From: Aequorivita antarctica
GTDB lineage: Bacteria; Bacteroidota; Bacteroidia; Flavobacteriales; Flavobacteriaceae
NCBI RefSeq assembly: GCF_007997155.1
Contig: NZ_VORT01000007.1
Coordinates: forward strand, 1 to 64,000
Reading direction: 5' to 3'
Length of the DNA stretch: 64,000 nt
Under the pieces are notes generated by a model, which searched no databases, was not told the origin of the DNA, and saw nothing but the letters and a program-made list of their open reading frames with translations. Below are positions 1 through 64,000 of this stretch, in pieces (within the stretch, counting starts at the first letter, position 1; every line of letters starts with the position of its first letter). A program made the position numbers and the translations under genes.

Positions 1-1607
1 ACGATTGAACCTCCAACTGCCTGGTTGTACCAAACTACTGTCTGGCCTGCGGGTACCGTGGCGGTTGCTGTTAATGTCTGGATTGGGCTTGCCTCACACT
101 GGGTCTGGTTGCCGCCACTTACAGGTGGATTTACGGCCGCAGGCTGGGTAATTACAACTGTTTCAAGCGTATTACAAGTACCATCACTAACCGTTACGTT
201 ATAAGTTCCAGCTGTTAGACCAGATTGATCTTGCGCACTGGGATTTAAACCACTTCCGTTGCTAGTTGTCCATAAATAAGTATAGGAAGATGATCCACCT
301 GTAACAGTCAAATCAATCGATCCATTATTTCCGCCAAAACAAGTTACGTTTTGCTTTGTATAATTTGAATCTAAATCTGTATTAGTTAATGTTAGTTGTC
401 TTGAAGGAGAAGTACATCCTAAAGCTGAGTTATAATAAAAAGCATACCAAACCCCTGGGGTAGTAACTGTTGGATTAGGGGCTAAATGATCAGATTGAAT
501 CGTTATATCAGGATTAGTAGTCCATAATAATTGTGCTCCCGGTGGAGTTGTTGATGTAACAAAGGTATTAAGCGCAACCTGTGTTGGCTGACAATATTGC
601 ATTGAAGTTGGAGATACTGTTGGAGAGTTTGCATAGCCCTCAACGGATAATCTTAGTCCATCAACCAAAACCACCGATCTTCCTGGGTTTCCAGTTTTAT
701 AAAAAACTTCAACAGTTGTTGCACTATTCCCTGATCTAAAAGTAATGCATCTATTTTCCCAGTATGGGTTTATTTTAGTCCATCCGCCAGGATTTTGATT
801 CCCACCATTGCCGCTTGTGGCAAAAGATAATCTAGATGGAAAATCACTAGTTGTATGTTGGACAAGATTGTTTTCATTATAAGTAAGTGGATCGCTAATT
901 TGAACAGCACCATTTCTTACACCAAAATCCAAATTTGGATCATATTCAATTATTGAACCACCTTGATTGTTGTTCTGGTTTACCGTGTTATAACGTGGTA
1001 TTACTGCAATCTCAAAACATACTGTATATACTGTATTTGGTACAACGGTTAAAGTTTGGCTTATTGCCTCATTTTGATATGAAAATATAGCAAACCCGCC
1101 TCCGTCAAATGTAGATGGTTGTATAATTCCAGGATATTGCGTATTAGAGTTTGAATTTGAATAAGACACGTACTGTCCTTCAGACCAATCTACTGTACCA
1201 CTTGTATTCCAACATTTATATGGAGCACCACCATTTGTACTTGCCCAATATTGGCCATTAACACCTCCGACAGCGGTACGAAATGTTCCTGTATTATAAA
1301 GATCAGCACGTTCAAAAGAACCGCAAGTAATTAAATTACAAGCTCCAATAATGTTGCCTTTATTACTGTTATTAAAAGCTTCAGCTTTCGACCTAGAACG
1401 AAAGGTTGCATTATATGCTTCAGCTTTTTTATCTAGAGCAGCATTGTATTGATCCAAATAATCTTGAGTATAAGGCAATATCACTTCTCCCCCATCCACA
1501 GAACTTTTGACCTGAGAATATCCTTGACTACTCAGGCAAGCTATTAAAATGAGACCTATTAAAAACCTCTTATCAGAAGTAAATAATTTAGTAATTATTT
1601 TAAACAT
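1..1607 (-). CDS. Large secreted SprB-repeat / Ig-like surface protein, 5' part only
   Basis: The reading frame is open from an ATG at 1607 to the window edge, so about 535 N-terminal residues are seen and the C-terminus is missing. It begins with a hydrophobic export signal ending in SQGYSQ; the stretch LIAC could alternatively be a lipobox. A region rich in N, G and T follows and resembles a carbohydrate-binding-like jelly roll. Next comes a SprB-type repeat (VTGGSSSYTYLW ... AGTYNVTVSDGTC) and then an Ig-like segment (SGGNQTQCEASPIQTLTA). These modules are typical of long Bacteroidota adhesins exported by the type IX system, but the sorting domain that would prove this lies outside the window. 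Function beyond surface exposure is inference. The frame was read directly from the sequence. Confidence 0.85.
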   Translation of the reverse strand, partial: MFKIITKLFTSDKRFLIGLILIACLSSQGYSQVKSSVDGGEVILPYTQDYLDQYNAALDKKAEAYNATFRSRSKAEAFNNSNKGNIIGACNLITCGSFERADLYNTGTFRTAVGGVNGQYWASTNGGAPYKCWNTSGTVDWSEGQYVSYSNSNSNTQYPGIIQPSTFDGGGFAIFSYQNEAISQTLTVVPNTVYTVCFEIAVIPRYNTVNQNNNQGGSIIEYDPNLDFGVRNGAVQISDPLTYNENNLVQHTTSDFPSRLSFATSGNGGNQNPGGWTKINPYWENRCITFRSGNSATTVEVFYKTGNPGRSVVLVDGLRLSVEGYANSPTVSPTSMQYCQPTQVALNTFVTSTTPPGAQLLWTTNPDITIQSDHLAPNPTVTTPGVWYAFYYNSALGCTSPSRQLTLTNTDLDSNYTKQNVTCFGGNNGSIDLTVTGGSSSYTYLWTTSNGSGLNPSAQDQSGLTAGTYNVTVSDGTCNTLETVVITQPAAVNPPVSGGNQTQCEASPIQTLTATATVPAGQTVVWYNQAVGGSI

Positions 1608-1677
1608 AAGTTAGAATTTTATTAGTACCGATATTTTTGATAATGCAATAATTGAACATTTCACCTCAATTAATGTC

Positions 1678-1685
1678 CAAATATA
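1678..1685 (-). promoter_or_regulatory. Candidate -7 box upstream of the SprB-repeat protein
   Basis: The minus strand reads TATATTTG, an exact match to the Bacteroidota -7 element TAnnTTTG, about 70 bases before the ATG at 1607. No TTTG lies at the usual distance upstream (the nearest is about 29 bases away), so the call is tentative. Confidence 0.35.
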
Positions 1686-2035
1686 CATTGGAAAAAGTGG
1701 TAAGAAAATACTAACAAACAACTATTAGTTGAACTGTAAAAAATAGTCGGTAAACGACCTAAATCGAATAAAAAGAAGTGTTTTTTTGTAGGAAAAATGT
1801 ATACGTGTTAGTACGTATATTCTCTGAATATAAGGGTTTTGAAGAGTCTATAGGTAAGAAAAAAAATAATTTTTTTAAAGTTTGTTCATTTCCATTGGTC
1901 AAATTATACCAGGAAATGACGCTTTAATCATATAAATTCTCAAGTATTGATTTATAAACAAAGTGTAGGAAGAAAGACACTTTCAAAATTTATATTAACA
2001 AAATAAAGATTCGATAATATTATAGTCAACTACGG

Positions 2036-2066
2036 TTTAAAACTACACTAACAAACTTTATCTTTG
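2036..2066 (+). promoter_or_regulatory. Promoter of prfC (Bacteroidota type)
   Basis: TATCTTTG at 2059-2066 matches the -7 consensus TAnnTTTG. TTTA at 2036-2039 stands 19 bases upstream in the -33 position. The predicted start lies about 15-20 bases before the ATG at 2088. Confidence 0.6.
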
Positions 2067-2087
2067 CACCCAATATAGAAAAAACAA

Positions 2088-3698
2088 ATGTCTTTAACAA
2101 AAGAAATAAAACGCAGAAGAACTTTTGGAATTATTAGTCACCCCGATGCTGGTAAAACCACTTTAACGGAGAAATTATTGCTCTTCGGGGGAGCAATTCA
2201 AGAAGCTGGCGCTGTAAAAAGCAACAAAATTAAGAAAGGTGCTACCAGCGATTTTATGGAAATAGAGCGCCAACGTGGAATTTCCGTTTCCACTTCCGTA
2301 TTAGCTTTTGAATATGAAGGAATAAAAATCAATATTCTTGATACTCCTGGGCACAAGGATTTTGCCGAAGATACATTCAGAACACTAACAGCGGTTGATA
2401 GTGTTATAGTTGTAATTGATGTAGCGAAAGGGGTTGAAGAACAAACCGAAAAATTGGTTGAAGTTTGCCGCATGCGAAACATCCCGATGATTGTTTTCAT
2501 CAATAAGATGGACCGTGAAGGTAAAGATGCTTTTGAATTGCTTGACGAAATTGAACAGAAACTCAATCTTCGCGTTACGCCATTAAGCTTCCCAATCGGG
2601 ATGGGCTATGATTTTAAAGGAATCTATAATGTTTGGGAAAAAAACGTAAATCTTTTCAGCGGCGATAGCAGAAAAAACATCGAGGAGACTATTGAAATTG
2701 AAGATGTAAGCAGTACTGAACTTGAAAAACTGATTGGGGATAAAGCCGCAAAAACACTTCGCGAGGAACTAGAATTGGTTTATGAAGTCTACCCAGATTT
2801 TGATCGTGATGAATATTTGGAAGGAAAACTTCAACCCGTATTTTTCGGTTCTGCTTTAAATAATTTTGGTGTACGGGAATTACTGGATTGCTTTGTTGAA
2901 ATTGCCCCTACCCCACGCCCAAAGGAAAGCAACACACGTTTGGTGAAGCCGGACGAAAAGGAGTTTTCAGGTTTCGTTTTCAAAATACATGCAAACATGG
3001 ACCCAAAGCACCGCGACCGTTTGGCTTTTGTAAAAATTGTATCGGGAACTTTTGAACGGAATTCACCTTATTTTCATGTTCGTCACGGAAAAAAACTAAA
3101 ATTCAGCAGTCCGAACGCTTTCTTTGCCGAAAAGAAACAAATTGTTGATATCTCCTATCCTGGTGATATCGTTGGTCTTCACGACACAGGAAACTTTAAG
3201 ATTGGAGATACGCTTACAGAAGGTGAAGAAATGCACTACCGAGGAATTCCAAGTTTTTCTCCAGAACACTTTAAATACATCAACAACGCCGACCCAATGA
3301 AGAGCAAACAACTTGAAAAGGGAATCGACCAATTGATGGATGAAGGTGTAGCACAACTTTTCACCTTGGAATTAAACGGGCGAAAAGCAATAGGAACTGT
3401 TGGTGCGCTTCAGTTTGAAGTAATCCAATACCGTTTGGAACATGAATACGGCGCCATATGTTCTTATGAAAACCTAAATGTTCACAAAGCCTGCTGGGTA
3501 GAGCCCAAAGATCCTAAAAGCGAAGAATTTATAGATTTCAAAAGAGTTAAAGCGAAATTTTTAGCGAAAGATAAACGAGGGCAATTGGTATTCTTTGCCG
3601 ATTCAGCGTTTACGCTTCAAATGACGCAATCAAAATATCCGAACGTGAAACTTCACTTTGTGAGTGAGTTTGAAAAGGATGGAAACATTAAGAAATAA
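2088..3698 (+). CDS. prfC: Peptide chain release factor 3
   Basis: This translational GTPase removes RF1 or RF2 from the ribosome after peptide release. At 536 residues it is slightly longer than the Escherichia coli protein. The G domain shows the P-loop HPDAGKTT (about residues 18-25), the switch region RQRGISVSTSV, DTPGHKDFAEDT and the NKMD motif. RF3-specific C-terminal domains follow. There is no Shine-Dalgarno before the ATG, only an A-rich leader, as is usual in this phylum. The gene is monocistronic: its own promoter lies just upstream and a strong bidirectional terminator follows. A paralogous GTPase, typA, sits near the other end of the window but is clearly distinct. Confidence in the assignment is high. 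Confidence 0.96.
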   Translation: MSLTKEIKRRRTFGIISHPDAGKTTLTEKLLLFGGAIQEAGAVKSNKIKKGATSDFMEIERQRGISVSTSVLAFEYEGIKINILDTPGHKDFAEDTFRTLTAVDSVIVVIDVAKGVEEQTEKLVEVCRMRNIPMIVFINKMDREGKDAFELLDEIEQKLNLRVTPLSFPIGMGYDFKGIYNVWEKNVNLFSGDSRKNIEETIEIEDVSSTELEKLIGDKAAKTLREELELVYEVYPDFDRDEYLEGKLQPVFFGSALNNFGVRELLDCFVEIAPTPRPKESNTRLVKPDEKEFSGFVFKIHANMDPKHRDRLAFVKIVSGTFERNSPYFHVRHGKKLKFSSPNAFFAEKKQIVDISYPGDIVGLHDTGNFKIGDTLTEGEEMHYRGIPSFSPEHFKYINNADPMKSKQLEKGIDQLMDEGVAQLFTLELNGRKAIGTVGALQFEVIQYRLEHEYGAICSYENLNVHKACWVEPKDPKSEEFIDFKRVKAKFLAKDKRGQLVFFADSAFTLQMTQSKYPNVKLHFVSEFEKDGNIKK

Positions 3699-3731
3699 GG
3701 TTAAAGTTCGTTTTCAATTCTAAAAATTAAA

Positions 3732-3772
3732 GCATAAAAAAAGCCCCGAAATTTCGGGGCTTTTTTTTATGC
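3732..3772. terminator. Bidirectional terminator between prfC and the DUF3467 gene
   Basis: A perfect palindrome, AAGCCCCGAA followed by its complement, spans 3741-3762. It is flanked by an A tract on the left and eight T on the right, so it can end transcription from both convergent genes. It overlaps the stop codon of the minus-strand gene. Confidence 0.9.
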
Positions 3773-4087
3773 TTCGCCTGTAGGGCCAAAGTTTAAAGGA
3801 ATGGGCGGTTGCTCATAATCCTTTATTTCGCCGTGGGCATTTTCAAATCGTTTAACGTTGTCACCCAATGCTTTCAGAAATCTTTTTGCGTGTTGTGGCG
3901 TCAAGATAATTCTGGACTTCACTTTGCTTTTTGGAATTCCGGGCATAATGGTTACAAAATCCACCACAAATTCAGAAACGGAATGGTTGATAATGGCAAG
4001 GTTGCTATAAATGCCCTGTGCCACAGCTTCATCCAATTCAATATTTATCTGTCCTTGTTTGGGTTGTTCTTTTTTTTGATCTGCCAT
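3767..4087 (-). CDS. DUF3467 family protein
   Basis: This small soluble protein of 106 residues has a charged, lysine- and glutamine-rich N-terminal tail. It then shows the conserved DUF3467 core: QGIYSNLAIINHS, a hydrophobic strand (EFVVDFVTIMPG) and the RIILTPQHAKRFLKALGDN helix. The family occurs across bacteria and archaea and has no established biochemical role. The gene is convergent with prfC and lies downstream of rpoC, from which a terminator separates it, so it is probably its own unit. Its stop codon is inside the shared terminator. The function is unknown and none is proposed. Confidence 0.85.
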   Translation of the reverse strand: MADQKKEQPKQGQINIELDEAVAQGIYSNLAIINHSVSEFVVDFVTIMPGIPKSKVKSRIILTPQHAKRFLKALGDNVKRFENAHGEIKDYEQPPIPLNFGPTGEA

Positions 4088-4135
4088 TTTTTAGATGTTA
4101 GATTTTAGATTTCTTGTAAAATATTCAATCTAAAA

Positions 4136-4169
4136 TAAAAAGGTGCATTTTTGAAAACGCACCTTTTTT
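4136..4169 (-). terminator. Terminator of the rpoBC operon
   Basis: GGTGC (4142-4146) pairs with GCACC (4159-4163). Flanking A and T tracts extend the stem on both sides. The structure sits 5-40 bases after the rpoC stop, with a T run on the minus strand. Confidence 0.8.
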
Positions 4170-4173
4170 AATA

Positions 4174-7100
4174 TTAATTATAATTTACTTCTTGCTTTAC
4201 GCGGTTCATTTCCTCAAGCTCTTCTTTAGAACCTACAATTATAGTATCATATCTACGCATACCGGTTCCGGCTGGTATTTTATGTCCTACAATTACGTTC
4301 TCTTTCAAGCCTTCTAAGGTATCAACTTTACCGGCAACTGCCGCTTCGTTCAATACTTTGGTAGTTTCCTGGAAGGAAGCTGCAGAGATAAATGATTTGG
4401 TCTGTAACGACGCTCTGGTAATACCCTGGAGTACCGGAATTGCCGTTGCAGTAACTACGTCCCGTGCTTCTGCAAGTACTTTATCGTTTCTTCTCAACAA
4501 AGAGTTTTCATCACGAAGTGTACGTGGAGAAAGTATTTGCCCTTCTTTCAAGTTTTCAGAATCACCAGCGTTGGTAACAACCTTCATCCCGAAAATTTTA
4601 TCATTTTCTTCGATGAAATCATCCTTATGAGCCAATTGATCTTCAAGGAAAGTAGTATCTCCCGGATCTTGAATTCTAACTTTACGCATCATTTGGCGAA
4701 CAACAACTTCAAAGTGCTTGTCATTGATCTTCACCCCTTGCAGACGGTAAACCTCCTGAACTTCGTTCACAAGATATTGCTGCACTGCTGATGGGCCTTT
4801 AATACGAAGGATATCTTCTGGAGTGATAGAACCATCAGAAAGTGGCATACCTGCACGAACGTAATCGTTTTCTTGAACTAGTATTTGGTTTGAAAGTTTC
4901 ACCAAATACTTTTTCACTTCGCCCAATTTGGACTCAACGATAATCTCGCGGTTACCACGTTTAATTTTTCCGAAGGAAATTACACCATCAATCTCACTAA
5001 CTACTGCTGGATTTGAAGGGTTACGTGCTTCAAAAAGTTCGGTAACACGTGGAAGACCTCCCGTAATATCACCCGCTTTTGCAGATTTACGTGGAATTTT
5101 CACAAGAATTTTACCAATCTTAATTTTGTCGCCATCGTCCACCATCAAGTGAGCGCCAACAGGTAAGTTATAGCTACGGATAACTTCGTCTTTCTTCCCT
5201 AAAATCTGAAGGGTTGGAATACGTTTTTTATCTCTGGATTCAGAAATTACTTTTTCTTGGAAACCAGTTTGCTCATCAATCTCAACCTGATAGGTTATAC
5301 CTTGAACAATGTTTTCGTATTTAATTTTTCCAGCAAATTCTGAAATAATTACCCCGTTATATGGATCCCAAGAACATACTACATCACCAGCATTCAGGCT
5401 GTCGCCATCTTTCACATACAGTGTGGAACCATAAGGAATATTGTTGGTGCTAAGTGTAATTCCTGTTTTCTTATCAACAAGTTTTAATTCTGAAGTACGA
5501 GAAATAACAATATCCAAAGGTTTTCCTTGGTTGTCTTCACCTTTAACGGTTTTAAGATCTTCGATCTCAGCTTTACCGTCAAATCTAACAACCAATTTAT
5601 TTTCTTCGGAAATGTTACCTGCAATACCTCCCACGTGGAACGTACGAAGTGTAAGCTGAGTACCAGGCTCACCAATAGATTGTGCTGCAACAACACCAAC
5701 AGCTTCACCACGTTGTACCATTTTATTGGTAGCAAGGTTACGGCCATAGCATTGTGAACAGATTCCTTGTTTTGCCTCACAAGTAAGTGCAGAACGAACT
5801 TCCACTCTTTCCAATGGAGAGGCGGCAATTGCATCAGCCACTTCTTCGGTAATATGATCTCCAGAAGCAACAAGCAAATCTTTGGTAAGTGGATTTATAA
5901 CATCATTAAGCGCAGTACGCCCAACAATTCTATCGCGAAGTGTTTCAACAATCTCTTCGTTTTTCTTTAAAGCCGAAACCTCAATTCCTCGAAGTGTGTA
6001 ACAATCTTCTATATTGATAATAACATCCTGTGAAACATCCACCAAACGACGTGTTAAGTAACCTGCATCCGCTGTTTTAAGAGCCGTATCCGCAAGACCT
6101 TTACGCGCACCGTGGGTAGAGATAAAGTATTCAAGAATTGATAGCCCTTCCTTAAAGTTAGAAAGAATTGGGTTTTCAATAATCTCGCCTCCACCTGAGT
6201 TTGATTTTTTTGGTTTCGCCATCAATCCACGCATACCTGTTAACTGACGGATTTGTTCCTTAGAACCCCTCGCACCAGAATCAAGCATCATATACACAGA
6301 GTTGAAACCTTGTTGATCTTCACGAATACGCTTCATAGAAAGCTCGGTAAGTTCAGCGTTGGTTGCAGTCCAAATATCAATTACTTGGTTGTAACGTTCG
6401 TTGTTGGTAATAAGACCCATGTTATAGCTGTTGATAATACCATCCACTTGTGTGTTAGCACTATCAATCATGCTTTGTTTTTCAGCAGGGATAATAATAT
6501 CACCAAGACTGAAAGACAATCCACCTTCAAAAGCGAATTTATATCCAAGGGTTTTAATTTCATCAAGGAAAGCTGCAGTAACAGGAACTGAAGTTACTTT
6601 CAAAATTCCACCAATAATATCACGAAGTGACTTTTTGGTCAATACTTCGTTGATGTATCCAGCAGCTTCAGGAACTTTCTCGTTAAAGATTACTCTTCCT
6701 AAAGTTGTGGTGATGATTTGTTTTACTAATTCTCGCTTATCATTAAAGTCAGTAGTACGTATTCTTATTTCAGCATTCAAGTCTACCATCCCTTCATTGT
6801 AGGCAATAATAGCTTCTTCAGCAGAATAAAAAGTAAGTCCTTCCCCTTTCACTTTTACTTCATCAGTAGATTTTCTAAGTTTGGTCATATAGTAAAGACC
6901 CAAAACCATATCCTGAGAAGGAACCGCAACCGGCGAACCGTTTGCTGGGTTCAAAATGTTATGTGAAGCAAGCATCAAAAGCTGACATTCCAAAATAGCC
7001 TCTGGGCCAAGTGGAAGGTGAACCGCCATCTGGTCACCATCGAAATCCGCGTTAAAGGCGGTACATACCAATGGGTGCAACTGGATTGCTTTTCCTTCAA

Positions 7101-8475
7101 TCAACTTTGGCTGGAAAGCTTGAATACCAAGTCTGTGCAAAGTTGGGGCCCGGTTAAGCATAACTGGGTGACCTTTCAATACATTTTCAAGAATATCCCA
7201 AACTACAGGCTCTTTTTTATCTATAATTTTCTTTGCAGATTTTACAGTTTTTACAATACCTCTTTCAATCAATTTACGGATTACGAAAGGTTTGTAAAGT
7301 TCGGCTGCCATATCTTTTGGAATACCGCATTCGAACAATTTCAATTCTGGTCCAACGACGATTACCGAACGAGCCGAATAATCCACACGCTTACCAAGCA
7401 AGTTTTGACGGAAACGACCTTGTTTACCTTTTAATGAATCTGAAAGGGATTTCAATGGACGGTTGCTATCAGTTTTTACTGCGGAAGATTTACGTGTGTT
7501 ATCAAACAATGAATCTACTGATTCCTGAAGCATACGTTTTTCGTTACGAAGAATTACTTCTGGAGCTTTAATCTCCATCAATCGCTTCAAACGGTTGTTA
7601 CGTATAATTACACGACGGTAAAGATCATTTAAATCTGAAGTTGCAAAACGGCCACCATCAAGCGGCACTAATGGACGTAATTCTGGTGGAATAACCGGAA
7701 CTACTTTCATAATCATCCACTCGGCTTTGTTCTCGCGGTTTTTGTTTGAATCACGAAGTGCTTCTACAACTTGAAGACGTTTAAGTGCTTCTGTTTTACG
7801 TTGTTTTGAAGTTTCGTTATTTGCTTTATGACGAAGGTTATAAGATAAAGTATCCAAATCGATTCTTTGTAAAAGATCAATCAAGCACTCTGCTCCCATT
7901 TTCGCGATAAATTTATTTGGATCGGTTTCATCCAAATACTGGTTTTCCTGTGGAATTGAATCTAGTATTGCTAGATATTCTTCTTCTGTAAGGAAATCCA
8001 TTTTCTTCACCTTCTCACCACCTTCATATACTGCAATACCTGGTTGAATTACTACATAACGTTCGTAGTAAATTATCATATCCAGTTTCTTGGAAGGCAA
8101 CCCCAAAAGGTATCCAATCTTGTTTGGAAGGCTACGGAAGTACCAAATGTGCGCCACGGGAACTACCAAATTGATATGCCCCACACGGTCACGACGTACT
8201 TTTTTCTCCGTTACTTCTACACCACAACGGTCACATACAATACCTTTATAGCGGATTCTTTTATATTTACCACAGGCACATTCGTAATCCTTTACCGGAC
8301 CAAAAATGCGCTCACAGAAAAGACCGTCACGCTCTGGTTTGTGCGTACGGTAGTTTATTGTTTCGGGCTTTAATACTTCACCACGTGATTCCGCCAAAAT
8401 GGATTCAGGGGAAGCCAAACCAATAGAAATCTTGTCGAATTTCTGTACTGTGTTTTCTTTATTTCTGTTCATCAT
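4174..8475 (-). CDS. rpoC: DNA-directed RNA polymerase subunit beta'
   Basis: This is the catalytic large subunit of RNA polymerase, 1433 residues. The first zinc site is visible as C66, C68, C81 and C84 (YECACGKY ... CDRCG). The magnesium-binding active-site motif NADFDGDQM is at residues 475-483. The second zinc cluster appears in the C-terminal half ([17 protein letters not shown]). The length is that of the Bacteroidota form. The gene is the last in the ribosomal protein-RNA polymerase operon, 90 bases after rpoB, and is followed by a terminator. Two hairpins lie in the spacer to rpoB. The start MMNRNKEN gives the expected N-terminus; the second ATG could equally be used. Confidence 0.98.
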
Positions 8476-8501
8476 GTTGAAAAAAAATTAATTTTTTTTT
8501 G

Positions 8502-8549
8502 GGGTACGCAATGTACCCATTGTAGGCGCGCGATTAATCGCGCGCCTAC
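8502..8549 (-). repeat. Two hairpins in the rpoB-rpoC spacer, one a perfect 28-base palindrome
   Basis: Positions 8522-8549 form a perfect palindrome with half-site GTAGGCGCGCGATT, unusually GC-rich for this genome. Just downstream in the transcript, GGGTAC (8502-8507) pairs with GTACCC (8513-8518). An A run and then a T run follow before the rpoC start. The structure is seen directly; a role in mRNA processing or in setting rpoC levels is inference. Confidence 0.75.
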
Positions 8550-8565
8550 CGGCACCGCCTTTCAG

Positions 8566-11500
8566 CTATTCTTCTAATCTAATGTCAAGACCCAATCCTT
8601 TCAATTCGTGCATAAGTACGTTGAAAGATTCTGGTAATCCTGGTTCTGGCATGGTTTCACCTTTTACGATTGCTTCGTAGGTTTTAGCCCTTCCAATAAC
8701 ATCATCAGATTTAACAGTCAATATTTCTCTAAGTGTGCTGGATGCACCGTATGCTTCCAAGGCCCAAACTTCCATCTCTCCAAAACGCTGACCACCAAAT
8801 TGTGCTTTACCACCAAGAGGTTGTTGGGTAATAAGTGAGTACGGTCCAATGGAACGTGCGTGCATTTTATCATCTACCATGTGGCCCAGTTTCAGCATAT
8901 AGATTATACCTACAGTTGCAGGTTGATCAAAACGCTTTCCGGTTCCACCATCAAATAAGTAGGTGTGTCCAAATCTTGGAATTCCAGCTTCATCAGTCAA
9001 TTCATTAATCTGGTCTATGGTTGCACCGTCAAAAATTGGGGTTGCATATTTGCGACCTAACTTTTGTCCAGCCCATCCAAGAACCGTTTCATAAATCTGC
9101 CCAATGTTCATACGCGATGGTACCCCAAGTGGGTTCAACACGATATCAACAGGAGTTCCGTCTTCAAGGAAAGGCATATCTTCCTCACGTACAATACGTG
9201 CAACAATACCTTTGTTTCCGTGACGTCCCGCCATCTTGTCCCCTACTTTCAGTTTACGCTTTTTAGCGATGTAAACTTTTGCAAGTTTCAAAATTCCGGA
9301 TGGAAGTTCATCTCCAACAGAGATGGTAAACTTCTCGCGACGCAAGTTACCTTGAAGGTCGTTTTCCTTAATTTTATAGTTGTGCATCAAATCTGCAACC
9401 AACACGTTGGTTTCATCATCAGTCGACCAAGTACCTCCAGTTAAGTGAGTGTAATCGTCAACAGCGTGTAGCATTTTTAATGTGAACTTTTTACCTTTTG
9501 GGAATACTATTTCGCCAAGGTCATTGTTTATACCTTGGGCAGTTTTTCCACCTACAATTGTGAAAAGTTTTTCAACCAAAACATCTTGAAGTGCAATAAA
9601 TTTTGCTTCGTATTTTGCCTCAAGTTCGGCGATGTCTTCTTTGTCTTTCGCGCGCTTGCGTTTGTCTTTTACGGCACGGGCAAACAATTTCTTCTCTATT
9701 ACCACACCGTGCAAAGATGGCGAAGCTTTAAGCGAAGCATCTTTAACATCACCTGCTTTGTCACCAAAAATGGCGCGAAGCAGTTTTTCTTCTGGTGTTG
9801 GATCGCTTTCCCCTTTTGGAGTAATTTTTCCGATAAGAATATCGCCAGGCTTTACCTCAGCTCCAATTCGAATCATACCGAATTCATCCAAATCTTTTGT
9901 AGCTTCTTCCGAAACGTTTGGAATATCGTTTGTCAATTCTTCATTACCTAATTTGGTATCTCGAACTTCCAAAGAGTATTCGTCAATGTGGATAGAAGTG
10001 AAAATATCTTCACGTACTACTCTTTCAGAAATAACGATTGCATCCTCAAAGTTATAACCTTTCCAAGGCATGAAGGCAACCTTCATGTTTCGTCCAAGAG
10101 CAAGTTCTCCTTTTTCGGTAGCGTAACCTTGACAAAGTACTTGTCCTTTTTTCACTCTATCACCTTTGCGAACAATAGGCTTCAAGTTAATGGAGGTACT
10201 TTGGTTTGTCTTTCTGAATTTTACTAATTGGTATGTTCTGTCATCAGTATCAAAACTTACCATACGTTCGTTTTCGGTACGGTCATATTTAATAGTGATT
10301 TCGTTTGCATCAACATATTCTACCACACCGTCTCCTTCAGCATTTATCAATACACGGCTATCGGAAGCAACTTGTCTTTCAAGACCTGTTCCCACGATTG
10401 GCGAGTCTGCAATCAATAAAGGTACCGCCTGGCGCATCATGTTTGAGCCCATCAGTGCACGGTTCGCATCATCGTGTTCCAAGAAAGGAATCAAAGATGC
10501 TGAAATAGATGCAATCTGGTTTGGCGCAACATCCGCATAATTCAAAACAGTAGGATCAACTAGTGGGAAGTCACCTTCCATACGAGCAATAACCTTTTCT
10601 GCTTCAATTACACCTTTGTCAGACAATGGAATGTTAGCTTGTGCAATGTGCTTTTCTTCCTCTTCTTCAGCGGAAAGATAAATTGGCTCATGCTTCAAGT
10701 CTATTTTACCATCTGTAACTTTACGGTAAGGTGTCTCTATGAAACCAAGATTGTTCACTTTCGCATAAACCGCAAGTGAAGAAATAAGACCAATGTTTGG
10801 TCCTTCAGGAGTTTCAATGGGGCACAAACGACCGTAGTGTGTATAGTGAACGTCACGAACCTCGAAACCTGCTCTTTCACGAGAAAGTCCACCTGGCCCA
10901 AGTGCCGAAAGACGACGCTTATGCGTAATCTCTGCCAGTGGGTTGGTCTGGTCCATAAACTGTGAAAGTTGGTTGGTACCAAAGAATGAGTTGATTACTG
11001 ACGAAAGTGTTTTCGCATTAATCAAGTCAATAGGTGTAAAAACCTCATTGTCACGAACGTTCATACGCTCGCGGATGGTACGTGCCATACGGGCAAGTCC
11101 AACACCAAACTGTTGTGACAATTGCTCACCTACAGTACGTACACGACGGTTGCTAAGGTGGTCAATATCATCAATCTCTGCTTTACTGTTGATAAGCTCG
11201 ATCAAATATTTAACAATGGTGATGATATCTTCCTTGGTAAGCACTTGCTTGTCCATAGGGATATCAAGACCCAGTTTTTTATTCATTCTGTAACGACCTA
11301 CTTCACCAAGATTATATCTTTGGTCGCTGAAGAAAAGTTTGTGGATGATGCCACGAGCTGTTTCTTCATCGGGCGGTTCAGCGTTACGAAGTTGTCTATA
11401 TATGTGTTCTACCGCTTCTTTTTCAGAGTTGGTCGGATCTTTTTGTAAGGTGTTGTGGATAATGGCGTAATCAGCCTGAAGGTTATCCTCTTTGTGCAAT

Positions 11501-12378
11501 AAAATTGTTTTTGAACCAGAGTCAATTACTTCATCGATATGTTCTTTTTCAAGAACGGTATCACGGTCCAAAATAATTTCGTTACGTTCAATGGAAACAA
11601 CCTCGCCTGTATCTTCATCTACGAAATCTTCATGCCAAGTTTTTAGCACACGTGCGGCAAGTTTACGGCCGATGTATTTTTTAAGTCCTGTTTTTGAAGC
11701 CTTAACTTCTTCCGCAAGGTCAAATATTTCAAGAATATCCTTATCCCTTTCAAAACCAATGGCACGGAAAAGTGTAGTTACAGGTAACTTTTTCTTACGG
11801 TCAATGTAAGCATACATTACACTGTTGATATCTGTGGCGAACTCAATCCATGAACCTTTGAAAGGAATAACACGGGCAGAGTACAGTTTAGTTCCGTTTG
11901 CGTGGAACGACTGTCCAAAGAATACACCAGGTGAACGGTGAAGCTGTGAAACAACAACACGCTCGGCCCCATTAATGCAGAAAGTTCCGCTTGGGGTCAT
12001 GTAAGGAATGGTACCTAAGTAAACATCCTGCACGATGGTTTCAAAATCTTCGTGCTCGGCATCTGTACAGTACAGTTTCAACCGCGCTTTAAGAGGCACA
12101 CTATAAGTTAGACCACGCTCTATACATTCCTGAATGGAGTATCTTGGCGGATCAACGAAATAGTCTAAAAACTCTAAAACGAACTGGTTGCGGGTATCGG
12201 TAATCGGAAAATTTTCCAAAAAGGTTTTATATAATCCTTCTTGGCCTCTTTCTTCTGATTTGGTTTCCAACTGGAAAAAATCCTGAAAGGATTTAATCTG
12301 AATGTCCAAAAAGTCGGGATAGTCCGGCTTATTTTTTACAGAGGAAAAATTCAATCTTTCAGTTTGCGTTGCTGACAT
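8566..12378 (-). CDS. rpoB: DNA-directed RNA polymerase subunit beta
   Basis: This is the second large RNA polymerase subunit, 1270 residues. The rifampicin-binding region is visible as [20 protein letters not shown] followed by LSALGPGGL. The residues equivalent to E. coli D516, H526 and S531 are all the sensitive wild-type forms. The C-terminal half shows [12 protein letters not shown] and the end shows [15 protein letters not shown]. The gene lies between rplL and rpoC in the usual order. The start ATG follows an A/T-rich leader with no Shine-Dalgarno. A long hairpin in the 134-base spacer after rplL probably tunes its expression. Confidence 0.98.
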
Positions 12379-12452
12379 CTATGGACGGAATTTTAATTAA
12401 AATAATAATGAAAATCGTATAAAAAAGGTGTTAACCATTATATACGCAAAAT

Positions 12453-12489
12453 GGTTTAGGTCTTTCCGTCGAAACGGAAGACCTAAACC
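12453..12489 (-). promoter_or_regulatory. rplL-rpoB intercistronic hairpin (attenuator or processing site)
   Basis: GGTTTAGGTCTTTCCGT (12453-12469) pairs with ACGGAAGACCTAAACC (12474-12489) with one bulged base. In the minus-strand RNA the loop reads UUCG. No strong U tract follows, so it is not a full terminator. In E. coli the same spacer holds an attenuator and an RNase III site; an equivalent role here is inference. Confidence 0.7.
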
Positions 12490-12512
12490 TTAGGGTTTGG
12501 AACGTAAGGAGC

Positions 12513-12887
12513 TTACTTAAGCTCAACCTCAGCTCCAGCTTCTTCTAGTTGTGCTTTTAAAGCCTCAGCTTCATCTTTAGATACACCTTCTTTTATTGGA
12601 GAAGGAGCATTATCAACCATTTCTTTTGCTTCTTTAAGACCAGCACCAGTTAATTCCTTAACTAGTTTTACAACTGCAAGTTTAGATGCACCAGCAGCTT
12701 TCAACATTACTGTGAATTCTGATTGCTCCTCAACTGCTTCTGCAGCACCAGCACCACCAGCAGCAACAGCAACAGCTGCAGCAGCAGGCTCAATGCCATA
12801 CTCGTCTTTTAATATTGTAGCTAACTCATTAACTTCTTTTACTGTTAGGTTAACCAATTTTTCTGCGAAATCTTTCAAATCTGCCAT
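12513..12887 (-). CDS. rplL: Ribosomal protein bL12 (L7/L12)
   Basis: This is the flexible stalk protein of the large subunit and recruits translational GTPases. At 124 residues it shows the short N-terminal dimerisation helices, an alanine- and glycine-rich hinge around residues 35-52, and the conserved C-terminal domain ([18 protein letters not shown] ... [13 protein letters not shown]). It lies 57 bases downstream of rplJ, whose product anchors it to the ribosome. A long hairpin separates it from rpoB, which fits the need for more L12 than polymerase. Confidence 0.98.
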
Positions 12888-12944
12888 TTCTATCGTTTTT
12901 AAAAATAATTGTGTTTATATAAATTAATTAGTGCAATGTTTATT

Positions 12945-13466
12945 TTATCCTTCTCTTTCGGATAAGGTCTTAACAAGACCTGCGATTGTGTTACCACCAC
13001 TCTTAAGTGCTGAAATAACATTTTTAGCAGGCGATTGTAATAACCCGATAATCTCTCCAACAAGTTCGTCTTTAGATTTAAGGTCAACCAAGTTATCCAA
13101 TTGATTGTCGCCAACGTAAATTGACTCTTGGATGTAGGCTCCTTTCAAAAGAGGCTTATCAGATTTTCTTCTGAATTCTTTAATTACTTTGGCTGGTGCA
13201 TTACCAGTTTCAGAGAACATTAAAGAAGTATTTCCTTTAAGTATTCCTGTCAATTCACCAAAGTCCTTATCTGAACTCTCCATTGCTTTTTTAAGCAATG
13301 TGTTCTTAACAACTGCCAACTGAACACCTGCTTTGAAACAAGCACGGCGAAGGTTAGTAGTGTTCCCTGCGTCAAGGCCTGAAATGTCTGCTAAATAAAT
13401 ATTTGCATTATCAGACAACTGGGCAGTCAACGTTTCAATTACTTGTGATTTTTCTTCTCTTGTCAT
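12945..13466 (-). CDS. rplJ: Ribosomal protein uL10
   Basis: This protein forms the base of the L7/L12 stalk on 23S rRNA. At 173 residues it has the expected N-terminal RNA-binding domain (KSQVIETLTAQLSDNANIYLADISGL, broken here for length by the family's variable loop) and a C-terminal helix that binds L12 dimers. It sits 15 bases after rplA and before rplL, the universal order. The L10 leader is the usual site of autogenous control in other bacteria; with only 15 bases before the gene, any such element would overlap rplA. Confidence 0.97.
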   Translation of the reverse strand: MTREEKSQVIETLTAQLSDNANIYLADISGLDAGNTTNLRRACFKAGVQLAVVKNTLLKKAMESSDKDFGELTGILKGNTSLMFSETGNAPAKVIKEFRRKSDKPLLKGAYIQESIYVGDNQLDNLVDLKSKDELVGEIIGLLQSPAKNVISALKSGGNTIAGLVKTLSEREG

Positions 13467-13481
13467 AATTTCCAGTTTTTA

Positions 13482-14174
13482 CTACTCAGTAAACCTTTTA
13501 GTGTCAACTTGAACGCCTGGGCTCATTGTACTCGACATGAAGATACTCTTAATGTAAATACCTTTTGCCGCTTGTGGCTTAAGTTTAACGAGGGTTGTTA
13601 ATAATTCTCTTGCGTTTCCTGCAATTTTTTCGGCATCAAAAGATGCTTTCCCTATTGATGCGTGTACAATACCAGTTTTGTCAACTTTAAAGTCAATTTT
13701 ACCAGCTTTTACATCAGAAACTGCTTTAGCAACGTCCATTGTTACTGTACCTGTTTTTGGGTTTGGCATAAGACCACGAGGACCTAATATGCGTCCTAAA
13801 GGACCTAATTTACCCATAACGCTTGGCATAGTTACAATTACGTCAACATCTGTCCATCCTCCTTTAATTTTATCGAGGTACTCATCAAGACCTACGTAAT
13901 CTGCTCCTGCTTCTTTGGCTTCGGCTTCCTTGTCTGGAGTTACCAATGCCAATACCTTTACGTCTTTACCAGTTCCGTGTGGAAGGGTAACAACGCCTCT
14001 AACCATTTGGTTCGCTTTACGTGGATCCACGTTAAGACGTACCGCAAGATCAACGGAAGCATCAAACTTTACGCTGGTGATTTCTTTTATTAAAGCAGAA
14101 GCTTCAGCTACGGTATAGGTTCTATCCTCTACCTTAAGTTTAGCTTCCTTTTGCTTTTTTGTTAATTGTGCCAT
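13482..14174 (-). CDS. rplA: Ribosomal protein uL1
   Basis: This large-subunit protein of the mobile L1 stalk near the E site has 230 residues. Family signatures are visible: [20 protein letters not shown] in the first domain and [20 protein letters not shown] in the middle. It is known to repress its own operon in other bacteria. It is 20 bases downstream of rplK and 15 bases upstream of rplJ, so the four ribosomal genes are probably co-transcribed. Confidence 0.98.
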
Positions 14175-14194
14175 TTTATAGATTCTTTTTCAGA

Positions 14195-14632
14195 TTAAAA
14201 AGGTGCGTCACCTTTTACTTTAACTCCCATAGAACGTGCAGTACCAGCTACCATTTTCATAGCAGACTCAACGGTAAATGCGTTAAGATCGGGCATTTTG
14301 TCTTCCGCGATTGCCTTAACTTGATCCCAAGAGATTGTGGCTATTTTTTTTGCGTGTGGTTCTCCGGAGCCTTTTTTTGCTTTCGCAGCTTCAAGGATTT
14401 GCACAGCAGCGGGTGGGGTTTTTATAACAAAATCAAAAGACTTGTCTTTATAAACCGTGATCGCTACAGGCAATACTTTACCCTGCTTATCCTGAGTTCT
14501 TGCATTAAACTGCTTACAGAACTCCATGATGTTAACACCGGCAGCACCAAGAGCAGGTCCAACTGGTGGTGATGGATTAGCAGCACCTCCGCGAACTTGC
14601 AACTTAACTACTTTACTGATTTCTTTTGCCAT
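14195..14632 (-). CDS. rplK: Ribosomal protein uL11
   Basis: This protein binds the GTPase-associated centre of 23S rRNA. At 145 residues it has the glycine/proline-rich N-terminal signature ([20 protein letters not shown]) and the C-terminal RNA-binding domain ([19 protein letters not shown]). It follows nusG and precedes rplA, as in most bacteria. The ATG is preceded by an AT-rich leader without a Shine-Dalgarno. Confidence 0.98.
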
Positions 14633-14696
14633 TTCTAAATTTTAGTGTGGTTATTCAAAAGTGGAAGCCTTTGAAAAAACCTATTAAGCGTAACAA

Positions 14697-15251
14697 TTAA
14701 ACTTTTTCAACTTGCATATAACTCAATTCTAATGGTGTTTTTCTTCCAAAGATTTTCACCATTACTTCAAGCTTGCGTTTTTCTTCATTTATTTTTTCTA
14801 CGGTACCGTTAAATCCATTGAATGGCCCGTCTATTACTTTTACTGTTTCGCCTATTGTGAAAGGGATGTTTACGCTGTCATCTTTAACAGAAAGCTCATC
14901 TACTTTACCTAACATTCTGTTTACTTCAGACTGTCTAAGCGGCACGGGATCTCCGCCTTTGGTTTCACCCAAAAAGCCAATCACTCCGTTTATTGATTTT
15001 ATGATGTGAGGAATTTCACCCCCCAAATTTGCTTGTATCATTATGTAACCAGGAAAGTAAACACGTTCTTTGTTTACTTTTTTTCCGTTACGAATCTGTA
15101 TTACTTTTTCAGTAGGTACTAGCACTTGCTCAATATAATCCTCAAGCTCCAACCGTTTTATCTCTCCTTCGATATACGATTTGATCTTGTTTTCCTGCCC
15201 ACTTACTGAACGGACTACATACCACTTTTTTGTACTTGTTGTTTCGGTCAT
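14697..15251 (-). CDS. nusG: Transcription termination/antitermination factor NusG
   Basis: This elongation factor bridges RNA polymerase and ribosome or Rho. At 184 residues the N-terminal NGN domain begins KKWYVVRSVSGQENK and contains EKVIQIRNGKK. The C-terminal KOW domain is visible as GETVKVIDGPFNGFNGTVEKI. It lies three bases after secE, the standard coupling. It is slightly longer than the Proteobacteria protein, with no inserted domain. Confidence 0.97.
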   Translation of the reverse strand: MTETTSTKKWYVVRSVSGQENKIKSYIEGEIKRLELEDYIEQVLVPTEKVIQIRNGKKVNKERVYFPGYIMIQANLGGEIPHIIKSINGVIGFLGETKGGDPVPLRQSEVNRMLGKVDELSVKDDSVNIPFTIGETVKVIDGPFNGFNGTVEKINEEKRKLEVMVKIFGRKTPLELSYMQVEKV

Positions 15252-15254
15252 TGC

Positions 15255-15443
15255 TTACGACTTGATCCAATCAAAATATAACCCTACCACTTTGCTAAAA
15301 ACAGTATCTACGCCCCAAACTGCCAAGGCCAACACAACAGAAAATACTGCAACAATAACAGTTAACTTTTGAGCCTCTGCCCAAGTAGGCCAGGAAACGT
15401 GGTTTTTAAGTTCTTTGTAAGATTCAGTAATATAGTTTACCAT
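15255..15443 (-). CDS. secE: Preprotein translocase subunit SecE
   Basis: This essential small subunit of the SecYEG channel has 62 residues. It shows the amphipathic helix with the family motif ELKNHVSWPTWAEAQK followed by one membrane helix (LTVIVAVFSVVLALAVWGV). The single-helix form is usual outside Enterobacteria. It lies between tRNA-Trp and nusG in the same direction, the arrangement seen in many phyla. Confidence 0.96.
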   Translation of the reverse strand: MVNYITESYKELKNHVSWPTWAEAQKLTVIVAVFSVVLALAVWGVDTVFSKVVGLYFDWIKS

Positions 15444-15518
15444 GGTGACGTCGTATTAATTATGGATAATTCTGAAAGTTTTGACTTGTGCTATACTTTT
15501 CAGAAAAAATTATTTTTG

Positions 15519-15591
15519 CACGGGTTGGGAGACTCGAACTCACGACACCTGGTTTTGGAGACCAGTGCTCTACCAACTGAGCTAAACCCGT
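15519..15591 (-). tRNA. tRNA-Trp (CCA)
   Basis: The minus strand folds into a cloverleaf: acceptor ACGGGTT/AACCCGT, D arm with AGCTCAGTTGGTAGAGC, anticodon stem CTGGT/ACCAG with loop CTCCAAA, and T arm with GTTCGAGTC. The anticodon is CCA. The 3' CCA is not encoded. It lies between tuf and secE. Confidence 0.96.
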
Positions 15592-15650
15592 TTATCAGGA
15601 TTAGCAATTTTTATTTACATTAAGCTAAACCCGCTATAAAAGCCAAGGTA

Positions 15651-15669
15651 TCCCGAAATTAATTCGGGA
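15651..15669 (-). other. Small hairpin after tuf
   Basis: TCCCGAA pairs with TTCGGGA around a five-base loop, about 30-45 bases beyond the tuf stop. There is no T tract, so it is more likely a processing or mRNA-stability hairpin than a terminator. Nothing else is recognised between tuf and tRNA-Trp except a short echo of the tRNA 5' end at about 15619-15635. Confidence 0.4.
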
Positions 15670-15696
15670 CACCCAACGCTTTCAATTATATGATAA

Positions 15697-16884
15697 TTAG
15701 TCTAAAATCTCAGTTACCTGACCTGCACCTACAGTACGTCCACCTTCACGAATCGCGAAACGAAGACCTACGTTCATTGCAATAGCTTGAAGCAATTCAA
15801 CATGAATAGTCAAGTTATCACCAGGCATTACCATTTCAACACCATCAGGAAGCATAATTGTTCCAGTCACGTCAGTTGTACGAACGTAGAACTGTGGACG
15901 GTAGTTGTTGTGGAATGGAGTATGACGTCCACCTTCTTCTTTTTTAAGGATATAAACCTCAGCTTTGAATTTAGCGTGTGGCGTTACTGATCCTTTTTTA
16001 CAGATAACCATACCACGACGGATATCGTTCTTTTCAATACCTCTCAAAAGGATACCTACGTTATCTCCCGCTTCACCTCTATCAAGGATTTTACGGAACA
16101 TCTCAACTCCAGTTACGGTAGAAGTTAATTTTTCAGCACCCATACCGATGATGTCAACAACATCACCTGTGTTCGCTACACCTGTTTCGATACGTCCTGT
16201 TGCAACAGTACCACGACCAGTAATAGAGAATACATCTTCAATAGGCATAAGGAAAGGCTTGTCAACATCACGTGTTGGAAGTTCAATCCAGGTATCAACA
16301 GCTTCCATCAATTGAAGAACTGTATCTACCCATTTTTGCTCACCGTTAAGTGCGCCAAGTGCAGAACCAGCAATTACAGGTCCATTATCACCATCATACT
16401 CGTAGAAGTTAAGAAGATCACGAATCTCCATTTCAACTAATTCAAGTAATTCTTCATCATCAACCATATCCACTTTATTCATGAATACAACCATACGTGG
16501 AATTCCTACCTGACGACCAAGAAGGATGTGCTCACGTGTTTGTGGCATTGGTCCGTCTGTAGCAGCAACAACTAGAATAGCACCATCCATTTGGGCAGCA
16601 CCAGTAACCATGTTCTTCACGTAATCCGCGTGACCAGGACAGTCAACGTGCGCGTAGTGACGATTAGCTGTTTGGTACTCTACGTGTGAAGAGTTGATTG
16701 TTATACCTCTTTCTTTCTCCTCTGGAGCGTTATCAATTTGGTCGAATGATCTGGCTTCCGAATAACCCGCATCGGCCATTACTTTGGTAATAGCTGCGGT
16801 TAACGTTGTTTTACCGTGATCTACGTGTCCAATTGTACCTACATTTAAGTGGGGTTTTGACCGATCGAATGTTTCTTTTGCCAT
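15697..16884 (-). CDS. tuf: Elongation factor Tu
   Basis: EF-Tu is the GTPase that delivers aminoacyl-tRNA to the ribosome. At 395 residues it shows GHVDHGKT (about residues 19-26), [20 protein letters not shown] and the C-terminal tRNA-binding barrels ending [14 protein letters not shown]. It is embedded between four upstream tRNA genes and tRNA-Trp, so tRNAs and the factor that carries them share a transcript. No second tuf gene is in the window. The start [14 protein letters not shown] is the standard one. Confidence 0.99.
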
Positions 16885-16942
16885 TTTGTATTAATTTTAA
16901 TCTTAGTTATAAATATATTAGTGTTACTTGTAATCAAATTTG

Positions 16943-17014
<72 letters not shown>

Positions 17015-17075
17015 GTAAAGTATTTAATTTTTCCTTTAAAAGAAAGGAAGACATTCCTGCCTTTACAGGTTTTTG

Positions 17076-17148
17076 AGCGGGAGACCGGGTTCGAACCGGC
17101 GACATTCAGCTTGGAAGGCTGACGCTCTACCAACTGAGCTACTCCCGC
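17076..17148 (-). tRNA. tRNA-Gly (TCC)
   Basis: Cloverleaf on the minus strand: acceptor GCGGGAG/CTCCCGC, D arm GCTCAGTTGGTAGAGC, anticodon stem TCAGC/GCTGA with loop CTTCCAA giving TCC, T arm CCGGTTCGAACCCGG. Confidence 0.96.
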
Positions 17149-17225
17149 ATTTTTAATTCTGAAAAATCAGAATCTTGGATTTCAACATTTCAATTACTCC
17201 GTTTTCTCTGTCGAGAAAATTAATG

Positions 17226-17307
<82 letters not shown>

Positions 17308-17369
17308 GAGTCATTCAAAATTCAAATTTTTAAATCCAAATTTCAAATGAGTATTTCAAAATTTTAAAG

Positions 17370-17443
17370 AGCCGATAGAGGGACTCGAACCCACGACCTG
17401 CTGATTACAAATCAGCTGCTCTAGCCAGCTGAGCTACATCGGC
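17370..17443 (-). tRNA. tRNA-Thr (TGT)
   Basis: Cloverleaf on the minus strand: acceptor GCCGATG/TATCGGC, D arm GCTCAGCTGGCTAGAGC, anticodon stem CTGAT/ATCAG with loop TTGTAAT-type geometry placing TGT at the anticodon, T arm GTGGGTTCGAGTCCCTC. It is the first tRNA of the tRNA-tuf unit. Confidence 0.95.
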
Positions 17444-17477
17444 TTTTTGACCTATTTTTAAGGCTATATTTTAGCCA

Positions 17478-17505
17478 TAAAAAAGTCCGCTATTTCTAAC
17501 GGACT
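17478..17505 (-). terminator. Terminator after raiA
   Basis: On the minus strand AGTCCG (17505-17500) pairs with CGGACT (17489-17484), followed by a run of six T. It sits 50-80 bases after the raiA stop. Its 5' arm lies at the predicted start of the tRNA-tuf transcript. Confidence 0.75.
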
Positions 17506-17506
17506 G

Positions 17507-17536
17507 CAAATGTAGAGAAATTATTTTTTCTACAAA
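17507..17536 (-). promoter_or_regulatory. Promoter of the tRNA-tuf-secE-nusG-ribosomal operon
   Basis: The minus strand carries TTTG at 17536-17533, an 18-base spacer, and TACATTTG at 17514-17507. This is a full match to the Bacteroidota housekeeping promoter. The expected start is about 17500-17502, roughly 60 bases before the first tRNA. Confidence 0.75.
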
Positions 17537-17556
17537 ACTTTTTCTAAAAAATTCTA

Positions 17557-17859
17557 TTACAAATATGCTTTTTGTTTCTGCTTTCTTTTTTTAAGCTGTC
17601 TTTCAAGCGCTTTTACTACCTCGTCTATGGCTTCTTCAAAAGTTTTCGCTTCTTTCTTTACCATTATATCATCCCCAGGAATACTTAACAAAACCTCTAC
17701 AGCTTTATTTTCCTTCTCGCTCGTTTTCTGAACTTTTAAAAATACATCTGCAAAAACGATCTTATCATAAAACTGTTCTAGTTTGGATAATCGTTTTTCA
17801 ACAAATACCAATAATTCATCTTTGGCAGCAAAGTTGGGTGTTTGTACGTTCACTTTCAT
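17557..17859 (-). CDS. raiA: Ribosome hibernation promoting factor, short form
   Basis: This stress factor of the HPF/RaiA family binds the decoding region of idle 30S subunits. At 100 residues it holds one beta-alpha-beta domain (MKVNVQTPNFAAKDELL ... ADVFLKVQ) and a basic C-terminal tail (LERQLKKRKQKQKAYL), without the dimerisation domain of the long form. It lies 59 bases after xerC in the same direction and is closed by a terminator. The rpsU-xerC-raiA grouping before tuf is common in Flavobacteriia. Confidence 0.92.
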   Translation of the reverse strand: MKVNVQTPNFAAKDELLVFVEKRLSKLEQFYDKIVFADVFLKVQKTSEKENKAVEVLLSIPGDDIMVKKEAKTFEEAIDEVVKALERQLKKRKQKQKAYL

Positions 17860-17918
17860 ACTATTCTATTTTTAAAGTTAATATGTAGTCTTACGCCATA
17901 AGCTTCTTTCTGGATTTG

Positions 17919-18803
17919 TTAATTGCGTGGGTGTGCATTTTTATATACCTCTTTCAACTTTGCAATACTATTTTGCGTGTAAACTTGTGTTGACGCAAGA
18001 CTAGAATGGCCCAACAATTCCTTCACCGCATTAATATCTGCTCCTTCATTTAAAAGATGTGTTGCGAAAGAATGCCGCAAAATATGTGGGCTTTTCTTTA
18101 CTTTTTCTGAAGCTAGACTAAAGTAAGAATTTATAATCCGATAGACAAGGGTTTCGTAGATTTTAACCCCTTTTGAGGTTAGAAACAACATTTCAGTGTC
18201 TTCAATCTTTTCCAATTGTTCGCGAAATGGCAAATACTCTTTAATGGTTTTCAGTACGGCGGGCAACAACGGAATTATTCGTTCTTTGTTTCTTTTACCC
18301 AAAACCTTGATGGTTTTTTGCGGAAACGAAACGTCATTCAGTTTTACACTTATCAGTTCCGCTCTACGTATTCCAGTAGAATAGAAAAGCTCCACAATCA
18401 ATCGGTCACGCAAACCCTCAAAATTGTCTTCGACCTGCATCATTTCCATAACGTCCACGATTTCTCTTTCGGAAAAAGGGACTTGAATCTTTTTGGATGT
18501 TTTTAGTGCTTTGTGCTTGGCCAATGGGTTTATTTCAATTTGACCCGTTTTCAGAAGAAACTTATAATAGGTTTTTAGCGAAGAAAGCTTTCGGTTTACC
18601 GTCCGGTTTGATATACCTGAATCTACCAGTGAAACAATCCAGCTTCGCACGATGGAATAATTTACATTTACAATATCAGCATATTGATATTCTTCCGAAG
18701 CAAACTTTTGAAAATCTTCCAAATCCTTCAAATAGGCAGTCACCGTATGTGGCGAATATTTTTTTTCGAGCTGGAGATAGTCTGTGAAAGGCTTGAAAAT
18801 CAT
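17919..18803 (-). CDS. xerC: Tyrosine recombinase XerC
   Basis: This is a chromosome-dimer resolution recombinase. At 294 residues it has the N-terminal SAM-like core-binding domain and the C-terminal catalytic domain. The full catalytic set is visible: R146 (TGIRRAEL), K170, H240 and R243 (HILRHSFATHLL), H266 (LGHSS) and nucleophile Y275 (STQVYTQ). It lies between rpsU and raiA, not next to any phage or element gene. Despite the nearby tRNAs it is therefore read as the housekeeping enzyme, not an integrase. An rpsU terminator separates it from the gene upstream. Confidence 0.9.
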   Translation of the reverse strand: MIFKPFTDYLQLEKKYSPHTVTAYLKDLEDFQKFASEEYQYADIVNVNYSIVRSWIVSLVDSGISNRTVNRKLSSLKTYYKFLLKTGQIEINPLAKHKALKTSKKIQVPFSEREIVDVMEMMQVEDNFEGLRDRLIVELFYSTGIRRAELISVKLNDVSFPQKTIKVLGKRNKERIIPLLPAVLKTIKEYLPFREQLEKIEDTEMLFLTSKGVKIYETLVYRIINSYFSLASEKVKKSPHILRHSFATHLLNEGADINAVKELLGHSSLASTQVYTQNSIAKLKEVYKNAHPRN

Positions 18804-18865
18804 TTCTTGTTTCTTGATCTATTACAAAATAACTCAATAACTCTTTAACCCAATAACTTTTAATC

Positions 18866-18902
18866 ACAAAAAAAATCCGCTGGAATAAATTCCAACGGAT
18901 TT
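18866..18902 (-). terminator. Terminator of rpsU
   Basis: On the minus strand AAATCCG.TGGAA pairs with TTCCA.CGGATTT around a four-base loop with one mismatch. A run of eight T follows. It begins 27 bases after the rpsU stop. Confidence 0.88.
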
Positions 18903-18928
18903 GTATGTTTTAGATTCAAAAAAGAATA

Positions 18929-19123
18929 CTAAATATCTTCCTGATCTCTAAGATTCTGGATGTATTGAGCTTTTTGCATTTGTGCTCTCTTCTTAACAGA
19001 AGGCTTTGCAAAAGCTTGTCTAGAACGCAACTGGCGCATAGTTCCTGTACGATCAAATTTACGCTTGAAACGCTTCAGCGCTCTGTCGATATTTTCTCCG
19101 TCTTTAACTGGTATAATTAACAT
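18929..19123 (-). CDS. rpsU: Ribosomal protein bS21
   Basis: This small-subunit protein sits next to the 3' end of 16S rRNA. At 64 residues it has the family pattern MLIIPVKDGENIDRALKRFK followed by a basic helix rich in arginine and lysine. In Bacteroidota, bS21 helps cover the anti-Shine-Dalgarno, which explains why most mRNAs here have no Shine-Dalgarno. This gene is the striking exception: a nearly complete complement of the 16S tail lies seven bases before its ATG. That fits autogenous control in which ribosomes lacking bS21 prefer this mRNA. It has its own promoter and terminator, so it can be tuned alone. Confidence 0.96.
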   Translation of the reverse strand: MLIIPVKDGENIDRALKRFKRKFDRTGTMRQLRSRQAFAKPSVKKRAQMQKAQYIQNLRDQEDI

Positions 19124-19130
19124 AGTGTCA

Positions 19131-19139
19131 TCACCTCCT
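19131..19139 (-). promoter_or_regulatory. Exceptionally strong Shine-Dalgarno of rpsU
   Basis: The minus strand reads AGGAGGTGA, complementary to nine bases of the 16S rRNA 3' end, seven bases before the rpsU ATG. Most other starts in the window have none. Confidence 0.9.
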
Positions 19140-19152
19140 CTCTTTAGGACGG

Positions 19153-19160
19153 CAAAAGTA
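19153..19160 (-). promoter_or_regulatory. -7 box of the rpsU promoter
   Basis: TACTTTTG on the minus strand matches TAnnTTTG, about 30 bases before the rpsU ATG. No clear TTTG lies at the -33 position. Upstream is a short tandem repeat of TAATCAG, three copies at about 19177-19197. Confidence 0.6.
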
Positions 19161-19209
19161 AAAAAAAGTATTCAATAATCAGTAATCAGTAATCAGTTTT
19201 TTAGAAAAA

Positions 19210-20628
19210 TTATTCTTTGTACAAAGATGCGCGTTTGCTCAAGTCCTGTATAAGTTTCTCTTCTTCTTTACTTTCTAACAATACGTTATAGGTTTTCCAA
19301 AACGATTCATTATAGGGTTTGCTTGAAAAAATATCTGCAGACCAATCGTTTTGTTTTAATTCTTGGTTTATTAAATCTGGGTCTTGGATTATATCACTGA
19401 ATAATATTTCTTGAATGGTGTAGTAATATTGTTCATCCTTATCAAAGCCAGGTTCGGCTTCGGTCTTTGTCCTATCGGAAGACCTATCGCCAGTGTTGAC
19501 CAATTTTGGAGTTTCGTAATAAATGTAGTTTGGATACATTTTACCGTTATATTCCATATAGGTAACTATAAGCTTGTGAATGGTCTGTGTGTCAAAAAGA
19601 CTTTTACTTCTTTTTTTCTGTACATCAGAAGCGGCTACCAATTCATATTCCACTTTTTTAATGGCGTAATTGTCATAGTAAATATAGATCCACCCTTTCG
19701 GTTCAAAACCTTCGTTATAAATGTTTGGCGTATTCAAACCAACGAAATCTTTCCCTTTTGTAATTTTGATTTTATAGAGTTTTCTTCCATTGTCAACCAA
19801 AATAGTGTCCAAATCGAATTGTTGCTTCTCCAACATATTTTTTCCCAACAAAGCACCCGTTATATTTGAATTTCTTACCAAATTGAGCTTCCCTTTAAAA
19901 AGGTTTTCTAAACCATTTACACGGCTGTCATTCCACTTTATGGCTTCAACCAAAGATGAAGTTTTAATTTTATTTCTACTTAAATTTCCTGCTTTTGACC
20001 CTATACTTTTAAGATAGGCCGAATAGGTAAAAAGGCTATCAACATCTCTTAAATCATAGCTTTTTCGGGTTTCGTCAACATTTATTTTCAGATTGTTTTT
20101 TGCGCCAGAAGCATAGCTGGAATCATACAAAGTGATGGCACTCTCAATTAACCATTTGTATTCTTTTTTGTTGCGTTCTTTGTGTCGTAGAAATCCTTTT
20201 TGAAGATAGGGTTGCTCTGGAAGGTTTTTTGGTAGTTTCTCAATGGCTTTTTGTACTATGCCATTGCCCGTCGTGGGTCGTGGGTCAGCAACAATAACTA
20301 CTTCATCCAAAGATGCCACATCTTCTTCCAAAAATATATCAGAACCGTTTTCAAATTCACTTATAACAACTTTAAAGCTTTTGTAACCGATTGAGGAAAT
20401 AACCAGTGTGTCTTGTAAATGTTGCTGAGGCACTTTTAATACGAAATTACCATCTGCGTTGGTTATAGAGCCGATAGTTGTATTTTCTACATAAACACTG
20501 GCGCTTTCAATGGATTGGTAAGTTAAGAAATCGGCAACTTTTCCCCTCAGTTCTGTTTGGGCGAAGGTGGTTGCGCTGATGAAAAAAATTAATAGTGTGA
20601 AAAAATGTTTTATGTTGTAGTATTTCAT
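19210..20628 (-). CDS. Exported carboxypeptidase-regulatory-like domain protein
   Basis: About 472 residues from the ATG at 20628; an upstream TTG at 20637 is less likely. A signal peptide (FFTLLIFFISATTFAQ) leads into a CarboxypepD-reg-like beta domain (LRGKVADFLTYQSIESASVYV ending at ISSIGYKSFKV, about residues 25-90). This domain type is common in Bacteroidota surface and TonB-linked proteins. The remaining 380 residues show repeated short hydrophobic strands and resemble periplasmic or outer-membrane-associated beta proteins, with no plug or barrel signature. Function unknown. It follows the acyl-CoA dehydrogenase by about 40 bases and could be co-transcribed with it. Confidence 0.8.
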   Translation of the reverse strand: MKYYNIKHFFTLLIFFISATTFAQTELRGKVADFLTYQSIESASVYVENTTIGSITNADGNFVLKVPQQHLQDTLVISSIGYKSFKVVISEFENGSDIFLEEDVASLDEVVIVADPRPTTGNGIVQKAIEKLPKNLPEQPYLQKGFLRHKERNKKEYKWLIESAITLYDSSYASGAKNNLKINVDETRKSYDLRDVDSLFTYSAYLKSIGSKAGNLSRNKIKTSSLVEAIKWNDSRVNGLENLFKGKLNLVRNSNITGALLGKNMLEKQQFDLDTILVDNGRKLYKIKITKGKDFVGLNTPNIYNEGFEPKGWIYIYYDNYAIKKVEYELVAASDVQKKRSKSLFDTQTIHKLIVTYMEYNGKMYPNYIYYETPKLVNTGDRSSDRTKTEAEPGFDKDEQYYYTIQEILFSDIIQDPDLINQELKQNDWSADIFSSKPYNESFWKTYNVLLESKEEEKLIQDLSKRASLYKE

Positions 20629-20670
20629 TTCTCGCAATTAGATTTATAAAATTTAAAAGAATGAAGAATA

Positions 20671-21837
20671 TTAGGTTGCTGGTTTATACTCTTTTCCTTC
20701 TATGACCATTTTGGCAATAATCTCCCGAAGGATTTCTGAAGTTCCACCGCCAATTGGCCCCAGTCTGCTATCACGCAATAAACGCGCCAAAGGATAATCT
20801 TCCATATACCCATAACCCCCTAAAAATTGAAGACACTCCGTCATTACCTCATCGGCAACTTTCGTAGAAATAAGTTTGCTCATCGTGGCTTCTTTTACCA
20901 CATATTCGCCGTCATTTAAACGTTTTGCTGTAACATAATTAAAAGTTTTGCAAACCTCAATTTCACTGGCTATTTGCGCAACACGGTGGCGCAATGCTTG
21001 AAATTTCGAAATACTTTTTCCAAAAGCAAACCGATCTTTCATATATTGAATGGTGTACTCCAAAGCGAACTCGCTGCGTGCATGAGCATTGACACCCATT
21101 ATAAGGCGTTCTAAAGCGAAATGTTGCATTATATAAGGAAATCCAGCATTCTCCTCGCCCAGTAAATTTCCGAGAGGAATTTCAACGTTGTCAAAAGCTA
21201 TTTCCCCAGTGTCGCTAGCACGCCAGCCAAGTTTATCCAGTTTAGTTGCGGAAACGCCTTTTGCATCGCGATCCACCACAAAAATGCTAATACCTTTATT
21301 GCCCAATTCAGGAGCTGTTTTAGCAGCGACTATTAAGTAATCGCTGTAAATTCCGTTGGTAATAAATGTTTTTGAACCATTCAAAATATAATAGTCGCCT
21401 TTCTTTACCGCAGTACTGCGCATTCCAGAAACGTCGCTTCCACCGAAGGGTTCAGTGATACAAAGACAGCCAATTTTTTCACCTGTAATGCTTGGCGCTA
21501 AATATTTTTCTTTTTGTTCGTGATTGGCTTCTTTTTTAAGGTGAGTCATTGCTAAATATGCGTGCGCCCACATTGCTGCAGCAAAACCGCCACTATTCAC
21601 TTTTTGAAGTTCTTCCAAAAAGATAACGGTGTAAAAAAGATCGAGATCCATCCCGCCGTATTCTTCTGGTTGAAATATTCCGAAGTAACCCATTTCACCA
21701 AATTTCTCCCAAATAAACCGTTCAATATGTCCGGTTTTTTCCCACTTCTCAATATGTGGCACTACTTCCTTTTGAAGAAAATCCTGAAAACTCTTCCTGA
21801 AAAATTCGTGTTCTTCTGTAAAATACATCTTATTCAT
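20671..21837 (-). CDS. Acyl-CoA dehydrogenase
   Basis: This flavoenzyme oxidises an acyl-CoA to the 2-enoyl-CoA. At 388 residues it has family length. The FAD/substrate motif CLCITEPFGGSDVSGM is at about residues 124-139, and the C-terminal signature is GGYGYMEDYPLARLLRDSR. At the usual catalytic position of medium-chain enzymes (YEGT) the sequence reads IGGGTSEI, with no glutamate. A glutamate does occur at residue 243 in FALERLIMG, where isovaleryl- and long-chain acyl-CoA dehydrogenases carry their catalytic base. A branched-chain or long-chain substrate is therefore the better guess. Neighbours do not fix the pathway. Confidence 0.9.
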   Translation of the reverse strand: MNKMYFTEEHEFFRKSFQDFLQKEVVPHIEKWEKTGHIERFIWEKFGEMGYFGIFQPEEYGGMDLDLFYTVIFLEELQKVNSGGFAAAMWAHAYLAMTHLKKEANHEQKEKYLAPSITGEKIGCLCITEPFGGSDVSGMRSTAVKKGDYYILNGSKTFITNGIYSDYLIVAAKTAPELGNKGISIFVVDRDAKGVSATKLDKLGWRASDTGEIAFDNVEIPLGNLLGEENAGFPYIMQHFALERLIMGVNAHARSEFALEYTIQYMKDRFAFGKSISKFQALRHRVAQIASEIEVCKTFNYVTAKRLNDGEYVVKEATMSKLISTKVADEVMTECLQFLGGYGYMEDYPLARLLRDSRLGPIGGGTSEILREIIAKMVIEGKEYKPAT

Positions 21838-21884
21838 GTGGTCTGAAAACTAATATTTATGAGCCTTTCGGCGATTTTTTAAAT

Positions 21885-22769
21885 TTACTCAACGGACAAA
21901 TATAACTGAATTAGCTGTAACTTTCTTTCCGTCATTCCTTCAATTTTTTCCAACTCTTGAATACTATTTATTTTTTCACGGAGTCTTCGGTATTCCCAAA
22001 TTTTCTTTGCCATTTCAAAAGAAATGCTGGGAATGGTTGAAATATCGGAGGCTGAGGCGATGTTTACATTTATCTTTGAAATATGCTTCGAGGTTTTTAC
22101 GGTAAAAAGATTTAGGGTTCGCTGCACTACTGAAGCATCTAGCCCGTAAACACTATATAATTGAATATCATCTGAGAAACCACCTAGTTTTTCCCGATAG
22201 GCAACAATCCGTTTACTGAGCGCTTCGCCAATGCCGCTCACTTGTTGCAATTGTTCTTCGGTTGCTTTATTGAGATCAATTTTTTGGGAGAAAGTTTTTT
22301 CTGAAAAGCCTTTTTCGCTTTTATAATCTTTGAAATTATTTTTCGGTTTTGGATTAGCTACCCAATCAGGAAATTTAAAAAACGGACTCAATTCATTCAA
22401 TAGAGAATCTGAAACGCCCGTTACTTTTTTAAAGTCAGCTGCAGAATTAATCCATTTCCCTTCTTTTCGGTATTTAAGTAAACGGTCAATTTCTTCGTTT
22501 GACATTCCGTGGGTATAACCTTTATAATCTGTAATAAAATTGGGGTTAAAAGGATATTTTTTAGGCTTCCTGTTTTCCATTTCAACAAGGCGAAGCGAAT
22601 CCAGCTCTTTTTGCATTGAAACAATTTCTAGGGAGGAAGTATCGAAGGTATCTTCTTCTGAAAAATCCACAAACCAATATACACACAACAAAGAAACGAT
22701 GAGTAGCAACAAAAGGAAAATCCCACTTCGTTGTTGCTTGTTGAACGTGAAGTGGGATTTTATATTCAT
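21885..22769 (-). CDS. Membrane-anchored helix-hairpin-helix (ComEA-like) protein
   Basis: This protein has 294 residues. One membrane anchor near the N-terminus (IFLLLLLIVSLLCVYWFV, about 17-34) is followed by helix-hairpin-helix motifs: at about 164-200 (IDLNKATEEQLQQVSGIGEA), and at about 233-290 (INVNIASASDISTIPSIS and IQELEKIEGMTERKL). An earlier motif at 85-125 resembles the same fold. Such proteins bind DNA without sequence specificity, and ComEA relatives take up DNA in the periplasm; no other competence gene is nearby, so that role is only possible. It lies 12 bases after a symporter gene. A decayed copy of its N-terminal half exists at 24630-25031. Confidence 0.85.
   Translation of the reverse strand: MNIKSHFTFNKQQRSGIFLLLLLIVSLLCVYWFVDFSEEDTFDTSSLEIVSMQKELDSLRLVEMENRKPKKYPFNPNFITDYKGYTHGMSNEEIDRLLKYRKEGKWINSAADFKKVTGVSDSLLNELSPFFKFPDWVANPKPKNNFKDYKSEKGFSEKTFSQKIDLNKATEEQLQQVSGIGEALSKRIVAYREKLGGFSDDIQLYSVYGLDASVVQRTLNLFTVKTSKHISKINVNIASASDISTIPSISFEMAKKIWEYRRLREKINSIQELEKIEGMTERKLQLIQLYLSVE
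22717..22761 (-). terminator. Terminator-like hairpin overlapping the start of the helix-hairpin-helix gene
   Basis: AAAATCCCACTTC (22717-22729) is the perfect 13-base complement of 22749-22761. On the minus strand the right arm is followed by T-rich sequence. It lies just after the AGCS stop but inside the first codons of the next gene, and the same hairpin is kept in the decayed copy. An attenuator between the two genes is plausible. Confidence 0.6.
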
Positions 22770-22781
22770 TTGACAAAAAGT

Positions 22782-24479
22782 TTAATCTGATATGGCCTCT
22801 CTCTTCATCTTTATTGCATCTAAATATCTTCTTAATTGTTTTTTAACAACTGGGAAAAGGAAGAAAAGTCCAATCATATTTGGAAAAATCATCGCAAATA
22901 TCATTGCGTCTGAAAAATCCCAAATAGATTTCATATTTGCTGCGGCACCAATGATAATAAAGATACAAAAAAGAACTTTATAAACTAAATCCATGGTTTT
23001 TCCTCTTCCGAAAAGATATTTCCAAGATTGAAGCCCATAATATGACCAAGATATCATTGTTGATACAGCAAAAAGGAATACAGCAATAGTCAAGAAAATA
23101 TTGGAATACGGGATAAATGCGTGAAATGCCTGAGCGGTAATTCCAGAGCCTTCATAAGATACACCGTCAATAATTGCAACACCGTGACCAGTTACGTCTC
23201 CATATTCAAAATAACCTCCCATATTAAAGATTATAATTACCAAAGCAGTCATAGTACATATAATTACTGTATCTATAAAAGGCTCTAATAGCGCCACCAA
23301 ACCTTCACTTGCGGAATATTTTGTACGTACTGCAGAGTGAGCAATTGATGCTGAACCAGCACCAGCTTCATTGGAAAAGGCCGCCCTTTTAAAACCAACC
23401 AATAATACTCCAATTAAAGAACCAACACCAATTGCAGTTGGTTTAAATGCTTCAGAAATAATTAGGCTTACAGCATCGTCAATTAATGTATAATTACTTA
23501 AAATTATATACAAACAAGCAATTACATAAAAAATCGCCATAAATGGAACTACCTTTTCAGTTACTTGGGCAATTCTTTTTATACCTCCAATTATAATAAT
23601 ACCAACTAATATAGCAAGCAATACGCCAATCCAAAAACCAGCAGCTGTACTTTGAAGGTTGAACAAATCTTTCAATACAATGGTTGCTTGATTGGATTGT
23701 GCAGCATTACCCCCACCAAAAGAACCACCAATACAAAAAATAGCAAATAGCACAGCTGCTATTTTGCCTAGTGTTGCAAAGCCTTTTTCCTTGAGTCCTT
23801 TGCTCAAATAATACATTGGACCTCCATATACAGTACCATCTGGACCAACATCTCTATATTGAACACCCAGCGTACATTCCACAAACTTTGTAGACATTCC
23901 CAAGAGTCCACAGACTACCATCCAAAAAGTAGCTCCCGGCCCACCAAGTGCAATTGCCAAAGCAACCCCAGCTATATTTCCATTACCTACGGTTCCCGAA
24001 ACTGCAGTGGCTAGGGCTTGAAAATGACTAACTTCTCCAGCAGAACTTTCGTCACGTATTGTATCTACAATATCACCATCAATGGCCAAATCATCGTCAA
24101 GTGCCTCAACGTGTGCCGCAAAATCGTCAACCTTATTCATGTCAACACCTTGAGCAATGCCACCTTCTCCGTATAAAATTTTAGCCCCGTGATTTTCTAT
24201 ATCCTCATATTTGCCTCGAACAGTTTGTATTGCCCGCCAAAAGTATCTGAAATTAGGAAACCCAAAGTACAATGTAAAAAATGTGGCACTGAAAACTAGT
24301 AAAATAAGAACAAACGGAACTCCACCTATTTGAAAGAAAATTACATTCGAGAAAAAATTAGATACAGGTAGAAAAGCCTGATTAATTTGTTCATCAATCC
24401 CCATTTCTGGAGGCGTTTCTTGAGCAAAATTTAATAATGGAATTAAAAATGTGATTAGCGAAAGAAGGGATTTCTTCAT
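22782..24479 (-). CDS. Sodium:alanine/glycine symporter, AGCS family (copy 1)
   Basis: This integral inner-membrane transporter couples sodium entry to uptake of a small neutral amino acid. It has 565 residues. A signal-like N-terminus (LLSLITFLIPLLNFAQE) precedes the family core of about 10-11 membrane helices. Family motifs are visible: GNGNIAGVALAIALGGPGA, GGPMYYLSKGL and FSNEAGAGSASIAHS. It has a paralogue at 25041-26702 with similar length and motifs, and both genes arose by an old tandem duplication. It is followed after 12 bases by the helix-hairpin-helix gene. The exact substrate cannot be told from sequence. Confidence 0.93.
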   Translation of the reverse strand: MKKSLLSLITFLIPLLNFAQETPPEMGIDEQINQAFLPVSNFFSNVIFFQIGGVPFVLILLVFSATFFTLYFGFPNFRYFWRAIQTVRGKYEDIENHGAKILYGEGGIAQGVDMNKVDDFAAHVEALDDDLAIDGDIVDTIRDESSAGEVSHFQALATAVSGTVGNGNIAGVALAIALGGPGATFWMVVCGLLGMSTKFVECTLGVQYRDVGPDGTVYGGPMYYLSKGLKEKGFATLGKIAAVLFAIFCIGGSFGGGNAAQSNQATIVLKDLFNLQSTAAGFWIGVLLAILVGIIIIGGIKRIAQVTEKVVPFMAIFYVIACLYIILSNYTLIDDAVSLIISEAFKPTAIGVGSLIGVLLVGFKRAAFSNEAGAGSASIAHSAVRTKYSASEGLVALLEPFIDTVIICTMTALVIIIFNMGGYFEYGDVTGHGVAIIDGVSYEGSGITAQAFHAFIPYSNIFLTIAVFLFAVSTMISWSYYGLQSWKYLFGRGKTMDLVYKVLFCIFIIIGAAANMKSIWDFSDAMIFAMIFPNMIGLFFLFPVVKKQLRRYLDAIKMKREAISD

Positions 24480-24581
24480 GGTAGATTTTTAAGATGAAAC
24501 GCTTTCCTAAATAAAGCGAAGCAAGATGCTTAAAAAAAACTACATTTTCAAAAAAATGTATATAAATTTGTTAAGGCTTTC

Positions 24582-24629
24582 TTAAACCCTAAACCCTTTT
24601 TTAAAACTTTCCATTTACTAGGGGCTACC
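24582..24629 (-). pseudogene. Remnant of the 3' end of the potassium channel gene
   Basis: The minus strand here reads P**MESFKKGFRV*, which aligns with the last residues PDQIENLKKEFGV* of the channel gene at 26804-27811, including the stop codon. The spacer that follows (24480-24581) also aligns with 26703-26803. This marks one edge of the tandem duplication described for this region. Confidence 0.7.
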
Positions 24630-25031
24630 GTCCAATCTGGGAATATAAAATACAAGCTCAATTCAGTAAACAAAAAATCTGAAACACCTGTAATTCTTGC
24701 AAAATCTGCTTAAGAATTAACCTATTTGTCTTCCTTTCTATATTCAACAAACTGTCAATTTCTTTAGTGGCCATTCCCAAAATGGAACCTCTATAATCTG
24801 AATGGAAATTAGCTAAAAGGAATATTTTTTATTTTTTTGTTTTCAATTACACCAAAACGAAAGGAATCTAGTTCCTTTTTAAGTGAATAATTTCCACAAA
24901 ATAAAACATCAAATGCCTCTTCCTTGGAAAAATAAAATTCAATATACACACAGGAATAAAACGATGAGCAACAACAAAAAGAAAATCCCACTTCGTTTTT
25001 TGCTGAACGTGAAGTGGGATTTTATATTTAT
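24630..25031 (-). pseudogene. Decayed N-terminal half of the helix-hairpin-helix gene
   Basis: This segment aligns base by base with the first ~138 codons of the intact gene at 21885-22769. The start codon has become ATA (25031-25029), and stops and frameshifts are present. Recognisable peptides remain in shifted frames: FSKKRSGIFF, KKELDSFRFGVIENKKIKNIPF and, near the end, PDWTVA for PDWVA. The homology stops where the potassium-channel tail begins. It fills most of the 560-base gap between the two symporter genes. No functional product is expected, but the hairpin at its start is intact and may still terminate the upstream symporter transcript. Confidence 0.88.
24982..25023 (-). terminator. 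Conserved hairpin after AGCS copy 2
   Basis: AAAATCCCACTTC (24982-24994) pairs perfectly with its complement at 25011-25023 around a 16-base loop; a T-rich stretch follows on the minus strand. It is the same stem as at 22717-22761, preserved although the surrounding gene copy has decayed. Confidence 0.65.
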
Positions 25032-25040
25032 AAAATATTT

Positions 25041-26702
25041 TTAAACTTCTCTCTCTTCTTTACTCTCTTTATGGATAGTAGCATCCATTTTATCTATTTT
25101 AATAGCATTTAGGTATTTTCTCAATTCCTTTTTCACTTTAGGCGAAAGCAATACTAAACCTATAATGTTCGGGAATACCATCGCAAAAATCATTGCATCG
25201 GAAAAACCGATTACAGCTCCCAAACTTGAAGAGGCGCCAACAACCAAAAATATTAAAAACAACACCTTATATGTTGTATCAGAAACCTTTCCTTTACCAA
25301 ACAGAAACTTCCAAGATTGTAGCCCATAATAAGACCAAGAAATCATTGTAGAAATGGCAAAAAGAATAACGGCAATAGTTAGTACAACTGAAAAATGTGG
25401 AATTGCAGAATCAAAAGCTACCGAGGTTAAATCAACCCCATTAATTGGCTGATTGGTCGCATTAAGCATTACATTACTTGCAGAATCAAGATTTCCATAT
25501 GTAAATAAGTTGTGTTTGGCATTGCTAATTACAATCACAATAGCGGTCATTGTACATATAATAACCGTATCAACAAAAGGCCCAAGTAAAGCAGTTAGTC
25601 CCTCACTGGCTGGATAACGGGTTTTTACTGCAGAGTGAGCAATGGCAGCAGAACCTACCCCAGCTTCATTGGAAAGTGCCGCACGTTGAAACCCTACTAT
25701 CAATACTCCCATTACACCACCAAAAGCAGCGTTGGGGTTTATTGCTCCATCCCATATTTGATTGGCAGCATAAGGAATCATATCATAATTTATTCCTATA
25801 ATCACTAAACCAGCTCCCACATAAATAATAGCCATAAAAGGAACTACTTTTTCAGTTACTGACCCTATTCTTTTAATTCCACCTATAATGACCAAGCCAA
25901 CAATAACGGCCATAACCAAACCTACATAAAGGCCAGCGTTTGGGCCATCCCAGTCCATTAATTGGGTCAACTGTGCTGCGGCTTGATTGGATTGAAACAT
26001 GTTGCCTCCTCCAAAGGACCCTCCAATGCACATAACGGCAAAAAAGATGGCCAATACTTTCCCAAAACCAGCCATTCCCATTTCTTTAAGGCCACTTGAA
26101 AGGTAATACATAGGCCCACCATAGGTTTTCCCGTCTCCGTCTACTTCTCTATATTTTACACCCAAAGTACATTCTACAAATTTTGAAGCCATTCCTAATA
26201 GTCCAGCTACAATCATCCATATTGTTGCTCCTGGACCGCCAATAGCTATGGCAACCGCAACGCCTGCAATATTTCCTAATCCTACAGTGGCGGACAAGGA
26301 AGCCGTTAGTGCTTGAAAGTGTGTAACCTCCCCGGGAACTTCACCTGTTAAATGAACAGTATCGTGAATTTCACCATCCTTTATCTCAATATCCTGATCA
26401 GCAGGAACGTGATGATCCAATTCGTCATATTTTCCTGCGGCTGTTTTTATACATATTTTTATGTATCTAAAGTTAACCCCATTGAAGTATAGTGTGAAAA
26501 AGAGTGCTCCCAACAATAAAAGAATAATTACAATAGGCATTTCTTTTCCCGCTATTGTTACGGGATAAAAAATTAAATCTACGATTGGCGTTGTATATTC
26601 GGCAAATACACCATCGATTTTTTCGCCAAAACTTTTTTGTTCTTGGGCGAAATTGATAAATGGTATAAAAAATGTAAATAGCGAAAGAAGATATTTCTTC
26701 AT
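25041..26702 (-). CDS. Sodium:alanine/glycine symporter, AGCS family (copy 2)
   Basis: A 553-residue paralogue of the symporter at 22782-24479. It also starts with a signal-like segment (FTFFIPFINFAQE) and keeps the family motifs GLGNIAGVAVAIAIGGPGA, GGPMYYLSSGL and LSNEAGVGSAAIAHS. An extra loop (FTYGNLDSASNVMLNATN) distinguishes its C-terminal half. It lies 101 bases after the channel gene, which is the ancestral order inferred for the locus. The two copies are well diverged, so different amino-acid preferences or regulation are likely. Both reading frames are intact. Confidence 0.93.
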   Translation of the reverse strand: MKKYLLSLFTFFIPFINFAQEQKSFGEKIDGVFAEYTTPIVDLIFYPVTIAGKEMPIVIILLLLGALFFTLYFNGVNFRYIKICIKTAAGKYDELDHHVPADQDIEIKDGEIHDTVHLTGEVPGEVTHFQALTASLSATVGLGNIAGVAVAIAIGGPGATIWMIVAGLLGMASKFVECTLGVKYREVDGDGKTYGGPMYYLSSGLKEMGMAGFGKVLAIFFAVMCIGGSFGGGNMFQSNQAAAQLTQLMDWDGPNAGLYVGLVMAVIVGLVIIGGIKRIGSVTEKVVPFMAIIYVGAGLVIIGINYDMIPYAANQIWDGAINPNAAFGGVMGVLIVGFQRAALSNEAGVGSAAIAHSAVKTRYPASEGLTALLGPFVDTVIICTMTAIVIVISNAKHNLFTYGNLDSASNVMLNATNQPINGVDLTSVAFDSAIPHFSVVLTIAVILFAISTMISWSYYGLQSWKFLFGKGKVSDTTYKVLFLIFLVVGASSSLGAVIGFSDAMIFAMVFPNIIGLVLLSPKVKKELRKYLNAIKIDKMDATIHKESKEEREV

Positions 26703-26803
26703 AGTGAATTTTTAAGATGAAACGTTTTATTAAACAAAACGAACAATATGCTTAAAAAAAATCACAATTTCAAAAGATTGAGAAGAAATTTGTTAACGTA
26801 TTC

Positions 26804-27811
26804 TTAAACTCCGAATTCTTTTTTAAGGTTTTCTATCTGATCAGGGCGTCCAATCAATATCAATTTAGAGTTTTTTTGAAGAATGAGCGAAGGTTCGGGG
26901 TTAACAATATATTCACCCGTTGGGGTTCGGTAGCCAATGATGGAGCAGCCTGTTTTTTTTCGTACATCCAAATCTTTTATGGCTTGTTCCTTCCCATGCG
27001 GACACATTTTCTCAAAAGGTATCTGCTCTACATTAATACTGTCCTGCTGTCCTGAAACGGTCAAATTGTCTAAAAACTCCACGAGATCTGGAACAACTAC
27101 CAATGAAGCCATGTGGTCGCCGCCAATTTTATCAGGCATAATTACGTTATCGGCTCCAGCAAGTTTCAGTTTTTTGTAACTGGTTTCCTCACTGGCACGG
27201 CTTATTATTTTAAGTTTTTTATTCATTTGTCTGGCAGAAAGTACAATGAACAGGTTGTCTGCATCATTTGGGGTAGCACAAATTAGTGTTGAAGCTCTTT
27301 CTATACCCGCCTTCATCAAAGTTTCATCTTCAATGGCGTCGCCCATAATGAATAACATATTTTCATCAGAGAAACGATCTATCACTTCTTCGTCTCTTTC
27401 TATTATTACAAATGGCTTCTTGTATGCCAATAATTTTTGAGCTGCTTGTTTTCCGTTTCTGCCATAACCGCAAACTATAATGTGATTATGCATGGATTCT
27501 AATTTTTTCTGCACTTTTTTCTGTCTTAAAATACCTGTGTTTTTACTTAAAATATATTCTGTAATTACCGAAATGGCATAACCAACAATAAAGATACTGG
27601 AAATGATGAGAAGCGAGACAAAAATTTTTTCTTGTGGGCTCAATGGCATTACCTCACCATAACCAACGGTTGTAACTGTAATCACCGTCATATAAAAAGC
27701 ATCTATCCAACTGTAGTCAGAAAAAAAGTGAAAGCCAACCACCCCCGTTGTAAACACCAAGAGCAAGAGCAGAATTGCAACCGTTATTTTGGAACTTAAG
27801 AGTTGCTTCAT
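26804..27811 (-). CDS. Two-helix potassium channel with RCK (TrkA-N) domain
   Basis: This inner-membrane K+ channel of the Kch/MthK type has 335 residues. Two membrane helices (about 9-30 and 64-88) flank the pore loop with the selectivity filter TVTTVGYGE (45-53). A cytoplasmic Rossmann RCK domain follows (IIVCGYGRNGKQAAQKLL, about 112-130), then a TrkA-C-like domain ending at residue 335. The ATG overlaps the stop of the PspC-like gene by four bases, so translation is probably coupled. Its last codons were copied into the duplication fossil at 24582-24629. Confidence 0.92.
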   Translation of the reverse strand: MKQLLSSKITVAILLLLLVFTTGVVGFHFFSDYSWIDAFYMTVITVTTVGYGEVMPLSPQEKIFVSLLIISSIFIVGYAISVITEYILSKNTGILRQKKVQKKLESMHNHIIVCGYGRNGKQAAQKLLAYKKPFVIIERDEEVIDRFSDENMLFIMGDAIEDETLMKAGIERASTLICATPNDADNLFIVLSARQMNKKLKIISRASEETSYKKLKLAGADNVIMPDKIGGDHMASLVVVPDLVEFLDNLTVSGQQDSINVEQIPFEKMCPHGKEQAIKDLDVRKKTGCSIIGYRTPTGEYIVNPEPSLILQKNSKLILIGRPDQIENLKKEFGV

Positions 27812-28038
27812 AAATCAAAAACAGAGGTTCGTTTGGTATTTACAAGGTCTTTCAACTTCAGTAAAAAAGCCATGGTAAGATAGAGTGCAAAGCCTACGCC
27901 AAAGGTGGCAAAGGAAACATAAATGAAAAATAACCGAACGCTTTTAGCACGCATACCCAACCTGTCTGCGAAACGAGAAGAAACATAAAAGCCACGTTTT
28001 TCAAAATAATGGCGCAATGAATATATAGCTTGCAACAT
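27808..28038 (-). CDS. PspC-like small membrane protein
   Basis: This 76-residue protein has an N-terminal segment with the PspC pattern (RFADRLGMRAKSVRLFFIYVSF) leading into a membrane segment (FGVGFALYLTMAFLLKL). PspC domains are found in envelope-stress proteins. The short stand-alone form is common in Bacteroidota. The four-base overlap with the channel gene suggests the two are made together. Whether the small protein modulates the channel is unknown. Confidence 0.75.
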   Translation of the reverse strand: MLQAIYSLRHYFEKRGFYVSSRFADRLGMRAKSVRLFFIYVSFATFGVGFALYLTMAFLLKLKDLVNTKRTSVFDL

Positions 28039-28107
28039 ACCCGCAAATTACATTTTTTTGGTCTAAATCTGTATACCTAGGAAAAGAAAAGAACAGCCTT
28101 GGATTTG

Positions 28108-29400
28108 TTAGTTCTTTGATCTTTTCATTTCGGAACTAATTATTGAATTACCGATTGCGCAATGCAAACAGCTGTTTGTGTCGCAGTACTCATTTTTTAG
28201 TTGAAGTAATGCTTGACTTTGATATGCACTTTTTGAAATTTCTCTATATGAATTGAATTTCTTCACAATCGTGTTTTCTTCGGAAGAAATATCAGAAGCA
28301 AGTTTCAGTATTTCTTCAGAAATGTCTCTGCCCTGCTGTACTGCATAGCAAAATTTTAGGGGAATAATTGTATTGATTATCAAAAGGTCCACAAAGCTTT
28401 TGGTAATGCGCTTCTTTCGTTCCAACGAACCAATTCCAAAGTTATAATGGGTATCCCAATACTCACTTCCGTTTACTCTGAAAAGCTCATAAAGCTCATT
28501 CGCATCTTGGGCAGCAATTACTTTAGAAAACAAGTTTTCTTGCTCAAAATAAAGCATAGTAAACTGTGCCAAACGCACTGTTGGGAAATTTGGCGGACGG
28601 AGTCTAAAAAACTTAGGAGAAATTACATCTTCGTTTTTCAATTGAAATTTATGTTTTAAATATCCATAATTGGTTTTCAACGTTTTGAAATACCAATCTT
28701 CTGTTTCTCCCTCCAATAATCCTGCTTGTCCCATCAAAAGGGCTTCCAAATCCTGCCGCTCCTGACTGCATTTTTTTACTACGGAAAAATCAATTGATTT
28801 TGCAATACTGAAAAAGGAATCGCCGTTCACTTTCAACCCAAAATTTTTACAAAGCATTCTAAACAGTAAACTTTCCCAATGGTTTTGGGTATCTTTTAAT
28901 TCTTTGAGAAGTATTTTTTCTTTCTTCTGAAGCCTTTCAAAATAAAGCCTTTCCAGCCAATTTTCAATAGTAAAACCACTGACAGCGTCAAAATCATTTT
29001 CACAGTTGATCCATTTTTTTTCTTTTGAAAACAGCTTTTGATATTGCTCCAAAGTAGGTTTTGGAATGTGCTTTTTCACAGCAAATGTGGGAATCACCGA
29101 GCCGTCCTTTCTATAAATTTCAGCATCATGCTCCCAAACAACGTGCAGTATCACATTATCATAAGCAGCATCGGCTTCATGGCCATGTGTGTACCAATCT
29201 GAAGATTTAATGTGGATTTCAACATTACCAGCCCAAAGCTGGTTGTCCAGCTCAATTTGAGCATTAAAAAAATCTGGCCCTGAGTTTAAGTTATGGCTCC
29301 CTTGGTTCTTTATGTGGAGATTTTCATTATTCGAAGTGTAAAAACTACCCACATCAAACTTCTGAAATTTCCACACGTAGTGCAGAAAATCTTCTTTCAT
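28108..29400 (-). CDS. DUF2851 family protein
   Basis: A 430-residue cytosolic protein, conserved in Bacteroidota and without known function. The N-terminal half carries the family block GSHNLNSGPDFFNAQIELD and WAGNVEIHIKSSDWYTHGH. These acidic and histidine residues look like a nuclease- or metal-type active site, but this is not proven. A C-terminal cysteine cluster (YCDTNSCLHCAIGN) could bind metal. It has family length and no signal peptide. It lies between the DUF202 gene and the PspC-channel pair, with no clear terminator on either side. Confidence 0.85.
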   Translation of the reverse strand: MKEDFLHYVWKFQKFDVGSFYTSNNENLHIKNQGSHNLNSGPDFFNAQIELDNQLWAGNVEIHIKSSDWYTHGHEADAAYDNVILHVVWEHDAEIYRKDGSVIPTFAVKKHIPKPTLEQYQKLFSKEKKWINCENDFDAVSGFTIENWLERLYFERLQKKEKILLKELKDTQNHWESLLFRMLCKNFGLKVNGDSFFSIAKSIDFSVVKKCSQERQDLEALLMGQAGLLEGETEDWYFKTLKTNYGYLKHKFQLKNEDVISPKFFRLRPPNFPTVRLAQFTMLYFEQENLFSKVIAAQDANELYELFRVNGSEYWDTHYNFGIGSLERKKRITKSFVDLLIINTIIPLKFCYAVQQGRDISEEILKLASDISSEENTIVKKFNSYREISKSAYQSQALLQLKNEYCDTNSCLHCAIGNSIISSEMKRSKN

Positions 29401-29456
29401 TAGAAATAAAATTTAAGGGGAGTCTTAAAAATGTAATGTAAATATAGCAAAAAATA

Positions 29457-29837
29457 CTATGCCTCGACTTCTTGCTTTTGCGATTTCTCTTGCGTATCAG
29501 CCTGTTTATGAACTTTTTCTGAAATAGTATCTACATAAAGAATACGGTTCCATTTATAAAGTCTTCGCGAAAGCAACACGTATCTAAAAATGCCTACTGC
29601 CAAAAAAATTACACAAACAGCGAGCGCCACATAGCCCAACCATTTTATATTTTCAAAATCTTTCAATTGCAAAATCCCAATACCACCTATCAACAGGTAA
29701 AGTGAGGAACGGATGTATGAGAGCAGTGTGCGTTCGTTGGCCAATTTGGTGCGCTCCAAAGCCAATATTTCATTGGTGTTTGCTGGCACGGGTTTAGTAC
29801 GCAAAAATCGAAATAATTTTTTAGCTTCATTTTTCAT
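29457..29837 (-). CDS. DUF202 (YidH-like) membrane protein
   Basis: This 126-residue protein has the DUF202 motif LALERTKLANERTLLSYIRS (about residues 25-44). Two membrane helices follow (SLYLLIGGIGILQL and WLGYVALAVCVIFLAVGIFRYVLL), then a charged C-terminal tail. Members are small inner-membrane proteins of unknown role. It is preceded by the terminator of the cysteine/cystathionine synthase gene, so it likely has its own promoter, although no clear one is seen. Confidence 0.85.
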   Translation of the reverse strand: MKNEAKKLFRFLRTKPVPANTNEILALERTKLANERTLLSYIRSSLYLLIGGIGILQLKDFENIKWLGYVALAVCVIFLAVGIFRYVLLSRRLYKWNRILYVDTISEKVHKQADTQEKSQKQEVEA

Positions 29838-29856
29838 AGTAGCCTAAAAATAACAA

Positions 29857-29889
29857 AAATCCCGCTCCATTTATAGGGAAGCGGGATTT
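29857..29889 (-). terminator. Terminator of the CBS-domain synthase gene
   Basis: AAATCCCGCT (29857-29866) pairs with AGCGGGATTT (29880-29889). The minus-strand transcript then runs into a T-rich stretch. It begins about 20 bases after the stop at 29911. Confidence 0.75.
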
Positions 29890-29910
29890 AATTTAAAATA
29901 TCAAAAAAAA

Positions 29911-31269
29911 CTACAATGCCCGAATAATATCGTGTTTTGTAATTATGTTATAATTGCCATTTCCCAAATCTACCAAAACAGCATTGTTTTCTTTGTGAAT
30001 CAATTTTGAAATTTCTTCGATTGGGGTGCTTTTCTTTACTATTGGAAAGGGTTTGTGCATCACTTCTTTTATAGGAAGGTCTGCTACATTTTTGTTTTCC
30101 AGATATTTTCGAAGTAAATCAGTCTCGTCTAAAGCCCCCACAAAACCAGTAGTATCTTCCACAGGAATCTGTGAAATATTGTATTTCTTCATTCGCTCAA
30201 TAGCGTGGCCTACAAGTTCCTCCGTTTTAACAGTAATCAATGGTTTGTCTTCGTGTTCCTTTATCAAATCGGAAGCATTTTTGGCTTCGTCTTCTACAAA
30301 ACCGCGCTCGCGCATCCACTCGTCATTGTACATTTTTCCCACATAACGACTGCCGTGATCGTGGAAAAGAACCACTACTACATCATCTTTGGTGAATTTA
30401 TCCTTCAGTTGAAGTAGCCCCTTAATTGCAGCTCCAGCTGAATTCCCCAAAAAGAAACCTTCCATTTTTGCAAGTTTCTGCGTGTAGATTGCGGCATCTT
30501 TATCGGTTACTTTCGTGAAACCGTCAATTACACTGAAGTCAACATTTTTCGGAAGAATATCCTCGCCAATTCCTTCGGTTATATAAGGGTAGATTTCGTT
30601 TTCGTCAAAAATTCCCGTTTCGTGATATTTTTTGAAAACACTTCCGTAGGTATCAATTCCCCAAACTTTTACATTCGGATTTTGTTCTTTTAAATATTTT
30701 CCAACACCGCTAATTGTTCCGCCAGTACCAACACCTACTACAAAATGAGTAACTTTTCCATCGGTTTGCTTCCAGATTTCTGGGCCGGTACTTTCGTAGT
30801 GTGCTTTTGTGTTACTTGGATTGTCATATTGGTTTACATACCAACTATTCGGTGTTTCCTCAGCTAGCCTTTTGCTGGTGGAATAATAACTACGTGGATC
30901 TTCGGGTGCAACATTGGTTGGGCAAACTATAACTTTACTTCCCACAGCTTTAAGTATGTCAATTTTTTCCTTGCTCTGTTTATCGCTGATTACGCAAATC
31001 ATTTTGTAACCTTTTACAATTGCAGCAAGCGCTAAACCCATTCCTGTATTACCGGAAGTACCTTCTATGATTGTTCCGCCAGGTTTTAAGCTACCATCTG
31101 CCTCAGCGTCTTCAATCATTGTTAAAGCCATTCTATCTTTAACCGAATTACCGGGATTAAAAGTTTCATATTTGGCGAGAACCAAAGCAGGGATGTCCCC
31201 AATTATTTTGTTGATTTTCACCATAGGCGTGTTTCCGATGGTTCCCAATATATTTTCTGCGTATTCCAT
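29911..31269 (-). CDS. PLP-dependent cysteine/cystathionine synthase with CBS domains
   Basis: About 452 residues from the ATG at 31269. An ATG 30 bases upstream is in frame but lies inside a leader hairpin. The N-terminal fold-type II PLP domain shows NPGNSVKDRMA with the lysine that binds PLP, GTSGNTGMGLA, and the phosphate loop GVGTGGTISG. Two CBS domains form the C-terminal ~120 residues (VGHAIERMKKYNISQIPV and IEEISKLIHKENNAVLV). The architecture matches cystathionine beta-synthase without the heme domain. O-acetylserine sulfhydrylase activity is also possible. A strong promoter precedes it and a terminator follows. Confidence 0.88.
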   Translation of the reverse strand: MEYAENILGTIGNTPMVKINKIIGDIPALVLAKYETFNPGNSVKDRMALTMIEDAEADGSLKPGGTIIEGTSGNTGMGLALAAIVKGYKMICVISDKQSKEKIDILKAVGSKVIVCPTNVAPEDPRSYYSTSKRLAEETPNSWYVNQYDNPSNTKAHYESTGPEIWKQTDGKVTHFVVGVGTGGTISGVGKYLKEQNPNVKVWGIDTYGSVFKKYHETGIFDENEIYPYITEGIGEDILPKNVDFSVIDGFTKVTDKDAAIYTQKLAKMEGFFLGNSAGAAIKGLLQLKDKFTKDDVVVVLFHDHGSRYVGKMYNDEWMRERGFVEDEAKNASDLIKEHEDKPLITVKTEELVGHAIERMKKYNISQIPVEDTTGFVGALDETDLLRKYLENKNVADLPIKEVMHKPFPIVKKSTPIEEISKLIHKENNAVLVDLGNGNYNIITKHDIIRAL

Positions 31270-31286
31270 AGTTTTTTTTAGAAGTG

Positions 31287-31313
31287 AACCCCTAAGCATA
31301 AAGCTTCGGGGTT
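31287..31313 (-). promoter_or_regulatory. Leader hairpin of the CBS-domain synthase
   Basis: AACCCCTAAGC (31287-31297) pairs with GCTTCGGGGTT (31303-31313) with one mismatch. It lies between the predicted transcription start and the preferred ATG at 31269, and masks the alternative upstream ATG. Confidence 0.5.
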
Positions 31314-31319
31314 TGTGGA

Positions 31320-31349
31320 CAAAGGTACAATTTATTGATGAAAAGCAAA
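31320..31349 (-). promoter_or_regulatory. Promoter of the CBS-domain synthase
   Basis: TTTG at 31349-31346, an 18-base spacer, and TACCTTTG at 31327-31320 on the minus strand form a full Bacteroidota promoter. Confidence 0.8.
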
Positions 31350-31365
31350 GACTGGATTGAAGAGT

Positions 31366-32601
31366 CTACTCAAACCTTATGGCCTTCACCGGAGAAATTT
31401 TCGAAATAATAAAGGAGGGAATCAAAAGCATTAAAAGGCAAAGTAGAAAAGTGCCTGCATTCAATATTAAAATATAATCCCAATGCAAATAAACAGGGGC
31501 TTCGTTTACGTAGTATGTATCTGGATTAAGTTTGAAAACTTTACCGTATTTCTGAACCAAAAGTAGTCCAATCCCAATAACATTTCCCCAAAAAAGACCT
31601 ACCCCAATCAAATACATTGCATTGTAAAGAAATACTTTCCGCACGCTCCAATTACTACTGCCAAGCGCTTTCAAAATTCCTATCATTTGAGTGCGCTCCA
31701 AAATAAGTACTAGGAGTGCTGTAATCATATTAATACCTGCCACCAATATCATAATCCCAATAATCATAATGATATTGAAGTCGAAAAGGTCCAGCCACTC
31801 AAAAATAGAGGCGTATTTTTGGCGAATGGTTTGCGTGTCCAGCGTGCTGCTCGTTTCTTTGTAAACTTCGTTTCCAATCGGGATTATTTGATCAAAATCG
31901 TTTACAAAAACCTCGAAAGCGCCAATTTGATCGTCTTCCCATTTGTTCAAGCGCTGAATGTGGCGAATATCAGTAATTATAAATTGTTCGTCAAACTGCT
32001 GAAAGCCGCTATTGTAAATACCAACAATATCAAAACCACGGCTGCGTGGCGTTTTGGAAACTTCATCATTAAGAAAGAAAGTAGTCACTTTATCACCGAG
32101 TTTCAAATGCAGCCTATTCGCCAAATATTCTGAAATCAGGATATCTTCATTCAAATCTCCTTTAAAATCGGGTAGTTTTCCTTCCGTTAAATAATCTTTG
32201 AAATATTCCCAATCGTAATCTGCGTCCACTCCTTTTACTACAACGCCTTCAAAATCTGTTTCCGTGCGGATAACGCCACCTTTGGAAGCGGTAACCTGCA
32301 CGTGTTTAATGCCGTCAATATTCTTGAATTCTGGATAAAAATCCTGATTTTTTGAAATCGGGTTTTGTGAGTCGTTGGAAAAATTGGTGTCGAAATTCGT
32401 GATAATGATGTCTCCATTGAAAGCAGAAACCTTTTCCCGTATCTTTTTTTGAAGTCCCACGCCTGTGGCGATGGAGATAAGCATCATAATAATACCGAGC
32501 GCGATTGCAGTGATTGCAATTTTTATTATCGGTGCCGAAATACTACTTTTATAGTCCTTGGAAGCAATGATGCGCCGGGCGATGAAAAATTCGAAATTCA
32601 C
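31366..32601 (-). CDS. ABC transporter permease, LolC/LolE-like (FtsX family)
   Basis: An inner-membrane permease of 411 residues, related to the lipoprotein-releasing LolCE pair. It has one N-terminal membrane helix (IKIAITAIALGIIMMLISIATGVG), a periplasmic MacB-like core of about 210 residues, and three C-terminal helices (IIMIIGIMILVAGINMITALLV and two more). The start codon is GTG at 32601; the conserved family N-terminus (NFEFFIARR) begins right after it, which supports this choice. No ATP-binding partner is adjacent; ftsE lies elsewhere in the window and is not its obvious partner. The start is only nine bases from the divergent namZ start. Confidence 0.87.
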   Translation of the reverse strand: MNFEFFIARRIIASKDYKSSISAPIIKIAITAIALGIIMMLISIATGVGLQKKIREKVSAFNGDIIITNFDTNFSNDSQNPISKNQDFYPEFKNIDGIKHVQVTASKGGVIRTETDFEGVVVKGVDADYDWEYFKDYLTEGKLPDFKGDLNEDILISEYLANRLHLKLGDKVTTFFLNDEVSKTPRSRGFDIVGIYNSGFQQFDEQFIITDIRHIQRLNKWEDDQIGAFEVFVNDFDQIIPIGNEVYKETSSTLDTQTIRQKYASIFEWLDLFDFNIIMIIGIMILVAGINMITALLVLILERTQMIGILKALGSSNWSVRKVFLYNAMYLIGVGLFWGNVIGIGLLLVQKYGKVFKLNPDTYYVNEAPVYLHWDYILILNAGTFLLCLLMLLIPSFIISKISPVKAIRFE

Positions 32602-32610
32602 TGAAGTTAT

Positions 32611-33933
32611 ATGGCTTTATCTTTTTTCAAAAATACAGTTTTATTGGTTGTTTTGACTATTTTTTCCTGCGGAAGTTCTACAGAGAAGAAAGAAGAAAGA
32701 GGAAAGAGAAAAGAGAATCAAGAAGCAAGAGCCAAGACTCAAGAAGACACTTCGGCGGAGTTTACATTGAGCGAAGCCGATATGCTCAGTGACCAAGAAA
32801 TCATTGTTGGTGCGGAGCAATTTCAACTATATTCTGAACTGCTAAAAGGTAAAAATGTAGGCGTTGTTGCCAATCAGACTTCTTTTTTAGAAAATGAAAA
32901 GCAACATTTGGTCGATTTTTTAATTTCAAAAAATATTTCGGTAAAAGTAGTTTTCTCACCAGAACACGGATTCAGAGGCAAGGCAGATGCTGGCGAACAC
33001 GTTAAAGACGGTATTGACACTAAAACTGGTGTTCCGCTTATATCGCTTTATGGCGACAATAAAAAACCGAAGCTGGAACAATTGGCTGGTGCTAAAAAAA
33101 TAGAAGAGGATATTAATAAAGGCGTGTCCAATATTGAGGTAATGGTTTTTGATTTACAAGATGTGGGCGCTCGATTTTACACCTATATTGCCACACTTCA
33201 TTATGTAATGGAAGCCTGTGCCGAAGCGGGAATTCCTGTAATTGTTTTGGACAGACCAAACCCAAACGGACATTACGTTGATGGTCCAATTATGGAACCC
33301 GAAAACCAAAGTTTTGTTGGAATGAACCCTGTGCCTGTTGTTCATGGAATGACGATCGGGGAATATGCACAAATGCTCAATGGTGAAGGTTGGTTGAAGA
33401 ATAAAGTGAAATGTGAGCTGACTGTTATTAAAATGAAAAACTACAATCATCAAAAAGAGTACTCACTTCCCATAAAACCATCACCCAATCTGCCGAACGA
33501 TCAAGCTATAAATTTGTATCCTAGCCTTTGCTTTTTTGAAGGAACATTTATAAGTGCCGGCCGCGGCACGGATATGCAGTTTCAGGTTTTTGGCGCGCCT
33601 AGCTTACCTGCTTCAAAATATACTTTTGAATATACGCCTCAATCCAACGAAGGTGCAAAAAGCCCAAAATTCAAAGGGCAGGTATGCCACGGTAAAGATC
33701 TTCGGAAAGAACCGCGATTAAGTAAAATCAATTTGGAATGGTTGATTGATGCGTACAACGCCAACGGAAAAAAGAAGGATTTTTTCAATTCTTTTTTTGT
33801 GAAACTTGCCGGAACGGACAAGTTGCAAAAACAGATTGAGCAAGGGTTATCTGCGGAAGAAATCCGAGATTCCTGGAAAAAAGGACTTATGGAATTTCGA
33901 ATTATTCGAGGGCAATATTTGCTTTACCCTTGA
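32611..33933 (+). CDS. namZ: NamZ-type exo-beta-N-acetylmuramidase lipoprotein (DUF1343)
   Basis: This cell-wall recycling hydrolase releases MurNAc from the non-reducing end of peptidoglycan fragments; the family has been characterised in Tannerella and Bacillus. It has 440 residues. A lipoprotein signal (LLVVLTIFSC) is followed by a charged linker rich in K, E and R. The DUF1343 core shows NVGVVANQTS, SPEHGFRG, FDLQDVGARFYTYI, LDRPNPNG and the C-terminal RGTDMQFQVFGAP. The ATG is only nine bases from the divergent permease start, so its promoter must lie inside the permease gene. An inverted repeat follows the stop. Confidence 0.92.
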   Translation: MALSFFKNTVLLVVLTIFSCGSSTEKKEERGKRKENQEARAKTQEDTSAEFTLSEADMLSDQEIIVGAEQFQLYSELLKGKNVGVVANQTSFLENEKQHLVDFLISKNISVKVVFSPEHGFRGKADAGEHVKDGIDTKTGVPLISLYGDNKKPKLEQLAGAKKIEEDINKGVSNIEVMVFDLQDVGARFYTYIATLHYVMEACAEAGIPVIVLDRPNPNGHYVDGPIMEPENQSFVGMNPVPVVHGMTIGEYAQMLNGEGWLKNKVKCELTVIKMKNYNHQKEYSLPIKPSPNLPNDQAINLYPSLCFFEGTFISAGRGTDMQFQVFGAPSLPASKYTFEYTPQSNEGAKSPKFKGQVCHGKDLRKEPRLSKINLEWLIDAYNANGKKKDFFNSFFVKLAGTDKLQKQIEQGLSAEEIRDSWKKGLMEFRIIRGQYLLYP

Positions 33934-33941
33934 AAAAGTCG

Positions 33942-33995
33942 CAGTCGCAGTTTTCAGTTGCAGTAAGCAGTTTTAATTACTGAAAACTGCGACTG
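33942..33995. repeat. Inverted repeat between convergent namZ and the YkgJ gene
   Basis: CAGTCGCAGTTTTCAGT (33942-33958) is perfectly complementary to 33979-33995 around a 20-base loop. It fills the 69-base convergent spacer. There is no long T tract, so termination is possible but not certain. Confidence 0.65.
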
Positions 33996-34002
33996 AGACT
34001 GT

Positions 34003-34497
34003 CTACTTATTTAAAAGTCGTTTCATCTCTTCCACAATATTAAAAGCGGCGGGACAAATGGCAACATTCTGCATTGTAAGGTTTGAAATCTGCTGAAATT
34101 TCTTTCTATCTGTGTGGGGAAATTCGCGGCAGGCTTTTGGGCGTACCTCATAAATGCTACAATAATTATCTGCTCCCAAAAAAGTACAGGGCACGCTTTG
34201 CAGCACATAATCTTTATCTTCGTCAATCCGCAGATAGGTTTCGATGAATTGTTGCGGTTTCATCCGAAAATGTTTTGAAATACGCTCTATGTCTTTATCG
34301 GTAACAAGTGGGCCGGTGGTTTTACAGCAATTCGCGCAAGTCAAACAATCTGTCCTTTGGAACTCTTCCTCGTGCAGTTCTTGCATCAAACTGTCGAGAT
34401 GTTTTGGCGGCTTTTTCTTCAGCTTCGAGAAGAACTTTTTGTTTTCGGGTTCCGCTTCTTTTGCTTTTTGTGGAAGTTGTTTTAGGATATTTTCCAT
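34003..34497 (-). CDS. YkgJ-family cysteine-cluster protein
   Basis: This 164-residue cytosolic protein belongs to the CxxCxxCC zinc/iron-chelating family. The cluster CLTCANCCKTTGP is at about residues 56-68, and further cysteines occur in TFLGADNYCSIYEVRPKACREFPH. Together these form the family's metal site. The biological role is unknown. It is convergent with namZ and follows the CACAGAG repeat element that separates it from the amidohydrolase gene. Confidence 0.85.
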   Translation of the reverse strand: MENILKQLPQKAKEAEPENKKFFSKLKKKPPKHLDSLMQELHEEEFQRTDCLTCANCCKTTGPLVTDKDIERISKHFRMKPQQFIETYLRIDEDKDYVLQSVPCTFLGADNYCSIYEVRPKACREFPHTDRKKFQQISNLTMQNVAICPAAFNIVEEMKRLLNK

Positions 34498-34507
34498 ATC
34501 AATTTTT

Positions 34508-34567
34508 CTCTGTGCTCTCTGTGCCTCTGTGTTAATTTTTCACCACAGAGGCACAGAGGACACAGAG
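34508..34567. repeat. CACAGAG dispersed repeat, copy 1 (long hairpin)
   Basis: A 24-base arm built of CTCTGTG units (34508-34531) pairs with 34544-34567 with 22 of 24 matches, around a 12-base loop. The right arm differs by one base from 48445-48468. It lies between two minus-strand genes. Confidence 0.75.
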
Positions 34568-34573
34568 TTTTAT

Positions 34574-36211
34574 TTATTTGGCTTGGTAAACCATTTCGCC
34601 ATTAATGAAAGTTGCAATTACCTTTATATTTGGAAGTTCATTTTCATCAACTTTCATAATATCTTTATCAAGAACCGTAAAATCAGCAAACTTTCCTACT
34701 TCGATGCTTCCCTTTTCCTTTTCTTCAAAATTGGCGAATGCAGCCCAAATTGTCATTCCTTTTAAAGCTTCTTCGCGGGTTAAAGCATCCTTCATTTGAA
34801 AACCGTTTTCAGGATAATTCTTTAAATCCTTTCTGGCAACAGCGGCGTAAAAAGTGTACATCGGATTTACTTGTTCCACGGGGAAATCGGTTCCCAAGGC
34901 AACGATACCGGCCTTGTCCAACATAGTTTTAAAAGCATACGCACCCTTCATCCGTTCTGCTCCTACTCTATCTTCAGCCCAATACATATCGCTAGTGGCA
35001 TGTGTTGGTTGTACCGAAGGAAGGATATTGTTGTTATCATCAAAATAATTAAAATCCTGTGGAGAAATAATCTGTGCGTGCTCCACTCTCCAACGTCTGT
35101 CTGTTTTACCATCTAAAGCCTTTTTATAGGCCCGTAAAACTGCAATATTTGCAGAATCGCCAATGGCGTGTGTGTTCATTTGAAACTCGGAAGCTGCAAA
35201 TTTTTGAGCTAAATAATCCAAACTATCGGCTGTAGTAATCATTGCTCCAAAATGTCCTGGCATATCACTGTATGCCTCACGCATTGTCGCACCTCTGGAG
35301 CCAAGCGCACCGTCTGCATAAACTTTAAAGGAACGCACATTCAATCTATCAGTTTTATAAGTTCCATTATTAAGATAATAATCACGATTTTCAGGACTAT
35401 TGCTAACCATTGCGTACATTCTCAGTTTAAACTTTCCATCTTTTTGAAGAGAATCAATCAACTCAATAATATTTCTGCCCAAACCAGCATCGTCAACGGT
35501 AGTCAATCCATATTGAAGACAAATTTTTTCCGCCTCCAAAAGCGCTTCTGCGGAAACTTCTGCTGTAATTTCTGGGAAGGTTTTTCCTATTAAACCCATT
35601 GGCGCATCAATAATTATTCCTGTAGGTTCGTTATTTCCCAAAACTATTTCACCCCCAGCCACTTTAGTTTTTGAAGTAATTCCAGCAAGTTCCAATGCTT
35701 TTGAGTTTACTAACATTGCGTGACCGTCAATTCGGCGCAACGAAACTGGTGTATTGGGAAATAGAGAATCCAATTCCTTTTTAGTGGGGAAATTTTTATC
35801 ATCCCAATCGTTTTGATCCCAACCGCGACCAATAATGTAAGGCATATTTTTTTCTTCCTGAAAAGCTACAACACGTCCCAAAACTTCTTCAAAACTTGTG
35901 GTCCCTACTAAATCTACCTGTTGCAAGGCTAATCCAAGGCCGTATAAATGCGCATGGGCGTCAATCAAACCAGGAACTATGGTATTTCCTTTTGCATCGT
36001 AAGTTTCTTTGATATTGTATTTCAGTTCAAGTTCAGGCTTTAAGCCTATTTCGAGGATCTTTCCGTCTTTAACCACCAAGGCGTTTGCAGTGCTGAAATC
36101 ATTATCAACCGTATAAATGGTTGCATTTTTAATAAGTAAATCTGCAGAAAGTTTATCTGGGGCACAGGAAGCAATCGATAGCGCTAATAAAAGGAAGAGT
36201 AGTTTTTTCAT
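34574..36211 (-). CDS. Amidohydrolase lipoprotein (YtcJ-like, Amidohydro_3)
   Basis: About 545 residues from the ATG at 36211, where a lipoprotein signal starts (KKLLFLLLALSIASC). An upstream ATG at 36253 would bury that signal and is rejected. It belongs to the metal-dependent amidohydrolases. The metal-binding HxH appears in DAHAHLYG, the family block in GRGWDQNDWDD, later histidines in ANMNTHAIGDSAN-type sequence and in RRWRVEHAQI, and the catalytic aspartate in ALGTDFPVE. The substrate is unknown. The cysteine anchors it in the inner or outer membrane. The repeat hairpin lies just after its stop. Confidence 0.88.
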   Translation of the reverse strand: MKKLLFLLLALSIASCAPDKLSADLLIKNATIYTVDNDFSTANALVVKDGKILEIGLKPELELKYNIKETYDAKGNTIVPGLIDAHAHLYGLGLALQQVDLVGTTSFEEVLGRVVAFQEEKNMPYIIGRGWDQNDWDDKNFPTKKELDSLFPNTPVSLRRIDGHAMLVNSKALELAGITSKTKVAGGEIVLGNNEPTGIIIDAPMGLIGKTFPEITAEVSAEALLEAEKICLQYGLTTVDDAGLGRNIIELIDSLQKDGKFKLRMYAMVSNSPENRDYYLNNGTYKTDRLNVRSFKVYADGALGSRGATMREAYSDMPGHFGAMITTADSLDYLAQKFAASEFQMNTHAIGDSANIAVLRAYKKALDGKTDRRWRVEHAQIISPQDFNYFDDNNNILPSVQPTHATSDMYWAEDRVGAERMKGAYAFKTMLDKAGIVALGTDFPVEQVNPMYTFYAAVARKDLKNYPENGFQMKDALTREEALKGMTIWAAFANFEEKEKGSIEVGKFADFTVLDKDIMKVDENELPNIKVIATFINGEMVYQAK

Positions 36212-36238
36212 AATTGGTTTTGTTGAAGTGTAAAAATA

Positions 36239-36267
36239 GAAAACATCCGACAAAGACGGATGTTTTC
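36239..36267 (-). terminator. Terminator after the outer-membrane barrel gene
   Basis: GAAAACATCCG (36239-36249) pairs with CGGATGTTTTC (36257-36267) around a seven-base loop. A T-rich stretch follows on the minus strand. It begins 26 bases after the stop. Confidence 0.75.
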
Positions 36268-36292
36268 AGAAATTATAATTTTTTTTAGGAAA

Positions 36293-38029
36293 CTACCAAT
36301 CAAACTTATAGGTAACCCCAGCCAATCCTTGAATGCCCTGAACGGGGTAATTCATCCATTTTTCGTAATTGTCTCCAAAAAGGTTGCTTCCTTTTACAAA
36401 AACTGAAAGTCTCTCTGTAAATCTGTAACCAAAGCTTAAGTTGGCATCTACATAGCCATCCAGTGTAATTTCTTGATTGATGGAATTTCCGAAAGGATCA
36501 TTATTGTAAACTAAATCTTTCCGCTCTCCCACATAAAACAGAGAAGCACCGCCATACAATTTTTCGGTAATGTTGAAATTTGAAAATACCGAAGCTTTTA
36601 AATCTGGCAAGTTCCACGCTTCATTTTGCAAATTTGTGCTATAATTATAATAGTTGGCGTCGATCCCCAAAGTAAATTTATCTGAAACCTCCACTTTTAA
36701 TTCTGCGAAAAAAGCAAGTGTGTTCACATCGTCATAAACCACGTTGAAAGAATTTCCGTATTCATATCCTTTAAAATTTGGGTTGTAAATCTTTAAGGGA
36801 TTCATTTGAAAAAGAGAACGATTTTCATCTTTTCCGTAAGAAGCCCTCACGTTGTAGGCTACAGAATTTGAAATTTTCCCTTTAATTCCACCGAAACCTT
36901 CGTACAATTTTTTCGTCGGAACAATATTTAAAGTAGGCGAAACAAATGGGTTTTCTTCCTTTAAATTATAATATGAATTCTGCTGAAGCCCGCCTTCTGC
37001 CCCTCCGTAAACAATCACGGTCTCATCCAGCAACCGGTAAGAAGCATTCAATCTCGGATATAAAGAAAAATCGGTATCACTATTTTCGGAATCCAAACTT
37101 ATATAGCCCGCAACCCCCAATGAAACGCTAAGATCGTCATTTACAAAAGTAATGGACGGCACCAATCCCACGTTTAAATAACTGTATTTAATATCGGAAG
37201 TGTTCGTGTAATTTCTGTCAAAACTTCCGCTTAAATAATCAATATCGCCATCTACTTTCAAAGTTAAGTTTTCCAATGGAAAGGAAAACTCAGGCTTCAA
37301 CGTGGCATTAATTTCCGAAGAAGAAAACGCATCGCCCAAATAGCGAATATTCACAGCAGCCCTTTCGAAAAAAGAATCGTCCAACGCAATGCTCCCACCT
37401 GCATAACCACTGAAATACATTTGCAACGGATCAATATCCGCAATCACGTTTTCGGGATATGTTACGTAATCTTCGGGCAAACCGTACCAATTGTAAATTT
37501 GGTGTTCCACGCCTGCGTCAAGTCTGTAAGTTGCATCTTTTTGTCTGCTTGTGTAATTCGCATCTAGGCTAGTATCGTAATATTTGTTGTCCAGTTTAAC
37601 ATCTTTTATATCGCCCTGTGAAGAATTGTGCCGAAAGAAAAATCCAGCGTTATCGGTACGACTGATTTCAAAATTGCTGTAAAATTCGCCTAAAATGGAA
37701 GTGTAATTTCCGAAACCAAGCGTTGCGTAGTTATCATACAATTTTATGGGTTTTGCTTTTTCAACCGTAGCTGCCTTTCCTTTTGCTGGCGTAAAAGTTG
37801 AAGCTACCGGAACCGAGAAAATACTGTATTTCACCTCCTTTTTTGTAGTGGAAATAGAATCGTTCAACGAAGGAGTTTCCTTCACTTTGAAGGCGTCCGA
37901 AATTGTGGGCGTATATGGTTTCACTATATTTACAACCTCAGGGTCGAGTTCTTTTTCTTGCGAAAACATCGAGAAATTGAACAATACAATTGTTGCGAAT
38001 GAAAATAATACTATGCGTTTCTTTGACAT
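36293..38029 (-). CDS. Outer-membrane beta-barrel protein
   Basis: A 578-residue protein with a signal peptide (FATIVLFNFSMFSQ). A short linker rich in proline (VVNIVKPYTPTISDAFKVKE) is followed by many alternating strands ending in GVTYKFDW, the aromatic C-terminus typical of barrels. It resembles the barrel of TonB-dependent receptors, but no plug domain or TonB box is visible. It lies 31 bases after the giant TPR protein gene and is probably co-transcribed with it. This pair is conserved in Flavobacteriia as far as I recall. Function unknown; a role in envelope assembly or transport is inference. Confidence 0.82.
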   Translation of the reverse strand: MSKKRIVLFSFATIVLFNFSMFSQEKELDPEVVNIVKPYTPTISDAFKVKETPSLNDSISTTKKEVKYSIFSVPVASTFTPAKGKAATVEKAKPIKLYDNYATLGFGNYTSILGEFYSNFEISRTDNAGFFFRHNSSQGDIKDVKLDNKYYDTSLDANYTSRQKDATYRLDAGVEHQIYNWYGLPEDYVTYPENVIADIDPLQMYFSGYAGGSIALDDSFFERAAVNIRYLGDAFSSSEINATLKPEFSFPLENLTLKVDGDIDYLSGSFDRNYTNTSDIKYSYLNVGLVPSITFVNDDLSVSLGVAGYISLDSENSDTDFSLYPRLNASYRLLDETVIVYGGAEGGLQQNSYYNLKEENPFVSPTLNIVPTKKLYEGFGGIKGKISNSVAYNVRASYGKDENRSLFQMNPLKIYNPNFKGYEYGNSFNVVYDDVNTLAFFAELKVEVSDKFTLGIDANYYNYSTNLQNEAWNLPDLKASVFSNFNITEKLYGGASLFYVGERKDLVYNNDPFGNSINQEITLDGYVDANLSFGYRFTERLSVFVKGSNLFGDNYEKWMNYPVQGIQGLAGVTYKFDW

Positions 38030-38060
38030 ATTTATAGTAATATCGTTTTAAAATAATTGC

Positions 38061-41000
38061 TTAGTTTCCGCCTGTTTCAACGGAAGAATTGGTTTTTGCT
38101 TCTGCATTTTTGATTACGGCCAATTCTGTTTTTGCTTCCTCAACTACATCTGGATAATCAGTGAAGTTTTTGGTCACACTTTCCAAAATGTACGTTGCTT
38201 GGTATGCATCTTTCAATGCGTAAAAATTCTTTGCCATTAGTACTAAACCTTTGGCGCCGTATAATTTATAACCGGAATAATCCTTCGCCAATTTCTGTAC
38301 GGAAGCATTTGAGCCTTCATAATTTCTTTCTTTATTTTTGAAGTAAGCATCGTAATAAAGCGCTTCGGCAGCAAGTTGGCCGGTTGCAATTTTCTGCACT
38401 TCCGCATATGCTGTTTTGGCTTTTGCTTCGTTATTCGTTTTCATCGCAGAACGGGCGATTATTACTTGTGCGTCGCTTTTTATTGAATTGTCAATTTTTG
38501 AATTCTGAAGCACTTTTTCGGCATAATTTACTGCTTCGGCATATTGTTTCAATTCATATGAAGCCTTCATACTATTGGTTTGCGCGAAGATGATATTCTG
38601 TGGAAAATCTGCTTCGGCTTCCAAACGCGTTAAATATTTCAACCCATTTTGGTAATCTTTTTTACCTAAATACAATTCTGAAATGCGGGCCAAAGCTTGT
38701 TCTGTAAATTCACTTCGTTCGCGATTTACAACATATTCAAAATGCGGAATGGCTTGATCTGCCTTTGTGTCTGCGAAATAAATTTGCCCTAAATAGAAAT
38801 GTGCATTCAATGCATGCTGTCCATTTGGAAATTGCTTCAAATAATCCTCAAAACGGCCCTGTGCCTGCGATTGTTTATTTTCTAAATATGGTTGCTCTGC
38901 TGCTAAATAAGCTGCATCGTCTAGTTCTGTATCGCCCACTTGCACGTAATCCAAGGTTTTTACCCAACGCGCATATTCGTCAACATTTCCCTGATCTATA
39001 TAAATAATTTTTGCCGAAGAAACAGCTTGTAACGCTTCTGCCGTTGAGGGAAAATCCTTCGCCACTCTTTTGAAAATAGCCAGTGCTTCGTTACTTTTTC
39101 CGGTGTTCTCATAAATCAATGCTTTTTTCAGCAAAGCTTTTGAAACGAAACTGCTGTTTGGAATGTCCCGGACCATTTGATCATAAGCCGAAATTGCCTC
39201 ATTCGTTTTGTTTTGCGCGACGTAGGTATTTCCCAATTCATACAATGCATCGTCGCGGTAAACTGATTTTGGATATTTTTTAACGAAAGAAATAAGTTCC
39301 TCAATTTTTTTATCGCTTCTATCCACAAAACCATAGCTGATAGCTTTTTGAAATTCTGCATAATCATTATCGCCACCCAATTCATTCGCAGCGTTGTAAT
39401 TTTCCATCGCAGGCCAGTATTGGCTTGTTACAAAATAACTGTCGCCCAAACGTAGATAAGCATCCTTTTTACGGACTGTTTCAGCGGAAGACGAGCCAAC
39501 ATAACTTTTGAAATTGCTAATCGCATCTGGATAATTTTTAAGCTTGAATTGGTTGTAAGCCAAATTGTATTTCAAATTTTTATTTTCTGAAGTGTTTTGC
39601 GATCCAGGCATCTGTGCAAACTTTTTATAACCAGCCAATGATTTTTCAAAATTTGAAAGTTGGTAATCGCTTTCCGCTTTCCAATAGGTAGCGCGGGCTG
39701 CAAAACTTGGGTCTTGCGATTCTTTCATGCTTTTATCAAAAAACAAAATGGCTTCGTTGTAATTTGCTTCGTTGTAAAGTTCAATTCCCCAGTAAAATGC
39801 TACTTTTTGATAGGCCGCTTTGTCTGCAAAATTTTTGTTGTTTTCCAACAAATTTAATGCTTCCTTATAATTTTTTGAAGTGATATAACTATCAATCAAC
39901 AATTTTTTCAGCTCGTCGTTATTGGCGCTGTTGGGGTATTTCTCAATAAACGAAAGCAAAACCTGCGGTGTGCTTTTATAACTGTTCCCTATTTCATAGC
40001 TCAATTTTGCATAATTCAAATAAGCATCTTCCTGAATTTCGGCACTGAAATCCATTTCCGAAGCATTTTTAAAAGCATTCAACGCTTCCTGTTTTTTATC
40101 GAGTTTCAAATAACTTTCCGCCAAGTGATAGTATGCATTTTGGGCAACAGCATTCTTCCCATCCACAATTTTGTTGAACTCGCCGATGGCACTTTCATAA
40201 TCCCCTTCTTTATAATAGGCATAGCCCAATTGGTAATAATCTGTATTGTTCCACTTGCCGCGTGTGCCTTTATATTCTTTTAAATATGGAATCGCTTCAG
40301 CATATTGACCTAGGTTGAAATAACTTTCCCCGATAATTTTTGAAAGCTGACTTTGTTCCTGCGGATTACTTTTGCTGAACTGCTCCTTCCCCATATCGAT
40401 AGCCTTTTCGAAATTGCCAAGCTTAAAATTCATATCGGCTTGGTAGTAACTAAGATCTTCGGAATAGCGCTCCTCCCCTTTTACTTCTTCAAAGTTTTTG
40501 TTTGCTTCTTCGTAATCATCCCCTTCGTAGGCTATAAACCCCAAATAATATTTCGCCTGTGAACCGTATTTCTGTGAAGTGGAAACTTTATTGAAATAGC
40601 TTTTAGCGTCGTCATACCTTTTCGCCTTGAAATTTGCGTAACCGTTATTGAAGTTGAAACGTTCCTGCTCGCTTCTACTTAAACTTCCGGCGTCCACTTT
40701 ATCGTACCACTTTTGGGCATGAGAATATTTTCCATTTTCGAAATAAAAATTGGCAACGTCTATAAATGCCGAATTTCGTTTTAAACTCGTGGGGTATTTC
40801 TCCACAAATTCCTCCATCAACTGGTCGGCATCCTGTTGGTTCAAGCGCACGGCGGCGTTGGCAATGTAGTAAGCACAATCGCTCTGCACGGTTTCGTCAC
40901 TGGTGTTGCTTTTTATTTTGTCGAAAAGGCTTTGTGCAGCTAAAAATTGTCCGTTATTATAGAGTTCTAATGCCTGATTGAACTCAGCAAGGTCATTGGT

Positions 41001-41078
41001 AAATGCTGCGGTTTGCTGCGAAAGCGATGAAAATGAAAGAAATAGAAAAAGCGAAAAGACAAGAAAATTCTTTATCAT
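38061..41078 (-). CDS. Giant exported tetratricopeptide-repeat protein
   Basis: A 1005-residue protein with a signal peptide (FLFLSFSSLSQQ) and TPR-like helical repeats along almost its whole length. Typical units are AIPYLKEYKG, YQLGYAYYKEGDYESAIGEF and YYHLAESYLKLDKKQEALNAF. There is no catalytic motif. Such scaffolds hold protein complexes together in the periplasm. Its tight link to the downstream barrel protein suggests the two form an envelope complex. The C-terminal end (KTNSSVETGGN) is short and disordered. The 229-base region upstream holds its leader and that of the divergent secreted protein. Confidence 0.85.
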   Translation of the reverse strand: MIKNFLVFSLFLFLSFSSLSQQTAAFTNDLAEFNQALELYNNGQFLAAQSLFDKIKSNTSDETVQSDCAYYIANAAVRLNQQDADQLMEEFVEKYPTSLKRNSAFIDVANFYFENGKYSHAQKWYDKVDAGSLSRSEQERFNFNNGYANFKAKRYDDAKSYFNKVSTSQKYGSQAKYYLGFIAYEGDDYEEANKNFEEVKGEERYSEDLSYYQADMNFKLGNFEKAIDMGKEQFSKSNPQEQSQLSKIIGESYFNLGQYAEAIPYLKEYKGTRGKWNNTDYYQLGYAYYKEGDYESAIGEFNKIVDGKNAVAQNAYYHLAESYLKLDKKQEALNAFKNASEMDFSAEIQEDAYLNYAKLSYEIGNSYKSTPQVLLSFIEKYPNSANNDELKKLLIDSYITSKNYKEALNLLENNKNFADKAAYQKVAFYWGIELYNEANYNEAILFFDKSMKESQDPSFAARATYWKAESDYQLSNFEKSLAGYKKFAQMPGSQNTSENKNLKYNLAYNQFKLKNYPDAISNFKSYVGSSSAETVRKKDAYLRLGDSYFVTSQYWPAMENYNAANELGGDNDYAEFQKAISYGFVDRSDKKIEELISFVKKYPKSVYRDDALYELGNTYVAQNKTNEAISAYDQMVRDIPNSSFVSKALLKKALIYENTGKSNEALAIFKRVAKDFPSTAEALQAVSSAKIIYIDQGNVDEYARWVKTLDYVQVGDTELDDAAYLAAEQPYLENKQSQAQGRFEDYLKQFPNGQHALNAHFYLGQIYFADTKADQAIPHFEYVVNRERSEFTEQALARISELYLGKKDYQNGLKYLTRLEAEADFPQNIIFAQTNSMKASYELKQYAEAVNYAEKVLQNSKIDNSIKSDAQVIIARSAMKTNNEAKAKTAYAEVQKIATGQLAAEALYYDAYFKNKERNYEGSNASVQKLAKDYSGYKLYGAKGLVLMAKNFYALKDAYQATYILESVTKNFTDYPDVVEEAKTELAVIKNAEAKTNSSVETGGN

Positions 41079-41307
41079 TATTTACAGTTTTTGTGGCGTA
41101 AAGATATTTAACTTTAAATGTAGCTTTCGGCGATACTGTAAATTTTTAAGGTTTAATTAACGAATGGTTTTTTGGTGGATTTTCTTTGAATGATAACGCT
41201 TCAAAAGCGGAATAAGTATAAACTTCTGCAACAGATTTTAACATAGCAAGAATCTCTTTCAAAAAATACCGTAATTTTAAAACTTCATAATTTCTAAAAA
41301 CATTGTA

Positions 41308-41766
41308 ATGAACAGATTATTAATTTTCTCCATTATATTATTTTCTATTTCCGCAACAGCCCAACGCAATCCCTTTAAGAATCTTTCGGAAAAAGATGGC
41401 AAAATCGGTATCGGAACCAGTTTACCTGATGAGCTTTTGACCGTAAAAGGAAAAATACATACCCAAGAAGTATTAGTAGATTTAGATGGCGCCGTGGCAC
41501 CCGATTATGTATTTGAAAACTATTTCACAGGTTTTTCAGAAGCAATGCCGGAATACCGATTGATTTCTTTGGAAGAACTGGAAACGTTTTTAAAAGAAAA
41601 CAACCATTTACCAAATGTCCCTTCAGCCAAAATGATGCTTCATGATGGAATTTCACTGAAAGAAATGAATTTGGTTTTGCTCCAGAAAATTGAGGAATTG
41701 ACGCTTTATACACTTCAGCAGCAAAAGGAAATTGATGCTTTAAAAGAAAAAATTTCAGAAAAATAA
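41308..41766 (+). CDS. Small secreted protein with a tail-fibre-like coiled-coil end
   Basis: This 152-residue protein starts with a signal peptide (LIFSIILFSISATAQ). The motif GKIGIGTSLPDELLTVKGKIHT is typical of the repetitive stalks of Bacteroidota secreted proteins. The end (LEELETFLKENNHLPNVPSA ... EMNLVLLQKIEELTLYTLQQ) matches the short C-terminal segments that follow such stalks and forms a coiled coil. It is much shorter than usual, with essentially no repetitive stalk, so it may be a minimal form. Function unknown. It precedes ftsE by about 100 bases. Confidence 0.75.
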   Translation: MNRLLIFSIILFSISATAQRNPFKNLSEKDGKIGIGTSLPDELLTVKGKIHTQEVLVDLDGAVAPDYVFENYFTGFSEAMPEYRLISLEELETFLKENNHLPNVPSAKMMLHDGISLKEMNLVLLQKIEELTLYTLQQQKEIDALKEKISEK

Positions 41767-41863
41767 ATAAGTTAGGAGTATTCAGTTGCAGTTGGCAGTA
41801 TTTCAATTTACTTTTGAAATCGAAATCCACAATCATAAATCGTCAAGCTAAAACCTAAAACCC

Positions 41864-42547
41864 ATGGCCGATAATGTATTATTTTTAAAAGACGCTTCAA
41901 TTTTTCAAGGAGAGAATTTAGTTCTTTCTGATGTTTCCGTTTCTGTAGAAAAGGGTGAATTTGTTTATTTGATTGGGAAAACTGGAACTGGGAAAAGTAG
42001 TTTTATGAAAACACTTTACGGCGATCTTCCACTTCAAGAAGGCGAAGGGAATATTGTGGGTTACGATTTGGCGACCTTAAAAGAAAACGACATCCCTTTT
42101 TTAAGAAGAAAACTAGGTGTTATTTTTCAGGATTTTAAATTATTGAACGACCGAACAGTAAGTGACAACTTGCGTTTTGTTCTTACCGCAACTGGCTGGA
42201 AAGACAAAGCTGCAATGGAAAGCAAAATTAACGAAGTGCTTGACAAAGTTGATATGAAAACCAAAGCGTTCAAATATCCATACCAACTTTCGGGCGGCGA
42301 ACAACAGCGTGTTGCCATTGCACGTGCACTTTTAAACGATCCAGAGTTAATCCTAGCAGATGAGCCAACCGGAAATCTCGACCCACAGACAAGTGTGGAA
42401 GTAATGGAAGTGCTACGCGAAATAAACAAAAACGGAAACACTATTTTAATGGCAACGCACGATTATGCGCTACTGTTGAAATATCCTTCAAAAACTTTAA
42501 AATGTGATGAAAATCAGATTTTTGAAGTTGTCCAGAAAACGGTATAA
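41864..42547 (+). CDS. ftsE: Cell-division ABC transporter ATPase FtsE
   Basis: This 227-residue cytosolic ATPase, with the membrane protein FtsX, activates cell-wall hydrolases at the division site. Walker A is GKTGTGKSS (about residues 37-45), the signature is [16 protein letters not shown], Walker B is LILADEPTG, and the switch histidine is in MATHDY. No ftsX is adjacent, which is usual in this group. LolD-like ATPases are similar, so the symbol rests on overall similarity and typical genome placement. Confidence 0.87.
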
Positions 42548-42570
42548 AGGTTTCTTGTTTATAAAAGAAG

Positions 42571-44205
42571 TTAATCTTTCAAAACGCTGGGGTCCCTGAG
42601 TTGCAGCTCACATTCTTTCTTGAGCGACGGATCAATTTTTAAATGAATTTTTCCTTTTGCGTTTGGCTTTAAAACCGTGTTTTTTGCAATAGTTATTCTT
42701 TTTCGGGAAGTTAACTCCAAGTTGGAATCTTCTGTAAATTCCTGGTTTTGCATCAACACTTCAGAAATAGCCGTGAGCTTAAAATCCCATCGGCTGAAAC
42801 GCTGGTTCTCAATTTTCACTCTTTCCTTTTCGGCGAACATATCAAAAACCATTTTTACGGCGCGCCCTGTATTCAACATTCCAGAGCCATACAGTCCCGC
42901 ATAAGGTTTGTTGGGTTCTACATCGTCAATATTGGTAGAAGTAAACTTAATAATGCTTTCCACTTCTTCAGCCGGAAGGCACGGATAGAGCGAAAACATA
43001 AGCCCGATCGTCCCCGTAACCAATGGTGCAACACTAGAAGTTTGATTAAATTGTGTTGTTTCAACTTTGTTATCCAGCTTAAGTTTCCCATAACGAAAAA
43101 GACCTGTTCCGGGGGCGACAATATCTATTGATGTATTCAGATTGCTTATACTAATTGGGTAAAGAGAAGGAGTTTGAGTAGTGTCGTTATTTTTAAAACC
43201 GCCAGTTTGGCCTACGTAATTGCGAATGTCTTTTATATAATAGATTTCTTTATCTTTCAAATATTGGATGTTTTCTGAAAAATGTTCATATCTGTGAGAT
43301 GCTGAAGACACCGCTATCACTTTATCATAGCCACCTGGATAGTAAATTTTTTTTCCATCGGATTTGGAAAAAGCGATATTATGTCCAACGGCCACTACTA
43401 CAGTACCATTGTCCATCATTTCATAAATAGCCGCTTGTGCTGTTTCGTAGTATCGCGAGATTCCCCAACTGCAATTGATAACCTTCACACCCATTTTGGA
43501 AAGTTCTACTAACTGCTCCAATGTATTTAAGTGCCTATAGTTGGTAGCATAAATACTGCAATCATAGCAAACCCCAGGAATTCCATACCCATTATCACCT
43601 TGGCCTGCGGCAGTTTCCGCAACCGAAAAGCCATGTCCATTTACCAAAAGGGATTTCCGTACAATTTTACTTTTACCTTCAAACTCTTTGTCATCGGGTT
43701 CTATGGAACCATCAGAGATGCCAATAACAATATCTCGCGAACCAGTAGTGTAATACCACGCCTTAGGTACTTCTAAAAAATCGAGATAGTCTAAATTTAC
43801 CTGTGCTCCCAAGTTTTCACCAATGGTGCTGGTAAGTCCATAGTCATTGGGTTCAAATATTTTTTTGTCTTCGTCGGCAATCAGTTCACCGAATTCAAAA
43901 AGATGGGACATATTTTGCAATAAATCAGTCATCAAAGCTTCATTATCTGCAACAACAAAAAAAGTCTTTTTCAGGTTTTGTTTCTTGGCATGTTTCCACG
44001 TTTTCTTGAAAATTTTAATTTTATAATTTTTCAAAGCTGCTTTTAATCTGGCATCATTACCTGAATATTTCAAATAGTCTCCGTTTTTTTCAAAGGGAGG
44101 TACAAAAGAAGTGTCGCGAGCACGAAGATAAAACCAAGCCTCCGTTTGTGCAATAACTGAAAATGAGGAAAGAATAATAAATAAGAGTAGTAATGAAATT
44201 CGCAA
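42571..44205 (-). CDS. Exported subtilisin-like (S8) serine peptidase
   Basis: A 544-residue protein with a signal peptide (LLLLFIILSSFSVIAQ). The catalytic triad can be placed as D165 (VIGISDGSIEP), H191 (VNGHGFSVAETAAG) and S390 (NQTSSVAPLVTG). The oxyanion asparagine is probably N276 in AVGHNIAFS. All four motifs deviate from the standard forms (HGTHVAG, GTSMAAP), so this is a divergent family member. A beta-type C-terminal domain of about 100 residues follows the catalytic domain. No type IX sorting signal is obvious. It is convergent with ftsE. Confidence 0.88.
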   Translation of the reverse strand: MRISLLLLFIILSSFSVIAQTEAWFYLRARDTSFVPPFEKNGDYLKYSGNDARLKAALKNYKIKIFKKTWKHAKKQNLKKTFFVVADNEALMTDLLQNMSHLFEFGELIADEDKKIFEPNDYGLTSTIGENLGAQVNLDYLDFLEVPKAWYYTTGSRDIVIGISDGSIEPDDKEFEGKSKIVRKSLLVNGHGFSVAETAAGQGDNGYGIPGVCYDCSIYATNYRHLNTLEQLVELSKMGVKVINCSWGISRYYETAQAAIYEMMDNGTVVVAVGHNIAFSKSDGKKIYYPGGYDKVIAVSSASHRYEHFSENIQYLKDKEIYYIKDIRNYVGQTGGFKNNDTTQTPSLYPISISNLNTSIDIVAPGTGLFRYGKLKLDNKVETTQFNQTSSVAPLVTGTIGLMFSLYPCLPAEEVESIIKFTSTNIDDVEPNKPYAGLYGSGMLNTGRAVKMVFDMFAEKERVKIENQRFSRWDFKLTAISEVLMQNQEFTEDSNLELTSRKRITIAKNTVLKPNAKGKIHLKIDPSLKKECELQLRDPSVLKD

Positions 44206-44284
44206 GGCAGATTCTTTTTTACAAGGTAATTGTTTTTTTCAAAATGAAGTAGACCAAAAATAGACAAAAAGATTCAAGATATAA

Positions 44285-44320
44285 TTTGTTCCATATCCTA
44301 AAAAGATTGCTGTATTTTAG
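44285..44320 (+). promoter_or_regulatory. Candidate promoter of the first glycan-locus genes
   Basis: TTTG at 44285-44288 and TATTTTAG at 44313-44320 (24 bases apart) resemble the Bacteroidota promoter. The start would be nearly at the ATG at 44325, giving a leaderless mRNA. Confidence 0.4.
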
Positions 44321-44324
44321 CAAC

Positions 44325-45053
44325 ATGTACCAGACCCTGAAAAAATTTGCGCTTTCTGTTGTTCCGCGTAAATTCCTTATTGAAAATGAGGTTTTTTTAC
44401 GAGCCATTTTTGCCTTTCATCTTCGTGGAAATAAATATGAATGTACCGTTTGTGGTCATGGACTTAAAAAGTTCATCCCGATTCCTGATGGCGACTTGCT
44501 TTGCCCTTTTTGCGGAAGCCGTTCACGAACCCGAAGACTCTATTCATTTATTAACGAGAATGATTTAATCCACGGAAAGGCACTTCATTTTTCGCCTTCG
44601 CGAAGTGTTTACAGATTGTTGAAGAAAAACCCAAACATTACTTATTTCAGTACTGATTTCGAAGATGAATTTCTTGCCGATTATCGCTATGACATTACCC
44701 AAATTCCTCTGGAGAACAATTTTTTTGATCTGATAATCTGCTATCATATTTTGGAGCATATTGAAGACGACAAAAAAGCTATGGAAGAATTGTACCGCGT
44801 CTTAAGGCCTAATGGTACCTGTATAATTCAAACTCCATTTAAAGAGGGAGACATTTACGAAGGTTTTTCGAAAAAAACCCCAGAAGAAAGGCTAGAAGCC
44901 TTCGGACAGGAAGACCACGTGCGCATCTATTCTTTGCAAACATTGCAGAATAGATTGAAAGAAAATGGTTTTCAGAATGTAGAAATCAAAACTTTTCCAA
45001 CAAATAAACGTTACGGGTTTATGGAAGAAACTGTATTGATCGCAAAGAAATGA
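44325..45053 (+). CDS. SAM-dependent methyltransferase with zinc-ribbon-like N-terminus
   Basis: About 242 residues from the ATG at 44325; an upstream ATG at 44286 would lie in the promoter. A cysteine pair (CTVCG) and a second pair (CPFCG), 24 residues apart, precede the methyltransferase fold and probably bind zinc. The class I motifs are weak in the first strand (KALHFSPS), but the signature FDLIICYHILEHIEDDKKAM is clear and LRPNGTCIIQTP follows. The gene overlaps the next glycosyltransferase by four bases, so it likely modifies a glycan. Substrate unknown. Confidence 0.85.
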   Translation: MYQTLKKFALSVVPRKFLIENEVFLRAIFAFHLRGNKYECTVCGHGLKKFIPIPDGDLLCPFCGSRSRTRRLYSFINENDLIHGKALHFSPSRSVYRLLKKNPNITYFSTDFEDEFLADYRYDITQIPLENNFFDLIICYHILEHIEDDKKAMEELYRVLRPNGTCIIQTPFKEGDIYEGFSKKTPEERLEAFGQEDHVRIYSLQTLQNRLKENGFQNVEIKTFPTNKRYGFMEETVLIAKK

Positions 45054-45946
45054 TTTCAATCCTCATCCCAACATATAATTACATCGTTTTTTCATTGGCA
45101 GAAAACTTGCAAAAGCAATGTGAAAATGCAAATATTCCCTATGAAATTTTGGTTTTGGATGATGCTTCAACAGCTAAAAAATCTTTGGAAGATAATTCAA
45201 AAATAAATTCATTGAAGCATTGCAGTTTTCAGGTTTTAGGCGAAAACATCGGTAGAAGTAAAATCCGTAATCTGTTGGCTGAGAAAGCAAATTTTGATTG
45301 GCTTCTTTTTCTCGATGCAGATACTTTTCCTTCAAATTCAGAATTTATAGCAAAGTATTTGACGGCTTTTTCAAATGAAGTTTCCGTTATTTTTGGTGGG
45401 ATTGAGTACCCGAAAAACAAGTCAGAAAATTTCAGTTTAAGGCATAAATATGGTTCAGAACGCGAAAGTCTGCCGCTGGTAGAACGCCTTAAAATTCCAT
45501 ACCGAAGTTTTATAACAATGGGATTTGCCATTAAAAAAGAAGTTTTTCAAAAGATAAAATTCAACGAAAAGCTATCTGGCTATGGTTATGAAGATTCGGT
45601 TTTTGGGTATGAACTTCAAAAAAACAACATTTCATTGCTACATATTGAAAACCCCGTAATTCATTTGAATTTGGAATCCAATGAAGATTTTATAAAAAAA
45701 TCGAATTTGGCGCTTCAAAATTTATTGAATTTTTACAAATCTGGTGTAATTGACGTCGAAACGGTAAAGATTCTAAAAACATACCAAAAGCTTAAAAGCT
45801 ATAATCTACTCTTTGCTGCGCGTTGGTTTTTCAATATTTCAGAAGAAAAACTGCTTAAAAACCTGAATTCACCAAAACCTTCTCTTTTCCTTTTTGATTT
45901 GTACCGCTTGGGTTATCTTAGTTCTTTAAAATCAAGAGATGCCTAA
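45050..45946 (+). CDS. Family 2 glycosyltransferase
   Basis: This 298-residue GT-A enzyme has the nucleotide-sugar site at ISILIPTYNY, VLDDAS and the DxD motif in LFLDADTFPS. An acceptor-side motif is GYGYEDSVFGYEL. No membrane helix is seen. The start overlaps the methyltransferase stop (ATGA) and the next glycosyltransferase overlaps its end by eight bases, so the three genes form one unit. The sugar transferred is unknown. Confidence 0.9.
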   Translation: MISILIPTYNYIVFSLAENLQKQCENANIPYEILVLDDASTAKKSLEDNSKINSLKHCSFQVLGENIGRSKIRNLLAEKANFDWLLFLDADTFPSNSEFIAKYLTAFSNEVSVIFGGIEYPKNKSENFSLRHKYGSERESLPLVERLKIPYRSFITMGFAIKKEVFQKIKFNEKLSGYGYEDSVFGYELQKNNISLLHIENPVIHLNLESNEDFIKKSNLALQNLLNFYKSGVIDVETVKILKTYQKLKSYNLLFAARWFFNISEEKLLKNLNSPKPSLFLFDLYRLGYLSSLKSRDA

Positions 45947-46868
45947 ATTTTCAGTGATCATATCGGTCTTTAACAAAGAAAAGTACATCGCTGGCACTTT
46001 AAGGAGTGTTTTGGCCCAGACTTTTACTGATTTTGAAGTCGTGATTCTAAATGACGGTTCCACTGACAATAGCGGAGCTGAAATTCTAAAATTTAAGGAT
46101 CCGCGGATTCGTTATTTTTCAAAAGAAAACAGTGGCGCATCGGCTGCCCGAAATTTTGCAATCCAACAAGCGGAAGCCGAATATATTGCATTGATGGATG
46201 CCGATGATTTTTGGCATCCTTTCTATTTGGAAGAGCAAAGCAGATTGTTAAATGATTTTCCCGAAGAATCAGTTTTTGCAACTGCAACAGAAATTAAACG
46301 AAACGGAAAAACATTTACAAACTGCTATTCCATTAAAACCATTGGAAAAGATTCAATTCTGGTAGATTATTTTGAAGCGAGTCAACTTGACTCTGTATTG
46401 TTGAGTATTTCAACGGTCTTAAAAAAAGATGTTTTTGAAAATGTAGGTTGGTACGATCCAAAAATAAAAAGTGGAGAGGATACTGATCTTTACGTGCGTA
46501 TCGGTCTAAAATACAAAGTGGTTTTCAGCCCGAAAGTGTGCGCAACCTATATAGTCCGGAAAAATAGTTTGTTTCAAAGTGTAAAAAAAATAGAAGAAAA
46601 AGCCAATTTTGAAGCGTATGAAATTTTTGAAAAAGACAATCCCGCACTTAAAAAGTTTTTGGATTTAAACAGATACTCGCTTTGCATATTAGCCAAATTG
46701 GAAGGTAATAAAGAGGCTTTTCAGAAAAATTTTCTGAAAATAAATCAAGAAAATCTCAGCAAAAAGCAACAGTTTCTACTTCGACAAAACAAAACCATTT
46801 TGAAGTATCTCTCAAAAACGAAGGACAATTTGGAAAAGCTCGGGCTTAGGCTAGGCACCTTTAAATAA
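45939..46868 (+). CDS. Family 2 glycosyltransferase
   Basis: This 309-residue GT-A enzyme shows FSVIISVFNKEKYI, VILNDGSTDNS and the DxD region IALMDADDFWHP. A C-terminal part (SGEDTDLYVRIGL) is typical for the family. It is the last gene of the plus-strand group, and its 3' end overlaps by 18 bases the 3' end of the convergent ketoisomerase gene. Sugar and acceptor are unknown. Confidence 0.9.
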   Translation: MPKFSVIISVFNKEKYIAGTLRSVLAQTFTDFEVVILNDGSTDNSGAEILKFKDPRIRYFSKENSGASAARNFAIQQAEAEYIALMDADDFWHPFYLEEQSRLLNDFPEESVFATATEIKRNGKTFTNCYSIKTIGKDSILVDYFEASQLDSVLLSISTVLKKDVFENVGWYDPKIKSGEDTDLYVRIGLKYKVVFSPKVCATYIVRKNSLFQSVKKIEEKANFEAYEIFEKDNPALKKFLDLNRYSLCILAKLEGNKEAFQKNFLKINQENLSKKQQFLLRQNKTILKYLSKTKDNLEKLGLRLGTFK

Positions 46869-47264
46869 TTGGAAATCTTCGTATTCCCTAATATAATCAC
46901 TTTCCAAAAATTTCCCGGAAGAAAGCACCAAACATACTGCCCCCGAAGAAAAATTTTCAAGTTCCCGCCATATTCCAGTAGGTATCAATAGTCCTTTGTT
47001 TGGCTTATTGAGCGCCATTGTTTTTTTGTTTTCTCCATCATTCAGAATTACATCAAAACTACCGCTAAGAGCTATTAAAAACTCCTGTTGTTCCTTGTGT
47101 GCATGACCGCCGCGGTAAGCATCACTGGGCACATCGTATAAATAATATATTCGTTGCACCGTATACGGTAACAAATCGCCCTCAATTACCGAAAGATTGC
47201 CCCGCGGATCGGTTATTTTCGGGATGTCCATTAAATTTATATTGTCTATTTTAGTGTAGTCCAT
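46851..47264 (-). CDS. FdtA/QdtA-type dTDP-keto-sugar isomerase (WxcM-like cupin)
   Basis: A 137-residue cupin. The family's catalytic histidines are visible in RGGHAHKEQQEFL, with the strand pattern DPRGNLSVIEG and QRIYYLYDVP before them. FdtA-like enzymes convert dTDP-4-keto-6-deoxyglucose to the 3-keto sugar, which an aminotransferase then aminates. A DegT-type aminotransferase is present at 54412-55512, so a 3-amino-3,6-dideoxyhexose is plausible. The gene overlaps the GT4 gene upstream by 14 bases. Confidence 0.85.
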   Translation of the reverse strand: MDYTKIDNINLMDIPKITDPRGNLSVIEGDLLPYTVQRIYYLYDVPSDAYRGGHAHKEQQEFLIALSGSFDVILNDGENKKTMALNKPNKGLLIPTGIWRELENFSSGAVCLVLSSGKFLESDYIREYEDFQLFKGA

Positions 47265-48360
47265 GTTTCAATAATGTATTCCATTTTTCGGCTGTATTTG
47301 CCATTGAAAACCGAGCAACGGAAGGTTTAGTGTTCTGTTTAATTTCGTTATAAAAACTGTCTTCAAAACAAAGCACCTGCAATGCTTCGGCAAATAAAGA
47401 TAGGTTTCTTTCGGCAATCAGCAAACCATTTTTTTTGTGCTGCACAATTTCCGAAGGTCCCGAAATAATGTCTAACGAAACCACCGGCGTACCTAAAGAA
47501 AGTGATTCTACAAGAACCATGGGAAAACCTTCATATTTGCTGGTAAGCGTTACAAAGCGGGCATTTTTTATAATTTCAAATGGACTTTTTGTGAAAGGCA
47601 AAAACAAAATTTGGCGAGTACAATCTTTGGAAGCAGCCAGTTTTTGGAGCATTTCTTTGTCTTTTCCATCGCCTAAAATAACAAGATGAAAATCTTTTTC
47701 CCAAACTTTTGATTGTGAAAAAGCATCAATTAAAAACGAAAAATCCTTTATTGAATCGTCCAATCGGCCGTAAGAAAGTATGTATTTTTTATTTTGAAGT
47801 ATTTTGGGGAGTTCGTCAGCTTCTTGAGCCCAAGCAGGATCAAAAGCATTGTGGATTGTTATGGAATTTTCAATTCCTTCTTTTCTTAAGATTTGGTTTT
47901 CAATGTATTCCGAAACAGCTACATTCAAAATATTTTTCTGACAGATTTTTGAAAACGCCGTCGGATTCTCAGTGAGGTATTCCGCTTTTTTGGAACTGTG
48001 TACTACATAAATTTTATTGAGTTCTCGATAAATAAACTTCGAATAAAAAAGTTCGCGATCAAAATTATTTTTGGGGCGATGATCGATTATTACATCGAAA
48101 TTTTCTTTTTTCAAATAATTTCTAAATTTCCGAAAGCGAAGCAACCGTTTAATCATCGAATCCTTTTCAGTTTTCAATTTTCCCAAATTCAGCAATTTAC
48201 CACTGAATGGATAATCAACTTCATCGTTCAAAATCACCAAATGCACCTCGTGACCCTTTGCTTCCAACATTTGAGAAAGCATAGCACAAGACCGTTCCAA
48301 GCCGCCTTTTGCAAGCGAGATGGAAACTAGGCACACTTTGAATTTCTTTTCAGCGCCCAT
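47251..48360 (-). CDS. Family 4 glycosyltransferase
   Basis: This 369-residue GT-B enzyme begins VCLVSISLAKGGLERSC, the acceptor-side loop. The donor domain shows ILSYGRLDDSIKDFSFLIDA, HLVILGDGKDKEML and the conserved acidic motif SKYEGFPMVLVESLSLG. No membrane helix is present. It overlaps the ketoisomerase gene downstream. A promoter matching the Bacteroidota consensus lies about 35 bases upstream. Confidence 0.9.
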   Translation of the reverse strand: MGAEKKFKVCLVSISLAKGGLERSCAMLSQMLEAKGHEVHLVILNDEVDYPFSGKLLNLGKLKTEKDSMIKRLLRFRKFRNYLKKENFDVIIDHRPKNNFDRELFYSKFIYRELNKIYVVHSSKKAEYLTENPTAFSKICQKNILNVAVSEYIENQILRKEGIENSITIHNAFDPAWAQEADELPKILQNKKYILSYGRLDDSIKDFSFLIDAFSQSKVWEKDFHLVILGDGKDKEMLQKLAASKDCTRQILFLPFTKSPFEIIKNARFVTLTSKYEGFPMVLVESLSLGTPVVSLDIISGPSEIVQHKKNGLLIAERNLSLFAEALQVLCFEDSFYNEIKQNTKPSVARFSMANTAEKWNTLLKHGLH

Positions 48361-48393
48361 CGCTATTTATTATGTATTTTTGGTTGCACAAGG

Positions 48394-48423
48394 CAAAGAT
48401 AAGTTTCTAAGAATACTTTCAAT
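48394..48423 (-). promoter_or_regulatory. Promoter of the GT4-ketoisomerase pair
   Basis: On the minus strand, TATCTTTG (48401-48394) matches the -7 consensus and TTG lies 18 bases upstream (48422-48420) at the -33 position. Confidence 0.6.
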
Positions 48424-48444
48424 CTTGAGTATGAAAAAATTAAC

Positions 48445-48501
48445 CACAGAGTCACAGAGGACACAGAGGTTTCTCTGTGAACTTTGTGCTTTTACTTTGT
48501 G
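48445..48501. repeat. CACAGAG dispersed repeat, copy 2
   Basis: A 24-base run of CACAGAG units at 48445-48468 differs by one base from the right arm of the copy at 34544-34567. Downstream partners CTCTGTG (48473-48479) and two CTTTGTG can pair with it through G-U pairs. The element sits between divergent genes. Confidence 0.7.
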
Positions 48502-48523
48502 AATTTTGTGATAAAAAAATAGG

Positions 48524-49660
48524 ATGAAAATACTTTTGGTGGGCGAATACAGCAGGTTGCACAATTCCTTAAAAGAAGGGTTGCATGTACTTGGTCACGA
48601 AGTGGTACTGGTTTCAACAGGAGATGATTTTAAAAATTTCCCCTCAGATATCCTTTTAAAACGTAAATACGATTCCGGAATTTCAAAAAAAATAAAGGTT
48701 GGTCTGTTCAAAATTTTTGGAATAGATATTACTTCACTTTCCTTAAAAAATCAATTTTTTAAGCAGAAAGAAAAATTCAAGGATTTTGATGTTGTGCAAT
48801 TAATTAACGAAAGTCCGTTGGGAATTTTGCCGAAGTATGAAAAAGAAATCATTTCATTTTTAAAAGAAAACAACAAAAGACTTTTCCTGCTTTCTTGCGG
48901 AACGGATTATACAAGCGTGAAATATGCATTCGAAAAAAAGTTTCGCTACTCTATCTTCAATCCACTTTTTGAAAAGAAGGTTTCAGAAAAAGATTTTTTT
49001 CCAGCCTTGAAATATCTAAAACCTGAATACAAAGATTTGCACGATTTTGTATTTAAAAAACTTAACGGCATAATTGCTTCCGATTTGGATTATGACATTC
49101 CTCTTCTTGGAAATGAAAAGTATTTTGGTCTGATTCCAAACCCCGTAAATATTGAAGAATTAAAGTTTAAACCGTTTTCTTCCGAAGGAAAAATTATCGT
49201 TTTCCACGGTATCAATCGGGCTAATTATTTCAAAAAAGGAAATGATTATTTTGAAGCGGTACTTAAAAAACTTCAGCAGAAATATGCTGAAAAAGTTGAA
49301 GTTATTACGGTTGAAAACATTCCGTATTCTGAGTATATTAAAAAGTACAATTCGGCGCACATTCTTTTGGACCAAGTGTTTGCATATGACCAAGGTTACA
49401 ACGCTTTAGAAGCAATGGCGAAGGGAAAAGTAGTTTTTACAGGAGCCGAAACCGAGTTTTTGGATCGCTACAATTTGAAGGAAGGCGAAGTATGTATAAA
49501 CGCGCTTCCCGATTTGGATTCTTTATTCGAAAAGTTAGAAGATTTAATTTTAAATCCTGAAAAATTAAATGCCATTTCAACTAATGCAAGAGAGTTTATT
49601 GAACGGGAGCACGACTATATTTCCATCGCCAAAAAATATCTGGAAGTTTGGGAAAAATAG
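48524..49660 (+). CDS. Glycosyltransferase, GT-B fold (GT4/CgeB-like)
   Basis: A 378-residue protein with the N-terminal pattern MKILLVGEYSRLHNSLKEGL and the C-terminal donor-binding part HILLDQVFAYDQGYNALEAMAKGKVV. The glutamate in ALEAMA is at the catalytic-site position of GT4 enzymes. It starts just after the CACAGAG repeat. Its stop codon abuts the stop of the convergent unknown gene. The assigned family is less certain than for the other transferases. Confidence 0.8.
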   Translation: MKILLVGEYSRLHNSLKEGLHVLGHEVVLVSTGDDFKNFPSDILLKRKYDSGISKKIKVGLFKIFGIDITSLSLKNQFFKQKEKFKDFDVVQLINESPLGILPKYEKEIISFLKENNKRLFLLSCGTDYTSVKYAFEKKFRYSIFNPLFEKKVSEKDFFPALKYLKPEYKDLHDFVFKKLNGIIASDLDYDIPLLGNEKYFGLIPNPVNIEELKFKPFSSEGKIIVFHGINRANYFKKGNDYFEAVLKKLQQKYAEKVEVITVENIPYSEYIKKYNSAHILLDQVFAYDQGYNALEAMAKGKVVFTGAETEFLDRYNLKEGEVCINALPDLDSLFEKLEDLILNPEKLNAISTNAREFIEREHDYISIAKKYLEVWEK

Positions 49661-50644
49661 TTAGAAAGGCAAATCAATGGATTCTGGGATAATAAAATCT
49701 TTGGAATAAGGATTTTCAAGAAAGCTAAGCGGTGGCTTTTGAAATTTAAGGATATCCTCTCTTTCAATTCCATAAACACTCCAATAGTTAGAGAGCAATT
49801 GGGCAAATATATCCTCGTCCCAAAACCCGAAAATCGGTCTGTTTTCTAAAATCTCAATCGGAAGCGCTTCTATGGTAATCCCATCCTCTTGGTTTTCGAT
49901 TTTGTATTCAGGTTTGTATTGCAAAATATAATCTGAATAATGAAATCTTGCGTACAATTCCTCAAATTGAATGGGATGTAAAACATGGCCTGCCATTTTA
50001 TCGAGTAACTCCTTTTCCTTCTCCCCGATTAGGCCATTGTCCTGTAAGCAGGCAATAAAACCAAAGCCATTTACACCGAATGAGAACATTAAATTGATTG
50101 CATCATCGCGATAGCTAAAAATATCAGCCGAATATTTAAGCGGAAATACAACGATGCTCCACGGTTTTTGCCCAACGAAAGAAACGGGCTCAATTATGGA
50201 TTGAAGCATCAAATGAAAACGACCAAAGCGTTCCCTAAGATGGGCAGAAAGCGCAAACTCCTCGCCCTGTCTTAACAGCCTATCTCTTTCATACAGCATT
50301 TCGTAGTACAGAAGTCCGTAAACCATTCTTCCAGTCCACTGGAAAAGCAACTCTTGGTCTAGTGATTCCATTCCTTCAAAACCCTTTTCATAGGCCGCCT
50401 GAATTTTTAGGTCCAAATTTGTGAAAGCCTTTTTTACCTCGGGGGAACATGGCAATTCAAGATCGGAATATTTGTAGGATTTGGTTTTGTCCATCATCTC
50501 AATCTTTTCATCACCAAATTTGAATTGATCCATCAGCCATTGTGGAAAAACGGAAATCCTTTCAGTTGTCAATACTCCGGAAAGGAAGCAAAAATGTTCG
50601 TCGAATATCAAATCCTCAAAAGGATTAAAAAGGGTAAGAGACAT
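49661..50644 (-). CDS. Uncharacterised protein conserved in Bacteroidota
   Basis: A 327-residue cytosolic protein without signal peptide or membrane helix. I do not recognise a named domain. The N-terminus (NPFEDLIFDEHFCFLSGVL) looks like the beginning of a small zinc-binding fold but has only one cysteine. The middle is mostly helical and aromatic (WTGRMVYGLLYYEMLYERDRL). It has its own promoter-like -7 box and faces the glycosyltransferase gene, so it may be a lone gene rather than part of the glycan pathway. No function is proposed. Confidence 0.75.
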   Translation of the reverse strand: MSLTLFNPFEDLIFDEHFCFLSGVLTTERISVFPQWLMDQFKFGDEKIEMMDKTKSYKYSDLELPCSPEVKKAFTNLDLKIQAAYEKGFEGMESLDQELLFQWTGRMVYGLLYYEMLYERDRLLRQGEEFALSAHLRERFGRFHLMLQSIIEPVSFVGQKPWSIVVFPLKYSADIFSYRDDAINLMFSFGVNGFGFIACLQDNGLIGEKEKELLDKMAGHVLHPIQFEELYARFHYSDYILQYKPEYKIENQEDGITIEALPIEILENRPIFGFWDEDIFAQLLSNYWSVYGIEREDILKFQKPPLSFLENPYSKDFIIPESIDLPF

Positions 50645-50845
50645 AAAAATTTAGCTTTGGATTTTTTTGCAAAGATAGCTATAAACACTTGTTCACTTTG
50701 CCCGATTGACAAAGAGATTATTTTCAAAAAAAAGCAGTACTAATTGTCTCAAAAGATGACGTTATTAACGGTAAATTTTAAACGGGGACATCTTTTTATG
50801 AAAGTTGCTGATTGATACTACAGCATTGGAAATATAATGTAAAAC
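50645..50845. other. Intergenic region with a -7 box for the 327-residue protein
   Basis: TATCTTTG on the minus strand at 50677-50670 matches the -7 consensus, about 26 bases before the ATG at 50644. The rest is AT-rich, with no gene, repeat or terminator recognised. Confidence 0.45.
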
Positions 50846-51595
50846 TTATGTGACAATTAAATACTTTGTTAGATTAGCTAGTTCACCATCCCAATCGCGA
50901 GAGATATTTTCTCTTAGCAATTTTGCAGGTATTCCTCCAATTAAGACGTTTTCACCAAATTTGGAATAATCTTTATTACATAAGGTATTTGAAGCAATGG
51001 AACAATTATCTGGAGTTACCGTTTTTTGCATAATAGACACTCTATTGCTAATAAAATTATAGTCCCCAAGTTTAATGCTACCATTTATTGGGTATTTCTC
51101 ACCCGTTTTAGTATTCACCATTTGATGGAAATTGGTGTCAATCAGTTGCGATTCAGAGCCAATTCTTGCATAAGTGCCTAAAACAATTTTGTTTTTACAT
51201 ATTACTTTTCCGTTGGAAGCTAAGGAAGCCATATGTCCAAATTCACAATATGCATTGTCATATACATACACAAAATAATCTTTCCCAAACTGAACGTGCC
51301 CCTTAACTACAAAAGTTCCACTCAAAAATAGTTCAGAGGTGCCTTTATATTTAGTAATTAGCTCATAAGGCTGTCCAAATCCTACCATAGCTCTCTTTAT
51401 GGGAGCTTCAATTTTGAAATCACCTTTTAAAGATGAAAATTTTACTGGTCCATAAAAAAATACGGGAAGTTTTCTGGCTACTGCTTTAGGAAACATCTTA
51501 TAATTGAAATAGTATGTTTTAATCCAATTCACAGATTTATAAAACCTGAATTTCTCACGGAGACTTCTATATATTTTCTTTAAGAATTCTATCAT
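50846..51595 (-). CDS. Left-handed beta-helix acyltransferase
   Basis: A 249-residue cytosolic enzyme with hexapeptide-repeat pattern in its C-terminal half: VICKNKIVLGTYARIGSESQ, GDYNFISNRVSIM and NVLIGGIPAKLLREN. Such enzymes transfer acetyl or other acyl groups from CoA to sugars; the trimer-forming loop and the active-site histidine are probably near DTNFHQMV. The start overlaps the flippase stop by four bases (ATGA), placing it in the minus-strand glycan operon. It could O-acetylate the repeat unit or N-acetylate the amino sugar. Confidence 0.85.
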   Translation of the reverse strand: MIEFLKKIYRSLREKFRFYKSVNWIKTYYFNYKMFPKAVARKLPVFFYGPVKFSSLKGDFKIEAPIKRAMVGFGQPYELITKYKGTSELFLSGTFVVKGHVQFGKDYFVYVYDNAYCEFGHMASLASNGKVICKNKIVLGTYARIGSESQLIDTNFHQMVNTKTGEKYPINGSIKLGDYNFISNRVSIMQKTVTPDNCSIASNTLCNKDYSKFGENVLIGGIPAKLLRENISRDWDGELANLTKYLIVT

Positions 51596-53076
51596 TTCTT
51601 TCGTCTAAAAAATTTTCCGAACACTTCTTTTATATCCATTTTCTTATCTAATTGAATATATGAAAATACAAAAGAAAACAGTGCTACTAATGATAGTGCG
51701 ATATATTTTAAATAAGTGTTCTCGAGATAAGTAAGCAAGAAAGATACACCACATAATAATATACAGATAGCGAAAACGGAATAAAAACCTTTTTCAAAAT
51801 AGAAGCCATAACGATATTTTGTTATAATGCGAATTCCTGCGAAATGTATAATGTAATAAAGGAGGAAACTAATACCCAAACCTTCTAACCCTCCATAGTA
51901 ATAGCCTACCACATTCCCCACTAAAAGTAAGGCATTAAAGCCAATTGCAGTTTTAATAAAAGTTTTTGAATCTCCTTTTGCGATAATAATATAACCCATA
52001 GAAAAAGAAACAGCTTTAAAAACCATGCCTAAAATGCCCCAGTTTACCATACTAATTATAGGAGTGAATTCTTTGGAATACAGAATCACTATTATTAATG
52101 GAGCTGCAAGTAAAAACACCACCACAATTGGGGTAATTAGCAAAATGGCAATGAATGCTTGTTCAAAAACAGTTTTGCGTATTTGTTGAATTTTATCGGA
52201 AATCGCAGATAATCTTGGAAAATAATCAGTTCCCATGGCATTAAAAACAAGGCCCACATATGAATTTAATATCACAAAACCTGCATTATAAAATCCCACC
52301 TGAGTTACTCCTCCTGTTTGGCTTATAAAAATTTGAATTAAATAGGCTACCAATAACCCTATCATGGTACTTAGACTAAGCATGATTCCCAAGTAAATCA
52401 TTGGCTTACCTTCAGAGAAAGCCTCTTTATTTGAAAGCCCTATTTTTTCAATTTCAATCGTTTTTGCATAATAAAATGTAAAAATAAAGGCTACAAAAGA
52501 TGATATTATTATAGCAGGCACAATTGCATCTACTCGGTAGAAGTAGTAAAGAGGAAGTGTTATGACCAACCCAAAAAGATTTCCGTATAAATTTGCCTGT
52601 GCTAATTTTTTTAATTTCCGAAGACCTTGAAGAATGGCCAATTGGCCATTTGAAAGTTGCTTGAACAAAAGAGCAACAGAAAGCCACACAAAGGAAAAGG
52701 TAAATTCTTTGCTTTCAAAAGCAAATTCGCTCAACCAAGGGGAAGCTATCATCATAACCAAAGCCCCAAAACAAGCTGAAACCCACACGAGCCTTTTTAA
52801 AATTTGAATCGTTCGTGAAACGCTTTTTGTGTTTTCGCTGTTATAGTTATAGGAGATATCCTTTACAGCGCTTTTGTCAAGTCCAAAATCGGTCATTCCA
52901 CTTATAAGGCCCAAGGTTGAAGTGAAAAGTGATGCAATTCCGTATCCCGCTGGGCCAATCCAAAGAGCAATAAATTTTGAACGAACTATAGAAACAAGAA
53001 TATTGAAAACCTGAACACCACCAAAAAGTGATGTGGCCTTCATTACCTGTCTATATGAATTTTTAGATTCTAGCAT
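51592..53076 (-). CDS. Polysaccharide flippase (Wzx-like, MATE/MVF fold), copy A
   Basis: A 494-residue integral membrane protein with about 12-14 helices. The N-terminus shows ATSLFGGVQVFNILVSIVRSKF and IGPAGYGIASLFTST, typical for oligosaccharide flippases. It moves a lipid-linked sugar unit to the outer leaflet of the inner membrane. The N-terminal serine/arginine pattern differs from the neighbouring flippase, so the two are separate subfamilies rather than a recent duplicate. It is coupled to the acyltransferase downstream. Confidence 0.88.
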   Translation of the reverse strand: MLESKNSYRQVMKATSLFGGVQVFNILVSIVRSKFIALWIGPAGYGIASLFTSTLGLISGMTDFGLDKSAVKDISYNYNSENTKSVSRTIQILKRLVWVSACFGALVMMIASPWLSEFAFESKEFTFSFVWLSVALLFKQLSNGQLAILQGLRKLKKLAQANLYGNLFGLVITLPLYYFYRVDAIVPAIIISSFVAFIFTFYYAKTIEIEKIGLSNKEAFSEGKPMIYLGIMLSLSTMIGLLVAYLIQIFISQTGGVTQVGFYNAGFVILNSYVGLVFNAMGTDYFPRLSAISDKIQQIRKTVFEQAFIAILLITPIVVVFLLAAPLIIVILYSKEFTPIISMVNWGILGMVFKAVSFSMGYIIIAKGDSKTFIKTAIGFNALLLVGNVVGYYYGGLEGLGISFLLYYIIHFAGIRIITKYRYGFYFEKGFYSVFAICILLCGVSFLLTYLENTYLKYIALSLVALFSFVFSYIQLDKKMDIKEVFGKFFRRKK

Positions 53077-53124
53077 TCACTAAATTGGTTTCAAAACTAT
53101 TTAAACTATACTAGATATATGACT

Positions 53125-54411
53125 TTAAGATATCCTATTCTGCTTTTTAAAATATCTAAACACTAAGAAAGAAACTATAAAAAAGTAAACCACGTATCTT
53201 AAAAAGTGTGCCATTACCACGCCCTCAATGCCGTATATTCCCGTGAAATAATATGCAAACCCATAAAAAAGTGCCAGCGACATTATCTCTGTAAATATAA
53301 AATTGAACACCAATCTTTTGGCTAAAAACTGATGAACTAGAACTAAGGAAGCTAAGCGTATAAAGTCTCCCAAAAGTTGCCATTTAAAGAGCGGAGCCAT
53401 TTCAATTTGCCCAGGATATATTAGTTCTATAATCACATTTCTAAATAAAAACACTAAAATCATCCCCCCAGCAAAAAGTGGCAAAAGTGTTTTATAGATA
53501 GCTATTACTTCATTTTTAAAATTTTCTGAATTATAAATTCCGGCAAATTTGGGGATTACATAAAGCGTAAAAATGGAACTTGAAAACACCATATAATTCT
53601 GTGAGATAAACGTCATATTGGTCCAAATTCCCGCATCTCTTCCAGATAGTTTTTCGTCTAGCATACTGCGAATATCTATCTCCACAATGGGCAATAAAAT
53701 TGAGGAAACAAAAGACATAACGGTAAAAGCCAAAAGTGCCTTTGCCATAGGTGCTTGAAGTTTGAGGCTTTTAAATTGAATATACTCGCGCAGTACTTTA
53801 TAAAAAAAGAAAAGCATAACTGAAACCTGGACAACGGGCGTAATAGCAATTGCAAACAAAACGCCATCCAAATTATACTGAAATAAAAATATTACTGTTA
53901 GCACCGCGCTAACCAAATAGCTAATCAAGTCTATTTTAGCGTATTTTTTATAATCTGAAAGACCATTTATAACACCATTAAAAACTCGTTGAACGGCTAT
54001 AAAAGGAACTATAACTGCCGTAAATTTTATTAAATAGGAATATTCGGTAGACGAAAATAAGTAAGAACTAATTTCTGAAGAAAACAAAAGTAGAACGGAA
54101 GATGTAATAGAAACCCCAATAATCTGAAATACAAAAACAGAGGAAAACAGTCGCTGCAGCTTTATTTCATCTTCTTTATATTCGGCAATGTATTTTACTA
54201 TTCCATTAAATGTTCCTAAGGAAGTAATAGACATTAAAAGTGAAGATAAGCTTCTAAATTGCCCTATTTTATATTGCCCTACTGGCCCGACATATTCAGA
54301 CAACAACCGCTGTATTAAAGCAGAAATAATCAGGCGAAAGCCAATAACTCCAGCATTTAAAGAAGTCATCTTTAAAAGAAGATTGCCGCGTATAAAATCT
54401 GGGATTCTCAA
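53125..54411 (-). CDS. Polysaccharide flippase (O-antigen translocase-like), copy B
   Basis: A 428-residue membrane protein with about 12 helices. It opens with LLLKMTSLNAGVIGFRLI, the pattern of the O-antigen translocase subfamily. The start is a TTG directly after the stop of the aminotransferase gene; the next ATG (54369) is 14 codons in and also possible. It belongs to the same operon as the aminotransferase. Having two flippases in one locus suggests two glycans, or a remodelled locus. Confidence 0.85.
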   Translation of the reverse strand: MRIPDFIRGNLLLKMTSLNAGVIGFRLIISALIQRLLSEYVGPVGQYKIGQFRSLSSLLMSITSLGTFNGIVKYIAEYKEDEIKLQRLFSSVFVFQIIGVSITSSVLLLFSSEISSYLFSSTEYSYLIKFTAVIVPFIAVQRVFNGVINGLSDYKKYAKIDLISYLVSAVLTVIFLFQYNLDGVLFAIAITPVVQVSVMLFFFYKVLREYIQFKSLKLQAPMAKALLAFTVMSFVSSILLPIVEIDIRSMLDEKLSGRDAGIWTNMTFISQNYMVFSSSIFTLYVIPKFAGIYNSENFKNEVIAIYKTLLPLFAGGMILVFLFRNVIIELIYPGQIEMAPLFKWQLLGDFIRLASLVLVHQFLAKRLVFNFIFTEIMSLALFYGFAYYFTGIYGIEGVVMAHFLRYVVYFFIVSFLVFRYFKKQNRIS

Positions 54412-55512
54412 TTAATATTTATTTAAAACCGAAATCACTTTTTCAACATCTTCATCCGTCATGATCGGACTCATGGGAATGCTCAAAACCTCGCGATGTA
54501 TTCTTTCAGTATTTGGAAAATGTAAATGGGAATATTCCGAAAGTGCCTGCTGTTTGTGGGGCGGAATTGGGTAATGAATTAAATGGCCAACTCCATTTCT
54601 ATCCAAATAATCAATGAAGCCGTTTCTATTCTCTACACAAATTACAAAAAGATGAAACACGTGGTTTTCACTACCGTCGTAATCTGGAAGTAATACTTTT
54701 TCATTTTTGATTTCAAAAATATACTTTTTGGCAATGACTCTTCGACGCTCGTTATCAGCATCCAGTGTTGGCAATTTTATGTTTAGAAATGCAGCTTGTA
54801 ACTCGTCGAGTCTTGAATTGAAACCCAAAAGCTCGTTGACGTATTTAGTAGAAGCTCCATAATTTCTCAATTTTTGAATTACTTCAGCCAACTCGTCGTC
54901 ATTGGTGGTCACAGCTCCCCCATCTCCCAAAGCTCCTAAATTTTTGGTAGGATAAAAACTAAAACCTGCCGCATTGCCAATATTTCCTGCGCGTCTTCCA
55001 TCTTTTGCTTTTGCTCCATGGGCCTGTGCCGCGTCTTCAATAACCAACAGATTATTTTCTTTTGAAATCTTTAAAATTCCCTCCATAGGTGAAAGTTGTC
55101 CGTAAAGATGTACGGGCATTATGGCCTTGGTTTTTTCGGAAATAGAACTTTTAAGTGAGTCAAGGTTAAAGTTATAAGTGCTCAAATCAGCTTCTACCAA
55201 AACAGGGATTAAACCCGCTTGCTTTATTGCTAAAATCGTTGCGATGTAAGTATTTGAAGCCACCAAAACCTCGTCATTCTCTTTTAGCTTTCCGAGGATT
55301 TTATAGCCTTCTATAATCAATCGTAGTGCATCCAAACCGTTGCCAACACCTATGCAGTGCTTTGCCCCGCAAAACCCCGCAAAATTAGCTTCAAACAATT
55401 TCACTTGAGTTCCCAGAATATAATAACCAGAATCCAAAAAATGTTGGAAACTGCTTTGAAGTTCAGCTTCAAAACGTTGGTTGATTGTTTTTAAATCCAA
55501 GAATGGAATCAT
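54412..55512 (-). CDS. DegT/DnrJ/EryC1/StrS sugar aminotransferase
   Basis: A 366-residue PLP-dependent enzyme. The PLP-binding lysine is K190 in [17 protein letters not shown]. Other family residues are GNGLDALRL and [11 protein letters not shown]. It transfers an amino group to a keto sugar nucleotide. The nearest named relatives are FdtB/QdtB, which use the product of the FdtA-like isomerase also present in this locus. It overlaps the upstream GNAT gene by four bases and abuts the flippase gene. Confidence 0.9.
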
Positions 55513-56486
55513 ATAAATACGGATTCTAATTTTTTATAATTTGCTGTTTTCACTTCATAAAATGATTGTGAAATACTTCTGGCTCCAAAACATTCTTTCC
55601 AATAAAGCAATCCTTCGTTTATGTTTCTTCCATTATTTTCGTTTGAAGTCCCAAAATCAAAATATCTCTTTTCCTTGAAACGCTGATTTATTAAATATTC
55701 AAACAAAAAATCTAATGTTCCCAACTGTTGTTTGTCTTCATTGGCTGAAATATATTGCATATGGGCCACATTTTCGGTTTCAAAAATTGTTGCCCCACCA
55801 ACTATTTCATTTTCTTTATAAACATTAAATTGCAATATGTTTTTTGGAAAATAATTTGCCAACTGAGTGATTTCAACAGCCGAATGAACAGGCATCGCTG
55901 CGTGGCGCAAAGCCAAATTTGGAATTAAAATAGTATTCCAAAATGGCTCAAAATCATTTCCTTCCACTACTTTTAAGTTATTTTTCTGGCCTTTTTTAAC
56001 TCCTTCCAAGCGGTTTGATGCAATTTTCAATGGACGCTGTTTGTCTATTACACTTAAAACATCAACTCTTATCATTGCGGCTCTAACTATAAAAAGCAGA
56101 TAATCCATTTCATCCGAGGGTAACAGATTGTAAATGCTTGGTATTACTTTTAACTGAAGTTTTTTAATTTTATTTTCGTCCAACCACTGAAGTAGATTTT
56201 TAAAAATCTCAACAACTTCCTTCAATTTTGCTTTTTCGTTAAGTAGCAAGCCGCCGTAAGTTAAGCCTTGATGGGTGTATAAGGTTTTTCTAGAAATATT
56301 GGCTGGTAAGATCCCAACCACTTTTTCATTTTTAAAAATTAGTAAAGAATGGTCCTCAAATCTATCAGAATGATATTCCATAAAATCCCGATGAAAAAGA
56401 AACGTAGCATTTTTTGTGTTCAGCAAAAAAGACTGCCAAAGTGCTCTATCTTTCGAAGTATACTTTTTTACGGAATAGTTTGCCAA
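55509..56486 (-). CDS. GNAT/FemAB-like acyltransferase
   Basis: A 325-residue cytosolic enzyme with two GNAT-like halves ([20 protein letters not shown] in the first; [41 protein letters not shown], quoted in parts, in the second). The start is TTG at 56486: an in-frame stop lies 10 codons upstream and no earlier ATG exists. The four-base overlap with the aminotransferase suggests it acylates the amino group that enzyme installs. FemAB-type aminoacyl transfer is the alternative. Confidence 0.82.
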
Positions 56487-56542
56487 AGCTTTTTGTATTA
56501 TCGTTTATGAATTGGTCTCTTGAACTATATTAATAGTGCAAG

Positions 56543-58033
56543 TTAGATTTTTTTACAATCAACATCTCCTTTTTCGTCTATATATTCATAGACTCCCTCG
56601 ACCGCGTCTTCTTTTAAAATTAAATAGCTTTTATCTTCTTGAAGGTGTTTCAAATATTCTTTGTCGTTCCCCAAATAAGAAAATAAAACCCGGAAAACAT
56701 TTATACAACTCTTTAAATTTGAATCTATAGACGGCACTTCATTGTTTGGCCAACGAATAGAAAACATTACGCTAAAAGCACTATAAACAATATTGCGGTC
56801 AGTAGTTTTTTTGTAAAGTTCATGGGTATAATCCAAGCCCACAAAACCTCCGTGATCTGCCATAATCATAATTAACGCATTTGGATCATTTTCAACAATA
56901 AGGCTTACCATTTTTCTTATTTTTCCGTTGGCAATTTCCCTTTTTTTAAGCCACAGTTCCCGTTCTTTTTCTTTTCCTTTCGAGGCAGCTTTTGTACTTG
57001 ATATGTGGCTCGGTTCAAAAATTTCTATAAAAAAGAAATTTCCAACATCGCTCTTGGAAGCGATAGCTTTTTCCAAATCGGGATACACATCTTTAACAAC
57101 ATTAAAACCTGTAGTGATATACGGAATTTCACTGTATTTGAAGTTGGTAAAATCATATCCCACTTTTGGTCGATTTACCAATAAATATGGATGCTCGGTA
57201 ATAAAATGTGTTTTATAACCATTGTTTTTGAAAATGGTCAACACTGGATTTTCAGAAATTATGTTTTTTCGTGCGTTAATCATTTCCTTATAATCCGTTT
57301 TTCTATTGTAATAGTGGTGCTTCATCATAAATGTTGCACTGTTGGAAGTTAAGGTCGAAATATAATTGCTTCGAAAATTGGGGTAATTTTTAAAATCGTT
57401 TTCTTCCAAAAATGTCTTAAAGCCCGAATCGTCCACATTGTAAAATCCGCTTTCCAGTTGAGAAAAATTTACATAGCCATCTGGTTGAATGTAATAAATA
57501 TTCGGTTTTTTTTGGAATATAACGCTTTCAATACTATCTGGTTGCTGCATCCATTTGGAGGAATAATTTAAATATTTTATAACTATAGGCACCAAGCCAA
57601 TAAACCCAATGACCGCCAAAAGCAGTTGAATGGCGAGCCATTTTTTAAAATACTTATACAGAAAATAAGCTATCAAAACTGAAATAATAAAGATTCCCAA
57701 TATTATTTTCCTTTGAATATCGGTGTATAAAATGATTTTTATAAAAAAGAAAAAAAGAAAAATATTAAAAAATGGAATTATATATTTTCCCCATTTTCCA
57801 GTAAAAGAAAGACTGGAAAACCATTTTAAAGTTGAAAAGAAAACAATCGGAATAAGTAAAAAAAACAATAAAAAGTAACCCAATTGTTCCAAAGAATTAA
57901 TCATCCCAAAATTGCGGGAATAATAAAAAACCAAAGGATACAAGCCAGTTGCAATACCTATAAAAATAGGATTTGCCGAAACTTTGTTTAAAAATCCTTT
58001 AGAACTTTTTTTTGTAGTTTTAGACCGTCTCAT
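56543..58033 (-). CDS. Membrane-anchored alkaline-phosphatase-superfamily enzyme, copy A
   Basis: A 496-residue protein. About five membrane helices fill residues 22-153. A periplasmic sulfatase-like domain follows, with the first metal aspartate in YIQPDGY (D185), a serine/threonine-rich nucleophile region (TLTSNSAT, 227-234) and the second metal site IMADHGG (D393, H394). There is no C-x-P-S-R motif, so it is not a formylglycine sulfatase. It resembles phosphoglycerol or phosphoethanolamine transferases such as LtaS and EptA. It overlaps its paralogue upstream by four bases. Confidence 0.87.
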   Translation of the reverse strand: MRRSKTTKKSSKGFLNKVSANPIFIGIATGLYPLVFYYSRNFGMINSLEQLGYFLLFFLLIPIVFFSTLKWFSSLSFTGKWGKYIIPFFNIFLFFFFIKIILYTDIQRKIILGIFIISVLIAYFLYKYFKKWLAIQLLLAVIGFIGLVPIVIKYLNYSSKWMQQPDSIESVIFQKKPNIYYIQPDGYVNFSQLESGFYNVDDSGFKTFLEENDFKNYPNFRSNYISTLTSNSATFMMKHHYYNRKTDYKEMINARKNIISENPVLTIFKNNGYKTHFITEHPYLLVNRPKVGYDFTNFKYSEIPYITTGFNVVKDVYPDLEKAIASKSDVGNFFFIEIFEPSHISSTKAASKGKEKERELWLKKREIANGKIRKMVSLIVENDPNALIMIMADHGGFVGLDYTHELYKKTTDRNIVYSAFSVMFSIRWPNNEVPSIDSNLKSCINVFRVLFSYLGNDKEYLKHLQEDKSYLILKEDAVEGVYEYIDEKGDVDCKKI

Positions 58034-59517
58034 TTCTTAATAAAAACCACCTTCCCCTCATTGTCCAAATATTTATAGATTCCCTGTGGTACACCGAAGT
58101 TGATGATTATATAACTTTCATCAGGTTGTAAGTTATCAATATACGAAGGTTTATCACTTAAATAAGCAGTGAGTATTCGAAAAAGGTTCACCGATGTTTT
58201 TAATTTATTGTCAAATTCAGGAACCTCCCCATTTGGCCAATGAATAGCGAGAATAGTACTGAAAATAGAGTTTACAAAATCAGGATCTGTATTTTTTGTG
58301 TAGGTTTCAGATGTGTTGGTCATCCCTACAAAACCACCGTGGTCGGCCATTATTATTATTAAAGCTTCCGGGTCGTTCTCAAGAATGTTTTTTGTCAATA
58401 GTCTCAACTTTTTATTGGACTCCTGTAAGCTTTCAATATAGTGTTTGCGCTCCCCTTCCACACCTTTTGAATCGTCTATTGTATTGGTTATATGCCCAGG
58501 GTTGAAAATTTCAACAAAAAAGAAATTTGGCCCTTCGGAATAGGTTTCCATATAATTTTTAAAAGGCTCAATAACATCTCGAGGATCCCCAAGACCAGTC
58601 GTGACAAAACTGATTTCTTTTGTTGAAAAATTACAGAAATCATAGCCCAACTTCGGTTTGTTAGTTAAAAAATAAGGCTGCTCCGTGAGAAAAAATGTGC
58701 GATACCCGTTGTTTTTAAGAATGCGAAGCACACTGTTGTCTGAAACAATAACATTACGTGCATCAATGGTTTCGGTAAAATCTGAGCCATTGTTGTAATA
58801 GTGGTGCTTCATCATAAAGACCGCACTGTTAGTGGGCAAGGTTGCCGCATAATTACTTCGGAAGTTTGGATAGCTCTTAAAATTACTTTCCTTCAAATAG
58901 GTTTCGAAATCAGCATTATCAATATTATAATGCCCTTTTTTCAGTTCAGAAAAATTCGCATAACCATCTGGCTGGATGTAATAGATATTTGGTTTCTTTT
59001 TGAAAACCGCAGCTTCAATATTATCAGGCTGCGTCATCCATTCTTTTGAATAGTTCAGTTGCTTAATAACCACAGGCGTTAAAGTGAACACACCTATCAC
59101 GGCAAGTATCAACTGAAAGCCAATTATTTTTATGAAAAACTTACGAAGCAACAAGGCAAGCAGTACTGCTACACCAAATATGATTAAAGTCCGTATCCAG
59201 CTAAAACCAGCATATAATGCCACATTAAGGTAAGAAAAGAAGAAGAAAAAGTTTAAAAAAGGCAGTGCAATCGGTTGCAGTTTTTTAAAAAAATTAATTT
59301 TTGAAACCTTATTGACAATGAAAAAAAGTACTATCGGAGTCAAAATAAATATTGATACAAAATATCCCAAGTGACCCCAGGAATTTATCATTTTGTAGTT
59401 ATTTGTATAATAAAATAAAAGCGGATATAATCCCGCCGAAACCCCAGCAATCATTGGGAATATATTGTCTCTTCTAAAAAAAACCGAGAAGAATCCCTGT
59501 CTTTTTTTAGGCTCCAT
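58030..59517 (-). CDS. Membrane-anchored alkaline-phosphatase-superfamily enzyme, copy B
   Basis: A 495-residue paralogue of the preceding enzyme with the same layout: about five membrane helices, metal aspartate in YIQPDGY, a nucleophile region TLPTNSAV and the metal motif IMADHGGF. The two copies are similar but clearly diverged across the whole length. Tandem retention suggests different acceptors or sequential steps. It overlaps the methyltransferase gene upstream by 11 bases, indicating one translationally coupled unit. Confidence 0.87.
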   Translation of the reverse strand: MEPKKRQGFFSVFFRRDNIFPMIAGVSAGLYPLLFYYTNNYKMINSWGHLGYFVSIFILTPIVLFFIVNKVSKINFFKKLQPIALPFLNFFFFFSYLNVALYAGFSWIRTLIIFGVAVLLALLLRKFFIKIIGFQLILAVIGVFTLTPVVIKQLNYSKEWMTQPDNIEAAVFKKKPNIYYIQPDGYANFSELKKGHYNIDNADFETYLKESNFKSYPNFRSNYAATLPTNSAVFMMKHHYYNNGSDFTETIDARNVIVSDNSVLRILKNNGYRTFFLTEQPYFLTNKPKLGYDFCNFSTKEISFVTTGLGDPRDVIEPFKNYMETYSEGPNFFFVEIFNPGHITNTIDDSKGVEGERKHYIESLQESNKKLRLLTKNILENDPEALIIIMADHGGFVGMTNTSETYTKNTDPDFVNSIFSTILAIHWPNGEVPEFDNKLKTSVNLFRILTAYLSDKPSYIDNLQPDESYIIINFGVPQGIYKYLDNEGKVVFIKK

Positions 59518-60901
59518 AATTTTTATTTTTTAATAGATACAGTAAACGTTTGGTCCCTTTTACCGTTTCCTTTTTTTCTAGGGTAAAGTATTGTAGATAA
59601 CCTTTCTCAAATTCCGTTTCGTTGTAAAAATCAAAATGGTTTATAAATTCTCGCTTGCGAACCAGTAATGACTGTGCCCAAGAATCCTCCCGGGTCGGGA
59701 ACTCGATGATAAGGTTTTTTGAAAAAGAAGCGAAAAAAGAAGCCGATTTTTCAAAAGGAACATTTCCGGAAAGTGTAATGTGGTGAATTAATGCCAAAGC
59801 CATCGTTACATCTGGCGCATATTCTGCCAAACGTTCCATTAGGGAATTGCGCTCTGTATTATTGAAACCAATGCCGGGAGCTGGTTGTAAAACATCGCAC
59901 ACAAAGGGCAGCATATTTGTTTCCTTATTTTTCTGAAGTTGTTTGTAATTAAAATCTACAGCATTGCTGTCAATATCGGTAACAATTATATGTGGAACGT
60001 TATCAATAACGGACCGGGCAAAAGTGCCATCGTTGCCGCCCACATCAATTAATTTTTGTGGTGACAATGGTTTTATCCACTCTTTAATCAACGTTTTTTT
60101 TGCCTCAAAAGCGGCTTCGTCATAATTGGTTTTGTCGTAATAATCACCCCATTCACTTGTTTCTTTCAGTGTTAAGCCTTTTATATAATCGTAAAGACTT
60201 TCCAATATATTCTCCTGTGATTTTTTGGAAAGGGCCGTGATTTTGGTTTCAGCTTTGTAGTCTTCCCTGTGCTTGCTTTCCATTTTTGCAAGCAAGTGAA
60301 TGTTTGGATACACCACCGAACTAATCTTGGTTCGTGAAGGGAGTAAGGAGGAAATCAATTTCACAGGAATCCCGTCAATGTGCGTTTGCATCATTTTGAA
60401 AATTTCGGTGCCGTGATATTTTGCCAAAACCAAAGGTCCAAAAAAGTGTGTGATGAATTGTTTATATGCACGCCAAGGAGTACCTTCTTCATAAAAGTCG
60501 AAAGAAAGTGTGTCTATAAAAACAGGTTTCCCTTTGTGAAAAGTAACGTTATAAGCGGAAGCATCTTTCAAAATAAAACCTTTTGAAAGTGCGTATTTCT
60601 GAATTTTTAGAGTGTGGAGCGCGGCGTGTTTGTATTGCTCAAAGCTCCATTCGTAAGGATTTGTGATGAATGGAATTTCTTCCGGAGTGATAATTATTTC
60701 TTCCGAAGAAACCGAAGTCTCTTCATGTGGAATAAGCAAACCATTCGAAATTAGGCTTTTAAAAAAACCTGTTTCTTTCAGTTTTTTGTATTGCGCGAAA
60801 TATATAGGATTGATAGCCCTACGAAGTGTTTTTCCATCATAAAACATGTATCCAGAAGGATCACGAAATGAAGCTTGGTGTGCGTCAGTTTTTTTTGTCA
60901 T
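59507..60901 (-). CDS. Kinase-like domain fused to a class I methyltransferase
   Basis: About 464 residues from the ATG at 60901; an ATG at 60931 would lengthen the overlap with the upstream gene to 47 bases. The N-terminal half carries a kinase-type catalytic pattern: LKDASAYNV with D113 and N118 five residues apart, and FID with D130, at the spacing of protein and aminoglycoside kinases. No glycine-rich loop or clear ATP lysine is visible. The C-terminal half is a methyltransferase: motif I LIDVGGNDGTFA (284-295), then VTDID and the LALIHHI strand. It resembles NoeA-type methyltransferases by memory. The fusion and the neighbouring phosphotransferases suggest linked phosphorylation and methylation of a glycan end. 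Confidence 0.82.
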   Translation of the reverse strand: MTKKTDAHQASFRDPSGYMFYDGKTLRRAINPIYFAQYKKLKETGFFKSLISNGLLIPHEETSVSSEEIIITPEEIPFITNPYEWSFEQYKHAALHTLKIQKYALSKGFILKDASAYNVTFHKGKPVFIDTLSFDFYEEGTPWRAYKQFITHFFGPLVLAKYHGTEIFKMMQTHIDGIPVKLISSLLPSRTKISSVVYPNIHLLAKMESKHREDYKAETKITALSKKSQENILESLYDYIKGLTLKETSEWGDYYDKTNYDEAAFEAKKTLIKEWIKPLSPQKLIDVGGNDGTFARSVIDNVPHIIVTDIDSNAVDFNYKQLQKNKETNMLPFVCDVLQPAPGIGFNNTERNSLMERLAEYAPDVTMALALIHHITLSGNVPFEKSASFFASFSKNLIIEFPTREDSWAQSLLVRKREFINHFDFYNETEFEKGYLQYFTLEKKETVKGTKRLLYLLKNKNYGA

Positions 60902-61088
60902 CTTTATTGGTGTCTTCCTCTTCAACGTCAATTGAATCGTAAGTATCTTCTTTCTCTTTTACCATTCCGAAAAAAGATTTCACCTTATACATAACACCTT
61001 TTGAGAAAAGCAATATTCCAGCTGCCGCTGCCACTACCGCTTGTACTAACATTGCTCCCAGCCCTGGATCGAAATAAAGAAAATTCAT
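60885..61088 (-). CDS. Small 'FDPGLG' membrane protein
   Basis: A 67-residue protein. The conserved N-terminal motif YFDPGLGAMLVQ leads straight into one membrane helix (AVVAAAAGILLFSKGVMY), then a basic segment and a very acidic tail (DSIDVEEEDTNKDDKK). Short proteins with a DPGxG...Q motif and one helix occur next to glycan-modification genes in several phyla, but I know of no assigned function. It overlaps the kinase-methyltransferase fusion by 17 bases (start at 60901) and starts the four-gene module. Confidence 0.78.
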   Translation of the reverse strand: MNFLYFDPGLGAMLVQAVVAAAAGILLFSKGVMYKVKSFFGMVKEKEDTYDSIDVEEEDTNKDDKKN

Positions 61089-61162
61089 ACCTAATTATTT
61101 TATAATACGTTTGCCGTTAAGCAACAAGGCTTCGACTTCGCTCAGCCTCTACAAATAAACTA

Positions 61163-61198
61163 AAAAACGCCGAGTTTATTGAGTTGCTCGGCGTTTTT
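61163..61198 (-). terminator. Terminator of typA
   Basis: AAAAACGCCGAG (61163-61174) pairs perfectly with CTCGGCGTTTTT (61187-61198). A T tract follows on the minus strand. It begins seven bases after the typA stop. Confidence 0.88.
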
Positions 61199-61204
61199 CT
61201 TTTT

Positions 61205-62998
61205 CTAAATTTTATTTCGTTTACGGTCCGTTTCCTTCAAATATATTTTTCGAAGTCTTAAGTAGTGTGGCGTAACCTCAACATATTCGTCTTTTTGGAT
61301 GTATTCCAAGGCCTCTTCCAAAGAAAATTTGATGGCAGGAATAATTTTAGCTTTATCATCAGCACCCGAAGAACGTACGTTTGACATTTTCTTGGTCTTA
61401 GTGATGTTTACAGCCATATCATCTTGACGTGTGTTTTCACCAATAACCTGTCCTTCGTAAATATCTTCGTTAGGGTTTACAAAGAAACGACCTCTGTCTT
61501 GCAATTTATCAATAGAATATGGAATTGCAGAACCAGTTTCCATAGAAACCAAACTTCCGTTTTGTCTTTCTGGAATTCCTCCTCTCATAGGTTGGTATTC
61601 AAGAAAACGGTGCGTCATAATAGCTTCACCCGCAGTTGCTGTTAACAATTGGTTACGCATACCTATAATTCCACGAGAAGGGATAAGGAATTTGCATATC
61701 ATTCTGTCTCCTTTTCCTTCCATACTTACCATTTCACCTTTTCGGATGGTCACCATGTTGATAGCGGTTCCACTTACATCTTCAGGTAAATCAATGGTCA
61801 TTTCTTCAATAGGCTCACATTTAACACCATCTATTTCCTTGATGATTACTTGTGGCTGTCCAATCTGCATTTCATAACCTTCACGACGCATCGTTTCGAT
61901 TAAAACAGAAAGGTGCAAAACCCCACGGCCAAAAACGATAAATTTATCAGCACTATCCGTTGGCTCCATTCGCAATGCAAGGTTTTTCTCCAACTCTTTT
62001 TCAAGGCGTTCTCTAATGTGGCGAGAAGTAACAAACTTTCCGTCTTTTCCAAAGAAAGGCGAATCGTTGATAGTGAAAAGCATACTCATTGTAGGCTCGT
62101 CAATAGCAATGGTTTTCAAAGCTTCTGGATTTTCAACATCGGCAACAGTATCACCAATTTCAAAACCTTCCAAGCCTACCAAGGCGCATATATCTCCTGC
62201 TTTTACTTCAGCAACTTTTTTACGGCCCAAGCCTTCGAAAGTATGAAGTTCTTTAATTTTAGATTTTACTATTTTTCCGTCACGTTTAACAAGTGCAATT
62301 TGCATTCCTTCTTTTAATACTCCTCTTTGTAAACGACCAATAGCGATACGGCCGGTAAAAGATGAAAAGTCTAAAGAAGTAATCAACATCTGCACATTTC
62401 CCTCTTCTATTTTTGGTTCTGGGATGTGTTCCAAAACCATATCGAGTAATGGTTCAATATTATCGGTTTGGTTTTTCCAATCATCGCTCATCCAGTTGTG
62501 CTTTGCAGAACCGTAAACTGTCGGGAAATCAAGCTGCCATTCTTCAGCACCTAATTCAAACATCAAGTCAAATACAGATTCATGTACTTCATCTGGGGTA
62601 CAGTTTTCTTTATCCACTTTATTGATAACAACGCAAGGTTTTAAACCAAGGTCTATAGCCTTTTGCAACACAAAACGTGTTTGTGGCATAGGGCCTTCAA
62701 AAGCATCTACCAAAAGTAAAACACCATCGGCCATGTTTAGAACACGTTCCACTTCACCACCAAAATCCGCGTGACCAGGAGTATCAATAATGTTTATTTT
62801 AGTGTCCTTATATATAACTGAAACGTTTTTTGAGGTAATAGTAATACCGCGTTCACGCTCCAAGTCATTGTTATCCAAGATAAGATCTCCAGTATTTTCG
62901 TTTTCACGAAAAATACTACAGTGGTGCATAATTTTATCAACCAGCGTGGTTTTACCGTGGTCAACGTGGGCAATAATGGCGATGTTTTTGATTTTCAT
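61205..62998 (-). CDS. typA: Ribosome-associated GTPase TypA/BipA
   Basis: A 597-residue translational GTPase that helps assemble the large ribosomal subunit, mainly under stress or cold. The G domain shows [10 protein letters not shown] (about residues 10-19), RERGITITSKN, DTPGHADFGGEV and NKVDKE. The BipA-specific C-terminal part includes MRNQLLTATAGEAIM and YSIDKLQDRGRFFV. It has its own terminator and a promoter with a good Shine-Dalgarno, which is unusual in this window. The length is standard. Confidence 0.97.
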   Translation of the reverse strand: MKIKNIAIIAHVDHGKTTLVDKIMHHCSIFRENENTGDLILDNNDLERERGITITSKNVSVIYKDTKINIIDTPGHADFGGEVERVLNMADGVLLLVDAFEGPMPQTRFVLQKAIDLGLKPCVVINKVDKENCTPDEVHESVFDLMFELGAEEWQLDFPTVYGSAKHNWMSDDWKNQTDNIEPLLDMVLEHIPEPKIEEGNVQMLITSLDFSSFTGRIAIGRLQRGVLKEGMQIALVKRDGKIVKSKIKELHTFEGLGRKKVAEVKAGDICALVGLEGFEIGDTVADVENPEALKTIAIDEPTMSMLFTINDSPFFGKDGKFVTSRHIRERLEKELEKNLALRMEPTDSADKFIVFGRGVLHLSVLIETMRREGYEMQIGQPQVIIKEIDGVKCEPIEEMTIDLPEDVSGTAINMVTIRKGEMVSMEGKGDRMICKFLIPSRGIIGMRNQLLTATAGEAIMTHRFLEYQPMRGGIPERQNGSLVSMETGSAIPYSIDKLQDRGRFFVNPNEDIYEGQVIGENTRQDDMAVNITKTKKMSNVRSSGADDKAKIIPAIKFSLEEALEYIQKDEYVEVTPHYLRLRKIYLKETDRKRNKI

Positions 62999-63005
62999 AA
63001 ACTAG

Positions 63006-63010
63006 CTCCT
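63006..63010 (-). promoter_or_regulatory. Shine-Dalgarno of typA
   Basis: The minus strand reads AGGAG, seven bases before the typA ATG. Together with rpsU this is one of only two clear Shine-Dalgarno sites noticed in the window. Confidence 0.65.
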
Positions 63011-63025
63011 TTTTTTAAGAGGGTG

Positions 63026-63033
63026 CAAAAGTA
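63026..63033 (-). promoter_or_regulatory. -7 box of the typA promoter
   Basis: TACTTTTG on the minus strand matches TAnnTTTG exactly, about 30 bases before the ATG. A clear -33 TTTG was not found. Confidence 0.6.
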
Positions 63034-63136
63034 GTGTTTCTAAGTGGATTAGAACTAAAAGTTGTGATTTTATTTTGATTGGAAAAACAAGATTTTAAAG
63101 TAAAAAAAGCCATATCTTTAAGTTAAATATTTAGTT

Positions 63137-64000
63137 ATGAAGACAAAACTACTATTTACACTTTTAATCTTTTGGGCTATTTCAGGGTTTGCACAGCAAT
63201 TTGGCCAACAACAGGTTATTTCTACGGAAACTGAAAAACCTTATTTATCAATCCCTTTTGATATAGACAATGATGGGTTTGTTGATATTTTAACTGCTTC
63301 TGGTGAAACTTATAAAATGAGTTGGTATCGAAATTTAGATGGTAACGGGAATTTCAGCTCAGAAATTATTATCAACGAAACTCCTGTTTATTATCTTTCA
63401 GTTGACTTTGTAGACATAGACACTGATGGTGACATGGATATTTTATATCTCAGCAATAATGCAAGTTACATTGCTTGGTTGGAAAATCTTGATGGGGCGG
63501 GAAATTTTGGAACGGAGCAAATTATAAATGAACAGGATTTTATTTCTTCAGTTAAAACCTTAGACATGGACAATGATGGGGATCAAGATTTGATTGTGGC
63601 ATTGGCCAATAGTTCTAGCGTGAAGATTGTGTGGTATGAAAACGAGAACGGACAAGGCACCTTTGGACCAGAAAATTTATTGATTCAAAATGATAATGAG
63701 TTTGCTAAAATATTACTTGAAGATATTGATAACGATGGCCTATTGGATATTTTGGCAACAGAATTTGTTTATGTTCAAGGTAAGATTTTTTGGTATAAAA
63801 ATTTAGGCAATGCAACATTTGGACCAATGCAGATTATTTATCAATTCCTATATGTACAATCCGGAGGAACTAATATTATCGGATTTGAATATGCAGATAT
63901 AAACACAGACGGAAAAAAGGATTTAATAATGACCTCTGTAGATGATAATTCCGTAGTAAGCACCCATTGGCTTGAAAACTTAGATAATCAAGGAAATTTT
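63137..64000 (+). CDS. Secreted FG-GAP/VCBS repeat protein, 5' part only
   Basis: The frame is open from the ATG at 63137 to the window edge, 288 codons. A signal peptide (LLFTLLIFWAISGFAQ) is followed by VCBS/FG-GAP-like repeats of about 50 residues. At least five calcium-binding DxDxDGxxD motifs are seen: DIDNDGFVD, DIDTDGDMD, DMDNDGDQD, DIDNDGLLD and DINTDGKKD. Such beta-propeller repeats are common in Bacteroidota secreted proteins, often with a type IX sorting domain, which would lie beyond the edge. Divergent from typA. Function unknown. Confidence 0.85.
   Translation, partial: MKTKLLFTLLIFWAISGFAQQFGQQQVISTETEKPYLSIPFDIDNDGFVDILTASGETYKMSWYRNLDGNGNFSSEIIINETPVYYLSVDFVDIDTDGDMDILYLSNNASYIAWLENLDGAGNFGTEQIINEQDFISSVKTLDMDNDGDQDLIVALANSSSVKIVWYENENGQGTFGPENLLIQNDNEFAKILLEDIDNDGLLDILATEFVYVQGKIFWYKNLGNATFGPMQIIYQFLYVQSGGTNIIGFEYADINTDGKKDLIMTSVDDNSVVSTHWLENLDNQGNF

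What the first reader, a model, noticed from the sequence alone, without database searches (positions are those of the whole stretch)
56543..61088. Four-gene module: small DPGLG membrane protein, kinase-like/methyltransferase fusion, two tandem membrane phosphotransferases
Seen: four overlapping genes (overlaps of 17, 11 and 4 bases) encode a 67-residue membrane protein with motif FDPGLG, a two-domain protein with kinase-type D...N...D residues and a methyltransferase, and two paralogous alkaline-phosphatase-superfamily enzymes on membrane anchors. Known: phospho-methyl caps end O-antigen chains in some bacteria, made by kinase-methyltransferase proteins such as WbdD; LtaS/EptA-type enzymes transfer phospho-groups from lipids outside the membrane. 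Inference: the module caps or decorates a surface glycan with phosphate, methyl and phospholipid-derived groups, with the small protein as a membrane dock. I know of no description of this combination.
Basis: partly seen in the sequence, partly recalled or inferred. Interest (0 to 1): 0.75.

Follow-up and report, generated by a model that had tools for sequence, protein, structure and literature searches.

The report
NoeAB-type cell-surface modification operon
A group of neighbouring genes in a marine flavobacterium resembles, in gene order and protein families, a poorly understood operon that root-nodule bacteria use for infecting particular plants; it probably adds phosphate-containing groups to molecules of the cell surface and comes with a tiny membrane protein for which I found no study.

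Summary
In detail: four overlapping minus-strand genes at 56543-61088 (overlaps 17, 11, 4 bases). The system is not unknown. The fusion protein is a near-full-length relative of Sinorhizobium meliloti NoeA (29% over 95%), and S. meliloti pSymA has the same order: an unnamed DPGTGS small protein, noeA, then noeB, a sulfatase-fold gene. A 2022 survey (PMC9758233) already described this family as a kinase-methyltransferase next to an alkaline-phosphatase-fold protein. WbdD is only an analogue: its methyltransferase lies N-terminal, here C-terminal. What seems to add to print is the small protein. It was found with the fusion in 80 of 80 named loci and in 13 of 14 fusion-positive genomes of the phylum sample; the 381 others gave seven weak matches, judged chance. 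Its invariant Y-x-D...G...Q motif should face outward, with a basic inner end. Both phosphatase-like proteins keep nucleophile and metal residues; the one modelled has five N-terminal helices. In Flavobacteriaceae the module mostly sits in a glycan-export cluster. Likely function: phosphorylation/methylation inside and phospho-group transfer outside, on an envelope glycan or its lipid carrier; the chemistry is inferred. The kinase assignment rests on motif, topology and the published analysis; my profile test was not significant.

The parts
60885..61088 (-). 67-aa single-pass membrane protein with a Y-F-D-P-G-L-G motif that should face outward; near-obligate partner of the fusion protein
59507..60901 (-). 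NoeA-type fusion: N-terminal kinase-like domain (R28, D113, N118, D130) and C-terminal class I SAM methyltransferase (about residues 250-464)
   Evidence: published analysis of the family in PMC9758233
58030..59517 (-). Phosphatase-like protein 1: five N-terminal helices, read as membrane helices, and an alkaline-phosphatase-superfamily domain; D184, T226, H342, D392, H393
56543..58033 (-). Phosphatase-like protein 2, paralogue (48% identity) with the same active-site residues; groups with copies of two other Aequorivita loci, apart from protein 1
55509..56486 (-). Co-directional neighbour; FemAB/GNAT-like by my own reading, no Pfam match; relative present in 50 of 80 named loci
54412..55512 (-). 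DegT/DnrJ/EryC1/StrS aminotransferase
53125..54411 (-). Wzx-type polysaccharide exporter (Pfam Polysacc_synt)
51592..53076 (-). Second Wzx-type polysaccharide exporter (Pfam Polysacc_synt_3)

Best explanation
This is a flavobacterial NoeA/NoeB-type module that modifies an envelope glycan or its lipid-linked precursor. Proposed working: the cytoplasmic NoeA-type protein phosphorylates an acceptor (kinase-like half) and methylates it, or the new phosphate (methyltransferase half). The small protein spans the membrane once, basic end inside and YxDPGxG motif outside, and couples the cytoplasmic enzyme and its lipid-linked product to the outside. The two membrane phosphatase-like enzymes, acting outside through a threonine nucleophile, transfer a phospho-group onto or off that glycan. 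The glycan then leaves through the Wzx-type exporters encoded next to it. Shown here by computation: gene content, co-occurrence, predicted folds, active-site residues, topology by charge, genomic context. Inferred: kinase activity, acceptor, methyl target, donor, physical coupling.
For: NoeA homology over 95% of the query and the order small protein-noeA-noeB on S. meliloti pSymA. Small protein with the fusion in 80 of 80 named loci, 79 directly upstream and 1 (L096) with a phosphatase-like gene between. In 395 genomes of the phylum, 13 of 14 fusion-positive genomes (own one included) have it, 12 directly upstream and one (G308) with a phosphatase-like gene between (Fisher P 1.9e-23 with 13/1/0/381, weak matches counted as absent). 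Fusion, small protein and phosphatase-like protein are missing together in G002 and G014. A phosphatase-like gene in 73 of 80 named loci, and elsewhere in the genome in 6 of the other 7. Model with five N-terminal helices plus a domain matching PbgA, EptC, EptA, MCR-1 and LtaS; catalytic T or S in 37 of 37, D392 37 of 37, H393 36 of 37, D184 36 of 37, H342 34 of 37. More basic residues on the inner than on the outer flank of the helix in 23 of 23. Glycan neighbours: Wzx 42, DegT 40, FemAB-like 50 of 80 named loci.
Against: Profile comparison of the kinase-like half with aminoglycoside phosphotransferases was not significant (0.5% probability; four control pairs 0.2-0.8%), though D, N and D fell in register. 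No fold hit to a kinase is among the 50 shown of 1992: they are methyltransferase-type hits, WbdD included with about one domain. Outside Flavobacteriaceae a Pfam count of 88 of 119 listed neighbours was not dominated by glycan genes (M42 peptidase 5, Sulfatase 4, LuxE 4, glycosyltransferases 2 and 2). S. meliloti NoeB is not matched by the profile of the window's phosphatase-like family, only by Pfam Sulfatase. A net-charge measure of the small protein's tail was positive in only 39 of 79, because the far tail is acidic. No substrate is known to me for any member.
Confidence: 0.5

Rival explanations
1. The kinase-like half is a non-kinase: a pseudokinase that only binds nucleotide or a glycan chain end and regulates the methyltransferase, or a nucleotide transferase. 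The module would then methylate inside and transfer phospho-groups outside.
For: Arginine, not lysine, in the place of the usual kinase lysine, and no ion-pair glutamate found by the published analysis (R28 here); my profile test gave no significant kinase match.
Against: Catalytic-loop residues D113, N118 and D130 invariant in 40 of 40 relatives and present in S. meliloti NoeA (read by eye); order of helix, catalytic loop and hairpin as in kinases (compared from memory).
Confidence: 0.2
2. The phosphatase-like proteins are not transferases but sensors or regulators like PbgA/YejM, or phosphatases that remove a group.
For: PbgA/YejM gives the top solved-structure matches.
Against: Nucleophile and metal-site residues are kept in nearly all of 37 sequences; two to four copies in 22 of 80 loci suggest different acceptors or donors.
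Confidence: 0.15
3. The proteins are secreted effectors acting in a host, as the Legionella survey considered for its homologues.
For: Effector prediction for the Legionella homologue and its neighbours in PMC9758233.
Against: The phosphatase-like protein has five N-terminal helices read as membrane helices and the small protein looks like a single-pass membrane protein; the same paper says most carriers appear non-pathogenic and also allows for an action on the bacterial envelope.
Confidence: 0.03
4. The module acts on lipids or on the small protein itself, not on a glycan; the glycan neighbours are incidental to Flavobacteriaceae.
For: Mixed neighbours outside Flavobacteriaceae; in 14 genomes scanned for it, one small protein each except one genome with two.
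Against: Glycan cluster shared by many Flavobacteriaceae; divergent homologue L052 directly after an ABC-exporter ATPase among glycosyltransferases (read by eye); nodL-noeA-noeB operon.
Confidence: 0.2

Closest known systems
NoeA/NoeB of Sinorhizobium meliloti (nodL-noeA-noeB operon, host-range nodulation genes)
   Same: NoeA homology (29% over 95% of the query), same gene order with an unnamed DPGTGS small protein upstream of noeA and a sulfatase-fold protein downstream.
   Different: Different phylum and setting (Wzx/DegT glycan cluster here, nodL and cytochrome oxidase genes there); two phosphatase-like copies; NoeB is not matched by the profile of the window's family.
Lani_1194 family (Legionella kinase-methyltransferase with neighbours Lani_1193 and Lani_1195, PMC9758233)
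   Same: Same kinase-like plus methyltransferase architecture, arginine in place of the kinase lysine, phosphatase-fold neighbour; the paper names Flavobacteriales and rhizobia among the carriers.
   Different: The paper's main text does not describe the nature of Lani_1193 (homologues in 65% of 816 neighbourhoods); it may be the small protein, which I could not check.
WbdD (E. coli O9a kinase-methyltransferase that ends O-antigen chains)
   Same: Both kinds of domain in one protein beside glycan genes; WbdD entries are at ranks 4, 7, 17, 24 and 36 of the 50 fold hits shown.
   Different: Methyltransferase N-terminal in WbdD (profile match at chain residues 67-177 or 54-164) and C-terminal here; sequence similarity not significant (E 0.49-0.79); WbdD's coiled coil not seen here.
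LtaS / EptA / EptC / PbgA membrane enzymes
   Same: N-terminal helices and an outer alkaline-phosphatase-superfamily domain with Thr nucleophile (roles of the residues recalled).
   Different: 11-17% identity in the fold search; an aspartate (D184) at one metal position where LtaS and EptA have glutamate (recalled); donor and acceptor unknown.

Membership tests
NoeA (Lani_1194-type kinase-methyltransferase) | Homology to S. meliloti NoeA over both domains | tested here: met
   About 29% over query residues 10-452, E about 1e-42
NoeA (Lani_1194-type kinase-methyltransferase) | R, D, N, D kinase-like residues | tested here: met
   R28, D113, N118, D130 invariant in 40 of 40 and 14 of 14; seen by eye in S. 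meliloti NoeA, where the neighbouring K112 is serine
NoeA (Lani_1194-type kinase-methyltransferase) | C-terminal class I SAM methyltransferase | tested here: met
   Methyltransf_12 and _23 match 28 and 27 of 40 members at E up to 1, best 4.4e-7; the window protein itself 0.0037, below the curated cut-off; fold hits
NoeA (Lani_1194-type kinase-methyltransferase) | Kinase fold by profile comparison | tested here: inconclusive
   Comparison with APH not significant
NoeA (Lani_1194-type kinase-methyltransferase) | Kinase and methyltransferase activity | not testable with these tools
   needs biochemistry
NoeB-type partner | Sulfatase-fold gene directly downstream of noeA | tested here: met
   P0003 Pfam Sulfatase 3.1e-7; P0004 1.9e-5, just under the cut-off; NoeB 2e-10
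NoeB-type partner | Direct sequence match between NoeB and the window's copies | tested here: not met
   NoeB not tagged by the profile of the window's family at E 1e-3; same Pfam family only
WbdD | Methyltransferase N-terminal to the kinase | tested here: not met
   Profile positions 274-397 align with WbdD residues 67-177 (54-164 in one entry)
WbdD | Significant sequence similarity | tested here: not met
   E 0.49-0.79
LtaS/EptA-type phosphotransferases | Thr nucleophile, metal-site residues, N-terminal helices with an outer domain | tested here: met
LtaS/EptA-type phosphotransferases | Phospholipid head group as donor | not testable with these tools
   needs biochemistry
Formylglycine sulfatases | C/S-x-P-x-R maturation motif (recalled) | tested here: not met
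   No such motif in P0003 or P0004

The most novel reading that the evidence does not exclude
NoeA, the small YxDPGxG protein and the NoeB-type enzyme form one transmembrane machine, kept from Chloroflexota to rhizobia. A phosphate (and methyl) group is put on a lipid-linked acceptor inside, the small protein's outward motif presents or binds it at the outer face, and the outer enzyme finishes the modification. On this reading the old host-range genes noeA and noeB act on an envelope glycan or lipid carrier rather than only on the Nod factor, and a third gene between nodL and noeA, unnamed in the record seen, is essential for them.
Probability: 0.25. Interest if true: 0.72.

Novelty: new member of a known kind. 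Interest (0 to 1): 0.45.

Why it matters
NoeA and NoeB have been known as host-range nodulation genes since 1995 (a paper cited in those I opened, not read itself), and the passages I saw report no tested biochemical function for them. The same fusion with the same kind of small protein is now seen in Flavobacteriaceae, Chloroflexota, rhizobia and others. That makes the unnamed small gene between nodL and noeA directly testable in a tractable laboratory symbiont and points to an envelope-located function.

Tried and rejected
WbdD membership: rejected on domain order and lack of significant sequence similarity. Sulfatase function: held unlikely, no formylglycine motif. Kinase proof by profile comparison: not significant, no better than unrelated pairs. 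Sequence searches of solved structures with the single proteins gave nothing useful; with profiles only weak methyltransferase, WbdD and sulfatase hits. The small protein has no match in Pfam and in NCBIfam only RutB at E 0.074, taken as chance. NCBIfam matches of the fusion (FlxJ family, 5.1e-4) and of protein 1 (STM4013 family, 4e-4) lie far below the curated cut-offs. Promoter and terminator scans gave 31 and 8 sites against 21.7 and 4.6 expected and were not used. Literature searches for the gene combination found no paper, or 13 papers whose listings looked unrelated and which I did not open. Of the 7 papers with noeA and noeB I opened 4. One search listed 5 papers, of which two had already been opened; one search found only PMC9758233; the 'NoeA' word search held 232 papers, the 30 listed mostly old medical texts.

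In the small-protein search of the phylum sample, seven weak matches (E 4e-5 to 0.009) in fusion-negative genomes were dropped: five lie in open frames of 320-1411 aa and two run over a stop. This cut was made after seeing the list. The weakest accepted match (G135, 1.8e-5) lies close to it but is next to a fusion gene. Two strong accepted matches (G090, G256) also run over a stop, but their own short frames are intact. Of 119 neighbours listed, 31 were left out of the Pfam count to shorten the call, among them all of L052 and L137, which hold glycan genes by eye or annotation.
Full report
Observation. The four genes lie on the minus strand at the stated coordinates, with overlaps of 17, 11 and 4 bases. 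The window belongs to a genome of 3.84 Mb with one copy of the fusion gene. The closest named isolate, Aequorivita aquimaris, has a fusion protein 94% identical, so the window is taken as Aequorivita or close to it and its phylum as Bacteroidota.

What the fusion is. In plasmid records, tblastn with the fusion protein hits 65 records, 57 of them Sinorhizobium; where a Sinorhizobium row shown lists a feature, it is nodulation protein NoeA (about 29% identity over 95% of the query; 30 rows shown). On S. meliloti pSymA CP140953 the order is nodL, a 71-aa hypothetical protein, noeA, noeB. The 71-aa protein reads as a signal-like segment ending in AHA followed by YLDPGTGSMLVQ, the window's kind of motif. 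NoeB matches Pfam Sulfatase (E 2e-10). A 2022 bioinformatic paper on Legionella kinases (PMC9758233; I read section 8 and searched passages) describes this family as kinase plus methyltransferase, with an arginine in place of the kinase lysine, in 1201 species besides Legionella, Flavobacteriales being among the largest groups. It reports homologues of the neighbours Lani_1193 and Lani_1195 in 65 and 38% of 816 neighbourhoods, Lani_1195 and NoeB being predicted to have the alkaline phosphatase fold. So the pair of enzymes is in print. PMC9048898 says NoeA and NoeB are hypothesised to modify the Nod factor (passages). PMC4053727 calls noeA a host-specific nodulation gene and reports it truncated in a strain that fails on many Medicago truncatula genotypes (passages). 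PMC10945364 repeats the host-range role (passages). The original 1995 paper by Ardourel and colleagues, cited in all four, was not read.

The small protein in named loci. Of these, 67 (L054-L120) are flavobacterial or look so, and 13 (L121-L133) bear other titles: Bdellovibrionales, Chloroflexota groups, Mailhella, a WWE3 bacterium, Bacillales, Zixiibacteriota, Victivallales, Crocinitomicaceae; most are metagenome bins. A short protein with the Y-x-D motif was found in all 80: in 79 directly upstream of the fusion, in L096 with a phosphatase-like gene between (the pattern caught 79 of 80). One locus labelled Rokubacteria (L088) looks like a misbinned flavobacterial contig.

The small protein in whole genomes. 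In 395 genomes of the phylum, 14 have the fusion, own genome included. Thirteen of these have the small protein: 12 directly upstream and G308 with a phosphatase-like gene between; the exception is the divergent G277. The 381 others gave only seven weak matches (E 4e-5 to 0.009), five inside long frames and two running over a stop. Counting 13, 1, 0 and 381, Fisher's test gives 1.9e-23; the genomes are related, so this is a guide only. In the 14 genomes behind 14 of the named loci the small protein occurs once each, twice in one.

Its anatomy. Invariant in 23 diverse sequences are Y5, D7, G11 and Q16 (window numbering). In 23 of 23 the motif side carries 0-1 basic residues and the other flank of the hydrophobic stretch 3-7. 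A cruder net-charge count further along the tail was positive in only 39 of 79, because the far tail is acidic. Several versions have an A-x-A signal-peptidase-like site just before the tyrosine. The motif should therefore face outward and the basic end inward; this is a prediction. There is no Pfam match and no credible NCBIfam match.

Presence and absence in the genus. The fusion is in 24 of 28 genomes. Of 21 of these tested, 19 have the small protein and 19 a phosphatase-like protein; the two without are G002 and G014, which also lack the fusion. The other two fusion-negative genomes, G022 and G023, were not tested. G008 keeps fusion and small protein but has its only phosphatase-like match on another contig.

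The phosphatase-like proteins. A gene of this family lies in 70 of 80 named loci by profile. L123 and L131 have Pfam Sulfatase matches below the curated cut-off (8.7e-4 and 3.3e-5), and L085 has one cut by the contig end: 73 of 80. In 6 of the other 7 genomes one is found elsewhere; in G454 none. Copies per locus by profile: 1 in 48, 2 in 15, 3 in 6, 4 in 1, 0 in 10. In a tree the two window copies fall in separate groups, each with copies of other Aequorivita loci. The model of the first copy (pLDDT 92.8) has five helices at residues 19-154 and a mixed domain after them. The matches shown are PbgA/YejM, EptC, EptA, MCR-1, sulfatases and LtaS. Across 37 sequences the nucleophile is T in 31 and S in 6, D392 is in 37, H393 in 36, D184 in 36 and H342 in 34.

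The fusion model. pLDDT is 90.5. The 50 Foldseek hits shown of 1992 are methyltransferase-type, with WbdD entries at ranks 4, 7, 17, 24 and 36, each covering about one domain (TM-score by query about 0.3). The sequence profile places the methyltransferase at residues 67-177 of WbdD but 274-397 here, so domain order differs. The kinase-like half has the order helix 87-106, loop with D113 and N118, hairpin, D130. Comparison with aminoglycoside phosphotransferases set D, N and D in register but was not significant and no better than four control pairs.

Context. Downstream in the window, on the same strand, follow a protein without Pfam match, a DegT aminotransferase and two Wzx-type exporters; glycosyltransferases lie further on. 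Relatives of these are present in 50 (FemAB-like), 40 (DegT) and 42 (Wzx) of 80 named loci, all in the flavobacterial set, and typA in 53. Outside that group I gave 88 of 119 listed neighbours, from 23 loci, to Pfam and saw no dominant glycan signal among the 25 of 118 families shown; the 31 left out include glycan genes of L052 and L137. APS kinase genes lie beside the module in L051 and L131. The divergent homologue in L052 follows an ABC-exporter ATPase among glycosyltransferases (read by eye).

Verdict. The finding is a real, well-kept operon of a known kind with unsolved function. The most useful point, which my searches did not find described, is the near-obligate small protein and its predicted outward motif; Lani_1193 of the 2022 paper may be the same protein. 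Kinase chemistry, substrate and coupling remain inference.

Noticed in passing
G000:C22:33717-35171 (same genome, outside the window): A third, unlinked phosphatase-like paralogue, 43% identical to the first window copy.
   Followed up: no
L051:59-694 and L131:327-2291: Adenylylsulfate kinase genes beside the noeA-type module in two unrelated loci, of interest because the NoeA carrier S. meliloti makes sulfated Nod factors.
   Followed up: partly
L052:3893-7467 (G277): Divergent NoeA homologue without a detected small protein, directly after an ABC-exporter ATPase-like gene and among glycosyltransferases, a setting like that of WbdD (read by eye).
   Followed up: partly
L088: A contig labelled Candidatus Rokubacteria carries a small protein almost identical to that of flavobacterial L085; probably misbinned.
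   Followed up: no
L134:3748-3963 (S. meliloti pSymA): The 71-aa DPGTGS protein between nodL and noeA is annotated only as hypothetical; for several other Sinorhizobium records the plasmid table lists no feature under the noeA match, but that table is incomplete.
   Followed up: partly
L054:5877-7328, L058:7655-9106: A third type of phosphatase-like gene at the Aequorivita locus; the L054 copy has serine in place of the nucleophilic threonine.
   Followed up: no
L135:5381-5611: In Deltaproteobacterium Smac51 the small protein lies directly downstream, not upstream, of the fusion gene.
   Followed up: no
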